DNA of 64,000 nt, from positions 186,001-250,000 of the forward strand of contig JAPKZQ010000015.1 in NCBI GenBank assembly GCA_026393675.1. The letters run 5' to 3'. The position numbers and the translations under genes were made by a program. Shown here piece after piece: positions 1-64,000 of this stretch. Numbering within the stretch: the first letter of the stretch is position 1; each line of letters opens with the position of its first letter. This DNA is from Acidobacteriota bacterium (GTDB lineage Bacteria; Acidobacteriota; Vicinamibacteria; Vicinamibacterales; JAKQTR01). The notes beneath the pieces were generated by a model. That model was given only the letters and a program-made list of their open reading frames with translations. It was not told the origin of the DNA and ran no database searches.

Positions 1-2
1 AG

Positions 3-986
3 CGAAGGCGGCCGGCAGCTCCTCTGCCGGCGGACCGCCGGCGAACGGCTGTTCATCTTGCCGCAGCCGGCCTCACGGCCCTCGCTGTGGCCGGACTGCT
101 CATGTCGTCCTTCTTCAGCCATCCGCGGGGGATCGTGGACTCGGTGACGACGTACACGACGTGGGTGACACGGGCAGGGGGCGCGTCGTGGCACATCCAT
201 CCGTGGCACTACTATTTCGGCCTCCTGCTGTCTGCCGGTTCGGACGGCAGCCCGGTCTGGACGGAAGCAGCCATTCTCGGCCTCGCCCTCATCGGCCTCG
301 TCGCGGCCTTCGTGGGGAGCCGCGTCCCGGGCGGTAACGGGTCGCTGCTCGCGTTTCTCGGCGCCTACGCCGTCGTGATGGTCGTCGCCTACGCATCGAT
401 CCCGTACAAGACGCCATGGTGCGTGCTCGGATTCCTCCACGCGCTCATCCTGCTTGCAGGCGTGGGCGGCACTCGATGGATCGAGGCCTCGCCGGCCAGG
501 CTGGCAAGGCCGCTCGTCGCCGCGGTCCTTGGTGCCGCCGTCGTCCACCTCGGGTGGCTCGCGTGGGCGGGCAGTGTCCGCTACGCGTCCGATCCTCGGA
601 ATCCCTGGGTCTATGCCCACACAGGCACCGGTGTCTTCGAGATCGCGCGGCACGTCGATGCCCTGTCCCGCGCGCATCCACTCCACGCGATGATGCCGAT
701 CGAGGTGATCAGCGGCCAGAACCTCTGGCCGCTGCCCTGGTACCTTCGACGGTTTTCAGCGGTCCGATGGGAAACGGCGCCCGTGAACGACGGGATCCAC
801 GCCCCCGTGATTCTCACCACTCCGGACATGGAGAACGCGATCCGCCGCAAGCTGTACGAGTGGCGCCGGCCCGGCGAGCGCGAGCTGTATGTGCCGATTT
901 TCGACACCCCCGTCGAGTTACGGCCGCAGGTGGAAGTGCGCGGCTATGCCGCGAAGACCCTCTGGGATGAGACGGTCGTTCGCTGA
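3..986 (+). CDS. membrane glycosyltransferase-like protein, 5'-truncated by window edge (TIGR03663/Agl23-like)
   Basis: The reading frame is open to the left edge, so this is the C-terminal part of a longer gene; a GTG at 87 is only an internal candidate start. The visible part has several hydrophobic segments, with short loops such as SIPYKTPW between helices, and ends in a soluble domain with the string PLPWYLRRF. This layout resembles the TIGR03663 (flippase-associated Agl23) family of multi-pass glycosyltransferase-like proteins, which are thought to act on lipid-linked sugars at the cytoplasmic membrane. The next gene is convergent, on the other strand, so it is not part of the following sugar locus. 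The family assignment is from memory of the motif pattern and is moderate. Confidence 0.6.
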   Translation, partial: RRRPAAPLPADRRRTAVHLAAAGLTALAVAGLLMSSFFSHPRGIVDSVTTYTTWVTRAGGASWHIHPWHYYFGLLLSAGSDGSPVWTEAAILGLALIGLVAAFVGSRVPGGNGSLLAFLGAYAVVMVVAYASIPYKTPWCVLGFLHALILLAGVGGTRWIEASPARLARPLVAAVLGAAVVHLGWLAWAGSVRYASDPRNPWVYAHTGTGVFEIARHVDALSRAHPLHAMMPIEVISGQNLWPLPWYLRRFSAVRWETAPVNDGIHAPVILTTPDMENAIRRKLYEWRRPGERELYVPIFDTPVELRPQVEVRGYAAKTLWDETVVR

Positions 987-1017
987 ACCTCCGGAGGTAG
1001 AGCCGTGATCGTTGGCG

Positions 1018-2160
1018 TCAGATTTCCACCACTCGAGCGGGCGCCGTGCGCCGCGGTCGGCGTGCGCCCGTCGGGCCGCGCACCCCGTCGGGCGGGGGCG
1101 GCGCAGTGCTCGAACGGATGACGAGCTCGTGCGGGAGCGTGACCGACAAGGGACCAACCAGCTCTCCCCGCAGGACCCCGAGGAGCAGTCGAACCGTGGC
1201 CTCGCCGATCTCCTGCATCGGCTGACGGGTAGTGGTCAGCGGTGGGTCGGCGAATCGGGCGAACCGGATGTCGTCAAAGCCCATCACCGACAGATCCTGT
1301 GGCACGCGCAGGCCGCGCTGGCGGGCGATCTCCAGCACGCCCATCGCCATCTCGTCGTTGAAACAAAACACGGCGGTGGGACGGCTCTTGCGACCCAACA
1401 ACCGCCGTGCACCGTCGATCCCGGATTCGATCGAGAAGTCGCCCTGGATCACGGTCAATTGCTTCCGGATTCCCGCGATCCTCGCCCGTGCCAGCGTGCC
1501 TTTGAGGCGGTCGCGGCTGAGGGGACTCGCCAGTGGGCCCGTAATAATGCCGATGTTGCGATGCCCAAGCCGGCACAGATAGCCCATGGCCTCGTGGGCC
1601 GCCTTGGCGTTGTCGATGTGCGCGCTCGGCACGCCGAGGGCGGGACTGAACTCGCAGCCGTTCACGACCGGTGCGCGGCCGGGCGCGGTCGACCGCACGA
1701 GGCGCGCGGCGGCTTTGGGCAAGCGGTGCCCGAGAAAGATGAGGCCGTCGGCCTCCTGCCGCAGGAGCATCTGGGCATATCGATCCTCGCGCTGGACGTC
1801 GTGCTGCGTGTCCCCGAGCAGGACCGCGTAGCCGGCCCGCAGGGCGGCCTTCTCGATGCCTTGCAGGATCAGCGCGAAGAACGGATTGGTGATGTCCGGA
1901 ACGGTGACGAGCAGCTTGCGGGATCGGAGCGTGCGAAGGTTCCGGGCCGCTGCGTTTGGCGCGTAGCCGAGTTCCTCGACGACCTGCTTCACACGCCGCC
2001 GGGTTTCCGGGGACACCACCTGCGCCCGACTCAGCGTACGAGATACCGTGGCGGTCGAGACGCCGGCCCGGCTGGCCACGTCGCGGATGGTCGCCGCCGT
2101 TCTGAACCTGCCGGAGCCTGGCTCCGAAACACCATGCGACGAGACCGGCCTCGTGCTCAT
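1018..2160 (-). CDS. LacI-family transcriptional regulator
   Basis: About 380 residues. The N-terminal helix-turn-helix reads TIRDVASRAGVSTATVSR, followed by the hinge region ending AAARNLR. A periplasmic-binding-protein-like sugar sensor domain follows (VPDITNPFFALILQGIEKAA, FNDEMAMGVL, GFDDI). The open frame extends to 2253, but the ATG at 2160 is chosen because GGGAG lies just upstream; the extra N-terminal residues look non-coding. It is divergent from the TonB receptor and sugar genes from 2812, and a LacI-type palindrome lies between them at 2348-2361. Likely role: local repressor of the glycoside locus, with a sugar or pathway intermediate as inducer. The effector cannot be read from sequence. 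Confidence 0.93.
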   Translation of the reverse strand: MSTRPVSSHGVSEPGSGRFRTAATIRDVASRAGVSTATVSRTLSRAQVVSPETRRRVKQVVEELGYAPNAAARNLRTLRSRKLLVTVPDITNPFFALILQGIEKAALRAGYAVLLGDTQHDVQREDRYAQMLLRQEADGLIFLGHRLPKAAARLVRSTAPGRAPVVNGCEFSPALGVPSAHIDNAKAAHEAMGYLCRLGHRNIGIITGPLASPLSRDRLKGTLARARIAGIRKQLTVIQGDFSIESGIDGARRLLGRKSRPTAVFCFNDEMAMGVLEIARQRGLRVPQDLSVMGFDDIRFARFADPPLTTTRQPMQEIGEATVRLLLGVLRGELVGPLSVTLPHELVIRSSTAPPPPDGVRGPTGARRPRRTAPARVVEI

Positions 2161-2312
2161 CACCGCTCCCTCGAAGTCGCGCGGGAAGCCGCCGGTGGGC
2201 GCGCGCATGCCTAAGGCTATCATGTGCGCCGACGGGATCGGGCCTGGATCCATGGACGGAATCGGGCAGGAACTGAGCCGTTGAAGCGATGCCGCCGCAG
2301 CGTAGTTTCCGC

Positions 2313-2361
2313 TTGCGCGGGATTTTGGGTTATGTTATAAGCCTGCGTGTAATCGGTTACA
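2313..2361 (+). promoter_or_regulatory. promoter with overlapping LacI-type operator
   Basis: TTGCGC at 2313-2318 and TATAAG at 2336-2341 are 17 bases apart and form a plausible sigma-70 promoter reading toward the TonB receptor; the -35 is weak. TGTAATCGGTTACA at 2348-2361 is a 14-base dyad with a central CG and one mismatched pair, which is the classic LacI/GalR operator layout. It would cover the transcription start, so a bound LacI protein should repress. The regulator gene is divergent and close, which supports the pairing. Confidence 0.6.
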
Positions 2362-2811
2362 TTGCTAGTAGTCCTTCATTCTTCGTGAGTCGCGCTTGAC
2401 TGTCGTGCCTGCATGACGCATTCGGTCGTTGAGACGCAACGATTGTTGTACCAGACTCCGCTCATGCCATGACCCTCGAAGGGACGTTTCTTGGTGCAAC
2501 GACACCAAGGCGAGCGGAGGCTGTTCGATGTGTCGCTGCTTGACGGCGCGACACTCTGGCCGCTGTCCTTGCGGCGCATCGACGTGCTGCTGGAGGACGA
2601 CGGCATGATTCGTGTCTTCACCGGAGTGCAGTTCAAGGATGCGCGTCTATGCCGAGGCTGGCCCCAACAGCATGCTGCGGCGTTCGTTCAATGACCGGCT
2701 GGTCGCCCCGATCCGACAGGGAGACCGGCCGGCGCCTATCCCACCCAGAACCCGTCGTTCATCACGCCAACCGCTCACGTATCTCGAAGAGCTTGGAGGA
2801 GGACCTAACCT
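2362..2811. other. long untranslated leader or intergenic region
   Basis: About 450 bases lie between the operator and the TonB receptor start. A 67-codon frame at 2491-2694 exists, but it has no convincing ribosome site and its protein looks like nothing known. I see no terminator, riboswitch or clear repeat. It may be a long 5' leader of the receptor mRNA or the decayed remains of a gene. Confidence 0.3.
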
Positions 2812-5800
2812 ATGAGTGCGAAGCCAACGTCGAACATCGTCATGGGCTTGTTAGCGGCCTCGTGGCTCCTGGCCGCGCCGGCCGCCGCGCAGTTGACTAC
2901 CGGAACCGTGACGGGATCTGTGAAGGACGCCCACGGAGCCGTGATTCCGGGCGCCAGCGTCGTGTTGACCAGTGTGAACCGCGGCACGGCTCTCTCGCGC
3001 GCCTTCACCAACGGGACCGGCGACTTCGTCATGGTGAACGTGCCGCCGGACTCCTACAACATCACGGTGACAATGGACGGCTTCAAGACGCTCAAGCGCG
3101 GCCCGATCGCGGTCAGCGCCGGCGACCGTACCGGGGTCGGTGTGCTGAACATCGAGGTCGGCGGCGTGTCCGAGTCGGTCGTGGTCACAGGTGAAGCGCC
3201 GATGGTGCAGGCGCAGAGCGGCGAGCGATCGTTCGCGGTCCCGACCAGCGCGGTCGAGAACCTGCCGATCACCACCCGGAGCTTCGTTGCGCTCGTGTCG
3301 CTGGCACCGGGCGTGGCCAACGACACGAGCGGGCAGCAGGTCGGCCGCATCGGCGACCGCGCCTCCACCGGCGGCGGCAACGGCAACATCATGATGGACG
3401 GCATCTCGACGATGGACACCGGCAGCAACTCGATCCTGCTGCAGATGAACGTCGAGTCGATCGCCGAGGTGAAGGTCCTCGTGTCGGGCTACCAGGCCGA
3501 GTACGGCCGGTCCAGCGGTGTCCAGGTGAGCGCCGTGACCAAGAGCGGCACGAACAAGTTCCGCGGGGCGGCCTACGGCGTCTTCCGGAAGTCGAACTGG
3601 TACTCGAACAGCCAGACGAACATCCTGAACGGCGACCCCAAGGCGACGGTGAAGGAGAAGGACCTGGGCTACTCGATCGGCGGTCCGATCGGCAAGCCCG
3701 GCGGCAACAACAAGCTGTTCTTCTTCTATGCGCACGAGTTCATGCCCCGGACCATGGGCGGCGATACGGTGCGCTACCGCTTTCCCACCGCGCTCGAACG
3801 GGCGGGCGACTTCTCGCAGACGTTGGACAACAACGGCAACCCCTACCCCTACATCAAGGATCCGCTGATCAGCGGCACCTGCTCGGCGTCCAACCAGACG
3901 GCCTGCTTCAATTACCAGGGCGTGCTGGGGCGCATCGACCCGGCCCGCCTGTACCAGACGGGCGTCAACATCCTCAAGATGTACCCGATGCCGAATGTAA
4001 ACGGGGGCACTTACAACTACGAGGTGCAGCGGCCCGAATACAGCCTGAGGGCGAACCAGCCGGCGGTCCGCCTCGACTACCTCCCGACGCCGAAGCTGCG
4101 CCTCTCGTTCAAGTACGCCGGGTGGGCACAGGGGAGCGACACGATCATCGGCACGACTCCTGGCTGGAGCGACACCCGTCAGTACAACCCGTTCGTCCGG
4201 ACCATCGCGGTCAACACCACCTACTCGCTGAATTCGACGACGTTTCTCGAGGCGACGTGGGGCCTCGGGCAGAACTCGCTCACCGGCTGCGCCCTCGCGC
4301 AGGGCAGCACGGGCCCGAACGACTGCCGCGCCGGGTTCCCGGTGAACGACAACGCGGCCCTGAAGAACGTCGGCCTTTCGGGTCTGCCGTTCATCTACCC
4401 CGACGCGGGGATCGTCAACCTGGACTACTTTGCGTTTCAGGCGTTGAGCGGCGTCAACCCGCCGATTTGGGACGGTACGCGCATCGGGATGGTGCCGAAC
4501 CTGGCGTGGGGCAGCCGCATCGGCAACGCGCCGCAGAACATCCCGTTCCCGGGCTACCTGAACACGAACAAGACCTGGGACTTCTCGACCAGCCTGACGA
4601 AGGTGACGGGCCACCACACGTTGAAGGGCGGGTTCTATACCACGCACAGCCTGAAGGCGCAGCAGCGGCAGGGGTGGCAGGGCACAATCACGTTCGGCCA
4701 GGACACGTCCAATCCACTCGACACCTCCTACGGCTATTCGAACGCCGCGCTGGGCGTCTTCTCCTCCTATGCCCAGAACTCGAAGTACATCGAGGGGATG
4801 TTCGTCTACACGAACATCGAGGGCTACATCCAGGACAACTGGAAGGTGAGCGACCGCCTCACGCTGGACTTCGGCGCGCGGCTGGTGAACCAGCAGCCGC
4901 AGTACGACCAGTTGCTCCAGGCGTCGAACTTCCTCCCCGACAAGTGGTCGAAATCCAGCGCCCCGTACGTCTACCTCGCGGGCTGCGGCAACGGCGTTTA
5001 CCCGTGCTCGGGCACGAATCGCCAGGCGTTGGATCCGCGCACTGGTGCGCTGCTCGGCCCGAACACCGCCGCGGCGATCGGCACGCTCGTGCCCAACTCG
5101 GGCAACGCGCTGAACGGCCTGTACCAGGCGGGACAGGGGATCGCCGACACGGCGTACCTGTGGCCGTCCCTGGTGGTTGGCCCGCGCTTCGGCGCCGCGT
5201 ACGACCTTACCGGCAAGCAGCAGATCATCCTGCGCGGCGGCGCGGGGCTGTTCTTTGACCGCACGAGCGGCAACGCGGTCATGTCGATCATCGCGAACCC
5301 GCCCGCGCTCGAGTCGGTCACGGTGCGGTACACGACCCTGCAGAACATGGCGTCCGGCCTCAGGACCCAGGGCGCCCCGGCGCTGAACCCGTATCAGTAT
5401 GAATCGAAGCTCCCGTCCACCTGGACGTGGAACGGCGGCGTCCAGCTGATGCTGCCGTGGGCCACGGCGCTCGACGTCGAGTACACCGGTCTGCACGCCT
5501 ATAACATCGTCGAGCAGCCGGACATCAACTCGATCGACTTCGGCACCGCGTTCCAGGCCGCGTACCAGGACCCGACGCTATCGAGCACAATCCCGGGCGC
5601 CGCGGCGGTGCCCACCGACGCCATGCGGGCGATCCGCGGCTATGGCTCGATCGCGATGTTCTGGGACCGCGGCTGGCTGACCTCGCACACGCTGCAGATG
5701 TCGGTGAACCGCCGCTTCCGGAACGGCCTCTCGTTCGGCTTCAATGACACGTGGTCCCTCTACCAGATCGGGAGCACCACCGTGAGGCTGCAGCACAACG

Positions 5801-6504
5801 CCGACGGCAGCTACACCGAGCGCGCCGACCAGGCGAAGGCGGACCAGCTGCTCGGGAAGTACGTGCCGATCACGCACATCATGAAGGGGAACTTCGTGTG
5901 GGACATGCCCGATGTCCCGAACAACGGACCGCTGACGAAGACGCTGGGCTATGTCCTGAATGACTGGCAGCTCTCGGGCGTATGGACGGGCAACACCGGC
6001 CCCGCCTATACGATCGGTGTGTCCTACGCCAACGGCAGCGGCAACGTGAACATCACCGGCTCGCCGAACTACGGGGGCCGGGTGAGCCTCGTCGGACCGA
6101 CCGGCTCGGGCTGCAGCAGCGACCCGCTGCGCCAATTCAGTTACGCCGGCTTCGCGCCGCCCGCCATGGGTAGCGTCGGCCTCGAGTCTGGCTCCGACTA
6201 CGTTCGCAGCTGCTTCCAGAGCGCGCTCGATTTGTCGCTCGCGCGCAACATCAGGCTCGGCGGTACGCGGAATCTGCAGTTCCGGCTCGACATGTTCAAC
6301 GCACCCAACGCGGGCGGCGTCACGGGGCGCAACGCCACGATGCAGGTGCAGAGCCCGCTCGACGCGACCATGACCAACCTGCCGTTCAACGCTGACGGCA
6401 CCGTGAACTCCAACCGTAGCCTGCCGAAGAACGCCGGATTCGGCGTGGCGAACGCCTACCAGCTTCCGCGGCGGATTCAGATGCAGATTCGATTCTCGTT
6501 CTAG
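2812..6504 (+). CDS. TonB-dependent receptor, Oar-like, with carboxypeptidase-regulatory-like domain
   Basis: A 1230-residue outer-membrane protein. Residues 1-26 are a signal peptide ending AAAQ. A carboxypeptidase-regulatory-like beta-sandwich follows (TGTVTGSVKDAHGAVIPGA). The plug region contains LVSGYQAEYGRSSGVQVSAV, and the long barrel ends in the aromatic-terminated strand RIQMQIRFSF. GGAGGA stands upstream of the ATG. This form of receptor is very common in Acidobacteriota and imports large substrates, often glycans, using TonB energy. It is the first gene after the LacI operator and precedes sugar-modifying enzymes on the same strand, so it is probably the locus importer. The substrate is inferred from context only. 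Confidence 0.95.
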   Translation: MSAKPTSNIVMGLLAASWLLAAPAAAQLTTGTVTGSVKDAHGAVIPGASVVLTSVNRGTALSRAFTNGTGDFVMVNVPPDSYNITVTMDGFKTLKRGPIAVSAGDRTGVGVLNIEVGGVSESVVVTGEAPMVQAQSGERSFAVPTSAVENLPITTRSFVALVSLAPGVANDTSGQQVGRIGDRASTGGGNGNIMMDGISTMDTGSNSILLQMNVESIAEVKVLVSGYQAEYGRSSGVQVSAVTKSGTNKFRGAAYGVFRKSNWYSNSQTNILNGDPKATVKEKDLGYSIGGPIGKPGGNNKLFFFYAHEFMPRTMGGDTVRYRFPTALERAGDFSQTLDNNGNPYPYIKDPLISGTCSASNQTACFNYQGVLGRIDPARLYQTGVNILKMYPMPNVNGGTYNYEVQRPEYSLRANQPAVRLDYLPTPKLRLSFKYAGWAQGSDTIIGTTPGWSDTRQYNPFVRTIAVNTTYSLNSTTFLEATWGLGQNSLTGCALAQGSTGPNDCRAGFPVNDNAALKNVGLSGLPFIYPDAGIVNLDYFAFQALSGVNPPIWDGTRIGMVPNLAWGSRIGNAPQNIPFPGYLNTNKTWDFSTSLTKVTGHHTLKGGFYTTHSLKAQQRQGWQGTITFGQDTSNPLDTSYGYSNAALGVFSSYAQNSKYIEGMFVYTNIEGYIQDNWKVSDRLTLDFGARLVNQQPQYDQLLQASNFLPDKWSKSSAPYVYLAGCGNGVYPCSGTNRQALDPRTGALLGPNTAAAIGTLVPNSGNALNGLYQAGQGIADTAYLWPSLVVGPRFGAAYDLTGKQQIILRGGAGLFFDRTSGNAVMSIIANPPALESVTVRYTTLQNMASGLRTQGAPALNPYQYESKLPSTWTWNGGVQLMLPWATALDVEYTGLHAYNIVEQPDINSIDFGTAFQAAYQDPTLSSTIPGAAAVPTDAMRAIRGYGSIAMFWDRGWLTSHTLQMSVNRRFRNGLSFGFNDTWSLYQIGSTTVRLQHNADGSYTERADQAKADQLLGKYVPITHIMKGNFVWDMPDVPNNGPLTKTLGYVLNDWQLSGVWTGNTGPAYTIGVSYANGSGNVNITGSPNYGGRVSLVGPTGSGCSSDPLRQFSYAGFAPPAMGSVGLESGSDYVRSCFQSALDLSLARNIRLGGTRNLQFRLDMFNAPNAGGVTGRNATMQVQSPLDATMTNLPFNADGTVNSNRSLPKNAGFGVANAYQLPRRIQMQIRFSF

Positions 6505-6522
6505 GCCGAGAGAGGTACAGGC

Positions 6523-8205
6523 ATGGCGAACGAAGGCATCTCCAGGCGACATTTCTTCTTTGGGACGCTGCTGGCGGGCTTGATTCCGCGCGTGGGCTTC
6601 GGGAGCGTGCCCTCGCTCAAGGCACTGGGCTACCAGTCGCCCAACGAGAAACTGAACATCGCAGGCATCGGGGCCGGCGCCCAGGCGTTCAGCGATCTGC
6701 GCCAGTGCGAAACGGAGAACATCGTTGCGCTGGCCGACGTCGACTGGGTGCGCGGTGTCCCGGGCTTCGAGCGGTACGACAAGGCGACGAAGTACAAGGA
6801 CTTCCGGCAGATGCTCGACAAGGAGGGCAAGAGCATCGACGCCGTGGTGATTGGCATCCCGGACCACATGCACACCTTCGCGGCGCTCTGGTGCATGGAG
6901 CGCGGCAAGAGCGTCTACGTGGAGAAGCCGCTGACGCGGATCGCCTCGGAGGCGCGCCTGCTCCGGCTGGCCGCGCAGAAGTACAAGGTCGCGACCCAGA
7001 TGGGCAACCAGGGGTACTCGCACGAGGCGACGCGGGTCGCCAGTGAGATCATCTGGGCCGGGGAGATTGGGGCGGTCACCGAAGTCCACGCCTGGATGAG
7101 CCGGCCGAGCTGGCCGCAGGGGATGACGAAGACGCCGCCGCCGACGCCGGTGCCCTCGACGCTCGACTGGGACATCTGGCTGGGCACCGCGGCCGCCCGC
7201 CCGTTCACGACGGGCGACCAGGAGTACAAGGACTTCGTTGCGGCCCGCAGCGCCGCGCGAGGGCGGGGCATGGGGGGCGGCGGCGGCGCGGCACCGGGCG
7301 CGCCGGGCGCCGGGCAGGCCGGAGGTCCGCCGCCGGGAGCGGCGGGCGGCGCGCCGGCAGCCGCCCAGGCCGGGCGTGGCGGCATGGGCGGGGGCGAGGA
7401 CTTCGGCTTCTACCTGCCGTTCAACTGGCGCGGGTTCTACGACTTCGGCAGCAGCCTGATTGGGGACTGGGGCGTCCACATTCTCGGGCCGGCCAACTGG
7501 GCGCTCGGATTGAGCCCGGAGAATCTGATCAGCGTGGAGTGCATCAAGAAGGATCCGCTCCCGCCGTTCACCTTCCCGGACGTCTTCACCATCAAGTACG
7601 AGTTCAAGGCGCGCAAGGGCATGCCGCCGGTCACGGTCTACTGGTATCAGCACACGGGCGGGGACGCCTACATCCCCAGCGGCATGACGGTCGACGAGGC
7701 CCGGAAGGTCCCCAACACCGGCCCGCAGGTCGGACCGGCGAACGCGGGGCGGGCAGGCGCGGGCGGCCGTGCAGGCCGGGCTGCCGCCGGTGGTGGCGCG
7801 CCGGGTGCGCCGGGTGCGCCTGGCGGCGGCCGCGCGCCGCAGGGGAGCGGGTACAACTGCATCTTCGTCGGCAGCAAGGGATATCTGGGGACCAGTGGGC
7901 GCGGGGAAGGCGTGGGCCTCCTGCCGGGGTCGCGCTGGGCGGACTACACGTTGCCGCCGGCGTTTCTGACGCGCTCGCCGGGACATCAGCGGGACTGGAT
8001 CCGGGCGTGCAAGGGCGGCGCGCCGGCGTGCTCGCAGTTCGAGATCGCCGCGCCGTACACCGAGTGGCTAGTGCTGGGATCGGCCGCCGTGCGCGTGGAC
8101 GGCAAACTGCTCTACGACGCGCAGACGGGGCTATTCACCAACAGCGCTGAAGCCAACAAGCATCTCCAGCTCAACTACCGCAGAGGTTGGGAAGTCAAGC
8201 TGTAG
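6523..8205 (+). CDS. Tat-exported Gfo/Idh/MocA-family oxidoreductase
   Basis: 560 residues. The N-terminus carries a twin-arginine signal (SRRHFFFGTLLAGL). The Rossmann part has IAGIGAGAQAFSD and the typical YVEKPL motif of the family, so NAD(P) binding is expected. Two Gly/Ala/Pro-rich low-complexity inserts, near residues 247-290 and 408-440, interrupt the substrate domain. It starts 18 bases after the receptor, with GAGAGG upstream, so it is likely co-transcribed. Members of this family oxidise or reduce sugar hydroxyls; exported relatives act in glycoside 3-oxidation. The exact substrate is unknown. Confidence 0.9.
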   Translation: MANEGISRRHFFFGTLLAGLIPRVGFGSVPSLKALGYQSPNEKLNIAGIGAGAQAFSDLRQCETENIVALADVDWVRGVPGFERYDKATKYKDFRQMLDKEGKSIDAVVIGIPDHMHTFAALWCMERGKSVYVEKPLTRIASEARLLRLAAQKYKVATQMGNQGYSHEATRVASEIIWAGEIGAVTEVHAWMSRPSWPQGMTKTPPPTPVPSTLDWDIWLGTAAARPFTTGDQEYKDFVAARSAARGRGMGGGGGAAPGAPGAGQAGGPPPGAAGGAPAAAQAGRGGMGGGEDFGFYLPFNWRGFYDFGSSLIGDWGVHILGPANWALGLSPENLISVECIKKDPLPPFTFPDVFTIKYEFKARKGMPPVTVYWYQHTGGDAYIPSGMTVDEARKVPNTGPQVGPANAGRAGAGGRAGRAAAGGGAPGAPGAPGGGRAPQGSGYNCIFVGSKGYLGTSGRGEGVGLLPGSRWADYTLPPAFLTRSPGHQRDWIRACKGGAPACSQFEIAAPYTEWLVLGSAAVRVDGKLLYDAQTGLFTNSAEANKHLQLNYRRGWEVKL

Positions 8206-8229
8206 GGAACCGCGACGGGAGGACATCCA

Positions 8230-9336
8230 GTGGATTACACGCGACGGGAATTCGGGAAGATCGCCCTGGCCACGGCCACCCTGCCGCTGGCTTCGTGGGA
8301 GTTGATCGCCGCCGCCAAGCCGAACTCGACCTTCGGCGGCGTGCAGATCGGCACCATCACCTACAGCTTCCGCTCGCTGCCGAGCAGCGCGGAACAGGTG
8401 CTGCAGTACTGCCTCGATTGCGGCATCGACGGGATCGAACTCATGTCCAACGTTGCCGAAAACTACGCCGGCTCGCCGCAGGCAGGACGCGGCGGCGGCC
8501 CGGGCGGACCTCCGCCGGGCGCGGCGGCCGCGGGCGGTCCGCCTTCCGGGGGAGCGGCAGCCGGTGGTCCGCCTGCCGGCGCAGGCGCTCCGGGCGGTCA
8601 GGGCCGCGGCCGGGCGGCGCTGACGCCCGAGCAGCAGGCCGAAAGGCAGAAGCGGGCCGAGGAACTGAAGGCGTGGCGGCTTGCCGTGCCGATGGCGAAG
8701 TACAAGGCGTTCCGGAAGATGTACGAGGACGCGGGCGTGAAGATCTACGCCTTCAAACTCCCGCCGACGCTCGAGATGTCCGATGAGGAGTACGCCTACA
8801 TCTGGAACGTGGCCGAAACGCTCGGCTCCAACCACGTCACCATGGAACTGCCGACCGAAGATGCGCTGCTCGCGAGGGTCGCGTCATACGCGGCGAAGAG
8901 GAAACTGCGGATTGCGTTCCACACCCATGGACAGGGCGGTGCATCGGGATTCGAGAAGGTGCTGAGCGCGTCCAAGTACACGGCGCTGAACTTCGACGTG
9001 GGTCATTACTACGGCGTCAACGGCGAGTCTCCGGTGCCGCTGGTTCAGAAGTACCACGACCGGATCGCCAGCCTGCATCTGAAGGACCGGAAGGGGCCCG
9101 GCGTCGCCGCCCCAGAGAGCGCCCAACCTGGCGCTGGCGGCCAGGGCCGCCCCGGCGGTCCGAACATGCCTTGGGGGCAGGGCGAAACGCCGCTCAAGGA
9201 CGTGTTGCAGCTCATGAAGAAAGAAAAGTACAAGTTCCCGGCCAGCATCGAGTACGAGTACCAGACGCCGGAAGGATCCGACGTGCTGACTGAGATCAAG
9301 AAGTGCGTGGAGTACTGCAAACGGGCGCTTGCGTAG
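8230..9336 (+). CDS. Tat-exported sugar phosphate isomerase/epimerase-like TIM-barrel protein
   Basis: 368 residues, GTG start with GGAGG eight bases upstream. A twin-arginine-like signal (TRREFGKIALATATLPLA) precedes an AP-endonuclease-2-type TIM barrel (GTITYSFRSL, YCLDCGIDGIELMS, FDVGHYYGVNG, IASLHLKDRKG), which normally binds divalent metal. A Gly/Pro/Ala-rich insert sits near residues 84-130, between the first barrel strands. It directly follows an exported Gfo/Idh/MocA enzyme. Such pairs are known in keto-glycoside pathways, where the TIM-barrel partner cleaves or isomerises the 3-keto sugar. The role as lyase, hydratase or isomerase cannot be told here. Confidence 0.88.
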   Translation: MDYTRREFGKIALATATLPLASWELIAAAKPNSTFGGVQIGTITYSFRSLPSSAEQVLQYCLDCGIDGIELMSNVAENYAGSPQAGRGGGPGGPPPGAAAAGGPPSGGAAAGGPPAGAGAPGGQGRGRAALTPEQQAERQKRAEELKAWRLAVPMAKYKAFRKMYEDAGVKIYAFKLPPTLEMSDEEYAYIWNVAETLGSNHVTMELPTEDALLARVASYAAKRKLRIAFHTHGQGGASGFEKVLSASKYTALNFDVGHYYGVNGESPVPLVQKYHDRIASLHLKDRKGPGVAAPESAQPGAGGQGRPGGPNMPWGQGETPLKDVLQLMKKEKYKFPASIEYEYQTPEGSDVLTEIKKCVEYCKRALA

Positions 9337-9582
9337 TGCTTCGACTCGCGCATCCGGTTGCGTCTTCGCGCTCGGCGACCGGTCAGAACGCGCGCTCAGC
9401 ACTACGTCCTGAGGGAACACGTTCGTCACCGAAATTGTGAATCGAAGGACGTAACGGACGTACACTCACCAAACCAAGGGGACAGACACCGGAACCGCCT
9501 GACAGGCGCTGAGGGATACATGGTCTCGATGGCGATTTCGGTGTTTGTTCCAGTTTCTTCCTCTGAACAGCTGAATCCAGTT

Positions 9583-10305
9583 ATGAACATCAGGCGCCGC
9601 TGCAAGGGGCGGTGCGCCGGCGTGGCGCACCCGTGGCTGCTCGCCGCGTTACTACTGCTGGCCATGCCGATTCTGGCGGCCGCGCAGGCGCCGCCGGCGG
9701 GCGGGCAGAAGCTCGTACCCATCCGTATCGTGCTGCCCCAGCCCATGTTTGAGGGCACGCCTCAGAATCTGAGGGTGCCCAACCTGGAGAAGCCGCGCTA
9801 TAAGGCGCGAGACCCGTTTCTGGCTCCAGCCGGAGTAGTGAATGTCGCCAGACGCAAGAAGGTGGTCGGCAGCGACATGGCGCCGGTGATCGGCGAACTG
9901 GCCATGATCATCGACGGGGACAAGTCGGGGGAGGAAGGCAGCTACGTTGAGCTGGGTCCGGGGCGCCAGCAGGTGACCGTGGATCTGGGGGCCCAGCACG
10001 AGATCTATGCCGTGCTGTTCTGGCATTTCCACCAGACTCCCCGGGTATACTTCGACGTCGTAGTCCAGATCGCGGATGACGAGAAGTTCTCCAAGAATGT
10101 CCGGACGTTGTTCAATAATGATCACGACAACACGTCCAAGCTCGGTCCGGGCAAGGACATGAATTACGTCGAAACATCGGAAGGCAGGCTGGTCGACGCC
10201 AAGGGTTCCATCGCCCGTTATGTCCGGTTGTACAGCAACGGCAACAATGCCAACGAGATGAATCACTACGTCGAAGTCGAGGTTTTTGGCCGTCCCGTCA
10301 AGTGA
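9583..10305 (+). CDS. secreted discoidin-like (F5/8 type C) domain protein
   Basis: About 240 residues from the ATG at 9583, chosen because a clean signal peptide (LLAALLLLAMPILAAAQ) follows soon after; the open frame itself begins at 9358. The mature protein has a beta-rich domain with VTVDLGAQHEIYAVLFWHFH and ARYVRLYSNG, the usual start and end of a galactose-binding-like fold. It probably binds sugar in the periplasm or at the surface. There is no strong ribosome site at this start, so the exact start is uncertain. It lies inside the sugar locus between two oxidoreductase genes. Confidence 0.65.
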   Translation: MNIRRRCKGRCAGVAHPWLLAALLLLAMPILAAAQAPPAGGQKLVPIRIVLPQPMFEGTPQNLRVPNLEKPRYKARDPFLAPAGVVNVARRKKVVGSDMAPVIGELAMIIDGDKSGEEGSYVELGPGRQQVTVDLGAQHEIYAVLFWHFHQTPRVYFDVVVQIADDEKFSKNVRTLFNNDHDNTSKLGPGKDMNYVETSEGRLVDAKGSIARYVRLYSNGNNANEMNHYVEVEVFGRPVK

Positions 10306-10452
10306 TGGTGTGATGCTCGACGCCATCGATGGGGGCTCCCCGCAACCTTATACGCCCTGTGATATCGCGGCTGCCGTCGCGGGCCTGACGGACGCCGTTG
10401 CTTGATTCATGAGCGCATCACGGGAACAGACCACTAGCTCAAGGACGCCAGC

Positions 10453-11700
10453 ATGAACACAACAAGGCTGAGGGTCGGCTTCGTGGGGGCCGGTTTCATC
10501 GCACGATTTCAGGCGACGGCGATGAATCAGGTCCGCGGAATTGAACTGGCGGGTGTCCACGCGCAGAAGGGCGCTCCCGAGCTGGCGTCGATGGCCAGGA
10601 ACCTGGGGCTTGGGGACACGGTGGTCTACGGCAGTGTCCCGGAGTTGGTCAAACACGTGGACTGCGTCGCGATTCTTGCGCCGAATTTCGCGCGCGTTCC
10701 CATCATGGAAGAAATTGTCTCAGCCGTCAAAGCCGGGGCGCAGCTGAAGGGCGTGATCTGTGAGAAACCCCTGGGCCGCACCGTCGCAGAGGCGCGGCGC
10801 CTGGTCGAGCTGGCCCAATCGGCCGGCCTGCGCACGGCCTATTTCGAAAACCAGATCTTCATGAAACCCATCGCCACGCAACTGGCGCAGTTGGTGCCGG
10901 TTCAGAGGAACATGGGTCCGCTTTCCCTGACGCGATCGGCCGAAGAGCACGGCGGACCCCATGAAGGGTGGTTCTGGGATCCGACTCGGCAGGGGGGCGG
11001 GGTGCTGAGCGACATGGGGTGCCACAGCATCGCCGTGGGGTGGTACGTGTTGACGCCGACCGGCAAAGGTATCACCTTCCTGCAGCCGCAGAGCGTCAAC
11101 GCGGAGGTCGCGTTGCTGAAATGGGGGCAGCCTTACTGGCGTGAGAAACTGCTCAAGGACCGGGGCGTGGATTATACAAAGACTCCCGCCGAGGATTTCG
11201 CCACAGGAATGGTCACGTACAAGAATCCCGAAACCGGACAAAAAGTGAAGTCGCAATTCACAAACTCCTGGATGTTCGAGAAGCAGGGGCTCCGGCTGTT
11301 GATGGACGGCATGGGGCCCGGATACGCCTTTGAGATCAACACGCTGGTGTCGCCGCTCAACATCTTCATCGGCGATGCCGCCGCCGAGGCCATCAAGGAC
11401 GCCGAATCCGCGCTTGAGAAGGCCACGGCCTCCCGCGGATTGCTGGCCGTGCAGTACAACGAGGCCGATCTCTACGGCTACACGGACGAAAGTGCCGATG
11501 CCCTCGAAGCGTTCACCGGCGGTCGCGACGCGATGCTGCCCTGGAGTTACGGTTTGGAGATTACGCGGCTCGTCATGGCGGCGTACCTGTCTGCCGAACG
11601 CAAGAAGGTCATTGACCTCACCGATCCGGCAGTTCAGTTGGAGTTGGAGACCTACGTGCCCTTGATCCAGCAGGGCCGGGGCGCGGACGTTCTATTGTGA
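10453..11700 (+). CDS. Gfo/Idh/MocA-family oxidoreductase (cytoplasmic)
   Basis: 415 residues without a signal peptide. The Rossmann fold begins at once (VGFVGAGFIARFQATAM), followed by VICEKPLGR with the family EKP motif, then a substrate domain with GGGVLSDMGCHSIAVGWYV. AAGGA precedes the ATG. Unlike the genes at 6523 and 13053 it lacks Tat export and low-complexity inserts, so it probably acts on the sugar after import. The following MFS transporter gene is on the same strand. Substrate unknown. Confidence 0.9.
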   Translation: MNTTRLRVGFVGAGFIARFQATAMNQVRGIELAGVHAQKGAPELASMARNLGLGDTVVYGSVPELVKHVDCVAILAPNFARVPIMEEIVSAVKAGAQLKGVICEKPLGRTVAEARRLVELAQSAGLRTAYFENQIFMKPIATQLAQLVPVQRNMGPLSLTRSAEEHGGPHEGWFWDPTRQGGGVLSDMGCHSIAVGWYVLTPTGKGITFLQPQSVNAEVALLKWGQPYWREKLLKDRGVDYTKTPAEDFATGMVTYKNPETGQKVKSQFTNSWMFEKQGLRLLMDGMGPGYAFEINTLVSPLNIFIGDAAAEAIKDAESALEKATASRGLLAVQYNEADLYGYTDESADALEAFTGGRDAMLPWSYGLEITRLVMAAYLSAERKKVIDLTDPAVQLELETYVPLIQQGRGADVLL

Positions 11701-11843
11701 ACCGCTGATTCACGCTGAAGAACCAGAGACGAGACAGCATGGACGATGCCGGCGGTGACCTGACGCCCGCATCGGCATTCAACGGCTGACATCGGCGCTG
11801 GCGCATGTCGCGACGGCAGGGTCGTTCAGAGGAGGAAACTGTC

Positions 11844-13031
11844 ATGGAAGAAACGAAAGGGACGAAGCTCACTGCCGCAGTCGCCCTGATGGCTGTGTTC
11901 AGCCTGGCAATCTGCTTCATCATCATCGGCGCTGTCTCGGAAGAACTGAAGAAGGCGCTGGCTATTACCAATGACCAGATTGGAAGTCTGGTCCTGGCGC
12001 TCTTTCTGACCAGCATGATCGTGCAGCTGATCATTGGTCCGATGCTGGACAAGTTCGGTCACAAGCCTCTGGCCATTCTCGGTTTCCTGGTGGCCAGCGG
12101 CAGCATGTTCCTGTTGGCGTTTGCGCCGAGTGTGGGGTGGGCATTCTCTGCCTGCATCCTGCTGGGCGTCGGCGCGATGTGCCTGAACACCGTGGGCAAC
12201 ACGCTGATTCCTGTCGTGATGTTCGAGGGCCGGGACCCGGCGCGCGCGAGCAATTTCGGAAATGCGTTCTTCGGCTTGGGGTACGTGCTGACACCCCTGC
12301 TGTTCTCGCTGTTCGCCACGCTGGCCCTGGGCTACAAGACGGGGGTGTCGATCATCGGCGTACTCCTGCTGGTGTTCCTGCTGATAGCGCTCGGCACGAA
12401 GTTCCCGAAGGCGTCAACGGGATTCCGGTTTTCGATGGCCGTCACGCTGCTGGGAAAGCCAGCCGTCCTGGTTGCCGCCCTTGCCCTCTTCTGTTACGTG
12501 GCGCTGGAAATCAGCATGGGCACCTGGATCAAGCCGTACATGACCGAGATCTTCGGCGGCGACAAGAATCCCGCCGCCGTGAGCAATGCCGGACTGGTGC
12601 TGAGTGTCTTCGGGGTGGCCATGATGGTTGGAAGGTTCTTGACCTCGGCGGTGAAGAACCTGACGGCCCTGGGCGGCAAGGTGATCGCCGGCGCCGCTCT
12701 CGTCTCGATTCTGGCCGTCCTGCTGATGATGCTGACGCACAGCACGGTCCTCGCGATCATTGCGGTGGTGCTGACCGGTCTGGTTTTCGCGCCCATCTTC
12801 CCGACCATCGTGGGGGTCACGTTTGCGAAATTCGAACCCAATCTCTACGGCAGCATCTTCGGCATCGTGTTCGCCGTGGGCTTGCTGGGCGGAACGGTCG
12901 TGCCGAAGATTATCGGCAACTTGAGCGTTGGCGCGACGGTCCAGCAGAGCCTGGGCATCGCCGTCGCGATGGCGGCCCTTCTATTCCTCATCGCGCTGTT
13001 CATCAGCAGGGTCGGGAAGCAGGCACGATAG
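11844..13031 (+). CDS. MFS sugar-type transporter
   Basis: 395 residues. The ATG at 11844 is chosen over 11805 because AGAGGAGG stands eight bases before it. About twelve hydrophobic segments are visible; the motif between segments 2 and 3 (GPMLDKFGHKPLAIL) is the major facilitator signature. It resembles the FucP/NanT-like sugar permeases of the superfamily and most likely carries the monosaccharide or keto-sugar released in the periplasm across the inner membrane. It is 21 bases ahead of the next oxidoreductase, so the two form one unit. Confidence 0.9.
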   Translation: MEETKGTKLTAAVALMAVFSLAICFIIIGAVSEELKKALAITNDQIGSLVLALFLTSMIVQLIIGPMLDKFGHKPLAILGFLVASGSMFLLAFAPSVGWAFSACILLGVGAMCLNTVGNTLIPVVMFEGRDPARASNFGNAFFGLGYVLTPLLFSLFATLALGYKTGVSIIGVLLLVFLLIALGTKFPKASTGFRFSMAVTLLGKPAVLVAALALFCYVALEISMGTWIKPYMTEIFGGDKNPAAVSNAGLVLSVFGVAMMVGRFLTSAVKNLTALGGKVIAGAALVSILAVLLMMLTHSTVLAIIAVVLTGLVFAPIFPTIVGVTFAKFEPNLYGSIFGIVFAVGLLGGTVVPKIIGNLSVGATVQQSLGIAVAMAALLFLIALFISRVGKQAR

Positions 13032-13052
13032 GCCACGTCGGGAGAGGACACC

Positions 13053-14486
13053 ATGGCGGAGGACGACAAGAAGGATCAGCACGCCAATCCCAGCAAAGAA
13101 GCCGGCAAGCTGATGAATCGGCGCGACGTGTTGCAGGGACTGTCGACGGTGCCGGTTCTGGGTCTGTTCGGATATGCCCTCAACAAGCAGATCGGCTACG
13201 AGAAGGCGCAACAGGAAGCGGTGGCCAGCCCCGCGGCTCCAGCGGCGGGTCTCTCCGAGATCAACGTTGCGTTGCTCGGCACTGGCGCTCAGGGAGAGGT
13301 GCTGCTCAGCTCCATGCTGAAGATACCCGGCCTGCGTTTCCGCGCGGTCTGCGACATCTGGAAGGAGTACAACCAGAAGCGAACGGTGAACCTGCTAGCG
13401 AAGTACAAGTTCGATGTCAACGCTTACGAAGACTATCAGGAGATGATCAGCCAGGAGAAGAACCTGGACGCGGTCGTCATTGCGACGCCGGACTTCTGGC
13501 ACGCGCAGCATACAGTCGATTGCTTGAAGGCCGGACTGCACGTCTACTGCGAAAAGGAAATGTCAAATACGGTGGAGGGCGCCCGGCGCATGGTCCGTGC
13601 CGCCCGCGAGACTGGAAAACTGCTGCAAATCGGGCATCAGCGGCGCAGCCATCCGCGGTACATCCACTGCTTCGAGAAGATCATCAGGGAAGCGCGGATG
13701 CTCGGTCGCATGGTCACCGTCAACGGCCAGTGGAACCGAGCCGTGAAGCCCGATCTGGGCGCGCCGCTTCGCTATGCCATCCCGGAGGACCGGCTCAAGA
13801 AATACGGCTTCAAGTCCATGGCGCAGTTTCGCAACTGGCGCTGGTACAAAGGACTAGGCGGAGGCCCGATCGTCGATCTCGGGTCTCACCAGATCGACAT
13901 CTACAACTGGTTCCTCGAATCTCAGCCCCAGTTCGTCGTCGCCAGCGGTGGGACCGATTACTATGATCCGGCAACGCACGAATGGTACGACACGGTGATG
14001 GCCGTCTATGAGTACGAGACCAAGGCGGGCAGGGTCCGGGCGTATTACCAGACTCAGACGACCAACGGCAGCCAGGGGTATTTCGAGAATTTCATGGGCG
14101 ACCAGGGAACCCTGATCATCTCCGAATCGGAAGCGGCGGCTCGCGGCGTGATCTACCGGGATGTTTCTGCGCCGGCGTGGGATCAGTGGATCCAGAAGGG
14201 CTACGTCTCCACGCCCAGGGTCCTCGGCCCCAAGCCGGAAGGCGGTGAGGCGAGCCTGGATGTCCGCGAGTCGGTTTCGCCCGACGAGCACCGGATCCCG
14301 ATCACATTCCGCGACCCCTACCACAAACCGCATTTGGAGAACTTCTTCAATTCCATTCGCGGAAAGGCAACGCTGAACTGCCCGGCCGAGATCGGGTTTG
14401 AAACGGCGGTGACTGTACTGAAAGTCAACGAGGCGGTTGACGCCAATAAGCGCCTGTCCTTCACCAAGGACGAATTCAGCGTTTGA
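13053..14486 (+). CDS. Gfo/Idh/MocA-family oxidoreductase with Tat-like signal
   Basis: 477 residues. After a charged stretch the N-terminus has a twin-arginine-like signal (NRRDVLQGLSTVPVLGLFG), then the Rossmann domain (INVALLGTGAQGEVLLSSM) and HVYCEKEMS, in which the usual EKP becomes EKE. The substrate domain contains GGGPIVDLGSHQIDIYNWF. GAGAGG precedes the start. The changed proline next to the lysine is a small departure from the family; the lysine itself is kept. It is the third paralogue in this locus and is followed within 4 bases by doxX-like gene 14490. Confidence 0.9.
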   Translation: MAEDDKKDQHANPSKEAGKLMNRRDVLQGLSTVPVLGLFGYALNKQIGYEKAQQEAVASPAAPAAGLSEINVALLGTGAQGEVLLSSMLKIPGLRFRAVCDIWKEYNQKRTVNLLAKYKFDVNAYEDYQEMISQEKNLDAVVIATPDFWHAQHTVDCLKAGLHVYCEKEMSNTVEGARRMVRAARETGKLLQIGHQRRSHPRYIHCFEKIIREARMLGRMVTVNGQWNRAVKPDLGAPLRYAIPEDRLKKYGFKSMAQFRNWRWYKGLGGGPIVDLGSHQIDIYNWFLESQPQFVVASGGTDYYDPATHEWYDTVMAVYEYETKAGRVRAYYQTQTTNGSQGYFENFMGDQGTLIISESEAAARGVIYRDVSAPAWDQWIQKGYVSTPRVLGPKPEGGEASLDVRESVSPDEHRIPITFRDPYHKPHLENFFNSIRGKATLNCPAEIGFETAVTVLKVNEAVDANKRLSFTKDEFSV

Positions 14487-14489
14487 GAC

Positions 14490-15002
14490 ATGTCATACCT
14501 GGCAGGGGATATGGAAGAAGAACGAGTCTCCCGGCTGCAGATGAGCGCCCTGGTCATTCTCAGGGTCGTGATCGGCTGGCACTTCCTCTATGAAGGGGTC
14601 GCCAAGTTGATGAAACCCGGTTGGTCGGCGGCCGGATTTCTCTTGCAGTCCCGGGGTCCCTTTGCCGATCTGTTCCGGGGGATTGCCGGAAGCCCGGATG
14701 TTCTGGCGGTGGTGAACACCCTGAACATGTGGGGCTTGTCCTGCATCGGGCTGGGACTTATTCTGGGTTGCTTTACGCGCTTCGCTAGCGCCTCGGGCAT
14801 ATTTGTGCTCGGCGTCTATTACTTGTGCAATCCGCTGCTGATTGGCTACTTCTACTCCATCCCGATGGAGGGCAGTTATCTGATCGTCAACAAGAATCTG
14901 GTGGAACTGGCCGCCCTGTTTGTCATTCTGGTCACACAGAGCGGCCGGCACGTGGGACTGGACCGGATTCTCCACGTGTGGTTCACCAAGCTGCGGCGCT
15001 GA
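14490..15002 (+). CDS. DoxX-family membrane protein
   Basis: About 170 residues with four hydrophobic helices, beginning LVILRVVIGWHFLYEGVAKL, which is the DoxX signature. An internal ATG at 14511 with AGGGG close upstream is a possible alternative start. DoxX proteins sit in the cytoplasmic membrane and take part in quinone-linked oxidation in some systems. In exported oxidoreductase loci a DoxX protein could link periplasmic sugar oxidation to the quinone pool; that role is inference here. Confidence 0.85.
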   Translation: MSYLAGDMEEERVSRLQMSALVILRVVIGWHFLYEGVAKLMKPGWSAAGFLLQSRGPFADLFRGIAGSPDVLAVVNTLNMWGLSCIGLGLILGCFTRFASASGIFVLGVYYLCNPLLIGYFYSIPMEGSYLIVNKNLVELAALFVILVTQSGRHVGLDRILHVWFTKLRR

Positions 15003-15123
15003 CGGGCTCGGGACGAGTGCGGTCTCACCGATCCTGATCCAGTCGCCGTCACTCGGATACGTGGTCTGCGCCTGCCGCGTTCATTTCTCACCCGGCGCGA
15101 CAGGCGGTGCGATAGGAGACGCG

Positions 15124-17238
15124 ATGAGCTGGAAATCTGCATTCGCAGCAGTCATTGTCGCACCAGTACTCGTGGTGCAGGCGGCGCCCCAGGCGACAGC
15201 GCCCGCCGCGGCAGCAGCGACGGCACAGGCGAAACCCGCGGCGGCAGCGCCTGCAAAGCCGGCAACGCAACCGAGGATCGAGGGGCGCAAGGCGCCGGTA
15301 ATGACGGTCGCCGGGTTGAAGTTCCGCGACCTGAACAAGAACGGCACGCTTGATCGCTACGAGGACTGGCGGCTGCCGGTCGACCAGCGCGTCGCCGATC
15401 TCGTCGCGAAGATGACGGTGGCGGAGAAGACCGGTCTGATGATCCACTCGTCGCTCGCCGGTTTCACCGGTCCGAACGGCGAGGTGCTCGGAATGCCGGC
15501 GGCTGGGGGCCGGGGCGGCGCAGGCCGCGGCGGCGCGGCCAGCGCTCCAGCGAATCGCGCGTTCGAAGGCGGCCCGAACCCGAACAACGTCGAACCGACG
15601 GGGAGCGCGAACCCGACGCAACTCATCACCGAGCGCCACATCCGCTACATCCTGGTCCGCCCCAACGCGGGCGAATCGCCTGACATCACCGCGAAGTTCC
15701 ACAACGGCCTCCAGGAGATGGCGGAGGCCAGCCGGCTGGGCATCCCGATCGTGTTCAGCACCGACCCGCGGCACGGTGTCGGCCGCGGCGGTGCTGCCGG
15801 CGCCGCGCCTGCCAAGCCGACGATCTCCCAGTGGCCCGACCAGTTGGGGCTCGCCGTCGCGCGGGACCCGGCGCTGGTGAAGCAGTTCGGACAGATCGCG
15901 GCCAAAGAGCTGAGAGCGATTGGCATCCAGTGCCTGCTCGGGCCGATGGCCGACACCATCACCGAGCCGCGGTGGAACCGGATCAACGGTACGTTCGGCG
16001 AGGATGCCAACCTGAATGCGACGATGATCAAGGCGTTTGTCGAGGGCTTCCAGGGCAAGCCGCTCGGGCCGGACAGCGTGATGACCGTCACCAAGCACTA
16101 TCCCGGCGACGGCCCGGTGAAAGACGGCTACGACGGCCACAACGCGTACGGCAAGTGGTACATCTACCCGGGCAACCAGTTCGACTACCACCTGATTCCG
16201 TTCAAAGCCGCGTTCGAGGCGGGCACCGGCGGCATCATGACCGCCTACGGCATCCCGGTCGGGAGGGACACGGTCGGGATTGCGTTCTCGAAGGCGATGG
16301 TCAATGAGTTGCTCCGGCGCAAGCTGGGCTTCCAGGGCCTGGTGGTCACCGACTGGAACCACAACATGCCGTGGGGCGTCGAGAAGCTTTCGGAGAAGGA
16401 CCGGCAGAAGACGGAAGTGCTTGCCGGCGTCGACCAGATCGGCGGCAACAACGATCCCGGCGTCATCCTGAGTAACGTCAAGGACGGCTCGATCCCGATG
16501 GCCGTGATCGACACGGTGGCGCGCCGCGTGCTGCGCCCGATGTTCCAACTCGGCCTGTTCGAGAACCCCTACGTCGATCCGGACCGCGCGAAGGCCACCG
16601 TGGCCAGCTCGGAATTCCTGGCGGCCGGGTATGCCGCGCAGCAGAAGGCCGTGGTCCTGCTGAAGAACGCCGACGACCTGCTTCCGGCTGCCCCCGGGAA
16701 GAAGATCTACGTCGAAGGGATCTCGAAGGACATCGCAGCCACGTTCGGCACAGTCGTCGATGATCCGAAGGCCGCCGACATTGCGATCCTGCGCGTGGCT
16801 AGCCCGACCTCCACCTATCCGTACGGCGGCGCGTTCGCCGGCGGCGGCGGGCGCGGCGGTACGGCCACGCCCCCGCCTCCACCGCCGGCGACGCCGTTCG
16901 GCATCACCTTGGCCTACGGCAACGCGGCGAACTGGCAGGTGCTCGACAACATCAAGAAGATCGCGGCGACCGGAGCGAAGACGGTGGTCATCGTGAACAT
17001 GGACAAGCCCGCGATCCTCACCGAGTTCATCGACAGCGTCGCCGGCGTCTACGGCGTGTTCGGGCCCAGCGACGCGGCATTGCTCGACGTGGTGTTCGGC
17101 AAGGCGAAGGTCACCGGCAAGCTGCCCTTCGACGTGCCGAGCGACATGCCCTCGGTCATGGCGCAGGCCGCCGACGTGTCATTCGACATGCTCGACCCGA
17201 TGTTCAAGTTCGGCTTTGGGCTGAGCTACAAGCGCTGA
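15124..17238 (+). CDS. exported glycoside hydrolase family 3 protein
   Basis: 704 residues; the ATG at 15124 has GGAG eight bases upstream, and a signal peptide follows (SAFAAVIVAPVLVVQAAPQA). An EF-hand-like calcium loop DLNKNGTLDRYEDW precedes the catalytic barrel. The barrel has KHYPGDG (family usual KHFPGHG) and the nucleophile region LVVTDWNHN with the expected Asp. The C-terminal alpha/beta domain is interrupted by Gly- and Pro-rich segments. GH3 enzymes are retaining beta-glucosidases or beta-xylosidases. In the locus it would release terminal sugars in the periplasm. Confidence 0.92.
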   Translation: MSWKSAFAAVIVAPVLVVQAAPQATAPAAAAATAQAKPAAAAPAKPATQPRIEGRKAPVMTVAGLKFRDLNKNGTLDRYEDWRLPVDQRVADLVAKMTVAEKTGLMIHSSLAGFTGPNGEVLGMPAAGGRGGAGRGGAASAPANRAFEGGPNPNNVEPTGSANPTQLITERHIRYILVRPNAGESPDITAKFHNGLQEMAEASRLGIPIVFSTDPRHGVGRGGAAGAAPAKPTISQWPDQLGLAVARDPALVKQFGQIAAKELRAIGIQCLLGPMADTITEPRWNRINGTFGEDANLNATMIKAFVEGFQGKPLGPDSVMTVTKHYPGDGPVKDGYDGHNAYGKWYIYPGNQFDYHLIPFKAAFEAGTGGIMTAYGIPVGRDTVGIAFSKAMVNELLRRKLGFQGLVVTDWNHNMPWGVEKLSEKDRQKTEVLAGVDQIGGNNDPGVILSNVKDGSIPMAVIDTVARRVLRPMFQLGLFENPYVDPDRAKATVASSEFLAAGYAAQQKAVVLLKNADDLLPAAPGKKIYVEGISKDIAATFGTVVDDPKAADIAILRVASPTSTYPYGGAFAGGGGRGGTATPPPPPPATPFGITLAYGNAANWQVLDNIKKIAATGAKTVVIVNMDKPAILTEFIDSVAGVYGVFGPSDAALLDVVFGKAKVTGKLPFDVPSDMPSVMAQAADVSFDMLDPMFKFGFGLSYKR

Positions 17239-17310
17239 ACCGGAGCGGCGGCTCGGCGCACGAATCCTCCAGGCTTCGGAGTTCGGATCGACGGCACGCG
17301 GGAGAAACAG

Positions 17311-20300
17311 ATGCGACTTTCAGGCCGGTCTCGATGGCTCACGGCGGCAGCCGCTGTCGTCGTTGGAATTGGCATCTGGGCGGGAGTGGTCCGGACTCAG
17401 GGCGATGCCCTGCTCGCGGGCTTCCAGAATCCGCCGGACAGCGCCAAGCCGCGCGTGTGGTGGCACTGGATGAGCGGCAACGTCACCAAGGAGGGCATCA
17501 AGGCTGACCTCGAGTGGATGAAGCGCTCCGGCATCGCCGGATTCCAGAACTTCGATGCCGGCCTGAACACGCCGCAGGTCGTAGAGAAACGGCTCGTCTT
17601 CATGACGCCGGAGTGGAAGGACGCCTTCAAGTACGCGACCACGCTGGCCGACCAACTGGGCCTCGAAATGGCGATCGCGGGCTCGCCGGGATGGAGTGAG
17701 AGCGGCGGGCCGTGGGTCACCCCGGCCCAGGCGATGAAGAAGTACGTGTGGAGCGAGACGCGCGTCGACGGTGGAAGGCCGTTTACAGGTTCGCTGCCCA
17801 AGCCCTTCACGGCGACTGGCCCGTACCAGAACCAGGTTGGGGGGCGCGGCGGGTTTGGCGGCGGCCCGGCCGCCACCCAGGCCCCCCAGCCACCGCCCGA
17901 GTTCTATGCCGACGCGGCTGTTGTCGCCTATCGAGCGCCCGACAGCGACCGTCCCATGATCGCCTCGTCGCCGAAGGTCACCTCGAGCGGCGGCGCGTTC
18001 GACGTGGCCGCCCTCACCGATGGCGATCTGGCGAAAGCCACGCTCCTGCCGGCGGCTCCGGTGGGCGAGCGAGCCTGGATCCAGTACGAGTTTCCGCAGA
18101 CGGCGACCATCCGCGGAGTGAGCTTCATCACCGCTGGCGGCGGGGGAGGCGGGCGCGGCGGGGGCGCGATCGCCGCTCAGCAGCTCGAGGCGAGCGACGA
18201 CGGCACCCAGTTCCGCGTCGTGACGGCCATTCAGCCCGGCGCGCGCACCATGGCGTTCGCCCCGGTGACAGCGAGAGTCTTCCGCATGTCCATCCTGACG
18301 CCGCAGCCACAGCAGAACCAGGCGCGCGCTGGTGCGGGTGGCGCGATTGGCGGCGGGCAGGCCGGCGCACAGGGCGGCGGGCGGGCGCAGGCACCTGCGG
18401 TGCCGGCCGGGACGCAGATCGCCGAATTCGTCCTGCACACTGCCGTCGTCAACCGGTTCCAGGAAAAAGCCGCGTTCTCGGCAGCGACGAACATCTATGC
18501 GATGGCCACCCCGGCCGTTCCGCCAGCCGAAGCCATCCGCAAGGCGGAGGTCGTGGACCTGACGTCGAAGATGCGCGCCGACGGCACGCTCGACTGGACG
18601 CCGCCAGCCGGAAACTGGGTGGTGCTTCGCATCGGGTACTCGCTGACCGGGCAGCAGAACCGTCCCGCGTCGCCCGAAGCCACCGGCCTCGAAGTGGACA
18701 AGCTCAACAAGGGCTACGTGAAGGGATATTTCGACAACTATCTGGATCAGTACAAGGACGCGACCGGCGGCCTGATGGGCACTCGCGGCCTGCAGTACGT
18801 GATCACGGACAGCTGGGAAGCCGGCGTGGCCAACTGGACCAACGACATGATCGCCGAGTTCGCGAAGCGGCGCGGCTACGACATCAAGCCATGGCTGCCC
18901 GCGCTCACCGGCCGCATTGTGGAGAGCGCCGAAGCCAGCGATCGCTTCCTGTGGGACTTCCGCAAAACGCTCACCGAGATGACCGCGGAGTACCACTACG
19001 ACCAGTTGACCGACCTCCTCGCGGCGCGCGGCATGGCACGCTACACCGAGTCGCACGAAAACGGCCGCGCCTTCATCGCCGACGGCATGGAGGTCAAGGC
19101 GAAGGCCGCCGTGCCGATGAGCGCCATGTGGACCGCTCAGGCGAACCGACCCAGTTCGCAGTTCGACGCCGATATCCGCGAATCGGCGTCGGTCGCGCAC
19201 ATCTACGGCCAGAACCTCGTCGCCGCCGAATCGCTCACCGCGGGCAGCGGGGCCTGGTCGTTCTCGCCCGAGACGCTGAAGCCGACTGCCGACCGCGAAC
19301 TGTCGATGGGCCTCAACCGCTTCGTGATTCACACATCGGTCCACCAGCCGGTCAACGACAAGATCCCCGGGCTTGGACTCGGGCCGTTCGGCCAGTGGTT
19401 CACGCGGCACGAGACCTGGGCGGAGCAGGCGAAGGTGTGGACGACGTATCTGTCCCGCAGTTCCTACCTGCTGCAGCAAGGGAAGTTCGTCGCCGACATC
19501 GCCTACTACTACGGCGAGGATTCCAACGTCACCGCCCTGTTCCAGGGCAACCCGCCGCCGATCCCGGCCGGCTACAACTTCGACTACGTGAACTCGGACG
19601 TGGTGAAGAACCGCCTGACCGTCTCTCCCGCAGGCCTGCTCACGACGGCCACCGGGATGAGCTACCGCGTCCTTGCGCTCGATCCGAACAGCCAGCACAT
19701 GCCCCTCGCCGTGCTTCGCAAGGTCCGCGACATGGTGATCGCGGGCGCGGTGGTCGTCGGGCCCAGGCCGATCGAATCGCCCAGCCTGTCCGACGACGCG
19801 GCCGACTTCAAGAGCATCGCGGACCAGTTGTGGAGCGGCACAACCGGAAAGGGCAGGGTCCTCACCGGCAGCATCGCCGACGCCGTAACATCGCTGAAGG
19901 TCGCGGCCGACTTCGAGTATACGAAGCCGCAAGCCGATACGGAGCTGGCCTTCGTGCACCGCCAACTCACGGATGGCGACGTGTATTGGGTCAGCCACAG
20001 AAACGCTCGCGCTGAGGACGTCGAGGTCACCTTCCGCGTCCAGGGCAAGGCGCCGGAGCTCTGGCACGCCGAGACGGGTTCGGTCGAGCCCGCCTCCTAC
20101 CGGACCGTCGATGGCCGCACCATCGTGTCGTTGAGCCTGCATTCGAACGATGCCGTGTTCGTGGTGTTCCGCAAGGCGGCCACGGCGCCGTCGCGCACCA
20201 TCGCCAGGCCCGTTGAAACGAAGCTCGCGTCGGTTGATGGTCCGTGGGACGTCGCGTTCCAGCCGAATCGCGGCGCGCCCGCCAACGTGACGCTGTCCGC

Positions 20301-20721
20301 GCTCGCGTCCTGGCATCAGCACAGCGATCCCGGAGTGAAGTACTTCTCCGGCACTGGCACGTACACCAAGACCGTCCAGGCTCCGGCGGAGTGGTTCCAG
20401 TCTGGCGCGCGGCTGTGGCTCGACCTGGGCGATGTGAAGAACATCGCCGAGGTCACGGTCAACGGCAAGGCGCTCGGCACGTACTGGAAGACACCGTTCC
20501 GGGTGGACGTGACGTCCGCGCTGAAGCCGGGCGCGAACACCCTGGAAGTCAAAGTGATCAACCTGTGGGTCAACCGGCTGATCGGCGACCAGCAGGAGGG
20601 CATCACCACGAAGTACACCTACACGGCGCAACAGTTCTACCGCGCCGATTCGCCACTGTTGCCGTCCGGACTGATCGGGCCCGTGCAGGTGATCCGGTCG
20701 TTCGGCAAGTCGCGCGAGTGA
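17311..20721 (+). CDS. exported glycosyl hydrolase, GH106-like alpha-L-rhamnosidase
   Basis: 1136 residues with an N-terminal hydrophobic signal. The segment VWWHWMSGNVTKEGIKADLE followed by GIAGFQNFDAG is typical of the GH106 family, whose known members remove alpha-linked L-rhamnose. A long catalytic region continues with TDSWEAGVANWTNDM and ESHENGRAF. Beta-sandwich modules, including a galactose-binding-like C-terminus (ARLWLDLGDVKNIAEVTVNG), close the protein. A Gly-rich insert lies near residues 275-285 and another near 340-370. GGGAG stands before the ATG. It is the last complete gene of the sugar locus. Confidence 0.9.
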   Translation: MRLSGRSRWLTAAAAVVVGIGIWAGVVRTQGDALLAGFQNPPDSAKPRVWWHWMSGNVTKEGIKADLEWMKRSGIAGFQNFDAGLNTPQVVEKRLVFMTPEWKDAFKYATTLADQLGLEMAIAGSPGWSESGGPWVTPAQAMKKYVWSETRVDGGRPFTGSLPKPFTATGPYQNQVGGRGGFGGGPAATQAPQPPPEFYADAAVVAYRAPDSDRPMIASSPKVTSSGGAFDVAALTDGDLAKATLLPAAPVGERAWIQYEFPQTATIRGVSFITAGGGGGGRGGGAIAAQQLEASDDGTQFRVVTAIQPGARTMAFAPVTARVFRMSILTPQPQQNQARAGAGGAIGGGQAGAQGGGRAQAPAVPAGTQIAEFVLHTAVVNRFQEKAAFSAATNIYAMATPAVPPAEAIRKAEVVDLTSKMRADGTLDWTPPAGNWVVLRIGYSLTGQQNRPASPEATGLEVDKLNKGYVKGYFDNYLDQYKDATGGLMGTRGLQYVITDSWEAGVANWTNDMIAEFAKRRGYDIKPWLPALTGRIVESAEASDRFLWDFRKTLTEMTAEYHYDQLTDLLAARGMARYTESHENGRAFIADGMEVKAKAAVPMSAMWTAQANRPSSQFDADIRESASVAHIYGQNLVAAESLTAGSGAWSFSPETLKPTADRELSMGLNRFVIHTSVHQPVNDKIPGLGLGPFGQWFTRHETWAEQAKVWTTYLSRSSYLLQQGKFVADIAYYYGEDSNVTALFQGNPPPIPAGYNFDYVNSDVVKNRLTVSPAGLLTTATGMSYRVLALDPNSQHMPLAVLRKVRDMVIAGAVVVGPRPIESPSLSDDAADFKSIADQLWSGTTGKGRVLTGSIADAVTSLKVAADFEYTKPQADTELAFVHRQLTDGDVYWVSHRNARAEDVEVTFRVQGKAPELWHAETGSVEPASYRTVDGRTIVSLSLHSNDAVFVVFRKAATAPSRTIARPVETKLASVDGPWDVAFQPNRGAPANVTLSALASWHQHSDPGVKYFSGTGTYTKTVQAPAEWFQSGARLWLDLGDVKNIAEVTVNGKALGTYWKTPFRVDVTSALKPGANTLEVKVINLWVNRLIGDQQEGITTKYTYTAQQFYRADSPLLPSGLIGPVQVIRSFGKSRE

Positions 20722-20816
20722 TGAAAGACGATCCGATCCGCCGTGCGGGATGGCCCCGCAGAGACGCGCTGAAGGCTATCGCGATGTTGGCCTGTCTTGG
20801 GGGTGGAATCTCTTAG
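20721..20816 (+). pseudogene. orphan Tat signal peptide: 5' remnant of a deleted exported-enzyme gene
   Basis: An ATG overlaps the TGA of the GH106 gene (TGATG), as in tight operons, and opens a 31-codon frame that stops at 20814-20816. The peptide contains RRDALKAIAMLACLGGG, a well-formed twin-arginine signal, but nothing follows. The stop falls together with the end of the convergent DUF1801 gene. I infer that a further exported enzyme of the locus once began here and was removed by a deletion or insertion whose junction is at about 20810. Confidence 0.6.
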
Positions 20817-21232
20817 GACTTCGCTTTCTTCGGAGATTTCGACTTGCCAGCAGTGTTGAGCGCGACCGCCTGGCGAACAAGCGCCTTGAAGGCGGACTCG
20901 TCAACGCCTTCTGCTTCGTGGATGTCGATCGCGCGGCGCGCGTTTCCGTCGAGACTCGAGTTGAAGAGACCGGCCGGATCCTTCAGAGACGCGCCCTTGG
21001 AGAAGGTAAGCTTCACGACATTCTTGTAGGATTCGCCCGTGCAGATGATGCCGTCGTGCGACCAGACCGGAACGCCCCTCCACTTCCACTCCTCGACCAC
21101 CTCAGGGTCAGCCTGTTTGATGAGACCGCGCATATGGGAGAGCGTCTTGCCCCTCCAGTCGTCCAGTTCCTTGATCCTCGCGTCGATCAGCCGGGAAGGG
21201 GATTCGCCATTGGCCGTTGCGCTCTTCTTCAT
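20813..21232 (-). CDS. DUF1801 domain protein
   Basis: 139 residues with the DUF1801 pattern (DWRGKTLSHMRGLIKQADPEV, then VWSHDGIICTGESYKNVVKL). The C-terminus is Lys-rich (KSKSPKKAKS). GAGGTG lies upstream of the ATG. These small cytoplasmic proteins have a YdhG/iron-chaperone-like fold but no settled biochemical role. The gene stands alone between the broken end of the sugar locus and the PadR module. Confidence 0.85.
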   Translation of the reverse strand: MKKSATANGESPSRLIDARIKELDDWRGKTLSHMRGLIKQADPEVVEEWKWRGVPVWSHDGIICTGESYKNVVKLTFSKGASLKDPAGLFNSSLDGNARRAIDIHEAEGVDESAFKALVRQAVALNTAGKSKSPKKAKS

Positions 21233-21316
21233 CGTGTGTGCACCTCATTCGGCTGGTCTTCCATCTTGCGAAGGCACCAATGACTATCCGCCGGTGCAGT
21301 GCCCGTGGGGGGTGCG

Positions 21317-22687
21317 TCAACGGTAGCCGAACACGGGCGGGAACATGACAACCACCAGTGCCGCCCATCCGGCGTACACGGGCAGATAGGCGATCTGCCA
21401 TCGCTCGAGGACGGCAAACGAGCCCCGGTGACGCAGGAAGCACGCATAGAGCCACGCCGACCACGCCAGGTTGACGAGCAGAATGAGATTCTCGCCCAGA
21501 GCCGCCACTCGGTTGGGAGTGAAGCCAAACTCGGAGATGCGGGCTGCGATCGCCGCGAGCGCCACCCCATCGACCACGAGCGCGCTGACCACGAGCAGCA
21601 GTTGCAGGCCGTCGAACAAGTCGGGCGGTGCCTGCGGGTCGCGCGCGGAGGCAGCGTAGAGCACCAACCCGACGACGACCGCGAGCAGCAAATCGAAGCC
21701 GATCAGCACCTCCCGCTTCACGTTGATGGGGCTGCCTGTCCACGCCATCGTGGCCAGAAACACCAGTAGCAGCACTGTGAACAGCGGCGTGAACAGCTTG
21801 GTCAGCACCGGTGCCATGTTCTCGATGACACCTTGCTTCGCCTCCACGAGCCAGGATCCGATGATGACGGCCCCCATCGCCCCGCACGGGATCAACCAGC
21901 CCCCTATGAACCACTCAGGGTTCATCCCGATGGCCTTGAACATCATCACCGTAAAGCCGGTGAGGACGCCGCCGCCGAGCGCGATGAGCACGTAGTAGAT
22001 CGCCAACTCGCCCGAGAACCGGACGAAGTTCATGCGCCCACCATCGTCGAACCAGCGGCCTCGGACATACGCGAAGCCGATGGCCATCCAAAGGGCGATT
22101 GGCAGGTGCAGAATGGCCAGCACCTCAGTGTTGCTGCCCGGGCGGAAGGGGAAGACGTTGGCGAAAACAGCCCCGGCCGCGAAGGGCAGCGCGAGCCAGA
22201 GGCCGCTTGCAACGCTTGAACCACGCTTCCACACGAAATAGGTCGCGAGCAGTGGGAACACGAACAGGCTGGCGTTCCGGGCGTAGAACGGATCGTCGCC
22301 GCCGCCGAGCCGAAGACCGAACAGCGCCGGTACCTTGATGGCCAACGCCGCAGCGACGGCAAGGCTCAGGACGACGAGCGTCTCGGCGTGTGCGGTGTTC
22401 GCCGACTCATCGGCAGCGTCGGGGGCAATGACCAGCTGCTTCCACAGCCGCTCGGAGTGCGCGCGTGCAAACTCGCGTGACAGCGCATCGAGGCTGCCCA
22501 TGCGCTTGACCGCAACTAAGAAAGCTTCATCCCCTGCCAGGCCGGCCTCGGTGAGCGCCACCAGCTGGTCGCGCAGATGTCCCTCGAGCTCCTCTACGTC
22601 GGGACCGTGAAGGGCCTGCCGGCGGCGTACGTACGCCCGCCACTGCGCGATTTGCTCCTCGAGCGGTCGATCGGCGAAGGTCGTCAT
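21317..22687 (-). CDS. HAAS/permease-prefix membrane protein, partner of PadR
   Basis: 456 residues from the ATG at 22687, which overlaps the PadR stop codon (ATGA), so translation is probably coupled. The N-terminus (PLEEQIAQWRAYVRRR, then ELEGHLRDQL) is the helical HAAS/permease-prefix domain found fused to membrane modules. About ten hydrophobic helices follow. PadR plus HAAS-membrane protein is a known two-gene module in which the soluble domain is thought to communicate with the regulator. Transport substrate or signal unknown. Confidence 0.8.
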   Translation of the reverse strand: MTTFADRPLEEQIAQWRAYVRRRQALHGPDVEELEGHLRDQLVALTEAGLAGDEAFLVAVKRMGSLDALSREFARAHSERLWKQLVIAPDAADESANTAHAETLVVLSLAVAAALAIKVPALFGLRLGGGDDPFYARNASLFVFPLLATYFVWKRGSSVASGLWLALPFAAGAVFANVFPFRPGSNTEVLAILHLPIALWMAIGFAYVRGRWFDDGGRMNFVRFSGELAIYYVLIALGGGVLTGFTVMMFKAIGMNPEWFIGGWLIPCGAMGAVIIGSWLVEAKQGVIENMAPVLTKLFTPLFTVLLLVFLATMAWTGSPINVKREVLIGFDLLLAVVVGLVLYAASARDPQAPPDLFDGLQLLLVVSALVVDGVALAAIAARISEFGFTPNRVAALGENLILLVNLAWSAWLYACFLRHRGSFAVLERWQIAYLPVYAGWAALVVVMFPPVFGYR

Positions 22688-23022
22688 GCCGTGCACGCCT
22701 CCATCCAGATACCCCGCAGGGTACCGTCCACGGCCTGCCATTGCTGCCGCTGGGCTGCGAGTTGCGCCCGGCCCTGTCTAGTGATCCGATAGTACTTACG
22801 CCTGCGGCCGTTCTCGGACGCGGACCACTTCGCCGCGACATGGCCTTGGCGCTCAAGCCGGTGCAGCACGGGATAGAGCATGCCGTCGGTCCACTGCAGG
22901 TGCCCGCCTGACAACTCGGTCACTCGCTTGATGATGGCGTAGCCGTAACTGTCGCCTTCGGCAAGGATGGCGAGCACGAGCGGCGTGGCGGAAGCAGCGA
23001 CCAGGTCCTTACTCATGTCCAT
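22684..23022 (-). CDS. PadR-family transcriptional regulator
   Basis: About 112 residues. The winged helix reads LAILAEGDSYGYAIIKRVTE, followed by DGMLYPVLHRLERQGHV and RRRKYYRITRQGRAQL, the PadR signature. Longer open frames upstream are ignored because the promoter at 23033-23061 would place the transcript start at about 23026; the start codon is therefore 23022 or 23016, with almost no leader. Perhaps the mRNA is translated in a leaderless way. It is co-transcribed with the HAAS membrane gene. Confidence 0.92.
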   Translation of the reverse strand: MDMSKDLVAASATPLVLAILAEGDSYGYAIIKRVTELSGGHLQWTDGMLYPVLHRLERQGHVAAKWSASENGRRRKYYRITRQGRAQLAAQRQQWQAVDGTLRGIWMEACTA

Positions 23023-23032
23023 ACGTAGAAGT

Positions 23033-23061
23033 CTTATACATTGTTGTTCTATGTAAGTCAA
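23033..23061 (-). promoter_or_regulatory. padR promoter with embedded PadR-type operator
   Basis: Reading on the minus strand, TTGACT (23061-23056) and TATAAG (23038-23033) are separated by exactly 17 bases, each one mismatch from consensus. The spacer and the edge of the -10 hold a perfect inverted repeat, TACAT-N9-ATGTA, at 23037-23055. ACAT/ATGT half-sites are typical for PadR proteins, so autorepression is likely. Confidence 0.75.
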
Positions 23062-23206
23062 CAACCTGAGGTCAAGCCCCTCGGTTGATGGAAGCACGTA
23101 GGCGGTTGGATAACCGCGCTGCAGTGGAAGTCGACACCTCCGGCGCGGCAAATCGGTCCTGTGTAACGCCGTAGTGCTGAGATGACTCGGGAGGGCTTCC
23201 CCTTCC

Positions 23207-23986
23207 TTACAGTCGAGCCTCCAGTGCAGGCAGGACGACACCGGCCGGTCCACGCAGCACGATGTCCACGGAATCGGAAAGCGGCGTCGGCTCGACGTTG
23301 ATCTCGATGGTGGTGGCGCCGCTCATGCGAGCCAGACCAGGCAGAGCCGCGGCCGGGTGAACCAGGCCGGAGGTGCCGATGACGAGCATGACATCGGCGG
23401 CTTGCGCCTCGTCGATGGCGGAGCTGAGCACCTCAGCGTCCAATGATTCACCGAACCACACCACGTCGGGGCGCAACAGGGACCCGCAGGCGCAGCGCGG
23501 CAGCGCGTTGGGTTCGGGCGACGCATACGCAGGAGCCAGCCGGGTCTTCCACGGCGACTCATCGAGCACGACGCCACAGCGCCTCGCACAGACCGACCGC
23601 CAGATGTTGCCATGGAGTTCCACGACCCTCGCGCTGCCAGCCTGCCGGTGCAGGCCGTCGACATTCTGTGTCACGAGCGTGAACGCAGGCAGCCGACGCT
23701 CCAGCCTCGCCAGACATTCGTGACCCGCGTTGGGTCGTGCCTCGGCGATTCGCTGGCGACGCCAGAAATACCACGCCCAGACTAGAGCTGGGTTACGGCT
23801 GAAGGCCTCGATGTTCGCGAGATCCTCGGGGCGGAACTGCCTCCAGAGTCCTCCCGGTCCTCTGAATGTGGGGACACCGCTTTCGGAGGAGATTCCGGCG
23901 CCGGTCAGCGCGACCACGCGACGTGCTCCGGCTATCGCCTTCGCGGCGCGTTCGAGGGTGTCAGCCGTTGTCTGCTCGAGTGCCAT
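23207..23986 (-). CDS. cobB: Sir2-family NAD-dependent protein deacetylase (sirtuin)
   Basis: 259 residues. All sirtuin motifs are visible: ALTGAGISSESGVPTFRG for NAD binding, TQNVDGLH, the catalytic His in ELHGNIW, and a zinc site made of Cys pairs (VCARRCG and CACG). WFGESLD and IGTSGLVHPAA complete the Rossmann part. The length fits bacterial class III or related deacetylase/deacylase enzymes, which act on acyl-lysines in the cytoplasm. It is transcribed alone; the neighbours do not suggest a special target. Confidence 0.93.
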   Translation of the reverse strand: MALEQTTADTLERAAKAIAGARRVVALTGAGISSESGVPTFRGPGGLWRQFRPEDLANIEAFSRNPALVWAWYFWRRQRIAEARPNAGHECLARLERRLPAFTLVTQNVDGLHRQAGSARVVELHGNIWRSVCARRCGVVLDESPWKTRLAPAYASPEPNALPRCACGSLLRPDVVWFGESLDAEVLSSAIDEAQAADVMLVIGTSGLVHPAAALPGLARMSGATTIEINVEPTPLSDSVDIVLRGPAGVVLPALEARL

Positions 23987-24029
23987 CGTCCTGGTCCAAT
24001 GAGCGCTCTTGACGAGGCGCCCGAGCGCA

Positions 24030-24172
24030 TCAGTCCTCAGGCGGCGCTTCGCGGAGCGCGCGCTCGAGCAGGTCTGAGACGCCGAGAATCCCGGCGCTCT
24101 CGCGGAGGTAGTCGCGGTCGTCTAGATGGCGCGCGACCAGCAGAGCCGTCTCGATCGGGTCGATCGGCCTTG
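24030..24172 (-). pseudogene. 3' remnant of a protein, possibly a nucleotidyltransferase partner gene
   Basis: Directly after the stop of the 88-residue gene at 24173, the same strand reads IDPIETALLVARHLDDRDY and then LRESAGILGVSDLLERALRE before a TGA at 24030. This looks like the helical C-terminus of a larger protein; I recall similar ends in nucleotidyltransferases paired with small upstream proteins. No start codon or N-terminal domain is present. I infer an internal deletion that joined the small gene to the tail of its partner. Confidence 0.45.
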
Positions 24173-24439
24173 TCACCGGGAGATTACCCCAGCCGCATCG
24201 GGGTACGCGAGGCGAGCCAGATGCGTCCCCAGCACGATGACGGCAACCCCCAGGAAGTGCTCGCGGGATGACGCGTCAGGATGGCGCTGCCTCACCCCTG
24301 CGCACGTCATGGCGTAGGCCGCGCGCGTCAGCCCCGTCACCATCGCGGCTTTCTGCGCGGCCGACATCTGCCGCCACGATTCGATCTGTCGGCGCTCGAC
24401 GTCCGGTGATGTGTCAAGGCTGAGCGACGTCTGCGTCAC
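24173..24439 (-). CDS. small helical protein, probable partner of the broken gene downstream
   Basis: 88 residues with the string QIESWRQMSAAQKAAMVTGL and a later ERHPDA-like segment (RQRHPDASSREHFLGVAVIV). The protein has no signal or membrane helix. Similar small proteins are found ahead of nucleotidyltransferase-type genes in GC-rich bacteria, which would make it one half of a two-gene, perhaps toxin-antitoxin-like, module; I hold this only as a suggestion. Its partner here survives only as a C-terminal fragment. Confidence 0.55.
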   Translation of the reverse strand: MTQTSLSLDTSPDVERRQIESWRQMSAAQKAAMVTGLTRAAYAMTCAGVRQRHPDASSREHFLGVAVIVLGTHLARLAYPDAAGVISR

Positions 24440-24661
24440 GTCGGCAATTATAGCAGTGCTGGCAGGACCCGAGTCCGCGTTGGGCGATGGCGCTCGTCGG
24501 TGTGGTGCTGGGCTTCACCCCTGCGTTGGGGGCGGGCTTGGGCTGGTTCCGCTTTCGAGGACACTTCGCGAGTGCCGTCCGGAAGAAACTCCCGCAGGTT
24601 CTCGACGCCGGATGAAGGCCAGTTCGACGAAAAGCTTGTCGAAAGGCTACCGGGCGAAACG

Positions 24662-24734
24662 GGATGCCACCATCCCCCGCCGTTCGACGATGCTCACGGC
24701 GAAGGATGGTGGCGGGCACTTACGTGCCGATCAC
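24662..24734. repeat. dispersed hairpin repeat, copy A
   Basis: This 73-base segment matches 29623-29695 with one mismatch by eye. Its core is a long hairpin: GCCACCATCC (24666-24675) pairs with GGATGGTGGC (24704-24713), and a second GCCG/CGGC pair lies inside. Both copies begin a few bases past the stop of the same kind of coding end, so the unit moved together with a gene 3' end. It may serve as a REP-type element or a factor-independent mRNA end; there is no U-run. Confidence 0.8.
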
Positions 24735-24782
24735 AAGAATCGAAAACGAACCCGGTATCGCCGGGCCTTGGCCTCCGCGGCC
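24720..24782 (-). pseudogene. C-terminal remnant of a YncE-like beta-propeller gene
   Basis: The minus strand reads GRGGQGPAIPGSFSILVIGT and stop, which differs by only two residues from the end of the complete beta-propeller gene at 29681 (GRGGQGPVIPGSFSILVIGK). Homology stops beyond this point, so only about 20 codons of the paralogue remain, next to the shared hairpin repeat. Confidence 0.7.
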
Positions 24783-24926
24783 AACCCATTGGCCGGTTCG
24801 TTTTCGTTCGAGAATCCAGCTCCCATCTGCTAGACTGCCCCGGCCCAGCGAGTGGCAATTTGGCGTCGACGCGGGAACTCGTGAGGATCGGTCCGTCTAA
24901 GCTGACGGCACTGAAAGAGCATCCAT

Positions 24927-25193
24927 ATGGCCGACGAGACGGTGGTAAGGGACAAAGTCCTGAGCGAGCTCAGCAAGGCCTCCGGCGTTCCGAAGACGAG
25001 GCTGAAGGACGAGATGAAGCTGAGGGACGATCTCCAGATTGCGCACCAGAACTACGTCACTCTTGCGCAGAACCTCCGGTCGTTCATCAGGGAGAACAAC
25101 TTCCAGCAGACTCTGCTGCTCAATGAAATCGACACGGCGGCGGCCACGGTTGGCAGCGTCTTCCAGCTTGTCTTGAAGAGGGTCAACGGATGA
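24927..25193 (+). CDS. small helical protein, possibly acyl-carrier-protein-like without the Ser
   Basis: 88 residues, all helical in appearance. The N-terminus (VRDKVLSELSKASGVPKTRL followed by KDEMKLRDDLQ) resembles helix 1 and loop of acyl carrier proteins, but the DSL motif with the phosphopantetheine serine is replaced by QIAHQNY. No signal or membrane helix. Its stop overlaps the start of the exported protein at 25190 (ATGA), so the two are made together. The ACP resemblance is weak and functional meaning unknown. Confidence 0.6.
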   Translation: MADETVVRDKVLSELSKASGVPKTRLKDEMKLRDDLQIAHQNYVTLAQNLRSFIRENNFQQTLLLNEIDTAAATVGSVFQLVLKRVNG

Positions 25194-26209
25194 AAGCAGC
25201 AGTTACTATGCTCGTTCTCCTTGCGATGCCTTGGTCCGCGGCCTCGGCACAATCAACGGAACCTGGGCAGCGTCCGTCTCCAAAGAGCAACCCTGAACAG
25301 AGGGCCGCACCAGCAGCCGGGAACCTGTCGCCTTGGGAGCAGTTCACAAAGTACTTCCAGGTCCGAAAGGCCTTCGACGGCGGCAAGGACGAGAACGAGG
25401 CCGGTGTTTTTGGAATCATCGCTCCAGGAAAGGGTTCCCCGACGTACTGGCTGGTCGATGCCGGCGTTCGGCTGACACCTCAGGACAAGCCACTGAACAA
25501 GCAGGGCAACCTCGAGCTGTTCTACTACCCGTCGGTCGAGTGGCACCACATGAGTGCGGAGCCGCTTCTCAAGCAGGATGCGGCAAACAAGACCGGCGCA
25601 GCGTTCAACACGGAGCTCTGGTTTCCGCCAGTGACAACGTTCCACATCCGCACGTATCTCGCAGGCAAAGCTAGCCTCCAGCGGAATTTCATCAAGGACA
25701 CGACCGAGAACTCGGTGACGCTCGTGCTCGGGGCATGCGCCGAAGGCGTGGTGACGCAGGGAGTCGGATGGGAGAACGGCTTCCGCCCGTGCGCGGAGCT
25801 TACGTACAACGGCGCGCGGCGCCTGCGCTATTATCCCTACGTCGGCTACGAGCATTACGGAAAAGTGGCAATCGCGTCACAGACGACCACGTTCGCGCCC
25901 GCTTTCGACGGCTCGCTCTTCCTGATCCGGCTTCAGGCCGACGCGTATCCCTTCAACAGCGAGGCCCTGCCCGGCGATATTAAGGGCTTCGTCCTGAACT
26001 TCGACTACGCGTACCGACGGATGCTCGACGACAACCCAGGTCTCGACGCCCGAAACCTCAACATGCTGAAGCTCGGGGCCACCTACTTCTTCGTCAAAGG
26101 TCAAGTCGCTGGCGTCGGCCTGACTATCGACCTCGGTCGCTCGCCGGCCGTCAACTTCGTCAGCCAGCGGCGGGTGGTGCTGGCGTTACGGATCAAGACG
26201 AAGACTTGA
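25190..26209 (+). CDS. exported protein of unknown function, outer-membrane-barrel-like
   Basis: 339 residues with a signal peptide (MLVLLAMPWSAASAQ). The mature protein has alternating aromatic/polar strands (LELFYYPSVEWHHMSAE, RLRYYPYVGYEHYGKVAIAS, KGFVLNFDYAYRRML) and ends with hydrophobic strand VVLALRIKTKT. This resembles an outer-membrane beta barrel, though no family is recognised. Translation is coupled to the small helical protein before it. Confidence 0.75.
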   Translation: MKAAVTMLVLLAMPWSAASAQSTEPGQRPSPKSNPEQRAAPAAGNLSPWEQFTKYFQVRKAFDGGKDENEAGVFGIIAPGKGSPTYWLVDAGVRLTPQDKPLNKQGNLELFYYPSVEWHHMSAEPLLKQDAANKTGAAFNTELWFPPVTTFHIRTYLAGKASLQRNFIKDTTENSVTLVLGACAEGVVTQGVGWENGFRPCAELTYNGARRLRYYPYVGYEHYGKVAIASQTTTFAPAFDGSLFLIRLQADAYPFNSEALPGDIKGFVLNFDYAYRRMLDDNPGLDARNLNMLKLGATYFFVKGQVAGVGLTIDLGRSPAVNFVSQRRVVLALRIKTKT

Positions 26210-26340
26210 TGGCATCTGAAGGATTCGAGCGTCGTACACTCCCCTGAGGATCGATCCCGCAACATCGCCGACCGTCCGCTCGTTCATCGAGCAGCACTTG
26301 GACATGCAGTTGCATGACGTTCACTGTATGGTCAGGCCCG

Positions 26341-26403
26341 CGGACTCCCTTCTATCGATGGCGCAAGGACGTGCACCAGTACGGGCCGGACGGCGTGCGG
26401 CCC
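26341..26403 (+). pseudogene. transposase N-terminal remnant (integrase-type helix-turn-helix)
   Basis: One frame reads RTPFYRWRKDVHQYGPDGVR, which resembles the end of the helix-turn-helix in IS3/IS481-like transposases (usual pattern RTTFYRW...GPxGL). No longer frame exists on either side. The 318-base gap 26210-26527 has no other feature apart from a likely promoter region for the next gene. Confidence 0.4.
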
Positions 26404-26527
26404 GTGAACGGCGATCCGGGCGGGCATCCCCACCGCTGTGTTCCCAGGGTATAATTCCGCACCCTGGAACAGTTGGCATGTCCGCGCCCATGGCCGCGCG
26501 GCGGATCGAGGAGGGAGGACATCGATC

Positions 26528-27889
26528 ATGGCGGCGAGACGGCTCGAGTTCGAAGCGTTGGCGGCCGCGCGAGAGGTCATCGACGGTTACGATAGCGCCA
26601 GCGATCAGTGGACATTGTCCTTCGAGAGTCCGTTCTGGCACGCGGTCACACACGCCCAGTCGCTGGGCCGGCGAGGGGCGGGCCGGCGCATCGCCCTCAT
26701 TGATTCCGGATGTGATCTGACGATTCCGCGACTTCGTCGCGTGGTTGATCGCCTGACATCATTCGTGCCCGATCCGGCCGATCACGATGAGCTGGGACAC
26801 GGCACGGCCGTGGCGCTGCTCATCAGCGAGGTCGCGCCGGAATGTCGGTTGGACGTGTATCAGGTCGCGCGAAACGGGACGCCCGACGACGCTGCGGTCG
26901 TGGCGGCGCTCCGCGCGGCGGGGGCATCGTCGGCCGATGTGGTCAGCGTGAGCCTCGCGGCGCGCTCGCCATTCCAGTTCACTCGAGATCAGCTCCAAGA
27001 GGCGATAGCGGCCGGCGACGGCTCGGGCAAGAGATACGCGTTCGAACATCCACCGTGTGCCGTCTGTGCAGCCGCCATGGACGTAGCAGGGCGCGGCAAG
27101 ATGATCGTCGCTGCGGCCGGGAACGCGTTGGACTCGGCGTGTTGTCCCGCTCGCGCCGACGGCGTGGTCGCGGCCGGATTCGAAGGGCGCGACGCGCGCA
27201 CCACGACATTGGAGGACGGTGGCAAGCAGGAAGTCGCGTTCGCCGCCGCACCCGCGGTGGCGCAGTCGCTCCTGACTGACATGTCGCTCGCGGAAATTCC
27301 TGGCGTGTTGGGCACGAGCTTCGCGGCGCCGCTGATCGCCGGCGCCGCGGCGATCGTGCTCTCGCCAGCCGAACTGTCGGCGTACGTCGCGAGTCAAGCT
27401 TTGGCGGCGATGCCGCAATTCCTGCACGCGCTCATCAAGACGTCGCGCGCCGACGTTCCGGCCGAGTCGGTCCGACAGATCGGCGAGTGGTACATGCGCG
27501 CGCAGCAACGATTGCCGCATGTGCATTGTGACTATCAGGCGCGGCTCAATCCGGCGGTCGCCTGCACCGATCCGGCCCAGTGCGCCTCGTGTGGGATTTT
27601 CGCCGAATCGATTATGGTGAATCACGGCTTGTGGCTGCTGGAGACCGGACGGCTCGAGTGGGGCAAGTCGCTGTTGGAAGCGGCGCGTCTGGTGGCGCCG
27701 TGGAGCGCCGACGCAACGGCGAACCTTGGAGCGATCGCGCGGGAACTGGGTGACATCACGGGCGCCATCGAGCTATACGAGCGTGCGTTGGAGTTGCGGC
27801 CCGGTTTTCGCGTCTACACGTCCGAGCTGAAACGGCTGCGCAACCGTCTGCCAGCGGCCGGCCGCTGGTGGTCGCGCTTCTGGTCGTAA
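26528..27889 (+). CDS. intracellular subtilisin-like (S8) protease with C-terminal TPR region
   Basis: 453 residues; the ATG at 26528 follows AGGAGGGAGGA. There is no signal peptide. The catalytic triad is complete: Asp in RIALIDSGCD, His in ELGHGTAVALL, Ser in GTSFAAPL; IVAAAGN gives the oxyanion Asn. Two Cys pairs (PPCAVCAA and CTDPAQCASC) could bind metal. The last 100 residues form TPR-like helices (LGAIARELGDITGAIELYER). Together with the membrane protein 36 bases downstream it looks like a two-gene effector system rather than a nutrient protease. That role is inference. Confidence 0.85.
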   Translation: MAARRLEFEALAAAREVIDGYDSASDQWTLSFESPFWHAVTHAQSLGRRGAGRRIALIDSGCDLTIPRLRRVVDRLTSFVPDPADHDELGHGTAVALLISEVAPECRLDVYQVARNGTPDDAAVVAALRAAGASSADVVSVSLAARSPFQFTRDQLQEAIAAGDGSGKRYAFEHPPCAVCAAAMDVAGRGKMIVAAAGNALDSACCPARADGVVAAGFEGRDARTTTLEDGGKQEVAFAAAPAVAQSLLTDMSLAEIPGVLGTSFAAPLIAGAAAIVLSPAELSAYVASQALAAMPQFLHALIKTSRADVPAESVRQIGEWYMRAQQRLPHVHCDYQARLNPAVACTDPAQCASCGIFAESIMVNHGLWLLETGRLEWGKSLLEAARLVAPWSADATANLGAIARELGDITGAIELYERALELRPGFRVYTSELKRLRNRLPAAGRWWSRFWS

Positions 27890-27925
27890 TAACCTGGTCG
27901 AGACGCTCTTGGAGAGGTGAGTCAC

Positions 27926-28381
27926 ATGTCACGATTGGTCGAGCTGAAACCCGCCGAGGCCGTGCCCAGCCGTTTCGAGTTTGCCGGCGCGGAAGCCGGT
28001 TGGCAAGAACGCGTGAAAGAGTACGGCGAGCGTATCGCGAAGTACGTGCCCGCCGAAGTGCTGGCGTTCTATACCGCTGCCGTCGAGTTGATCCTCACCA
28101 AAGGGGGTATCGATCATCGCGGCTTCCGCCTCTGGGCGTTCGCTGTCGTCGGTCTGGTGGCGTGGATCGGCACGCCGCTCTATCTTGGGATGTTCACGAA
28201 AAATCGCCGGCAACGACGCGTCAATCAGATCGTCGCATCGATCGCGTTCGGCGTGTGGGCCTATTCATACCCGGCGGGCTGGTTTGCCGAGCAAGGTTGG
28301 CACGATCCGGTCGTCGGGGGTCTACTGTTGCTGTTCTTCAGTTTTGCCAGTGGGTTCTATCAACCCAGAGCGATACGCTAG
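27926..28381 (+). CDS. three-helix membrane protein paired with the subtilase
   Basis: 151 residues from the ATG at 27926, with GAGGTG upstream. The first 60 residues are soluble and helical (GWQERVKEYGERIAKYVPAE). Three membrane segments follow (LWAFAVVGLVAWIGTPLYLG, IVASIAFGVWAYSYPAGWF, VVGGLLLLFFSFASGFY). No family recognised. The short distance from the protease gene suggests one transcript. A membrane partner could be the protease substrate or a membrane-acting effector, but the sequence alone does not decide. Confidence 0.75.
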   Translation: MSRLVELKPAEAVPSRFEFAGAEAGWQERVKEYGERIAKYVPAEVLAFYTAAVELILTKGGIDHRGFRLWAFAVVGLVAWIGTPLYLGMFTKNRRQRRVNQIVASIAFGVWAYSYPAGWFAEQGWHDPVVGGLLLLFFSFASGFYQPRAIR

Positions 28382-28541
28382 TTTAGTCGTTGAAACAGCC
28401 TCAGGAGAAACCCGACCGCGGCGGCTTGCGCCAACGAACTCAAGGACGGTCGACCGAGTCGAGCCACTCGTTCCTGAATCGCGGCGAGTGACATTTTGAG
28501 TGGCATTGCGCTGGCACGTCCCGAAATAGGGAAGCTGCCGC

Positions 28542-29570
28542 CTACCGCCTGGCCCAGCGGAGTTTCGCGGCGCTGGCGCGCGGGTTCGAGCGGCACTCTT
28601 CGGGGTTGGGCCGGACGACACTGTCGGCAATCGCGGTGTACAGCCCGTCGTGCAGCCCGGCCTGAAAGGCCTTCTTCACACGCCGGTCCTCGCCCGAATG
28701 AAACGCCACGATCGCCACACGTCCGCCCGGATTCATGCAGTGCGGCAAGTGCCTGAGCAGCGTGTCGAGGGCGGTGAACTCCTCGTTCACCGCGACCCGC
28801 AGGGCCTGGAATACCCGGCGAACGGATTGCTCCCGTTCTTCTTCCTTGACGTGAGGCAGCGCCGCGCGAATCACCTCCGCCAGGGCGGTTGTCTGCTCGA
28901 GGCTTCGGCCGGCAAGCGCGTCGGCCAGGGCCAAAGCATGCGGTTCGTCGGCATTCTCCACCAGGAGTGCCGCCAGTTCTGCCGGCTCGATTCTGAGCAG
29001 CAACGCCGACGCAGGCTGGCCCCTGTTCGGATTCATCCGCATGTCGAGGGGCCCTGGCGTCTTGAAGGAGAAGCCGCGGCCTGGCGTGTCGAGTTGCATC
29101 GAAGAGACGCCGAGGTCCGCCAGAAGACAGTCCGCACCGACCAGGCCCTCCGCGGCGAGAGTCCCAGGCAGACCCGCGAAGTTTGATCGCCGCACGACGA
29201 ACATGTCCGGGCCGAAACCCAGGCTTCGCATCCGGGCCTCGGTCTTCGGGAGTTCCAGCGGATCCACCTCGAGCCCAAGTAGCTTCCCGCCCGGTTGGAT
29301 CCGCTGGAGAATCGCACGCGCATGGCCCCCATAGCCGAGCGTGCAATCGACGGCGGTTTCTCCCGGTTGCGGATCGAGCGCTTCCAGCGTCTCGGCGATC
29401 AGGATCGGGACGTGCGTGCCGGCGGGTGTCTTTCCAGAGGCGAGCACCTTGTCCACCGTATCGGGGTATCGCTCCGGGTGGTGCTCCTTGTACTTCTCGT
29501 CGAACCGGCGCGGGTACTTGCCGGCGTATCGCGGACGGCGACGGTGGGGCGTAGAAGTGTCGCCGGTCAC
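28542..29570 (-). CDS. rsmH: RsmH-family 16S rRNA C1402 N4-methyltransferase
   Basis: 342 residues, GTG start. SAM-binding motif VDCTLGYGGHARAIL, then LADLGVSSMQLD, GFSFKTPGPLDMRMN and AIVAFHSGEDRRVKKAF are the RsmH signatures. It has an N-terminal extension of about 50 charged residues (RYAGKYPRRFDEKYKEHH) before the core. RsmH is normally in the division/cell wall cluster; here it stands alone next to a beta-propeller gene, so this may be an additional, diverged copy. It would methylate C1402 in the ribosome decoding centre. Confidence 0.85.
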   Translation of the reverse strand: MTGDTSTPHRRRPRYAGKYPRRFDEKYKEHHPERYPDTVDKVLASGKTPAGTHVPILIAETLEALDPQPGETAVDCTLGYGGHARAILQRIQPGGKLLGLEVDPLELPKTEARMRSLGFGPDMFVVRRSNFAGLPGTLAAEGLVGADCLLADLGVSSMQLDTPGRGFSFKTPGPLDMRMNPNRGQPASALLLRIEPAELAALLVENADEPHALALADALAGRSLEQTTALAEVIRAALPHVKEEEREQSVRRVFQALRVAVNEEFTALDTLLRHLPHCMNPGGRVAIVAFHSGEDRRVKKAFQAGLHDGLYTAIADSVVRPNPEECRSNPRASAAKLRWARR

Positions 29571-29622
29571 AGTTCGTTGTGCTTGGCGTTCGAGCCTCTG
29601 GCTTTGTCCACCGGGTAGAACA

Positions 29623-29695
29623 GGATGCCACCATCCCCCGCCGTTCGACGATGCTCACGGCGAAGGATGGTGGCGGGCACTTACTTGCCGATCAC
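29623..29695. repeat. dispersed hairpin repeat, copy B
   Basis: Second copy of the element at 24662-24734. GCCACCATCC (29627-29636) pairs with GGATGGTGGC (29665-29674). It starts seven bases after the stop codon of the beta-propeller gene read on the minus strand and could form a stable end of that mRNA. Confidence 0.8.
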
Positions 29696-30850
29696 CAGAA
29701 TCGAGAACGACCCTGGGATCACGGGACCCTGGCCCCCGCGGCCTCCGGCAGGTGGCGGCGTCGGTGCCGGCCCACGCTCGACGCTCATCGTCAAGATGTG
29801 GTTCGTCTTGCTGTCGAACGTCAGCGTTCGGGCACCCATCATCGTCTGAAGATTCTGCTCGACCTCGAAACTCGTCGGGCTCTTCTCCTTGACGACGGTC
29901 ATTGTGCCATTGCCATGCGAGCTGAAGGCTTCCATCGTCGCCGGGTTGAACACCGCACCGTCGGAGCCGCCGGCGAGCGGCAGGCTCGTGATGATCTTGC
30001 CGTCCTCGGAACTCAGAATCACCATCATCGGCTTAGGCGGTGGTGGCGGCTGTGTGGGCGGTGCGGGCGGTATGGTCTGTGCGGGGGGCACGGGCGGTGC
30101 GGGTGGTACTCCAGAGCTGGCGCACGCCGCGAAGAGCACGTGATTCTTCGCATCCAGGGCGAGCCCATTACACCTGCCCTTGTCGCCGAACGGATAATGC
30201 CCGGTCGCCTTCATCGTCTTGGCGTCGACGGCCGTGACGCTTCCCTGCGCGTCCTGCATGACAACCCATAGATTGCCTTTGCCGTCGGCCACGCCCTGCT
30301 CCGGCACGCCGCCCAGATCGATCGTGCCGAGCACGGTACCGTCTTTGGAATCGATCACCGTCGCGTCCTTGGTCGGGTGACTGAAGACGTAGACCCGGTC
30401 GTTGAACGCATCGAAGAGAATGCCGTCCGGCGAGGCGGCGCCCACATCGATCTTCTTGATCAGCTTCAGCGTCTTGGTGTCAAACATCGAGACCGGTTTG
30501 CTGCTGGAGAAGCCGTGGCCTGACTTCGGGTCGACCACTACGCCGTTGCCTCCGGTGTCGGGAATCTCGCCGACCGGATCGAGCGTGTCGAGATTGAAAG
30601 CCGTGATCCGGCCAGGTTCTGCGGGCGTGGCAGGCGTGGTGTCGGTTGCCGGAACCGCTCGCCTGCCGCCACGCGGAATGTACAGCCGGCGTCCGACGAC
30701 GTCGGCATAGATATAGTCAGTGCCACCTTCACCGCCGACCTTAGCGGTCTTGAGCACCTTGTACGGCCCATCGGTTCCGGCCTGCTGGGCCAGTCCCGCG
30801 GACGTGAGTAGCGCGATCGCGACTGCGGATACCAAGAGAACTCGTCGCAT
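29681..30850 (-). CDS. exported YncE-like beta-propeller protein
   Basis: 389 residues from the ATG at 30850, with AAGGAGG upstream; a signal peptide follows (VLLVSAVAIALLTSAGLAQQ). Repeated blades carry the YncE/NHL pattern (ADVVGRRLYIPRGG, ILFDAFNDRVYVFSH, TVLGTIDLGGVPEQGVADG). A Pro-rich loop occupies about residues 240-275. Such periplasmic propellers bind ligands or partner proteins; the exact role is unknown. The last 20 residues are duplicated as a remnant at 24720. Confidence 0.88.
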   Translation of the reverse strand: MRRVLLVSAVAIALLTSAGLAQQAGTDGPYKVLKTAKVGGEGGTDYIYADVVGRRLYIPRGGRRAVPATDTTPATPAEPGRITAFNLDTLDPVGEIPDTGGNGVVVDPKSGHGFSSSKPVSMFDTKTLKLIKKIDVGAASPDGILFDAFNDRVYVFSHPTKDATVIDSKDGTVLGTIDLGGVPEQGVADGKGNLWVVMQDAQGSVTAVDAKTMKATGHYPFGDKGRCNGLALDAKNHVLFAACASSGVPPAPPVPPAQTIPPAPPTQPPPPPKPMMVILSSEDGKIITSLPLAGGSDGAVFNPATMEAFSSHGNGTMTVVKEKSPTSFEVEQNLQTMMGARTLTFDSKTNHILTMSVERGPAPTPPPAGGRGGQGPVIPGSFSILVIGK

Positions 30851-31322
30851 AAAGGGCCTCCTTGAACGAGAAACGCGATAGAACACGAAGCGAGCCATCT
30901 ACGAGGATCGCACCGGTGAGACTCTGCGCCGCGGTTTCATCGGAAGGCCGGCTCACCCCGGCGCGGGACCGTCACTCCGATCCCACGCTCATCGGCGCTC
31001 TCGCACAAGAGCGCAGCCGCCGCACCATGCTGAACCGTCATCCCGCCACTGTCAAACCGACCGCGCATCGTCGCTTTGAGTTCTTCCACGTAGAGTGTCG
31101 CGACTGGAAATGCCATGTGTTCGAGGGCCGCTCGCCCGCACCGGATTCAGCAGTGTAGCAATCTTCATCACAACACACTCGTCTGAAGAATCGGTGAAGT
31201 CACGTTTCGCCGTTCCCAGATCACCCATCACACGTTCACGTGTCCTGACGTGGCGTTTCTGTGTCATAGCGGAATTGAGCTCTAAGAGCTATGCTTGCAA
31301 TTGAACCCTGAAAAAAGAGCTA
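30851..31322. other. intergenic region with two short palindromes
   Basis: No gene is visible in these 470 bases. ACACGTTCACGTGT at 31230-31243 is a perfect 14-base palindrome around TC, and AGCTCTAAGAGCT at 31278-31290 is a second short dyad. Either could be an operator; neither can be assigned to a regulator. The promoter of the beta-propeller gene must lie near 30870-30950, but no consensus is clear. Confidence 0.4.
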
Positions 31323-31535
31323 ATGCGCGTCGGGTTTCTCGCGTTGGTGACTCCTCGCCAGTTCATCACCGTCATGCCGTGGACGATGTATGGAGACATG
31401 AGCGAGGAGGACCTCGGCGAGATGTACGAGAACCTGCGGACGGCCGAGCCCGTCACGAACGCGGTCGACAAGTTTTTGCGCCCGCGGCCGGTGTGGGCGA
31501 TACAATCGATGTCACACAACGCTTGGAATCTGTGA
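31323..31535 (+). pseudogene. C-terminal remnant of a c-type cytochrome
   Basis: A 70-codon frame contains RQFITVMPWTMYGDMSEEDL and then YENLRTAEPVTNAVDKF. This is the usual C-terminal helix of c-type cytochromes (MPW..., axial Met region, YLRT), but no CxxCH site or upstream domain remains. The frame overlaps the beginning of the sigma-54 regulator. It is probably a decayed cytochrome gene; fragments of this type fit a locus that later gained the large cytochrome operon downstream. Confidence 0.6.
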
Positions 31536-32938
31536 CGCGCACCTCCCAGTCCGAGTCGCGCCTCCTCATCGCGTCCGAAGACGAGACGCTCCGCCTCGCC
31601 CTGTCGGAGCTTTTGCACCAGCACGCTCCGGAGGTGATGGACGGGCGGCCTGCGTCGGTCCTGGCGGCCGTTGACGGTCGACCGAAACTCGAGCTGCTGA
31701 TTCTCGTCGAGAGCGGACTGGATTCGACGTCGGTCGACCTGCTGCAGACAGTCAAGGAACGGCGTGACGATCTGGCCATTCTGCTAGTCAGCGCGCACCC
31801 GACCATCGAGCACGCCACTCTATCGATCCGTCGCGGCGCGGAGGACTATGTTCCCGTCCCGTATCTGGAAGAGATCGTCCGCAACGAGGTTGCCAGAATC
31901 CTCGAAGCGGCCGAATTGCGCGATCGCGTCGCGAACCGCGATCGCCTGATTGGCTCGCGCGACGGGTTCGAACGCATCATCAGCCGGTCGACCTGCATGC
32001 GGCCGGTGTTCGACCGCGCGAGTGCCGCGTCGCGAAGCGATACACCGGTCCTGATCATCGGTGAAACCGGTACGGGGAAGGAGTTGGTCGCGCAGGCCAT
32101 TCACGCGAGCGGCCGACGCTCGAAACGCCCGTTTGTGCCCATCAATTGTGCCGCCTTGCCGCGCGATCTCGTTGAAAGCGAGTTGTTCGGCCACCGGCGT
32201 GGCGCCTTCTCCGGCGCGTTCACAGATCATTCAGGTCTCTTCGTCGCGGCGCACGGCGGAACCCTGTTGCTCGATGAAGTGGGGGAACTGCCGCTCGGGG
32301 TGCAGGCGAAACTCCTCCGCGTGCTACAGGACGGTGAAGTGCGTCCGGTGGGCGGCCTCGAGAGTCGCCGGGTCGACGTGCGGATTATTGCGGCCAGCAA
32401 TCGGGGCCTGGCGGCTATGCGCGACAGCAAGGCGATGCGCCAGGACCTGTTCTATCGGCTTTCCGTGCTCGTGATCGAGATTCCGCCGCTCCGAAAGCGT
32501 CGTGAAGACCTGCCGCTTCTGACTGAGCACTTTCTGAGCATGATCCGCGCGCGTGGCGGCCATCGCGTTGAAGCGATCGATCCACAGGCTCTCGAGCTGC
32601 TGTCTGAGTATCACTTCCCGGGCAACGTTCGCGAACTCGAGAACATGATCGAAAGCCTCAACGTGGCGCTGCCACCCGATCGCGCGATTATCCGCGCCGA
32701 AGACGTCCGGGGGTGGTTGCGCCGGCGCGGGATCTCGACTGAGACGGGAACCGGCGACGCGCGGCACGTGCCCCTCAAGCTCGACGACCTTGAAGCGTGG
32801 GCCATTGCCGAGGCGCTGCGACGTTCGCTCGGCAACAAGAGCGCAGCGGCGCAACTGCTGGGAATCTCCAGGGACACGCTCTATCGCAAGCTCCACGAGC
32901 TCGGTCTCCATACCGAAGTGTCCGATCCTCGGGCATAG
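31532..32938 (+). CDS. sigma-54-dependent response-regulator-like activator with degenerate receiver
   Basis: 468 residues from the GTG at 31532; the longer open frame upstream is non-coding or belongs to the cytochrome remnant. Residues 1-120 have a receiver-like fold (RLLIASEDETLRLAL, LELLILVESGLD, GAEDYVPVPY), but the phosphoacceptor Asp and the conserved Lys are absent. The AAA+ domain has Walker A GETGTGKE, Walker B LLLDEVGELP, and GAFSGA in place of the sigma-54 contact loop GAFTGA. A Fis-type helix-turn-helix ends the protein (NKSAAAQLLGISRDTLYRKL). It stands directly ahead of the cytochrome operon and probably activates it. Confidence 0.92.
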   Translation: MTRTSQSESRLLIASEDETLRLALSELLHQHAPEVMDGRPASVLAAVDGRPKLELLILVESGLDSTSVDLLQTVKERRDDLAILLVSAHPTIEHATLSIRRGAEDYVPVPYLEEIVRNEVARILEAAELRDRVANRDRLIGSRDGFERIISRSTCMRPVFDRASAASRSDTPVLIIGETGTGKELVAQAIHASGRRSKRPFVPINCAALPRDLVESELFGHRRGAFSGAFTDHSGLFVAAHGGTLLLDEVGELPLGVQAKLLRVLQDGEVRPVGGLESRRVDVRIIAASNRGLAAMRDSKAMRQDLFYRLSVLVIEIPPLRKRREDLPLLTEHFLSMIRARGGHRVEAIDPQALELLSEYHFPGNVRELENMIESLNVALPPDRAIIRAEDVRGWLRRRGISTETGTGDARHVPLKLDDLEAWAIAEALRRSLGNKSAAAQLLGISRDTLYRKLHELGLHTEVSDPRA

Positions 32939-32956
32939 CCTGTAAACGACAGGCTA
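32936..32956 (+). terminator. hairpin at the regulator stop codon
   Basis: TAGCCTGT and ACAGGCTA form a perfect 8-base stem with a 5-base loop, and the stop codon is part of the stem. No U-run follows, so it could be either a weak terminator or a regulatory dyad. Confidence 0.4.
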
Positions 32957-32975
32957 CACGGTGGTTATGCCGGTG

Positions 32976-32994
32976 GTGTCAGAAGATCTGACAC
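32976..32994 (+). promoter_or_regulatory. 19-base perfect palindrome, candidate activator site
   Basis: GTGTCAGAAGATCTGACAC is a perfect dyad with a 3-base centre. It lies 160 bases ahead of the cytochrome operon and directly behind the sigma-54 activator gene, which is the usual distance for an upstream activating sequence. No good -24/-12 element was found, so the assignment remains tentative. Confidence 0.45.
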
Positions 32995-33153
32995 GGACCG
33001 TTCGGCGCGTGGTGCCGGCCTGAGCGCCCGATTCGGAGGAATCCCAGCCATTTCCTCGTGATCTTCTCAGCCGCCGCGTCGGCTCGCGTCTTGCTCTAGA
33101 ACTAGTAGCTCTTGTCACGAGGGCCGGCACTGATACTTGCGAAAGAGGCGATC

Positions 33154-34575
33154 ATGACTCGACTCGAAAGGACGCGACGCGTTGTCGCAGGCGCAGTTCT
33201 TGTGTGCCTGGCCCTCGCGGTGACGGAATCCACCGCGCTTGCGGTTCCGGCGTTCGCACGAAAGTACCAGACCAGTTGTCAGACGTGCCACATTGTCTTT
33301 CCGAAGCTCAATGCGTTCGGAGAGGCGTTTCGCCTGCGCGGGTATCGGATGCCGGCCGAAACCGAGGAGATGGTGAAGGAGCCGCCGGTCAGCCTCGGCG
33401 CGCCCGCCTACAAACGTCTGTGGCCGCAAGCGGTATGGCCCGGCGCGATCTCCAGCCACACGCCGCTGGCTGTCAACGTGAAGCTGGCGGATGTCAACAC
33501 CTCGTCGCTCAACGAGGACGGCACAGTCACGAGCGTGAAGAACGATCTGCAATTCCCGCAGGAGGTGAACGTCTTCGGGGCCGGGACGCTTGGGGACCAC
33601 GTCTCCTACCTTTCCGAGATCACGTTTGGTGAGGGCTCCGACGGGTCGGTGGCAGTCGAACTCGAGCACGCCAGCATCCACTTCGATTCGCCGTTTGGTC
33701 CCGAGGATCTGTTCCACTTCCGCCTGGGCAAGTTCGCTCCCAACCTCGCCGACGGCTTCCAGGAGATGTGGATTTCGACCGATGCGGGTATCGACTCGCT
33801 GTTCAATTACAATCCCATTGGGTTCAACGGAGGCACGGGGCTCGGCGCTGACGCGGTCAGCCCAAACCCGATCTCGCTGCCCACGCTCGTTCGCGGCATC
33901 GAAGCGTACGGCATTATCCGGCATCGCGCGCTGTGGGTGGCGGGCATCGCCAACGGCGTCGGGCCTGGCTCCAACGACACCACCGGCCGCTTCGACGGGA
34001 ACAACGCCAAGGACGTGTACGCGCGCTTCGACTACAAGATCGGCGGCATGGGGTTCGACGGCGACATGGGCGGCCATCCGATCCCGGACAAGAACTGGCA
34101 GGACAACTCGCTGCGCCTCGGCGTTTTCGCGTACCGCGGCGACGCCAGTGGCATCAACTTCCCGTTCACGACCGACAGCGGCCTGATGACGAACATCCAG
34201 GACGTGCACTTCCAGCGGACCGGCATCTACGCGAGCCTCTTCACCGGGGATCTCAACGTGTTCAGCGTGTACCTGCACGGGAGTGACTCGCTTCAGGTGT
34301 TCGATGCGGGAACGGCCGCGCTTCTGAGCACCGGCGTACCGGACTACCACGCGTGGTTTACGCAGGCCGACTACCTCTTGTACCCGTGGCTGCAAGCAGG
34401 GCTCCGGTATGAGACGGTGACGCCTGCCGATCGCAGCGTGCCGACCCTGAAAACGGGCGTCGCCAACCTGAGTGCCCTCATCCGCGCCAATGTCAAAGCG
34501 ATGGTCGAGTACCAGCGCGATCTGCGGCAAGGCAAGAACCACTCGTTGAACGCGGTGCTGCGATTCGCGTTCTAG
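33154..34575 (+). CDS. exported monohaem, porin-like outer-membrane protein
   Basis: 473 residues from the ATG at 33154 (GAAAGAGG upstream). After the signal peptide (VLVCLALAVTESTALAVP) comes a single haem site in KYQTSCQTCHIVFPKLNAFG, close to the N-terminus. The rest is a beta-barrel-like sequence with repeated aromatic strands, ending HSLNAVLRFAF with the C-terminal Phe of outer-membrane proteins. A haem placed at the mouth of a barrel suggests electron passage across the outer membrane. It opens the operon that also encodes a Rieske/cytochrome b complex. Confidence 0.85.
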   Translation: MTRLERTRRVVAGAVLVCLALAVTESTALAVPAFARKYQTSCQTCHIVFPKLNAFGEAFRLRGYRMPAETEEMVKEPPVSLGAPAYKRLWPQAVWPGAISSHTPLAVNVKLADVNTSSLNEDGTVTSVKNDLQFPQEVNVFGAGTLGDHVSYLSEITFGEGSDGSVAVELEHASIHFDSPFGPEDLFHFRLGKFAPNLADGFQEMWISTDAGIDSLFNYNPIGFNGGTGLGADAVSPNPISLPTLVRGIEAYGIIRHRALWVAGIANGVGPGSNDTTGRFDGNNAKDVYARFDYKIGGMGFDGDMGGHPIPDKNWQDNSLRLGVFAYRGDASGINFPFTTDSGLMTNIQDVHFQRTGIYASLFTGDLNVFSVYLHGSDSLQVFDAGTAALLSTGVPDYHAWFTQADYLLYPWLQAGLRYETVTPADRSVPTLKTGVANLSALIRANVKAMVEYQRDLRQGKNHSLNAVLRFAF

Positions 34576-34593
34576 GTGAGGAGGAATCCTATT

Positions 34594-35202
34594 ATGTTTC
34601 GCCATTCCGTCGTCATCGGGTCAGTGTGCACGGCGATCGTGCTCGCGTATGTGGCATCGCCAATTGGCGCCAGTGACAGCATCACGGGCGTCGTCAAAGT
34701 CACCGGGTTGGCGTCCAGTGCCGATGCGGTCGTCTACATCCAGCAAGCGCCGGGTTCCTTCACGCCAGCCAAGCCCGCCCAGATGGACCAGCGGCAGATG
34801 CAGTTCGTTCCGCACGTCCTGCCGATCGTTGCCGGGACGACGGTGAAGTTTCTGAACGGCGATCCGACGCCGCACAATGTCTTCTCGCCTGACAACGAGA
34901 AGTACAACCTTGGCACGTGGCCGCAAGGGCAGAGCAAGGACTACACGTTCAATAAGTGCGCCAAGACGCCGTGCGTGTATACGCAACTCTGTCGCGTGCA
35001 TCCCGAGATGGAAGGCTATGTGGTCGTGCTGCAGAACCCGTTCTTCGCCGTCACCAACAAGGAGGGACACTACCAGATCGACAACGTACCACCCGGCAGC
35101 TACACGCTTGCCGTGTGGCACGAGAAGGCGAAGGCACAACCCAAACCCGTGATCGTCGAGGCCAGCAAGCCGACGACGGTCGATTTCGTGCTGGGGCGCT
35201 GA
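34594..35202 (+). CDS. exported cupredoxin-like protein with regulatory-like beta-sandwich
   Basis: 202 residues; the ATG at 34594 follows GAGGAGGAAT, so the in-frame GTG at 34576 is rejected. Signal peptide in the first 28 residues. The copper site is visible as His in PTPHNVFSPD and the later LCRVHPEMEGYVVV (Cys, His, Met spacing of type I copper). A carboxypeptidase-regulatory-like fold ends the protein (GHYQIDNVPPGSYTLAVWH). It is like the MauL-type methylamine-utilisation proteins in layout. It would carry electrons in the periplasm between the complex and the porin-cytochrome. Confidence 0.85.
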   Translation: MFRHSVVIGSVCTAIVLAYVASPIGASDSITGVVKVTGLASSADAVVYIQQAPGSFTPAKPAQMDQRQMQFVPHVLPIVAGTTVKFLNGDPTPHNVFSPDNEKYNLGTWPQGQSKDYTFNKCAKTPCVYTQLCRVHPEMEGYVVVLQNPFFAVTNKEGHYQIDNVPPGSYTLAVWHEKAKAQPKPVIVEASKPTTVDFVLGR

Positions 35203-35216
35203 AGGCGGGATTCGAC

Positions 35217-37127
35217 ATGGCCAATCGAGAGTACGCGACGGTCGTGCCCGACCTTCTGTACTTCCTCAATCTCATTCCCTGCCGCACCGCCTGCCCGGTG
35301 CACACGAACGCCGGCGCGTACGTCCGCGCCGTTGCGGAGGGGGACACCGCGCGCGGATACCGGATTGCCCGAGCACCCAACCCGTTGACCTCGATCTGCG
35401 GTCGGATTTGCGCGCATCCCTGCGAGTCGGAGTGTCGCCGCGGCGTCATCGATCAGCCAATCTCCATTCGCGCCCTCAAGCGGACGTTGACCGAGCGGCA
35501 CGGGGTCGAAAACACACTGAACGCCCAACCGACCGCGTTGAAGCCGCTGCAGCTAGCGGTGAGGAGCGTGGAGGGGGCCGCCCGTGTCGGCGTCGTCGGG
35601 GCGGGTCCGGCCGGCCTCAGTTGTGCGCACGATCTGGCGTTGCTCGGCTACCGCGTCACGTTGTTCGACGCCGCGCCGGTTGTCGGCGGCATGCTCTACC
35701 AGGGCGTGCCGGAGTACCGACTGTCGCGCGATCTGATTCGCGCCGAGGTCGATCAGATTCTGTCGCTCGGCGTCGAGCTAAAGCTGGAGTGGCGGCTCGG
35801 CCGGGATTTCACGGTGGGCGATCTGCGCCGCAACGGGTTTGCGGCGGTATTCCTCGCGCTCGGCGCGTCGCGGGGCCGCGACCTGGACATTCCCGGCCAT
35901 GCTCTCGACGGCGTCATCAATGGCGTCGACTTCCTGCTGAATGCAAACCTCGGGTATCGTGTCACGCTCGGAGAGCGCGTCATCGTCATCGGTGGTGGCA
36001 ACGTGGCGATTGACGTCGCGCGGACGGCGCTGCGGTACGCGGCGTCGGAACAACGGCCGGAGCTGCCGGGCGGCGCCGAGCAACTGCTCCAGACGTGGGG
36101 GTACGACAACGCGTTCATCGATGCCGCCCGGACGGCGTTGCGCCTCGGTGCGCGGCATGTTCAGTTGGTGTCCCTCGAGTCGCGGGTGCAGATGCCGGCG
36201 CATCCGGACGAAGTGCGCGAGGCTGAAGAGGAAGGCATCACCCTCGTGCCAGGTGTAGGACCGAAGGCGATTCTCGGTCACGAGGGGCGGGTCGTCGGAC
36301 TGGAAACGCTCGACGTGGCAGCGCTGTTCGATGCAACCGGTCGGTTCAATCCCACCTTCACCCCGAGCACGGAGCGGCGCCTCGATGCTGACACGATCAT
36401 TCTGGCCGTCGGGCAGCAACCCGACACGAGCTGTTTGGAGGCAGATGCCGACATCGAGATCACGCCGCGCGGGTTGATCAAGGTCGATCCGCGCACGCTC
36501 TCGACGACGATGCCGGGGGTGTACTGCGGCGGCGATCTAGCCTTCGGGCCGCGCATCGTGATCGAGGCAGAGGCTGACGGCAAACGTGCCGCGCTGGCGA
36601 TCCACGAATCGCTCGGCGGCGGAAGCGTCCCGCGTGCACACGCGCGGTTCCGTCCGATTGCCTTGGACCGCGCCGGCGACCGCTACGACCGGATCCCGCG
36701 CCAGGCCGTGCCGAGCCTGCCGGTGACACGGCGCACCGGCTTCCGGGAAGTGGAGGAGGGCTACAGCGAGGAGCAGGCCCGCCTGGAGGGGTCCCGCTGT
36801 TTGTGGTGCAACGTCGAGACGATCTTCGACTCGGACAAATGTATCCTGTGCAGCGGCTGCGTCGAGATCTGTCCCGAGGCCTGTCTTGCGCTTGTTCCGG
36901 CGTCGCGACTGCGCGGCGGTCCCGAGATCGCGGCCGTGCTTGACGGGATGGACGGTGGCGCCGACGCGGGCGCCATTGTCAAAGACGAAACGCGATGCAT
37001 CCGGTGCGGCCTCTGCGCGGAACGCTGCCCGACCGGTGCGATCACAATGGAAGCGCTCGAAATCGACGAATCGCCGCAAACAGCACTCGGGCTGTATCAC
37101 GAATCCATGAACGAGGTGCGGGCATGA
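35217..37127 (+). CDS. GltD-like FAD/NAD(P) oxidoreductase fused to ferredoxin domains
   Basis: 636 residues, against about 470 in GltD. The N-terminal Fer4_20 module has C22, C26, C61, C65, C69 and C73 (IPCRTACPVHT, SICGRICAHPCESEC). FAD site VGVVGAGPAGLSCAHDLALL, NAD(P) site VIVIGGGNVAIDVARTALR, and PGVYCGGDLAFGP follow. The C-terminus carries two 4Fe-4S ferredoxin motifs (CILCSGCVEICPEAC and CIRCGLCAERCPTG) plus a CLWC pair. Its last bases overlap the Rieske start, so it is part of the quinol complex operon. It would exchange electrons between NAD(P)H or ferredoxin and the membrane complex. Confidence 0.93.
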   Translation: MANREYATVVPDLLYFLNLIPCRTACPVHTNAGAYVRAVAEGDTARGYRIARAPNPLTSICGRICAHPCESECRRGVIDQPISIRALKRTLTERHGVENTLNAQPTALKPLQLAVRSVEGAARVGVVGAGPAGLSCAHDLALLGYRVTLFDAAPVVGGMLYQGVPEYRLSRDLIRAEVDQILSLGVELKLEWRLGRDFTVGDLRRNGFAAVFLALGASRGRDLDIPGHALDGVINGVDFLLNANLGYRVTLGERVIVIGGGNVAIDVARTALRYAASEQRPELPGGAEQLLQTWGYDNAFIDAARTALRLGARHVQLVSLESRVQMPAHPDEVREAEEEGITLVPGVGPKAILGHEGRVVGLETLDVAALFDATGRFNPTFTPSTERRLDADTIILAVGQQPDTSCLEADADIEITPRGLIKVDPRTLSTTMPGVYCGGDLAFGPRIVIEAEADGKRAALAIHESLGGGSVPRAHARFRPIALDRAGDRYDRIPRQAVPSLPVTRRTGFREVEEGYSEEQARLEGSRCLWCNVETIFDSDKCILCSGCVEICPEACLALVPASRLRGGPEIAAVLDGMDGGADAGAIVKDETRCIRCGLCAERCPTGAITMEALEIDESPQTALGLYHESMNEVRA

Positions 37128-37600
37128 CGACCGATCGGCCGCGACTATTGGAGCGACCGGATCCCGTGCGGCGCAGCATGTTCGCGATTGGCTGTATCGC
37201 CATCGGTGCCGCGACGGCAGGCTTTCTCGCCGCGACGTTGCGGTTTTTCGTGCCTAATGTCCTCTATGAGCCGTCGCGCAGGTTCGACATCGGGCCGCCG
37301 TCGGGTTTTCCGCCCGGCGCGGTCACCTTCCTGCCAGACCGGCGGCTATATGTGTTCAACGGGACAGACGGCTTCTACACGATCTCGTCGGTGTGCACAC
37401 ATCTGGGCTGCAACGTGAAGCGCGGCGGCCCGGGATTCGCGTGTCCCTGCCATGGAAGCCAGTTCAACGAGAACGGGCAGGTCGTGCAAGGGCCGGCGCC
37501 GAAACCGCTGGCGTGGTACTCGCTCAGCCTCTCGCCGCACGCGCACCTCGTCGTCGACCTGGATCATCCAGTCACTCCCGAGTTTCGCCTGCGGGCCTGA
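37124..37600 (+). CDS. Rieske iron-sulfur protein
   Basis: 158 residues; its ATG overlaps the stop of the GltD-like gene (ATGA). A single N-terminal membrane helix (AIGCIAIGAATAGFLAATLR) anchors the protein. The Rieske boxes CTHLGC (C91-C96) and CPCHGS (C107-S112) give the 2Fe-2S ligands two Cys and two His, plus the disulfide pair. The size fits the Rieske subunit of b6f- or bc-type quinol oxidoreductases. It faces the periplasmic side. Confidence 0.96.
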   Translation: MTTDRPRLLERPDPVRRSMFAIGCIAIGAATAGFLAATLRFFVPNVLYEPSRRFDIGPPSGFPPGAVTFLPDRRLYVFNGTDGFYTISSVCTHLGCNVKRGGPGFACPCHGSQFNENGQVVQGPAPKPLAWYSLSLSPHAHLVVDLDHPVTPEFRLRA

Positions 37601-37624
37601 GTGGAGCGCAAGGTGAGTCAACCA

Positions 37625-38866
37625 ATGCGGCACAGACTGGCAGTCTGGTTCGACGGCGTGCGCCGTTCTGTCTGGCGTATCGGGTGGCCCGTGACAGACA
37701 AGGACCGCGCCGCCGCGATGATCTCGAGTCTGTTCCTGCACATCCATTCCGCACGCGTCAGCCGCCACGTGCTGAAGCCGACCTACACGTTCGCGTTGGG
37801 GCTCGTCTCGGGAATTCTGTTCATCGTCCTCTCGGTGACCGGCCTGGCGCTGATGCTCTATTACGTGCCGTATCCGCCGGAAGCGTACCGGAGCATGAAG
37901 GATTTGCAGTTCGTCGTCACCTTCGGGATCGTGTTGCGCAACATGCATCGCTGGTCGGCCCACGCGATGGTGGGGGTCGTATTCCTGCACATGTGCCGCG
38001 TGTTCTGGACCGGATCCTACAAGCCGCCGCGCGAGTTCAATTGGGTCGTCGGCGTTTTGCTGCTGCTCTTGACGCTTGGCTTGTCGTTCACCGGATACCT
38101 GCTGCCGTGGGATCAGCTCGCGTTCTGGGCCATTACCGTTGGCACCAACATCGCGGCGTACGCGCCGGTCGTTGGCGATCAGGTGAAATTCCTGTTGCTT
38201 GGCGGCCACATGATTGGTCCGATGACGCTGCTGCGCTTCTACGTGCTGCACTGCGTGATCCTGCCGCTCGCGATGCTGCTGCTCATCTCCCTGCATGTAT
38301 GGCGCGTGCGGAAGGACGGATTGAGCGGCGCCGAGATCTCCGCGTCGCCCACGGAGGAGCGGGCCGGTGTCTTTCCGGCGTCCGCGAAAACCTACGGGCT
38401 TATGGGCCTCACCACACGCCCGCGCGCATCCGTCGAGGCGCGCGATCCGAACGATGAAGTGTTCGCCTGGCCGCACTTGTTGTATCGCGAGCTGTTGGTC
38501 GCCCTCGCCGTGATTGTCGTGCTTCACGTCGTCTCGTTGGTGTTCATGGCACCACTCGAGGAGATCGCCGATCCGACGCGCACGCCCAACCCCGCGAAAG
38601 CGCCTTGGTACTTCCTCGGGCTCCAGGAGCTGGTGCACTACTCGGCGCTGGTGGGTGGCGTCATCGTCCCAACGCTGATTGTGCTGGCACTGCTGGTCCT
38701 TCCGTATATCGACCGGGGCACATCGGGCTCTGGTCGATGGTTTGCGCCAGAGCGGCGCCTGGCCAATTCGGTGTTCACCACGCTCGCTGTGGTGAGCGTC
38801 GTGCTGACGGTCATCGGGACGTTCTTCCGCGGCGCCAACTGGGCGTGGGTGTGGCCATGGAAGTGA
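37625..38866 (+). CDS. cytochrome b of a Rieske/cytochrome b complex (b6 plus subunit IV fused)
   Basis: 413 residues; the ATG at 37625 has AAGGTGAG eight bases ahead, preferred over a GTG at 37601. Haem-b His pairs are H108/H122 and H209/H224; the second pair has 14 residues between, as in cytochrome b6. [13 protein letters not shown] marks helix B. The C-terminal half corresponds to subunit IV, with [11 protein letters not shown] as the PEWY-type quinol site. It oxidises menaquinol or another quinol and passes electrons to the Rieske centre and the cytochromes c. Its end overlaps the next gene by 10 bases. Confidence 0.95.
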
Positions 38867-40860
38867 AGCAGATTGCTCCCGCGCGGCTGCACATTCTGCT
38901 CGCGTGCCTCGCCGTGGCGTTCCTGCTGATCTTCTCGTGGGTGTTGCTGCGCGAGGGGACCGCCGAGTGGCGCACGACACAGGCGCAATTCGCCAGGCTC
39001 GAAGCGACTGTCAAGAACCCGCACCAGCTCGCCCAGGCCGCCAACGTCGGCGGCCCTCACCAGATCTGGCTCGAAGACCTCGGGCGCGTCGACCGCTGCA
39101 CCACGTGCCATCTCGGGATTGACGATCCCGCGTTTGCCGTCGTCCCTCAGCCGTTCACCGCCCACCCAGGCGCCTGGCTGACGACGCATCCGCCCGACCG
39201 GTTTGGGTGCACTGTGTGCCATGACGGTCAGGGCCAGGCGACCGACTACCGCGCCGCCGCGCATCAACCGCAGGACTTCGAACTGCGGCCGATGCGGCCG
39301 CTCGAGACGATCGAAGCCAACTGCGGCACCTGCCACCGCGCCCTCGACCCGCCGGACGCGCCGCGCCTGGCCGAAGGCCGCCGGCTGATCATCGAGTCTG
39401 GGTGCGTCTCCTGCCACGAGATCCCGGGCTTCGAGGGCGTGACGTTTAGCGGCCCCGCCCTGGCGAGCATCGGCTACAAGGTCCGGCCCGAATGGCTGCG
39501 CGCGTGGTTGAAGGATCCGAAAAGCTACCTCTCGCAGTCGAAGATGGGCAACTTCCGGTTGTCGGACGTGGAAATCGCCAGCCTGCAGGCGTTCCTGCTC
39601 TCGCAGCGGGCGGAGGCTCCGCCCGACAGCGCCGGCGTCGACTGGTCGAAGGCCAGCGCGGACAACGGGCGCGCGCTCTTCGGCGAGCTGCGCTGCGTGA
39701 GCTGCCACGCCGTCAACGGGCGCGGCGGCACGATGGGGCCCGAACTGACGCGCGTCGGCGACAAGGTGCGCCGCGCCGGGCTCTTCAGCTTCCTGAAAGA
39801 TCCGCATCGCACGCAGCCGGATACGCCGATGCTGCAGTACCGCCTCACCGACGACCAGGTGCGCGATCTCACAGCGTTCCTGCTCGAGCAGTATCGATCG
39901 ACCGATACGCCCGAGTCGGCGCCGGCCGCCTATCAGGACGCGCGGGCGGTGGCGGCGGGACGGAGCGTCTTCGAGAAGCGGGGCTGCGCGAGCTGTCACC
40001 AGCTCCCGGGCGTGACCGAGTCGGGCCGCATCGGCCCGAGCCTGGCCGGCATCGCCGATCGCGACCCCGACCAGCTGCTTTACGGCAGCCACATCGTGCG
40101 GCACACGACCGAGAACTACATCTTTCTGAAAGTTCTCCTACCCAGCGCGCTCGGTCAACCCTCGACGATGCCGACGTTCTCGTTCACGCCCGCCCAGGCG
40201 GCGAAGATCGCGCTGGCGCTGGCGGGTATCCGGAAGGCTGACCTGCCGGCCTCCTACGTGCGAAACCGCCAACCGCCGGCGCCGTACCGGCCGGCCGGCC
40301 GTTTCGGAGAGCTGGTGGACCGATACCGGTGCCTGAGCTGTCATTCGGTCGGCGGGTACGGCGGCGATCTCTCGACCGTTCCGCTCGATCGCATCGGCAG
40401 CCAGTTAAAGCACGACTACATCGCGTCGTACCTGCTGAACCCCGGGGCCGTGCGCGTCAGCCTCGAAGCGCGCATGCCGGTGTTCCACATGGCGCCCGAC
40501 GAGGCAAAAGAGGTCGCCGACTACTTCTCGAGCGTCTTCCTCGACGACGAACTGGAGCGGTACAACGCGCGTTTCACGCCGGCGGAGGCGCGCCACGGCC
40601 AGGAGCTCTACGGGCAGCTCGGGTGCGCAGCATGCCATCAGCTGGGGACGACCGGCGGGTACGTCGGCCCGGAGCTGTCGCACACCGGCGAACGGCTGAA
40701 GTCGGGGTGGATCGCCGCGTTCCTCACGGCGCCGACGCGCTACAAACCGGGCACATTGCAGCCCGATTACGGGCTGTCGAGCGCCGATGCGCGTGCGCTG
40801 ACCGCGTATCTGAGCAGCATCGGTGAAGGCGCGGCGGGGAAGATGGGGGGTACGCGATGA
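38857..40860 (+). CDS. membrane-anchored octahaem c-type cytochrome
   Basis: 667 residues with one N-terminal membrane helix ([21 protein letters not shown]). Eight CxxCH sites are present: CTTCH, CTVCH, CGTCH, CVSCH, CVSCH, CASCH, CLSCH and CAACH. The last five lie in repeated modules of the cytochrome c class I type, each with a GP.L and a Met-containing end. Overlaps the cytochrome b gene before it and the monohaem cytochrome after it. Probably the electron exit of the complex, able to store several electrons. Confidence 0.94.
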
Positions 40861-41303
40861 GGTATGCGCGCCGATCGGTGACAGCGCTCGCGCTGGTCGG
40901 ATACGCCGTCGCGATGGCCGCGCTGGTGGGCTGCAACCGGCCGGCCGCGCGGCCCGGCGATCCGCTGCTCGATGCGATTCGCGCCGAAGAGCGGGGCGCG
41001 GGCAATCTCACCTACGCCGAGAGCCAGGGCAGAGCACTGTTCGCCCACTACTGCGCCACCTGTCACGGCGACGAAGGCCACGGCGACGGTCAGAACGCGT
41101 CGAATCTGACGCCACCGCCGCCCGACCTGACGGTGCCGAAGAACGTCAGCGACCAGGCGCTCGTACGGAAAGTGATTGCGGAGGGGAGTGCGGCGGTCGG
41201 CCGCTCACCGCTCTCGCCGCCCTGGGGACGCAGCCTGAGCCGCCAGGAGATCGACTATCTGACCGCGTACTGTCAGGCGCTCGGCCGAAAGCCGCCGAAA
41301 TAG
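40857..41303 (+). CDS. monohaem cytochrome c lipoprotein
   Basis: 148 residues. The signal ends in AALVGCNRP, a lipobox, so the protein is lipid-anchored. One haem site, YCATCHGDEGHGDGQN, with the rest of a class I cytochrome c (EIDYLTAYCQALG). Start overlaps the octahaem stop (ATGA). It is the last gene of the respiratory operon and likely shuttles electrons from the complex to the terminal acceptor. Confidence 0.92.
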   Translation: MRYARRSVTALALVGYAVAMAALVGCNRPAARPGDPLLDAIRAEERGAGNLTYAESQGRALFAHYCATCHGDEGHGDGQNASNLTPPPPDLTVPKNVSDQALVRKVIAEGSAAVGRSPLSPPWGRSLSRQEIDYLTAYCQALGRKPPK

Positions 41304-41324
41304 TCGGCACACGCCAACTCGCTC

Positions 41325-41507
41325 AGTTCCCTGCCAGGTCGCCACCGCCGATAGCGCGCTCGCGACGACGACGATCACTTCCGGGTCCATCGGTGCCACG
41401 CCGTACAGCACGGTGACCAGCGCGTGGCGCAGGCCGATCAGTCCCACGAAACTGAGCGCGACACCGATCGCCACGATCTTGACGCCATCGCGAAGCACGA
41501 GACCGAA
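41325..41507 (-). pseudogene. C-terminal remnant of an ADOP/MacB-like permease
   Basis: The minus strand reads VFGLVLRDGVKIVAIGVALS followed by LRHALVTVLYGVAPMDPEVI, the last two helices of MacB/FtsX-type permeases as found in acidobacterial duplicated orphan permeases. The gene body is missing. It is in frame with the IS110 remnant on its 5' side, forming an artificial 180-codon frame. Confidence 0.65.
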
Positions 41508-41597
41508 CACCTCGCCGTCTCGCCCCTCTTCCGCGAGGGAGATGTCGATCGATTCTTTGTGGACATCCATCCCCACGAACATGCTACGTTTCGCCAT
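41508..41597 (-). mobile_element. IS110-family transposase 5' remnant
   Basis: MAKRSMFVGMDVHKESIDIS, followed by LAEEGRDGEV, is the start of an IS110-type DEDD transposase. AAGGAG stands upstream. Only about 30 codons survive before the sequence becomes the permease remnant, so an insertion followed by a deletion took place here. Confidence 0.75.
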
Positions 41598-41727
41598 GAC
41601 GGCCTGAAGGACTTCTCCTTTTGCGGAAGACCTTGATGTCTTCAAGGCGTCATGTTCGGGGACCACTTCTCGGATGGCGCAACGCAGGTACATGAGCGCG
41701 CCACCAAAGATAGAAGCACGACCTGAC

Positions 41728-43170
41728 ATGAACATCCTCGTTACCGGCGCGACCGGGTACATCGGAGGGCGACTCGTCCCGCGGCTCGCGGCGGCCGGAC
41801 ATCACGTCATCTGTCTGGCGCGCGATCCGCAGCGGCTGGCCGGACGCCCATGGCCGGATGTCGACGTCCGGCAGGGCGACGCGCTCGACGCGAAAACGCT
41901 CTGGCGGATTCTCGTCGGCGTGGACGTCGCCTACTACCTCGTCCACTCCATGGCGACCGGCGCCCGTGGCTTCGGCGAGCGCGACCGGGTCGCGGCTGAG
42001 AACTTCGGCACGGCGGCCCGCGTGGCCGGCGTCAAGCGCATCATCTATCTGGGCGGTTTGGGCTCGGACGACAAGCCGCTGTCGGCCCACCTGACGTCAC
42101 GGCACCAAGTCGGGAACGTGCTGCGCGCGTCAGGTGTGCCTGTGACGGAATTTCGCGCTGCGGTCGTAGTCGGTTCCGGCAGCGTTTCGTTCGAGATGAT
42201 CCGCTACCTCACGGAACGGCTCCCCATTATCATCACGTCGCGCTGGGTGACGACGCGCTGTCAGCCGATTGCGATCGCCAACGTGCTGGAATACCTGATG
42301 CGCTGCCTCGACGAGCCGCGTTCGATCGGGCGAACGTTCGAAATCGGCGGGCCCGACGTCCTGACGTATGGCGACATGATGCGGGGGTATGCCGCCGCCC
42401 GAGGTCTCAAGCGCTACCTGATTTCGCTACCCGTGTTCACGCCACGTCTGTCGTCGTGGTGGGTCGATCTCGTGACGCCGATTCCGGCGGCGTATTCACA
42501 CCCACTCATCGAGGGATTACGAAACGAGGTCATCGTGCGGGATCCGAGCGCGCATTACGTCTTCGACATCCGGCTCATTTCCTACGCCGAAGCCGTTCGA
42601 CGGGCGACCGAGCGTACCCGTTTGGGCGAGGTCGAAACCTATTGGGCTGGCGCGCGCGCGGGACTCCAGCCCGGCGTGACCCTGCGCGTTACTGAGGGCA
42701 TGGTCTCTGAGGAGCGGCGCGTCGGGTCGGCCGCGGCACCCGCCGACGTGTACGCGGTGTTTGCCGGCATCGGCGGGGCGCGTGGGTGGTTCTACGCCGA
42801 CTGGCTCTGGCAACTGCGCGGCCTTCTCGATCGGCTCCTGGGCGGGGTGGGCATGCGGCGCGGGCGGCGCAGCCCGGACGACCTGCGTCCCGGCGATGCC
42901 CTCGATTTCTGGCGCGTGGAAACGGTGGAACCGAACCGGCTCATCCGCCTGCGCGCTGAAATGGGCCTACCCGGATTCGCCTGGCTGCAGTTTGAGGTCC
43001 AGCCCCGACCCGCGGACGGGACGCTGCTGATCCAGACCGCGTTTTTCGAGCCGCACGGTCTGTTCGGCCTCATCTATTGGCACGCCCTGTATCCAATCCA
43101 CCAGCTCATCTTCTCGGGACTCGCCCGCGCGATCGTCCGGCGTGCTGAGGCTCGGACGAACCCGCGTTAG
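41728..43170 (+). CDS. NAD(P)-binding SDR-family protein with DUF2867-like C-terminal domain
   Basis: 480 residues from the ATG at 41728. The Rossmann start NILVTGATGYIGGRLVPRLA gives GxxGxxG. The extended SDR body contains YYLVHSM and IYLGGLGSD in place of the classic YxxxK. The second half (GWFYADWLWQLRGLLDRLLG, then DALDFWRVETVEPNRLIRL) is a SRPBCC-like DUF2867 domain. Proteins of this build act on hydrophobic small molecules or as flavin-independent epimerases; the true reaction is unknown. It follows the IS110 debris and stands alone. Confidence 0.82.
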   Translation: MNILVTGATGYIGGRLVPRLAAAGHHVICLARDPQRLAGRPWPDVDVRQGDALDAKTLWRILVGVDVAYYLVHSMATGARGFGERDRVAAENFGTAARVAGVKRIIYLGGLGSDDKPLSAHLTSRHQVGNVLRASGVPVTEFRAAVVVGSGSVSFEMIRYLTERLPIIITSRWVTTRCQPIAIANVLEYLMRCLDEPRSIGRTFEIGGPDVLTYGDMMRGYAAARGLKRYLISLPVFTPRLSSWWVDLVTPIPAAYSHPLIEGLRNEVIVRDPSAHYVFDIRLISYAEAVRRATERTRLGEVETYWAGARAGLQPGVTLRVTEGMVSEERRVGSAAAPADVYAVFAGIGGARGWFYADWLWQLRGLLDRLLGGVGMRRGRRSPDDLRPGDALDFWRVETVEPNRLIRLRAEMGLPGFAWLQFEVQPRPADGTLLIQTAFFEPHGLFGLIYWHALYPIHQLIFSGLARAIVRRAEARTNPR

Positions 43171-43365
43171 CACGACCTTGTCAGATTCAAGGATTCGCAC
43201 TTACCGACCCAGCATTTCGTACTCAGGGGCGGTCCACGGCGAGGGGGCGAGCGGAATCACGGTGGTAACATAGCACGCAGCCAGCGCCAGTGAAGATCCG
43301 GCCCCGTGCGGAGAAGGTTCTGCGCGAACCGTTCAGCGCTCGCCTCGGCAAGGAAGGAAGACCCG

Positions 43366-43713
43366 ATGTCCACAACGACCCAGATGATTCCGGCAGCCGA
43401 GGCGTTGCTACTTCAGTCGCTCGTCAGCCCCACCGAACACGGAATCGCCAGTCGCGTGCTGGCGAAGACCAGTGGCGGCAACATCACACTCTTCGCATTT
43501 GACGCGGGGCAGGGACTCACCGAGCACACGTCGCCGTTTGATGCGCTCGTGATGGTCCTCGAAGGCTCACTCACCCTCACGATCGGCGGCACGCCGATTC
43601 GCGCGACGCCGGGCACGATCGTGCGCATGCCCGCCGACGTTCCGCACGCGCTCGATGCGCCTGAGCCGGCTCGAATGCTGCTCATCATGTTGCGGGACCC
43701 CAAGGTGGCGTAA
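43366..43713 (+). CDS. cupin-domain protein, copy 1
   Basis: 115 residues; the ATG at 43366 has GGAAGGAAG upstream. A single cupin barrel with HTSPFDALVMVLEGSLTLT and TPGTIVRMPADVPHAL, whose His and Glu residues normally hold a metal. A second copy at 53631 differs at six residues by eye. Proteins of this type bind small molecules or act as dioxygenases or regulators. Confidence 0.9.
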   Translation: MSTTTQMIPAAEALLLQSLVSPTEHGIASRVLAKTSGGNITLFAFDAGQGLTEHTSPFDALVMVLEGSLTLTIGGTPIRATPGTIVRMPADVPHALDAPEPARMLLIMLRDPKVA

Positions 43714-43788
43714 AGGGCCCGCTGGCACGGCATCGCACCTTTTCGCTCCATGCTGCGCTGGCTGCTGGCCGAGCCGCTTCGGGGACTC

Positions 43789-43836
43789 TTGACAAGATCG
43801 TCGACGAGGGGTATATTGTGAATTAGAATTCACAAT
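43789..43836 (+). promoter_or_regulatory. tetR promoter and operator
   Basis: TTGACA at 43789-43794 and TATATT at 43812-43817 are 17 bases apart. A perfect inverted repeat, ATTGTGAATT-N2-AATTCACAAT, spans 43815-43836 and covers the -10 edge and the transcript start. The TetR gene begins at 43860, so this is an autoregulation site with high likelihood. Confidence 0.8.
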
Positions 43837-43859
43837 CGAGAGAGCAAGGTGAGGGACGG

Positions 43860-44456
43860 ATGGCTGAGAAACGGGACACCGAGATTCGCCGCGAGCAAAT
43901 CGCCCAGGCCGCCCTGTCGGTGGTCGCCGGCAAGGGCGTGCGGGGGTTGAGCATCGCGGCCGTCGCGCGCGTCGTCGGCCTCGTCCCGTCGGCCCTGTAC
44001 CGACACTTCGCGGGCAAGGATGCCATCCTCGATGCCGTCCTCGACCTCATCAGCGAACGGCTGACCGACCACGTCACCGCCGTCACGCTGGCGCATCCCG
44101 ACGCGCTCTCGCGCCTGCGCGACCTGCACGGCAGGCACATGGAGCTGATTCGCAGCAGCCATGCGATTCCCCGCATCGTGTTTTCGGAGGAAGCCTACAA
44201 CGGCAATCGCCGCCACCGGGCCAAGGTGGTCTCGTTGGTCACGCGCTACCTGGCGCGCGTCGCCGAGATCATCCGGCACGGCCAATTGCAGGGAGAGATT
44301 CGGCCGGATCTCGACCCAGAGGCGGTGGCCACCTTGTTTCTCGGCCTGGTTCAGCCGCCCGCCTTGCTGTGGCAGGTGAGCGGGGGGACGCTGGATCTGA
44401 CGAAGCACAGCGACCAGACGTGGATGCTGTTCAGCGAAGCGATTCGGCAGCGCTGA
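43860..44456 (+). CDS. TetR/AcrR-family regulator of the efflux operon
   Basis: 198 residues. Helix-turn-helix at the N-terminus: EQIAQAALSVVAGKGVRGLS followed by VARVVGLVPSALYRHFAGKD. The remainder is an all-helical ligand-binding domain. It lies directly ahead of a TolC/adaptor/RND operon, and a second dyad with the same TGAAT-N4-ATTCA core lies before that operon (44482-44495). Repression of the pump until a toxic substrate binds is the likely mode. Confidence 0.93.
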   Translation: MAEKRDTEIRREQIAQAALSVVAGKGVRGLSIAAVARVVGLVPSALYRHFAGKDAILDAVLDLISERLTDHVTAVTLAHPDALSRLRDLHGRHMELIRSSHAIPRIVFSEEAYNGNRRHRAKVVSLVTRYLARVAEIIRHGQLQGEIRPDLDPEAVATLFLGLVQPPALLWQVSGGTLDLTKHSDQTWMLFSEAIRQR

Positions 44457-44469
44457 GGAGCTCCTTTTT

Positions 44470-44501
44470 TTGCCAGCGTAGTGAATGACGATTCATATAA
44501 T
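44470..44501 (+). promoter_or_regulatory. efflux operon promoter with TetR operator
   Basis: TATAAT at 44496-44501 is a perfect -10; TTGCCA at 44470-44475 is a possible -35, although the spacer of 20 bases is long. Between them, TGAAT-N4-ATTCA (44482-44495) repeats the core of the tetR operator at 43815-43836, so the same protein should bind here. Confidence 0.65.
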
Positions 44502-44591
44502 AGGGCCGCGCACCTGAGAGCAGCGGCCGGGTAGGGAAGACGGAGGCACGAAGATGTTTAAGCAGGCAAGCGGCCGCCGGGAGGAGAAGAC

Positions 44592-45944
44592 ATGAAACTC
44601 GTCGTAGCGCTCCTGTGTGGGATCACCGCCGCGTTGCTGTCGCCGAGCCCGGCATCGGCCTGCCAGGACGTGCCTGCGTCTCGGCCCGCTGCATCGGTGC
44701 ACCTGCGACTGGATGAGGCCGTGGGCGCGGCCCTGACGAACGCGCCCGCCCTCGCGGCAGCCGACGCCCAGCAACGGGCGGCCCGGTGGAAGGAGCGGGC
44801 GATCGCCCGCAGCCGCTGGGGCCAGGTGGACGCCGTCGCGCTTTACTCGCGCTACCAGGACGACCAACTCCTCCGCCCGATGGCCATCCAGCTGTTCGGG
44901 CCTGGGGGCTTTGCCGCGCTACCCTGGGACCGTGATCAGTTTCACTATGGTCTGACCTTCCAAGTCCCGCTCTATCTTGGGGGACGGCTCTCGGCCACCG
45001 TGGACGTCGCCCGGCTCCAAGCCGATCAGGCGGCGCTGCTTCTCGAAGGTTCCCGGTGGGAGGTGCGGGCGAACGTCACGTCTCTCTACACGGCCGCTCA
45101 GGCCCTCGAGGTCGTTATCCGAGCGCTCGACCAGAACCTCGCTGCGCTCGACGCCACCAGGCTCAAGGTGGTCCTGATGGTCGACCAGGGCCGGCGTCCG
45201 GGTCTCGACCTGCTGAAGCTCGATGAGGAGATGGCAGACGCGCAAGCCCGCAGGGCGGGCCTCGTCGCTGACAACACCCGGGTGCGCAGCCTCGTGCTCG
45301 CTCTGGCCGGTCGTGACCCGTGGCTTACGCTCGAGGTCGATCCCCTGCCGCCCGGCGAGCCACAGCTCACCCACGGCGGCTCCGAACTGGAGGCCCTGGT
45401 GCGGGACAGCTCACCGATCCGCCGCGGGGAATTGGCCACCGCACAGGCCGAAGCCGGCGTCAGGGTGGCGCGCGCGGCGATGCGTCCGACGGTAAGTGCC
45501 CGCGCCAACCTCATGCAGAACTACGGTGTGTCTATGGGTGACCAGCTCGGGACATGGGATGTCTCGGTCGCGCTCTCCGTGCCGCTCTTCAACGGAGGCG
45601 CCCGATCCGCGGAACTCGCCAGCGCTCGAGAGACCGAGCGCGCGGCCCGCCAGGCGGCATTGAAGGTTCGTCTCGACCGCGAGGCGCAGGTGGTCGATGC
45701 CCTGGCGCGCTTCGAGGCGAGCCGCCAGGCCGTCGTGGCCGCTCGCGCCCGGATCGCGTCGGCCGCCGAGGCGGCGCGCATCGAACAGATCAGGTACGAC
45801 ACCGGCGCGGGTACTGTCGACGACCTGCTCCGGGCACGTGCCCACGAACTGGCGGCGGCAAGCGCTCTCGCCCAGGCGCGGGGCGACCAGTTCGCCACCG
45901 CCGCCCGGATCAACGCGATTGTGGAAAAGGAGGTGGTGCAATGA
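44592..45944 (+). CDS. TolC-family outer-membrane efflux protein
   Basis: 450 residues with a signal peptide (ITAALLSPSPASA). Two long coiled-coil halves with the TolC repeat pattern; VALSVPLFNGGARSAELASA is the usual C-terminal strand and helix start. GGGAGGAGA precedes the start. It forms the outer-membrane channel of a three-part pump. Its stop overlaps the adaptor start (ATGA). Confidence 0.92.
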   Translation: MKLVVALLCGITAALLSPSPASACQDVPASRPAASVHLRLDEAVGAALTNAPALAAADAQQRAARWKERAIARSRWGQVDAVALYSRYQDDQLLRPMAIQLFGPGGFAALPWDRDQFHYGLTFQVPLYLGGRLSATVDVARLQADQAALLLEGSRWEVRANVTSLYTAAQALEVVIRALDQNLAALDATRLKVVLMVDQGRRPGLDLLKLDEEMADAQARRAGLVADNTRVRSLVLALAGRDPWLTLEVDPLPPGEPQLTHGGSELEALVRDSSPIRRGELATAQAEAGVRVARAAMRPTVSARANLMQNYGVSMGDQLGTWDVSVALSVPLFNGGARSAELASARETERAARQAALKVRLDREAQVVDALARFEASRQAVVAARARIASAAEAARIEQIRYDTGAGTVDDLLRARAHELAAASALAQARGDQFATAARINAIVEKEVVQ

Positions 45945-47068
45945 AGGCGACGCGCATCGGTGGAGCGGTCTTGGCCGTGCTGCTCATCACGGGTCTTGTC
46001 GCGGTGCGTGTGCAGCGGGTGCGCGAGAAGGAGCACGCGCCTACGCTGGCACCCGCGCCCGTGGTTGTGGCCGTCGCCCGTGTGCGGGCCGGCCAGATGC
46101 AGGACGCGCGTCGTTTCCTGGGCGAGGTCGCCGCCCTCGAAGAGGCGCCACTCGCCGCGCGAATCGTGTCCCAGGTCGTACGCGTCACCGTGCGGGAAGG
46201 TGACCCGGTCCGTCGGGGCCAGACGTTGGTCGAGCTGGACCCCCGTGAGCTGGAAGACGCGGTCGCCGCTGCGGAAGGGACGGTTACCGCGGCGAGCGAA
46301 GGCGTCGCCGCTGCCGAGCAGGGATACGCGGCCGAGCGAGACGCGACGGCCCGCGATCAGGTGCTCGTGAACGCCCGTGCGATCGCGCGTGAGCAGTGGG
46401 ACCGGTCCCAGGCCAGCCTGGCCGCGTCCCGAGCTCGGTTGGAGTCGGCCCGAGCGCAGCTCACCACGGCGCGCCGGACCCTCGACTCGGCGCGGACGCG
46501 ACGCGGCTATGCCGTCATCCAGGCGCCATTTGATGGCGTGGTGTCGGCCCGGCATGTCAGCCCGGGTGATCTCGCTGCGCCCGGCAAGCCGCTCGTCACG
46601 GTGGTCAGCACGGCCAGGCTCAGCGTGCGCGTGAAGGTCCCGGCCGAAAGCGCCGAGTCGATCGCGGTCGGAGCGACGATCCGCGTCGAGACGGCCGGCA
46701 CGTGGCAGCCGGTCCACGTGTCGCGCGTCTTTCCGGCGATGGACGCGTCGCGCCTGGCGACGTTCGAAGCCGATCTGCCCGGGTCGAACCTGCTTCCGGG
46801 ATCGACGGTGTCAGTCGAGGTGCCACTGCCCGCGGTTTCCGGCCTCCTTCTTCCGGCCGACGCGGTCCTCGAGAGCGAGAGAGCGCACATCGTCTTTGTG
46901 GTCGCTGGAGGGAAGATCCGCATGGTGTCGGTTCGCCTGGTGGCCCACGACGCGGCCGGTGGCACGGTCGTGACGGGTGCGTTGCGCGAGGGCGACATGG
47001 TGGTGGTCGGCCGCCCTTCGCGGCTCATGATGCTGACCGACGGAGCGGCGGTGCGCATAGGGGAATAG
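45941..47068 (+). CDS. RND-type periplasmic adaptor (membrane fusion protein)
   Basis: 375 residues. N-terminal membrane helix (IGGAVLAVLLITGLVAV), a lipoyl half-motif (VSQVVRVTVREGDPVRRGQT), a helical hairpin rich in Ala/Arg (about residues 100-185), the second lipoyl half (VIQAPFDGVVSARHVSPGDL) and beta-barrel domains. It joins TolC to the inner-membrane pump. Start overlaps tolC-like stop, so translation is coupled. Confidence 0.93.
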   Translation: MKATRIGGAVLAVLLITGLVAVRVQRVREKEHAPTLAPAPVVVAVARVRAGQMQDARRFLGEVAALEEAPLAARIVSQVVRVTVREGDPVRRGQTLVELDPRELEDAVAAAEGTVTAASEGVAAAEQGYAAERDATARDQVLVNARAIAREQWDRSQASLAASRARLESARAQLTTARRTLDSARTRRGYAVIQAPFDGVVSARHVSPGDLAAPGKPLVTVVSTARLSVRVKVPAESAESIAVGATIRVETAGTWQPVHVSRVFPAMDASRLATFEADLPGSNLLPGSTVSVEVPLPAVSGLLLPADAVLESERAHIVFVVAGGKIRMVSVRLVAHDAAGGTVVTGALREGDMVVVGRPSRLMMLTDGAAVRIGE

Positions 47069-47103
47069 GCCCCGATGGCTGATTCGAATCCGAGAGGCTT
47101 TCC

Positions 47104-50100
47104 ATGTCATTGGTTGCCCGCTACATCAATCGTCCGCACCTGCTGACGTCCCTCGTCCTCCTGGCCGCCGTCGTCGGGTTGGTCGGCTATCGGCAGATGC
47201 CGGTCAATCTGTTTCCCGACTCCGAGCGGCCACAGATCGCCGTTGTCACCGTCGTGCCTGGGGCGTCGGCCGAGGATGTGGAAGCCGAGGTCAGCCGGCT
47301 CATCGAGAAGGAGTTGTCCACGATCGAGCAGGTTCGGCGCGTCACGTCGGTGAGCAAGGACGAAGCCTCGACCGTCACGGCCGAATTCGAATATGCCAAG
47401 GGACTCGACTCGGCCGCCACCGACGTCGGCAATGCGCTGCAGAAGGTCAAGGCGGCGTTGCCCGAGACGGCGCGCTCACCGGTGCTCTTCAAGCTTTCGT
47501 CGGCCACACCGGCCGTCGTCACGCTGGCGCTGCGCCCGAAAGCGGGTTCGCCCCTCGACCTGGCGACGGTGCGGGAACTCGCCGACAACGCGATCAAGGA
47601 GCGACTGTTGCAGCTGCCGGAGGTGGCAAACGCGGAGGTCTTCGGTGCCCACAACCCGATCATCCGGGTATCGCTTGACCGCGACCGACTCGAACGCTAC
47701 CGATTGACCCCGCTGGACGTGCGCCAGGCGCTGGTGGCCTTCAACGCCAACCAGCCGCTCGGCCTCCTCACGGCCTCCGACAGCCAGTTCCTGCTCAAAC
47801 GCACCGGCCAACTCCGGAGCGCGCGGGAGGTCGGGCTGATTCCGATCGGCCAGCGGCCGGGCGGGACGGTCCATCTGGGCGACATCGCGGACATCCGACT
47901 CGGCACTCAGGAAGCGCAGAGCGCCTATCATGCCAACGGCCAGCCGGCGATCGCGATCAACTTGCAGCGCAGTCCTGCGGGAAACGCCTTGCGCACGATC
48001 GCGGACGTGGCCGGCCTGCTGCCTGAGCTCGAGCGGTCGTATCCCGGCATCGAGTTTTCGATCCCGGACAGCCAAAGCGAGCTCATCCAGCGGGCGGTCG
48101 GCAACATGCTCGACGCGCTGAGGGACGCCGTCATCATGACGGTGCTTGTGATCTTCCTGTTTCTGGCGGACTGGCGGGGTATGACGCTGGCGGCCGTCTC
48201 GATCCCGTTCACCTACCTCCTCACGTTCGCGGGCATGTGGCTCGGTGGCTACGAGTTCAACATGGTCACGCTCACCGCCATCATCGTGGCCGTCGGCATG
48301 CTCCTGGACGATGCCATCGTCGTGCTCGAGAACATCGAGCGGCACTACCATGAGGCCGGGCGTGACGCGAAGGACGCCGTCGTGGGCGGGACCGAAGAGG
48401 TGATGGTCGCGATCTTCTCGGGAACGTACGCCACCGTCATGGTGCTTCTCCCCATCATTTTCATCGGCGGCTACGTGCAAACGGTCATGCGGCCGCTGGC
48501 AGTCACGCTCTCGATCGCGCTTGTGGCGTCCTACGTCGTCTCGGTGACCGTGATTCCACTGCTCGCGCCGGTCCTGCTGCGGCGGCGCGCCGGTGCCGCG
48601 CGGAATCGGTTCGAGCGGGTGGTAGCGCTCTTCGACGAGCGCGTCATCAGTCCGATCCGCGACTTCTATGTTCGCCTCACTGCCCTTGCGCTTCGTCACC
48701 GTGGACTGGTGATTATCGCCGGCCTCGTCCTGTTCGCCGTCTCCGTGCGCCAGATGCCCCTCATCGGCCGCGATCTGATGCCACCGATGGATTCGGGGAT
48801 CATCAAGGTCGTCTTCGAGGTCGACTCGAACAGCTCGCTCGCCGGGGCAGAACGGACGCTGTCACGTCTCGAACAGGTCATTCGAGGGCGATCCGAGGTC
48901 ACCTCGGTATCCTCGGTGATTGGCTCGGAGCCGGCGGTCATCTCGTTCGGCGGCGGCCGGCTTCCACAGCAAGGAGTGGTCACCGTACATCTGGTGGACC
49001 GCTTCAACCGCAAGGCGTCGATCTGGGACGTCGAAGACGATCTGCGCGCGAAGATGCAAGGGATCCCGGGCCTCAAGGCGGTGGACGTCTACGATTTCGG
49101 TGCCACGCCGCTCTCGACGATTCGCGCTCCCGTCGATGTGATGATCTCCGGGCCGGACATGGCGACGCTCGACCGCCTCGGGGCCGACGTGGAGCGCCGT
49201 TTGCGCACCCGCGTCCGGGGACTCACCTCGGTCAGCCGCTCGTGGCGTCTTGACAGCTATGAAACGCGGTTCTCGGCCGATCCCGAGAAGTTGGCACTCT
49301 ACGGGCTCTCGCCCGCCGTGCTGAGCGCGCAATTGCAGGGCGCGGTTCGCGGCGTTCCGGCCTCGATCTATCGCATCGCGAGCGAAGACGGACTTCCCAT
49401 CTGGGTGCAGATGGCGCCGACCGACCGCCAGGGTTCGGAACAGCTGGAGAGCTACCCCGTGAGCACGCCACGCGGGACGATTCCGCTGGGCGCGCTGGGT
49501 GTGTTTGCGCGCCAGCCGGCAGCGGCCCTGATCACCCGTCAGGGCCTCGAGCGAACCATTGACGTCCAGGCGTACCGCGGCCGACGTCCCATCTCGCACC
49601 TGCAGGAAGATGTCGAGGCGGCACTGGACGGCCTCGTGCTTCCCCCCGGCTATCGCATCGACCACGAAGGGGAGATCAAGCAGATGGACGAGTCCTTCAA
49701 GCGCCTGGCGATGGCCCTCGCGCTGGGGCTCGTGCTGCTCTACTTCTCACTGGTGCCCGCGTTCAAGTCGTGGCTGCACCCGCTCACGATCATGTCGGCG
49801 ATCCCGCTGGCGCTCATCGGGGCGGCGTGGAGCATGCTCGCGGCCGGGAAGCACAGCTGCATGCCGGCCTTCATGGGCCTCATCCTGCTGGCGGGGATCG
49901 TCGTCAAGAACTCGATCCTGCTCATCGACTTTATCGCCGTTGCCCGTGAGCAGGGTGACTCCACCATCGACGCCCTCGTCGGCGCGGTGCGCGTTCGCAC
50001 GCGGCCGATCCTGATGACGGCCGTCGGCACGTCGGTCGGCATGATCCCGATCGCCGCCGAGTGGGCCATCGGGCTCGAACGACTCTCCCCACTCGCGATC

Positions 50101-50241
50101 ATCGCCATCGGCGGGCTGATGGTCTCGACGTTCCTGACCATGGTCTACGTGCCCGTGGTGTACTCGCTCTTCGAGGACGCAGAGACAGCGGTGCGCCGGC
50201 TGCGCGAGCCCAAGACCGCAGGGGCAGACGAGCGGGTGTGA
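47104..50241 (+). CDS. RND-family efflux permease (HAE1-like)
   Basis: 1045 residues, normal for AcrB-type pumps. Twelve membrane helices in the 1+5+1+5 layout. The proton-relay region in helix 4 reads VAVGMLLDDAIVVLENIERH, with the paired Asp residues. Two large periplasmic loops with pseudo-repeats (VVPGASAEDVEAEVSRLIEK). The helix 4 motif fits hydrophobe/amphiphile exporters better than metal exporters. The gene lies 35 bases after the adaptor and ends the operon. Confidence 0.95.
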   Translation: MSLVARYINRPHLLTSLVLLAAVVGLVGYRQMPVNLFPDSERPQIAVVTVVPGASAEDVEAEVSRLIEKELSTIEQVRRVTSVSKDEASTVTAEFEYAKGLDSAATDVGNALQKVKAALPETARSPVLFKLSSATPAVVTLALRPKAGSPLDLATVRELADNAIKERLLQLPEVANAEVFGAHNPIIRVSLDRDRLERYRLTPLDVRQALVAFNANQPLGLLTASDSQFLLKRTGQLRSAREVGLIPIGQRPGGTVHLGDIADIRLGTQEAQSAYHANGQPAIAINLQRSPAGNALRTIADVAGLLPELERSYPGIEFSIPDSQSELIQRAVGNMLDALRDAVIMTVLVIFLFLADWRGMTLAAVSIPFTYLLTFAGMWLGGYEFNMVTLTAIIVAVGMLLDDAIVVLENIERHYHEAGRDAKDAVVGGTEEVMVAIFSGTYATVMVLLPIIFIGGYVQTVMRPLAVTLSIALVASYVVSVTVIPLLAPVLLRRRAGAARNRFERVVALFDERVISPIRDFYVRLTALALRHRGLVIIAGLVLFAVSVRQMPLIGRDLMPPMDSGIIKVVFEVDSNSSLAGAERTLSRLEQVIRGRSEVTSVSSVIGSEPAVISFGGGRLPQQGVVTVHLVDRFNRKASIWDVEDDLRAKMQGIPGLKAVDVYDFGATPLSTIRAPVDVMISGPDMATLDRLGADVERRLRTRVRGLTSVSRSWRLDSYETRFSADPEKLALYGLSPAVLSAQLQGAVRGVPASIYRIASEDGLPIWVQMAPTDRQGSEQLESYPVSTPRGTIPLGALGVFARQPAAALITRQGLERTIDVQAYRGRRPISHLQEDVEAALDGLVLPPGYRIDHEGEIKQMDESFKRLAMALALGLVLLYFSLVPAFKSWLHPLTIMSAIPLALIGAAWSMLAAGKHSCMPAFMGLILLAGIVVKNSILLIDFIAVAREQGDSTIDALVGAVRVRTRPILMTAVGTSVGMIPIAAEWAIGLERLSPLAIIAIGGLMVSTFLTMVYVPVVYSLFEDAETAVRRLREPKTAGADERV

Positions 50242-50334
50242 CCGATCGGGATCCGCCGGCTCGCCGGCGCCGCGAATCGTCTGGTTCCCCACGCGGCATT
50301 GCCGGACCCGCGCCGGAATGAAACCGGTTTCGTC

Positions 50335-51981
50335 TTAGTTGGCCGGCACGGGCTCCTTGGTGTCGAGCTTCGATGGCGTGAATATCTCGAGGATGCCCTT
50401 CAGCCCGAGGCTCATCACGATGTTGTAGAAGAACGCCAGGAACGCGAACAGCAGCAGTGAGCCGGAGAGCGCCGCGAGGATCATGTAGACATTGAACTCC
50501 CCGTTCACGTACAACGAACGCCGCAGCATGCCCTGCAACCCCGCCATGCCCATGAACGCGCCCATGCCGATGCCGCCGAGCAGGTGCGCCCAGAAATGGA
50601 AGACCGCGAGTTTCTCGCTGTAGAGCTTCGCCCCGTTGGTCACGATCGGGAAGAGCAGGTAGATCACCGAATAGAGGGTCATTGTCAGTCCGACCAGCAC
50701 GGCGACGTGTACGTGCGGGCCGACGATCCACTGCGTATTGTGGAGGATCCTGTTCAACCCCAGGTCCGCCTGCATGATGCCCGCGGGAACGGCCAGCGCG
50801 AAACCGAGCAGGCCGCCGAGCAGGAACTTGAGCGGGTGCGTCATCTTCAACGGCCTGGCGCTCCACAACGTGGCGAGCGTGATGAAGAAGGCGAGCCCTT
50901 GCGTGATCAACTCGAACGCGGTGACCATCTCTCCGGACACCGTCTTGAGTATTGCTGGCTGTGCCTGGTCGGACATCAGGTGATGGGACCACACGGTCCA
51001 CGACACCACCAGTTCCACAAACAGTGCGGCACGGGCGATGTTCTCCATGTAGAGCTTCTTCCCCGTGATGAGCGTGGCGAGGAGGTACCACGTGCCTGCC
51101 ACGAAGATCAGCACCAGGCCGTCTGCGATAAGGTCCAGTCCCCACCAGAACCAGTTCTTGTAGAGCAGTGCGTCCACCGCGCTGTGTTTCAGGTCGTGCC
51201 CGAGTAACGCGGCAACCATGTACACCAGGATGAGTACCCCGGTGAACAGGATGACCCCCGCGTTAAACGCGGTGTCCACCGTGCCGAGTGCGATCGCCGC
51301 GATGGGCAGGGAAACCAGGTGCTCCTTCTTCTTCCTGGAGAAGAACGCCTGCAAGCCGCTCAGGCCCAAAGCCGAGCCGAGCAGCGCGCCCACGGGCTGC
51401 TTGTCCCATCCCTTGGGCGTATACGAAATCGTCTTGAAGATATTGAGGACAAAGCACACCGTCCCGACCATGACGATGGCGATGCCGACGATGAAGAAGA
51501 TCCCACCCCAGAGGCTGAACTGCGTGAAGTCTGCCGGAAGGGGCCAGTACAGCGTGTAGAGGGGGGCGTATTCAGAGAGAAAACCAGCGAACCAGAAGGT
51601 GAACGTGCCGACGGCCAGAAGCCCGCAGGTCCAGTTCGCGAGCGGGATGCTCCACAACGGCTTCTTCATCAAGAAGGGCACGAGGAAGAGGAATGCGCCG
51701 AAGACGATCGAGTAGCTTGACCCGAAGATCCCGACCAGGGGATGGGCCGTCATAATGGCGAAGAACTGCTGCGTCGACACCGTTGGGATCGGCGTGACCT
51801 CGTACAGCCGCATGATCATGCCTTCGATGACCGCGAAGCCGTAGTAGACGAGCCCGACGACAACGAAGCGGAGGATCATCTTCTGCATCGGCGTGAGCGT
51901 GGCCGGCTTGAACGACTCCTGCTCGCCGTGAACGAGGGTATGGATGAAGTTCATGGTGTAGCTCGCTGGAATGATGAACAT
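50335..51981 (-). CDS. noncanonical haem-copper oxidase/NO-reductase subunit I
   Basis: 548 residues, about 14 membrane helices. Haem ligands: H80 (MTAHPLVG) and H423/H425 (GPHVHVAVLVG). Two active-site metal ligands are the HH pair H333-H334 (TVWSHHLMSDQ). The third, normally His in helix VI, is D283 in NWFWWGLDLIADG, and D287 replaces the nearby Glu of NO reductases. There is no Tyr-His crosslink region of oxygen reductases. From memory, such sets occur in the unusual NOR groups (for example gNOR). Subunit II is encoded just upstream. Product: probably NO reduction in the membrane, but untested. Confidence 0.85.
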   Translation of the reverse strand: MFIIPASYTMNFIHTLVHGEQESFKPATLTPMQKMILRFVVVGLVYYGFAVIEGMIMRLYEVTPIPTVSTQQFFAIMTAHPLVGIFGSSYSIVFGAFLFLVPFLMKKPLWSIPLANWTCGLLAVGTFTFWFAGFLSEYAPLYTLYWPLPADFTQFSLWGGIFFIVGIAIVMVGTVCFVLNIFKTISYTPKGWDKQPVGALLGSALGLSGLQAFFSRKKKEHLVSLPIAAIALGTVDTAFNAGVILFTGVLILVYMVAALLGHDLKHSAVDALLYKNWFWWGLDLIADGLVLIFVAGTWYLLATLITGKKLYMENIARAALFVELVVSWTVWSHHLMSDQAQPAILKTVSGEMVTAFELITQGLAFFITLATLWSARPLKMTHPLKFLLGGLLGFALAVPAGIMQADLGLNRILHNTQWIVGPHVHVAVLVGLTMTLYSVIYLLFPIVTNGAKLYSEKLAVFHFWAHLLGGIGMGAFMGMAGLQGMLRRSLYVNGEFNVYMILAALSGSLLLFAFLAFFYNIVMSLGLKGILEIFTPSKLDTKEPVPAN

Positions 51982-51985
51982 CGGG

Positions 51986-52552
51986 TCAGTTGGTGCTGCT
52001 CTTCTCGCACGACACGACGACGACGTCCTTCAGGGTCATGTCGACCCCTGCGGGACCCGAGTACTCTGTGGAACGGATGGTGTAGACACCGGGCGTGTGG
52101 AACTGCCATAGGATGTCGTTCTTGTGTCCGGGCACCACCTGCATCTGGAAGAGCATCGAGTGGTCGTTCCGAAACAGGCCGAATCCGTACGTCAAATCGT
52201 TCGACGTCACATTGAAGAGCACCTTCTCGTTGCAGGCGATGAGAAGCTTCTCCGATGGCAGCTGAAACGTGTGCGAGGCCACACCGATGTTGAACACCTT
52301 GTCCGGCGTGATGGTTGCCCGGTGCATATCCATCGGCTTCCAGGGAATGGTGTAGTAGGTGATGACATGGAGTGAGAAGCCAAGCACGACGAGGAAGGTG
52401 ACGAACGAATAGAAGAGCGCAGGCTTCACGCTGCTGCTCTTCCCTTCCTGCGTCACGCGCCTCGCGAACCAGCCCATCACCAGCATCATGGCGAGGACAT
52501 AGAACGTGTAGGCCAGCGTCTGCCCCCACAGGACGGTCGTCGAATCAACCAT
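51986..52552 (-). CDS. CuA-less cytochrome oxidase subunit II-like protein
   Basis: 188 residues; ATG at 52552 with GAGGGAGAG upstream. One or two N-terminal helices, then a cupredoxin fold. The CuA ligands are lost: the His of SNDVTHGF is Tyr (SNDLTYGFGLF), both Cys are Ser and the last His is missing (STEYSGPAGVDM); only the Met remains. So the subunit cannot bind CuA and electrons must enter the catalytic subunit in another way. It is followed four bases later by subunit I. Confidence 0.85.
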   Translation of the reverse strand: MVDSTTVLWGQTLAYTFYVLAMMLVMGWFARRVTQEGKSSSVKPALFYSFVTFLVVLGFSLHVITYYTIPWKPMDMHRATITPDKVFNIGVASHTFQLPSEKLLIACNEKVLFNVTSNDLTYGFGLFRNDHSMLFQMQVVPGHKNDILWQFHTPGVYTIRSTEYSGPAGVDMTLKDVVVVSCEKSSTN

Positions 52553-52769
52553 GTCGATCTCTCCCTCAGCTGGCGGGGGCACGCATATCATAACTCCAGA
52601 CGTGACCGAGCTGGCGTCCAGTTCGCGGAACTGCTATTCCTCCTCCGGCGGCACCATCCGTTCCTCGGCTGTGGGCCAGAACCGACTCAATGCTGAGGGC
52701 CGGGTGGTAGCAGAAGAAGGGGATCTCAATTGAAAGCTGAGAGAATGTGTCGATGCAGAAACCTCAGCG

Positions 52770-52792
52770 ATACACGGAGGATCTCGGTGTAT
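52770..52792. promoter_or_regulatory. inverted repeat in the divergent region between oxidase and ABM gene
   Basis: ATACAC-N11-GTGTAT at 52770-52792 is a perfect 6-base dyad. The 297-base divergent region 52553-52849 must hold promoters for both the oxidase genes and the ABM gene. No known NO-sensor box (for example FNR-type) was found by eye. Confidence 0.3.
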
Positions 52793-52849
52793 AACTAACG
52801 CATCCCGGATGGCCAAAATGGAAATGTCGGATAAAAGGAGGCAAGAGTC

Positions 52850-53140
52850 ATGTTTGTCGTTATCATCAATTTCCCACCGATTAAGACAGGAAAGGATGCT
52901 GAGTTTCGTGAGTGGTTTGTCCAGGCAAACAAGGAGTTTGCAAACTACAAGGGATTTGTCAGCCAACGACTCCTGAAACCCATCAAGGGTGGCAACTATG
53001 CTGCCATCGTGGAACATGAGAGCCATGAAACCTTCACGGCCATGCATAATAGCCCCGCTCACGCTGAGGCCAGCAAGCGTGTCGAAGCCATGCTTGACGG
53101 CAGCCGATCTCCTCAGTTTTACGAGGTGATTGTGGGTTGA
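52850..53140 (+). CDS. ABM-domain (antibiotic biosynthesis monooxygenase/haem-oxygenase-like) protein
   Basis: 96 residues. AAAGGAGG precedes the ATG. The fold pattern (FVVIINFPPIKTGKDAEFRE, EHESHETFTAMHNSPAHAEA) is typical of the dimeric ferredoxin-like ABM superfamily, which includes IsdG-like haem-degrading enzymes and quinone-modifying proteins. Base composition is clearly richer in A/T than the neighbours, suggesting recent transfer. Divergent from the unusual oxidase pair, which suggests a linked response. Exact activity unknown. Confidence 0.82.
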   Translation: MFVVIINFPPIKTGKDAEFREWFVQANKEFANYKGFVSQRLLKPIKGGNYAAIVEHESHETFTAMHNSPAHAEASKRVEAMLDGSRSPQFYEVIVG

Positions 53141-53199
53141 TAGTAAGTTGGCACGAGGTCGGATGGAGCGGACGCGAAGGCCGCAATCATTGAGAACGG

Positions 53200-53343
53200 G
53201 TTGACCTCACAGAAGATCACCCGTCCGCGGCCGTCGTGTACGCGTCGAGGCGCGTGCCAGGTCGAGCGTTGCCATCACGTCCGTGGCCTGCATCGTCGGC
53301 CGCAGCGTCCACGCCAGGATGTAGCGCGAGTAGTCATCGAGCC
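53200..53343 (-). pseudogene. remnant of an IS3-like integrase-type transposase
   Basis: The minus strand reads RLDDYSRYILAWTLRPTMQA followed by TDVMATLDLA, the DDE core middle part of rve-type transposases (LDDFSRYI.AW...). Stop codons and loss of homology follow on both sides. The remnant is one of several pieces in the patchwork 53141-53630. Confidence 0.65.
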
Positions 53344-53483
53344 TCATACGAAAGACCACTGACACCACCCGTCGTCGGCTCAGTCTCAGTGTATGCGCTG
53401 GTTCTGGGCTCCCTCAACGATTCACGCTCAATGCCGTTGGCGAGCGCAGGCTGGAGAACCGTCGTCCCCTTCGCCACAACGAC

Positions 53484-53555
53484 GCGCTCCGCCCGAGCCC
53501 ACGCGGCCTCGGATGCCAGGGCGCGGAGCACGAAAACGACCACGGCGAGCGCCAG
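53484..53555 (-). pseudogene. fragment of a qNOR gene, fused to the cupin copy
   Basis: The minus strand reads ALAVVVFVLRALASEAAWAR, the same as residues of the full qNOR gene (56323-56394) apart from V for G, with about 5 base changes in 68. The fragment ends exactly at AGCGCCAG (53548-53555), an 8-base stretch present at both parent sites (56387-56394 and 43283-43290). Confidence 0.75.
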
Positions 53556-53630
53556 TGAAGATCCGGTCCGGCGCTGAGAAGGCTGTGTGCGAGCCGTTCA
53601 ACGCTCGCCTCGACAAGGAAGGAAGACCCG

Positions 53631-53978
53631 ATGCCCACAACGACCCAGATGATTCCGGCAGCCGAGGCGCTGCTGCTTCAGTCGCTCGTCAGCCCCACCG
53701 AACAGGGAATAGCCAGTCGCGTGCTGGCAAAGACCAGTGGCGGCAACGTCACACTCTTCGCGTTCGACGGGGGGCAGGGACTCACCGAGCACACGTCGCC
53801 GTTTGATGCGCTCGTGATGGTCCTCGAAGGATCTCTCACCCTCACGATCGGCGGCTCGCCAGTTCGCGCGACGCCGGGCACGATCGTGCGCATGCCCGCC
53901 GACGTCCCGCACGCGCTCGATGCGCCTGAGCCGGCTCGAATGCTGCTCATCATGTTGCGAGACCCCAAGGTGGCGTAG
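53631..53978 (+). CDS. cupin-domain protein, copy 2
   Basis: 115 residues, 109 identical to copy 1 at 43366 by eye. The ribosome site GGAAGGAAG and about 75 bases upstream are also shared. Downstream similarity fades near 54010. The whole segment looks like a duplication inserted next to a qNOR fragment. Metal-binding His residues are kept, so the protein is probably active. Confidence 0.9.
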   Translation: MPTTTQMIPAAEALLLQSLVSPTEQGIASRVLAKTSGGNVTLFAFDGGQGLTEHTSPFDALVMVLEGSLTLTIGGSPVRATPGTIVRMPADVPHALDAPEPARMLLIMLRDPKVA

Positions 53979-54060
53979 CTTCCACGGCATCGCGCCCTTT
54001 CGCTCGATGCCGCAGCGGCTCCTGGTCAATGTCTCCCGTCACCAGGATGGGCAATCGACC

Positions 54061-55254
54061 ATGAAGAATCGTGACGCACCCCTGCCGGAGAAGACCGTTC
54101 TAGGCGTGCACCGCGGCATCTTCATGTTGGGACTTGTCAGCTTCCTTACTGACCTCAGCTCGGAGATGATCTTCTCCGTATTCTCTGTATTCCTCATCGC
54201 AATTCTGGGCGCCTCGGCGGCACTTCTTGGGATTATCGAGGGAATAGCGGACTTTGCCGCCTCGTCGCTCGATTACGTGGCCGGCTTTGTCTCCGACCGA
54301 ACCGGCAAGCGGAAGACCCTCACTATCCTGGGCTACGCGTTCTCGACGCTGGCTAAGATGATCATCGCGCTTCAGAGCACGCTGTTCTCGGCCGCCGTGT
54401 TCCGCGTGATCGAGCGCCTCGGGAAGTCCTTCCGCGGCGCTCCGCGTGATGCCTGGATCTCATCGATGGCGGCCCAGAAGAATGCCGGCTTTTCTTTTGG
54501 AGTCCACAAGGCCATGGACAAGTCGGGGGCGATCCTCGGCCCAATTGCCGCCTACTTCATTCTGGACCGTCTGGGCGAGGCCGCCTCGACGTTCAAGATC
54601 CTATTCCTGGTGGCCCTCGTCCCTGCGGCGTTGGCCGTACTGCTCCTCTTCTTCATCAGTGAAAGACCCGTCCCACCCGCCGAGAGAGAGAACGTCTTCA
54701 GGGCGTACAGAACATTCGGCCCCGATTTCAAGCATTACCTGTTCACCGCTGGACTCTTTTCCCTGGCCTATTTCAGCTTCGGTTTCCTGCTGCTCAAGGC
54801 TTACAGCGTCGGCTTCGCCATTCAGAGCGTTACCCTGCTCTACGCGCTGTACAACGTGTCCTTTGTGATCGCCGCGCCGCTGTTGGGAAAGCTGGGTGAC
54901 CACGTAGGTAGGCGCAAGATCATCGCTCTCGAATACGTCCTGTATCTCTTGATGTGTGTGGGCTTTATCTTCGCCTCGGCGAAATGGCAGGTCGTGGCGC
55001 TGTTTCTCGTCTTCGGCGTCTTCTACGCCATCGATGAAAGTCAGAGTAAGGCCTACATCACCGACATGGAAAAGACAAGAAGAGGCACAGCCATCGGCGC
55101 CTATAGCTTCTTCACGGGTCTGGTCTACCTTCCAGCGTCGATCATTGCCGGCGCGCTCTGGAAGATCAACCCGAGCTACGCCTTCGGGTTCGCCGGAATC
55201 ACCTCCGCGGCAGCGTTTGTGTTCTTCGTTTCGCGCAGAGCCAAGAACCGATGA
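54061..55254 (+). CDS. MFS transporter
   Basis: 397 residues from the ATG at 54061; the longer open frame into the cupin gene is ignored. About twelve helices; MFS loop motif GFVSDRTGKRKTLTI. The N-terminal half has FLTDLSSEMIFSVFSVFLIA, a pattern seen in a group of MFS proteins often placed near respiratory or stress genes. Substrate unknown. It is followed by a truncated cytochrome c. Confidence 0.85.
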   Translation: MKNRDAPLPEKTVLGVHRGIFMLGLVSFLTDLSSEMIFSVFSVFLIAILGASAALLGIIEGIADFAASSLDYVAGFVSDRTGKRKTLTILGYAFSTLAKMIIALQSTLFSAAVFRVIERLGKSFRGAPRDAWISSMAAQKNAGFSFGVHKAMDKSGAILGPIAAYFILDRLGEAASTFKILFLVALVPAALAVLLLFFISERPVPPAERENVFRAYRTFGPDFKHYLFTAGLFSLAYFSFGFLLLKAYSVGFAIQSVTLLYALYNVSFVIAAPLLGKLGDHVGRRKIIALEYVLYLLMCVGFIFASAKWQVVALFLVFGVFYAIDESQSKAYITDMEKTRRGTAIGAYSFFTGLVYLPASIIAGALWKINPSYAFGFAGITSAAAFVFFVSRRAKNR

Positions 55255-55318
55255 CCTCACCGCGAGTGATCCTGGCGCACGCGGTGCCGCAGCATACCTG
55301 CGGCTCCGGGTGGTGTGA

Positions 55319-55993
55319 CGGCGGACGTCCACGTCAGGCGACCATCCGCCCGAGCCTCGGCGAATCTTCCAGTCGGAGACTGGCGGAACCGACTTGCGCT
55401 ACAACCAGGACGGGAAGAACACCCCGCTCGTCCTCCCGCCAGCCTATGGTCTGGCGAAAGTCCAGAACGAAACGTACACCGCGGAAGGACCGATCTCCTA
55501 TTGGAATGCCTACGTCGCCGTCACCCAAATGGGCGGGCAAGGCAACTTCTCCGATCCACGGCTCAAGATCGACGTCAAGCACTCGCCGGACATGGTCACG
55601 TCCAAACTCCCGGCGTTGCGCGCGTACCAGCACAGCCTGCCGGTCCCTCCACCTCCGGCCGGAAGCTTCGACGTCGCCAGCGCCAAGCGCGGCCGAGCGG
55701 TGTTCGACCGGACGTGCGCGAGTTGCCACGTCGGCGGGTCCGGCACAGACAATAACAGCGGGAAGATGCATCCGCCGTCGGATACGGGTGTCGACGGGGC
55801 GTACGCCGCACGCACGGCAAGTAAGGCGTACCGCACAACTCCCTTGCGCGCCCTGTGGCAACACGCGCCGTACTTCCACGATGGCAGCGCCGCGACGCTT
55901 GTCGACGTCGTCGCGCACTACAACCAGGTCCGAAAGCTCGGGCTCACGGCGGAGCGACAGCGAGAGCTCGTCGAGTATCTGAAGTCGCTCTGA
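55319..55993 (+). pseudogene. 5'-truncated c-type cytochrome
   Basis: The frame is open from 55319; the first start-like codon is TTG at 55394. One haem site, DRTCASCHVGGSGTDNN, and a C-terminal end typical of di-haem peroxidase-like cytochromes (LRALWQHAPYFHDGSAATL). The N-terminal part, with signal peptide and first haem domain, is missing. It begins next to the MFS gene, so a deletion joined the two. Whether the fragment is translated is unclear; without a signal it could not be matured. Confidence 0.65.
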
Positions 55994-56031
55994 GCGTCAG
56001 GCGAGGGCGGCGTCCACAGGGCGCCGCCTGT

Positions 56032-58335
56032 CTACTTTATTCGTGACCGGTCCTCCGATCGAGAAGTCGCCGGATCGAGTACCACCATCAATGTGGCCGT
56101 GACCAGCGGCACGACACCGGCCACCAGGAACACGCCGTCCCCAACCAGACGAACCCACTCGAGCGTGTGAAACGGCCCACTCATCGTGAATGCCGGCTGC
56201 CGTGCGTGCCAGTATCCGTTTGCGATCGAGTCCCACAACTGGAGCACGCCGGCCGGAAACATGTCCAGCACGATCATCAGGCCGAGCCCGACATTGAGTC
56301 CCCAGAAGCCGAACCTGACGAGGCGTTCCGCCCGAGCCCACGCGGCCTCAGATGCCAGCGCGCGGAGCCCGAAGACGACCACCGCGAGCGCCAGCATGCC
56401 AAAGACGCCGAACAGCGCGGCATGGCCGTGGTTCGGGGTCAACACGGTGCCCACCTCGAAGTACGACACGATGGGGAGATTGATCAGAAATCCGAAGACG
56501 CCTGCCCCGACGAAGTTCCAGACGCCCACGGCCATCAAGAAGTAGATCGTCCAACGGTGGCGGCCCGCCAGGGCCTGCCCACACTCCTCGCACTGGCGCT
56601 GTCTGAGGCGTATGAAATCCCAGGCATCGAGTGTCAGGAGGGTGAGGGGCACGACCTCAAGGGCGGAGAAAGAGGCGGCCACCGCCATGTTCAGCGTGCC
56701 CTGTCCCGTGAAGTACCAATGGTGGCCGGTGCCGAGGATGCCCCCGCCCAGGTAGAGAATCGCGTCGAGATACACGACCCGCGTGGCCGTCTTGACCGTG
56801 ACCAACCCCAGGAGATGGAACATCACCGCGACCAGGACCGTCGCGAAAAGCTCGAAGAAGCCTTCCACCCACAGATGGATGATCCAGAAGCGCCAGTTGT
56901 CGATGACGGCGAAGTTGGTGTGCGGGCCGTAGAACAGGGCCGGCAGGTAGAACACGGGGATCGCCGCGGCAGCGTACAGGAACAGCGCCCCAAGCTCGGA
57001 TCGATTGCCCCGCCGCATCACCGGCCGCAGTGCCCGATACATCAGGACGAGCCAGAAGGCGAGACCGATCGCGAGCAGGATCTGCCAGAACCGACCCAGA
57101 TCCAGGTACTCCGAGCCCTGGTGGCCCAGCCAGAACCAGGCCCGGCCCAGGGCACCGTTGATCCCGAGGTACTCCCCGAACAGGCTGCCGAAGACGACGA
57201 CCGCCAGGGCGGCCAGCAGCACGAGGGCGCCAGCCCGTTGACCACGCGGCTCTGCGCCGCCAACAAGCGGCGCGAGCAGGAGCCCTCCGGCGACCCAGGC
57301 GGTGGCGATCCAGAAAATCGAGAGTTGCAGATGCCACGTGCGGGCCAGGTTGTACGGAAGCACGCGCGACAGGTCGACGCCATAGAACGCGCCGGGTTCA
57401 ACCCGATAATGCGCGAGCACGCCGCCAAGGAGTGTCTGGGCCAGAAAAAGGACCGCGACGACGCCGAGGTACCAGGCCATCGCGCGTTGACTCGGGGTCC
57501 ATCGCCACGTCGCCAGCGCGTTGTCGTGCGAGTGCCCCGGGGTGGCGGCCTGGTGCCATCCGAGGTAGTCAAAACGGCCGACGAGAAAGAGGACCGCACC
57601 GAGGCCACCGAGCAAGGTGATAAGGCTCAACGCACTCCACAGGTACGTCGAACTGCTGGGTGTGTTCCCCGCGGCCGGGTCGTAGGGCCAGTTATTGGTG
57701 TACGAGTAGTCTCTCCCCGGTCGGTTGGCGACTGTCGCCCACGCGGCCCACGTGAAGTACGTGGCCAGGTCGTCGAGTTCGCTCGGCTCGCGGATGTAGT
57801 TCAGCGGTAAACCAGCGGCAGCCGTGGGACCCGAGAAGAAATCGGCCCAGTGGACGCGTGAGGCGGCAAGTGCGGCGACGTCGAGATCGGTGAACCGCAG
57901 TATGCCGGTTCCCGGGTCGTAGCGGTTCTCCTTCAGAGAACGACGCACGGCGTCGGCGATCTCGGCGGCGGCTCCAGTCTCAAGGGCGAGGTAGGGTCGC
58001 CCGAATCGCCCGTGTGCGAGCGTGTCACGCCCAACCTCGACCGCCTCGTGCAAGGTCTCGGCACTGTAGTCCGGACCGAGGTACGCGCCATGGCCCCAGA
58101 GCGTCCCATATTCCATCAGGCCGTACCTCAGGAACACCTCTTGCCCGCGCAGGATGTTGGCCGACGTGAACAGCGTGCGGTCCGAGGCGTCCTCAACACG
58201 GACGGGAATCGGCGGGGCGTCCACGTAGGTCCGGTAGGTGAGGTAGGACAAAACGGCGAATCCCGCGATCATTACGAGAATGACGGTGTGCCGCCACCAG
58301 GGCGACAGGGGCGTGGTTTCTTCAGGCTGATTCAT
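56032..58335 (-). CDS. norZ: quinol-dependent nitric oxide reductase (qNOR)
   Basis: 767 residues; ATG at 58335 with GAGG upstream. The N-terminal extension typical for qNOR has RGQEVFLRYGLMEYGTLWGH. The catalytic part shows the helix VI His/Glu (RFWIIHLWVEGFFEL) and the HH pair (GTGHHWYFTGQG), so metal ligands of the FeB site are complete. It reduces two NO to N2O with quinol electrons in the cytoplasmic membrane. Divergent from fumarase at 58407 with 71 bases between. Confidence 0.95.
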   Translation of the reverse strand: MNQPEETTPLSPWWRHTVILVMIAGFAVLSYLTYRTYVDAPPIPVRVEDASDRTLFTSANILRGQEVFLRYGLMEYGTLWGHGAYLGPDYSAETLHEAVEVGRDTLAHGRFGRPYLALETGAAAEIADAVRRSLKENRYDPGTGILRFTDLDVAALAASRVHWADFFSGPTAAAGLPLNYIREPSELDDLATYFTWAAWATVANRPGRDYSYTNNWPYDPAAGNTPSSSTYLWSALSLITLLGGLGAVLFLVGRFDYLGWHQAATPGHSHDNALATWRWTPSQRAMAWYLGVVAVLFLAQTLLGGVLAHYRVEPGAFYGVDLSRVLPYNLARTWHLQLSIFWIATAWVAGGLLLAPLVGGAEPRGQRAGALVLLAALAVVVFGSLFGEYLGINGALGRAWFWLGHQGSEYLDLGRFWQILLAIGLAFWLVLMYRALRPVMRRGNRSELGALFLYAAAAIPVFYLPALFYGPHTNFAVIDNWRFWIIHLWVEGFFELFATVLVAVMFHLLGLVTVKTATRVVYLDAILYLGGGILGTGHHWYFTGQGTLNMAVAASFSALEVVPLTLLTLDAWDFIRLRQRQCEECGQALAGRHRWTIYFLMAVGVWNFVGAGVFGFLINLPIVSYFEVGTVLTPNHGHAALFGVFGMLALAVVVFGLRALASEAAWARAERLVRFGFWGLNVGLGLMIVLDMFPAGVLQLWDSIANGYWHARQPAFTMSGPFHTLEWVRLVGDGVFLVAGVVPLVTATLMVVLDPATSRSEDRSRIK

Positions 58336-58406
58336 GACATGGACCTCGGGTCGTATGATAGTAAACAACTCCCTGACACGTGAAAGCGGAATGAAGGAAG
58401 AAGAAA

Positions 58407-59831
58407 ATGCCGGAAAGACAATCCGCGACAGCAAGAGACCCCGTGAACACCCGTACCGAAACGGACTCCATGGGAGAAGTCGCCGTTCCCGCCGACAAGT
58501 ACTGGGGCGCGCAGACGCAGCGGTCTTTCGAGAATTTCAAGATCGGGACGGAACGAATGCCGTTGCCTCTCGTCAGGGCTTTGGGCGTGCAGAAAAAGGC
58601 CGCAGCGCTAACAAATATGGAGCTGGGCATTCTCGACATCGCATTGGGGACTGCCATCGCTGACGCCGCGCAGGAAGTCATGGATGGCGCCTTGAACGAC
58701 CACTTTCCGCTCGTCGTCTGGCAGACGGGGTCGGGCACCCAGACCAATATGAATGTCAACGAAGTGATCTCCAACCGCGCGATCGAGATTCTCGGCGGGC
58801 AGATCGGGTCCAAGACGCCTGTTCACCCTAACGACCACGTGAACATGGGGCAATCCTCGAACGACTCCTTTCCGACAGCGATGCATATTTCCGCCGTCGA
58901 GCAGTTGCAGCACGAGCTGATCCCGGCGCTGGAACACCTGCAGAGCGCGCTGCAAAGCAAGGCCGTCGCGTTTAAAGACATCATCAAGACGGGCCGCACC
59001 CATTTGCAGGATGCGACACCCGTGACGCTGGGTCAGGAGTTTTCCGGCTATGCGACCCAGATCAAGTACGGCGTCGTCCGCGTCAAATCCTGCCTGCCGC
59101 GTCTTTCCCAGCTTGCGCAGGGAGGAACCGCCGTCGGCACGGGGCTGAACTGCAAGAGAGGTTTTGCGGAGCTGTTCGCAAGACATGTCTCCCAGATCAC
59201 GAATATTCCCTTCACCACCGCCGAAGACAAGTTTGAGGCCATGGCCGCCCACGACGCCATTGTGGAAACCTCAGGCAACCTGAACACCCTGGCCTGCTCG
59301 CTCATGAAAATCGCGAATGATATGCGATTGCTGGCGTCGGGCCCACGCTGCGCTATCGGCGAAATCCACCTGCCGGAAAACGAGCCCGGCTCCTCAATCA
59401 TGCCGGGCAAAGTCAACCCGACGCAATCCGAGGCCATGACCATGGTCTGCGCGCAGGTGATCGGAAACCATACGACGATCTCAGTCGCCGGCAGCAACGG
59501 TCATCTGGAACTCAACGTCTTTAAACCCGTCATGATTTATAGCCTGCTGCAATCGATCCGCCTGCTGGCCGACGCCTGCCGCAGCTTCACGGACAACTGC
59601 ATTGCGGGCATTGAAGCCAACAAAGAGCGTATCAAAGAGCTGCTGAACGGCAGTTTGATGCTGGTGACGGCGCTCAACCCCGTCATCGGCTACGACAACG
59701 CCGCCAGAATCGCCAAGAAAGCGCATCAGGACGGCAAGACGCTGAAAGAAGTCGCCATCGAGCTGAAACTGCTGACGGCGGAGGAATTCGACAAGGCCGT
59801 TCGCCCTGAAAAGATGATCGGTCCAGGCTAG
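58407..59831 (+). CDS. fumC: fumarase class II
   Basis: 474 residues; AAGGAAG upstream of the ATG. Signature [17 protein letters not shown] near the C-terminus, and [20 protein letters not shown] and [13 protein letters not shown], with active-site His and Ser. It hydrates fumarate to malate in the TCA cycle. Base use is milder in GC than the neighbours, with many AAA/GAA codons, which may point to horizontal origin. An iron-free fumarase next to NO reductase would be sensible in NO stress. Confidence 0.96.
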
Positions 59832-60784
59832 CGCATCCGATAGGTCACAAGCGTGCGGATGTTGAACAGGCCGTCGTTCTGCGCGGGCGCACCGAAGCCG
59901 CGCCTGACCGAGAGCGGCGAGTAGAAGGCGTCCATGCCCAGAACCAACCTGTTCGTCAGATGGTAGCTGACCCCTCCGCTGGCCGAGACCGCCATGCCTT
60001 GAGAGAGATAGTGGGTGTGATCGATCATCCCGAATGTCAGCGCGTTCACCTGGAAGCCCAGGTTCATGTATGCGAGTCCGATCGCCGCATGCGGCGAGAG
60101 TCTGTTCGGGGCGTCCGGCCGATACGCGACACTGACCTCCCCGCCCGCATAACGAAGGGCTGCCGTGTCGGACGACGCGGCCTGGCATCCCTCGGGATTT
60201 CCCGCCGAGCCTGGCTCGAATGCCAGTGTGCTCGCCGGGCACGTGTAGGCCCCCTGCACCGTGCCGATTTGCCCGTACACCCGCAGGCCCACGGCCAACG
60301 CCGGTGTCTCGTAGACTGGTCGCTCAAGGGCGAGCGCGAGGAGTTTCGTCTTGAGCCCGAACATCGGGATCGGAGGCACGACCGCGACGACAAGCGACAG
60401 GCTGGCCGGCAGGCCGATGGTGACACGAGGCCTTGGGAAGAACGGCGTCTTGTTGAGATCTTGCGACTCGGTACCGTTGTACCCAACGAACTGCTGAGCG
60501 TCAGTGAGCGGAGGTAGCCATCCGGCTTCGAGCCCGATCGACACGGACCCCGGTTTCTGTGTGCGCGGCGTCTCAAGGCCGCCGACGAGCGTGACCGAGG
60601 TGAAGTACTTGAGCGCCCATGATTCCGGCCTGTCGAATGACAGGTGGTCGATTGAGTTCATCACCATCTGTGCGGCTGCGGGCGGCGGGACCACGAGCAT
60701 GAGCCCCGCGCAGACGGCCAGGCACGCCACAAGCCGTGAGACCTCTGGCCGACGACCGACCCTACTGAGCGGTTCGAGTTTCAT
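59828..60784 (-). CDS. exported outer-membrane-like protein of unknown function
   Basis: 318 residues with a signal peptide ([22 protein letters not shown]). Beta-barrel-like pattern of Gly and aromatic residues ([19 protein letters not shown]) and a terminal strand [11 protein letters not shown]. Two Cys (TCPAST and EGCQAAS) may form a disulfide. It overlaps the end of yceI-like gene by 23 bases, so both are translated together. No family recognised. Confidence 0.75.
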
Positions 60785-61430
60785 CTGAAGGCCTCGTCCT
60801 GAGTACGAATTGGATGTCGAGCTCGTCTTTGACGCGAATGGTGCCGCCCACTGCGGTGACCGGCACCATACCGAAATCGGTTTGCTTCAGCACGAACGAC
60901 CCCCGCGCCGTGATGCGACCACCAGCGTCGAGGGTCACGCTGGCGCGGATCGTCATCGGGCGCGTCGTCGCGTGCAACGTCATGTCGCCCTCGATCACGA
61001 TGTCCGCAGTGCCCGCGGTTCGCGCCGTGACGGAGACGCGCCGCGACAGAAATACAATGGTGGGGAATCGTGTGACGTCCAGCACCCGCTCCCCCAGCAT
61101 CACCTTCTGAACGTCGGCGACGTCGGCCGGTGGTTCGTCCTTTCCGGTGACGCGCAGGGCAGCCGCCGCGAACTCGAGCGAGACGCTGGCATGTTGCAGG
61201 TCCGCCGGGTCGAACCTCACTCGACCACGTACGTCGGTCGCGGTCACTTCGTGCGCGTGACCGGCGAAGCCGAACATGCCCGCCTTCCCGACCTGGATCA
61301 GGACCTGGCTGTTGGCGGAGTCGATGGCCAGCACCGTTGGGCCGTTCCCGGCCTGAACCACAGCGTGGGTGAACAGCCAGGCCGCGATCGAGACGTTCCG
61401 TAACGAGCTGTGCAGCATGGCTTCCCTCAT
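60762..61430 (-). CDS. YceI-family periplasmic protein
   Basis: 222 residues. Signal peptide, then the YceI lipocalin-like barrel (IDSANSQVLIQVGKAGMFGF, TVLAID at its start, DVTRFPTIVFLSRRVSV and GDMTLHATTRPMTI). These proteins bind polyisoprenoid or quinone-like lipids. A start at 61418 is also possible. It is co-translated with the outer-membrane-like protein. Confidence 0.88.
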   Translation of the reverse strand: MREAMLHSSLRNVSIAAWLFTHAVVQAGNGPTVLAIDSANSQVLIQVGKAGMFGFAGHAHEVTATDVRGRVRFDPADLQHASVSLEFAAAALRVTGKDEPPADVADVQKVMLGERVLDVTRFPTIVFLSRRVSVTARTAGTADIVIEGDMTLHATTRPMTIRASVTLDAGGRITARGSFVLKQTDFGMVPVTAVGGTIRVKDELDIQFVLRTRPSDETRTAQ

Positions 61431-61902
61431 GAGTCGTTCGTGCCGTTGAAATGCAACCGAGCAAATTGCAAGACGTGTGCCCGAGATGCGACCCGGGCTG
61501 TGCCATCGCGATTCATGCGTCAGTGTAACGGCTGAGATCCCCGCTGCGTAGTGACGCAGATGACTCGGCGCGAAGTTGATGGATCGTGTCGAATCCCGCC
61601 AGTTCTTCAGCCTGCGTCCGCTTCAGGTGTGCCTCCTGGTGATCGTCGGAGGTCAGAACCAGGAGCCGTCGGCGAGCGTTGCGGAGAGCGGCGACGGTGG
61701 AATGTTTGCGCGAGGCGACGCCGGTCACATGGGACCAGACGCTTACCTGCAACGTAGATGCTTACGTCGTTCGTAAGCGTCCGACGTGTGAAATCACCAG
61801 AATCGCTCGATCGTTTGGCTGTGCCAGGGCGGTATCAGACTTGCACCAGCATCCTCCGTCCAACAAGACAGAGGGCCGCATCGGCCCCTGGAGGAAATGA
61901 TG
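61431..61902. other. intergenic region with an operator-like dyad
   Basis: No gene is supported here. GCTTACG-TCGTT-CGTAAGC at 61760-61778 is a 7-base perfect stem with a 5-base centre, about 120 bases ahead of the cupredoxin gene. A third GCTTAC lies at 61741-61746. It may bind a metal or stress regulator, but no promoter could be fixed around it. Confidence 0.4.
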
Positions 61903-62331
61903 ATGAACTCGCGAATCACACTGACAATGGGCGGCGTGCTTCTGGTCGCGGTGACCCTGGTTGGCTGCAGCGGCAGCGGCAGCAGCTACATGAGCCCCGT
62001 GTCGCCAACCCCGACGTCCACTACAACGCCCACACCAACGCCAACCGCTGCCCCCGCAGCAGCGGATGTGACGGTCAGCATCGTCGGCATGTACGGCAAC
62101 CTGTCGTACTCGCCGAATCCGGCGACGGTGAAGGTCGGCCAGACGGTGGCCTGGAGCAACGCCGACGGGCTTCCCCACACTGCGACCGCGGACGCAGGAG
62201 CCTTCAACACCGGCAACATCGACGCCGGCGCGACCAGCAGCCCAATCACCATGTCGACGGCAGGCACGTTCCCGTATCACTGCGTGATCCATGGTTTCGC
62301 GATGACCGGGACATTGATCGTCACGCCGTAA
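61903..62331 (+). CDS. cupredoxin (plastocyanin-like) lipoprotein
   Basis: About 142 residues. Three ATG codons follow in a row; with GGAGG at 61889 the best spacing favours 61900 or 61903. Lipobox LVGCSGSG, then a Pro/Thr-rich linker (SPTPTSTTTPTPTPT). The copper site is LPHTATAD plus YHCVIHGFAM, giving the His, Cys, His and Met ligands. It works as a small periplasmic electron carrier, perhaps for NO reductase or the cytochrome complex. Confidence 0.9.
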   Translation: MNSRITLTMGGVLLVAVTLVGCSGSGSSYMSPVSPTPTSTTTPTPTPTAAPAAADVTVSIVGMYGNLSYSPNPATVKVGQTVAWSNADGLPHTATADAGAFNTGNIDAGATSSPITMSTAGTFPYHCVIHGFAMTGTLIVTP

Positions 62332-62508
62332 GCGTGCACGAGAGGTATCTGGCCGCAATCCGGATTCGCCGGGCTCGTGCGGCCAGACCACCTCGGTCCG
62401 TTTCACTGCGCTTTGGCGCGGTCTCCCTCCGCCTGTGGTGAGCGTGCTTGACCCCCGGTTCTTGCGGCGACTACTGTGGGCGGTACCGCACAGGAGGCCG
62501 CGCCGCTC

Positions 62509-63786
62509 ATGCAGACATCCCGTCGCTCGTTTCTCCAGACCGCCGCGGCCGGCGCCGCGCTGCCGGTCTTCGGTCCGCGTGTTCTCGATGCGCTTGAACG
62601 ACGCCTCGAGCCGTTTGATCGGCTCTCACCGGCCGGTGCCGCGGCTGATGAGGAATTCTGGAGCGAGATCCGCAAGGTCTTTCCGCGTTCCGCCGACTAC
62701 ATCAACCTCGAGAACGGGTACTCGAGTCCGCAGCCGGGACCGACCTACGAGGCGTTCCAGCGGCATCAGCAGGCCATCAACGGCGGTCTGTCGTTCTACA
62801 TGCGGCGCAAGAAGGCCGACGACCTCACGGCCGTAAAGAAGCAACTTGCCGATCTGGCGGGTTGTCCGGTGGACGAAATCGTCATCACGCGCAATACCAC
62901 GGAGTCGCTGGGAACCGTCATTCACGGTCTGGATCTCGCGCCCGGCGACGAGGCCGTGATGTGCAACCAGGATTACGGCTCCATGCTGGAGCAATTCCGC
63001 CAGCAGTCGCGCCGCCGCGGCCTCAAGAACGTGGAAATCTCCATTCCACTTCATCCCCGAGACGATACGGAGATGGTCGACACGTACGCGAACGCGATCA
63101 CGTCCCGCACGAAGATCCTGCTGCTGTCGCACATGGTCAACATCACCGGGCAGATTCTCCCGGTGCGGAAGATCGCGGACATGGCGCATGCGCGCGGCGT
63201 CGCCGTCATCGTGGATGCGGCCCATTCGTTCGCGCACGTGGCATTCACCGTGCCGCAACTCGACGGCGACTACCTGGGCGCAAGTCTCCACAAGTGGCTG
63301 TGCACGCCGCTTGGCGCCGGGCTCCTGCACATCAAGAAGGACAAGATCCGCAGCGTGTGGCCGCTGCTCGGTGAGACCAGTCTGCCAGACGATGACATCC
63401 GGAAGCTGGAACGGATCGGCACGCACCCATCGTGGACGGTCCTGGCCATTGCCGATGCGATCCGGTTTCACAAGATGATCGGCGCCGAGCGCAAGGAAGC
63501 CCGTCTCAGGTACCTGCAGCAGTACTGGACGGACCGCGTGCGCGACGTGGCGAAGGTGTACCTGAACACGCCCACCGGGGCCCGCGCCTGCGGCATCGCC
63601 AACGTCGGGATCACTGGCAGGACACCCGGCCAGACGGCCGCCGCGCTCTTCGACACGTTCAGGATCTACACCGTCGCGATCGACACGGTCCCGGTGAAAG
63701 GCGTTCGGGTGACGCCGCACCTGTACACAACAACGGGTGAACTTGATGCGCTCGTGAAAGCAATCAGGGAACTCGCGCGCGCGTAG
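62509..63786 (+). CDS. Tat-exported class V aminotransferase-like enzyme
   Basis: 425 residues. Twin-arginine signal SRRSFLQTAAAGAALPVFG. PLP lysine in LGASLHKWLCTPLGAG and PLP-binding Asp in AVIVDAAHSFAH; NTTESLGTVIHGL near the start of the domain. The family includes cysteine desulfurases and isopenicillin-N epimerase-like enzymes; no active-site Cys loop of desulfurases is seen, so it is more like the epimerase-like group. Export of a PLP enzyme through Tat is consistent with cofactor loading before transport. Confidence 0.9.
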   Translation: MQTSRRSFLQTAAAGAALPVFGPRVLDALERRLEPFDRLSPAGAAADEEFWSEIRKVFPRSADYINLENGYSSPQPGPTYEAFQRHQQAINGGLSFYMRRKKADDLTAVKKQLADLAGCPVDEIVITRNTTESLGTVIHGLDLAPGDEAVMCNQDYGSMLEQFRQQSRRRGLKNVEISIPLHPRDDTEMVDTYANAITSRTKILLLSHMVNITGQILPVRKIADMAHARGVAVIVDAAHSFAHVAFTVPQLDGDYLGASLHKWLCTPLGAGLLHIKKDKIRSVWPLLGETSLPDDDIRKLERIGTHPSWTVLAIADAIRFHKMIGAERKEARLRYLQQYWTDRVRDVAKVYLNTPTGARACGIANVGITGRTPGQTAAALFDTFRIYTVAIDTVPVKGVRVTPHLYTTTGELDALVKAIRELARA

Positions 63787-63795
63787 GTTAGCTTG

Positions 63796-63885
63796 GCCGG
63801 GCTGGAGCCCGGCGATCCCAGGGCAGCACGCACCAGATCATTCTCCGGCTCAGTCCGTCCCGGGATCGCCACGCTCCAGCGTGGC
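63796..63885. repeat. REP-like element with paired hairpins
   Basis: GCCGGGCTGGAGCCCGGC (63796-63813) and GCCACGCTCCAGCGTGGC (63868-63885) are perfect hairpins in opposite orientation; GGCGATCCC (63811-63819) and GGGATCGCC (63862-63870) form the larger dyad. Such pairs are BIME/REP-like elements often made by RAYT transposases. The last 110 bases of the window hold nothing I can identify. Confidence 0.8.
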
Positions 63886-64000
63886 CCGCCTCTACGAATT
63901 CCCCCCGGAACTCGCTCTTATCGCCCGCGGCCGCCCGCAGTGGGAGCCATAGCCGGGGCGGGTGCGCACACCGGAATGGGCAGGGCAGTCGGGGCCGACG

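Follow-up and report, generated by a model that had tools for sequence, protein, structure and literature searches.

Two adjacent genes of an acidobacterial genome most likely encode a membrane-bound, quinol-fed NO reductase (NOR) that would serve in NO detoxification. The pair is most likely a further member of gNOR, a proposed kind of enzyme that has itself never been assayed. Subunit I has Asp residues, D283 and D287, at the two helix VI positions occupied by a metal-binding His and the active-site Tyr in oxygen reductases, and subunit II has a cupredoxin domain that lacks the CuA ligands. New here are the second helix VI Asp, D287, and a set of about 80 operons with an invariant two-Asp site, carried by bins of Acidobacteriota (Vicinamibacterales), Bacteroidota including Ignavibacteria, Gemmatimonadota and Spirochaetota. 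In annotation, genes of this type can easily be mistaken for cytochrome c oxidase. The operon set, with NO-related neighbours in many of its members, makes an Asp-ligated, CuA-less enzyme that would convert NO to N2O, a greenhouse gas, directly testable.

The window, i.e. the whole stretch of 64,000 nucleotides that was analysed, corresponds to positions 186001-250000 of contig C15 in an assembly of 3.25 Mb and 46 contigs. On the minus strand the gene for subunit II comes first and is followed, after a 4-base gap, by that for subunit I (Table 1). A possible alternative start of subunit I is the Met of codon 10 (51954), which is invariant. For subunit II a longer open frame reaches 52591 (201 aa), and the likely start is Met14 (52552), from which the relatives align and which is preceded by GGGAGAG; this is also the start that had been assigned earlier. 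Pfam COX2 matches subunit II weakly (0.07, below the cut-off). COX1 matches three genes of the source genome, namely subunit I, the qNOR of the window and an A-family oxidase on contig C4. The nearest named relatives are from Acidobacteria and Vicinamibacterales bins, with 86-92% identity.

Table 1. Positions in the window of the gene pair, its key residues and two neighbouring genes
Feature	Position	Strand	Basis
Subunit I, haem-copper oxidase superfamily, gNOR-like	50335..51981	(-)	548 aa; Pfam COX1 2e-52
Subunit II, CuA-less cupredoxin domain plus two membrane helices	51986..52552	(-)	
D283 codon, where helix VI of oxygen reductases has a His metal ligand	51133..51135	(-)	alignments; invariant 83/83
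D287 codon, where oxygen reductases have the cross-linked Tyr	51121..51123	(-)	alignments; invariant 83/83
H333-H334, helix VII metal ligands	50980..50985	(-)	invariant 83/83
H80 in helix II, ligand of the low-spin haem	51742..51744	(-)	invariant 82/82 (sequences covering H80)
H423 and H425, helix X haem ligands, motif GPHVH	50707..50715	(-)	conservation and alignments
E357 (VTAFE) of helix VIII, perhaps equivalent to the SALE Glu of NorB/qNOR	50911..50913	(-)	invariant
ABM-domain protein, divergent neighbour	52850..53140	(+)	Pfam ABM 2e-7
Second NO reductase, canonical qNOR	56032..58434	(-)	Pfam NorB cytochrome c-like domain 1e-53, COX1 1e-51

The original prediction was that D283 replaces the His ligand of helix VI. 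An ungapped phmmer alignment with Thermus ba3 equates D283 with the CuB ligand H233 and D287 with Tyr237 (literature numbering, which is the alignment numbering minus a 7-residue tag offset), and hhalign against A- and B-family oxidases likewise sets D283 opposite the ligand His. D283 lies 13 residues past the helix VI Asp, D270, a spacing shared by those A-family, B-family and eNOR-like proteins in which a spacing scan found the motif (in L121, an eNOR-like protein, it was read by eye). Matching of WWGL to eNOR shifts the register by one residue and places Leu284 opposite the His, as does a multi-family MAFFT alignment; the shifted position holds neither a His nor any other ligand residue in these alignments. 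The alignment check that had been proposed places D283 at the ligand position against the A- and B-families, with a register uncertainty of one residue against eNOR; hhalign with the window qNOR by itself gave no usable alignment. Since the unshifted register preserves the i/i+4 pair (His/Tyr, His/Gln, His/Glu and here Asp/Asp) and a shift would turn it into Leu/Gly, D283 is very probably the residue at the ligand position. The predicted replacement holds with this one-residue caveat; however, the residue that matches the gNOR literature is D287, which the prediction did not mention.

The active-site residue table adapted from Hemp and Gennis (2008; PMC8756737, Table A4) lists Y for oxygen reductases, E for cNOR and qNOR, N for sNOR and CuANOR (bNOR), Q for eNOR and D for gNOR. 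The Asp at +4 points to gNOR, because the Y, E and Q of this table are reproduced at +4 in the sequences compared here (Y in oxidases, E in qNOR and Q in eNOR-like proteins). The cNOR and qNOR pattern is three FeB His with Glu at +4, where the pair has Asp and Asp; D287 also stands where eNOR has Gln and where sNOR and bNOR have Asn. The gNOR second subunit is described as having a cupredoxin fold and not haem c (PMC8756737), which AF2 and Foldseek results for subunit II match, and gNOR is termed ‘quinone-oxidizing non-electrogenic’ (PMC8906906). The Asp listing and the quinone-oxidizing label both fit D287 and the CuA loss. gNOR is treated as a proposed, not a characterised, NOR that is related to the B-family (PMC11388526), and papers disagree on proton pumping, one giving 0 channels (PMC8756737) and another predicting translocation (PMC6349771). 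Proposed gNORs (NorGH) are those of Sulfurimonas, Sulfurovum, Persephonella and Methylomirabilis; compared by description only, they resemble the pair in the Asp at the Tyr position, the two subunits and the cupredoxin-type subunit II, and they are described as quinone-oxidizing. The subunit I/II pair is most likely gNOR by its features, the Asp and the CuA-less subunit II, and not by tree. These features, together with the NO-related neighbours, support the early suggestion of an unusual NOR such as gNOR.

In a 30-row tree the A-family, the B-family, eNOR-like proteins and the gNOR-like family each form a supported group of their own. The gNOR-like family has a long branch and no supported joining to any other group, the B-family included, and only group monophyly was used from this tree because one row (L012_Q) is probably in the wrong frame and the window qNOR has a very long branch. 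One broader reading combines a non-haem metal held by two His and one or two carboxylates, so that a haem-copper fold would carry a 2-His-carboxylate iron site of the type known from non-haem iron enzymes, with a quinol-fed NOR family that is separate from, or undescribed within, gNOR; this combination as a whole appears improbable. Somewhat less probable still is an undescribed NOR family strictly apart from gNOR, with the Asp at the Tyr position acquired by convergence and a His-to-Asp ligand swap of its own. The absence of any mention of such a swap in the paper passages covered here would favour this separation, as would the tight clade without intermediates (in Bacteroidota, family matches of at least about 1020 bits versus 57 for the next non-family match) and the deep placement, for which the tree gives no supported joining. 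The two gNOR features that could be compared, Asp at +4 and a cupredoxin subunit II without CuA, nevertheless both match. For gNOR the ligand change may already have been noted by Murali et al. in 2024.

Retention of H333/H334 and of both haem His had also been predicted, and this is confirmed: H333, H334 and H423 are found in 83/83 sequences, H80 in 82/82 and H425 throughout a 34-row alignment. The helix X motif is one residue longer than the GHFH of other families, and H462 of helix XI is a further invariant His. E357 lies 23 residues past the second His of the HH pair, compared with 21 for the SALE Glu of the window qNOR, and its motif and position suggest that it may correspond to the catalytic Glu in helix VIII of NorB. 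E53, R58 and Q72, at the periplasmic end of helices I and II, are invariant or nearly so; these positions are presumably where bo3 binds quinol. The AF2 model of subunit I has a mean pLDDT of 76, and its matches among solved structures are COX1 chains (best Z 31). It falls to a pLDDT of about 50 around residues 331-350 and below 50 at 406-421. The active-site modelling that had been recommended therefore backs the fold and is silent on active-site geometry, because the model is weak exactly at the active-site loops.

Replacement of the CuA residues of subunit II, His to Tyr and two Cys to Ser, is borne out as Y135, S174 and S178 by comparison with ba3. The full set of changes at ba3 CuA positions is H114 to Y135, C149 to S174, Q151 to E176, C153 to S178 and H157 to G182, and nearly all of the resulting Tyr/Ser/Glu/Ser/Gly positions are invariant in 81 subunits II. 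Y135, T175, E176, Y177, S178, G179 and G182 never vary in this set, R173-G179 forms a conserved stretch, and the CuA ligands expected of a cytochrome c oxidase are missing in all relatives. The AF2 model (pLDDT 84.7) shows two helices and a cupredoxin domain, and Foldseek matches it to the ba3 CuA domain and to the quinol oxidase subunit II, CyoA. The electron entry route had been called unknown as a consequence of CuA loss. The loss stands, but the route can be better constrained: with neither CuA nor haem c, electrons most likely come straight from quinol, as in bo3- and SoxB-type oxidases. These quinol oxidases also have a subunit II without CuA, and differ in their oxygen-reducing site of three His and Tyr.

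The closest solved relative by sequence is the B-family oxidase Thermus ba3, with which the pair has in common the HH pair, the haem His, the HNT motif and the fold of the CuA domain. It differs in the changes of His233 and Tyr237 to Asp, the replaced CuA ligands and the longer helix X motif. eNOR resembles subunit I in the WWGL of helix VI and in an active-site position without Tyr, but it keeps the His ligand, has Gln and not Asp at +4, and forms a separate clade; the eNOR-like subunit I genes (L017 and L121; WWGLGHxSQQ) come from other Acidobacteriota genomes. In cNOR and qNOR a carboxylate is likewise found beside the metal, and a helix VIII Glu follows an [ST]A[LF] motif. However, these enzymes keep three His, have Glu in place of Asp, and carry a haem c subunit or a fused N-terminal domain where the pair has a cupredoxin subunit.

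The active-site Tyr of haem-copper oxidases (HCOs) provides the fourth electron for O2 splitting. With the Tyr missing this electron would be gone, which suggests a site set for two-electron NO chemistry. A quinol-dependent oxygen reductase with a relaxed active site would be in keeping with the HCO fold, the B-family-like similarity, the oxidases that are the best solved relatives and weak matches to SoxB and SoxA profiles. It is nonetheless very unlikely, as 83/83 sequences have Asp in place of the Tyr on which O2 splitting depends, one of the three His that hold CuB in A- and B-family oxygen reductases is gone (it is Asp at helix VI), and the context in relatives is NO-related.

The steps proposed for a gNOR-type reaction are as follows. 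Subunit I would catalyse 2 NO + 2 e- + 2 H+ -> N2O + H2O, with NO the presumed substrate. H80 and H425 would bind the low-spin haem, and H423 the high-spin haem. Next to the latter, H333, H334 and D283 would hold a non-haem metal that is probably iron. D287 would be either a fourth, carboxylate ligand or a second-sphere acid, and E357 may act as the conserved helix VIII Glu of cNOR and qNOR. The cupredoxin fold of subunit II would be a structural cap without CuA. In many relatives the resulting NO detoxification would be under NO-responsive control.

The changes had been judged consistent and not random decay, and selection data agree. Relative to close relatives, subunit I has a dN/dS ratio of about 0.08-0.09 and subunit II one of 0.15-0.18 (Nei-Gojobori), which indicates strong purifying selection. 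As the replacements are invariant or nearly uniform and dN/dS is low, the residue changes are maintained. Loss of canonical ligands in both subunits might otherwise suggest a gene in decay, or a catalytically dead HCO used to sense gases or redox state; with uniform replacements, the other ligands invariant, low dN/dS and the two genes kept together across phyla, there is very little likelihood of either.

A genome scan found 335 relatives, of which 80 were kept and their loci fetched. The 83 subunit I relatives are from bins of Acidobacteriota, Bacteroidota, Gemmatimonadota and Spirochaetota, and the identity of subunit I to the kept relatives, which span several phyla, is 76-92%. The family is rare: it has about a dozen full-length matches in a Bacteroidota sample of 395 genomes, and samples of Spirochaetota and Gemmatimonadota genomes have it in 1/247 and 2/249, the centre genome counted in these two. 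Identity of 75-92% across phyla, together with patchy presence, suggests horizontal transfer of the pair. No distant intermediates turned up in genomes of the four phyla; the matches belonged to the tight clade or, in searches that listed weaker ones, to far relatives. A plasmid search gave only haloarchaeal oxidases (26-31% identity), and a search of viral contigs gave no matches to the family. In an Ignavibacteria-like locus (L141, contig C67 of genome G246) a truncated extra copy of subunit I is found near an intact pair. It is 260 aa long and 74% identical to residues 9-266; alternatively, it may belong to that same gene, viewed in a different frame of reference.

Of the 80 fetched loci, 42 have a gene for an Rrf2-family regulator immediately upstream and in the same orientation. 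These proteins have three conserved Cys and match the Rrf2 superfamily model, and their match to the NsrR equivalog model is below the cut-off; from their family, that of NsrR, we infer that they sense NO. Other loci have Crp/Fnr, hemerythrin or RIC/YtfE-like, DUF2871/NnrS-like or ABM-domain genes. The NO-related neighbours in relatives lend support to the NOR reading. In the window itself no NO regulator adjoins the pair, and two Rrf2 genes lie elsewhere in the source genome. A search of this genome gave no match to NirK and nothing over the cut-off for NosZ, and NO detoxification therefore fits better than denitrification.

The window qNOR, about 4 kb from the pair and with an uncertain start codon position, has intact HLWVE, HH and SALE motifs, which rule it out as a putative NO dismutase. 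A different handling of NO by the gNOR-like pair, such as dismutation, might be entertained since the active site is unlike that of every assayed NOR. It is the most remote of the alternatives, as the known putative dismutases are of another architecture: they are described as qNOR relatives that lack a quinol site and have Asn in place of His and Gln in place of Glu (PMC3413370).

Between the ABM gene and subunit II there is an inverted repeat at 52770-52792 (ATACACGGAG/CTCGGTGTAT) with 10-base arms and a 3-base gap. As an operator, the palindrome at these positions (ATACAC-N11-GTGTAT) was rejected, as it is missing upstream in six acidobacterial relatives. No sigma-70 promoters were found, with 0.9 expected by chance, and Rfam gave no match in window positions 44000-60000. 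The ABM protein of the window is weakly like the haem-degrading HmuQ, and four related loci have homologues of it upstream of subunit II. At 55394-55993 on the plus strand there is a fragment resembling MauG or a di-haem peroxidase-like cytochrome c, with a TTG start and a possibly truncated N-terminus. A gene for an RND efflux pump is found near the gNOR-like pair in three acidobacterial loci: L023, L081 and the window, where it is at 47104-50241.
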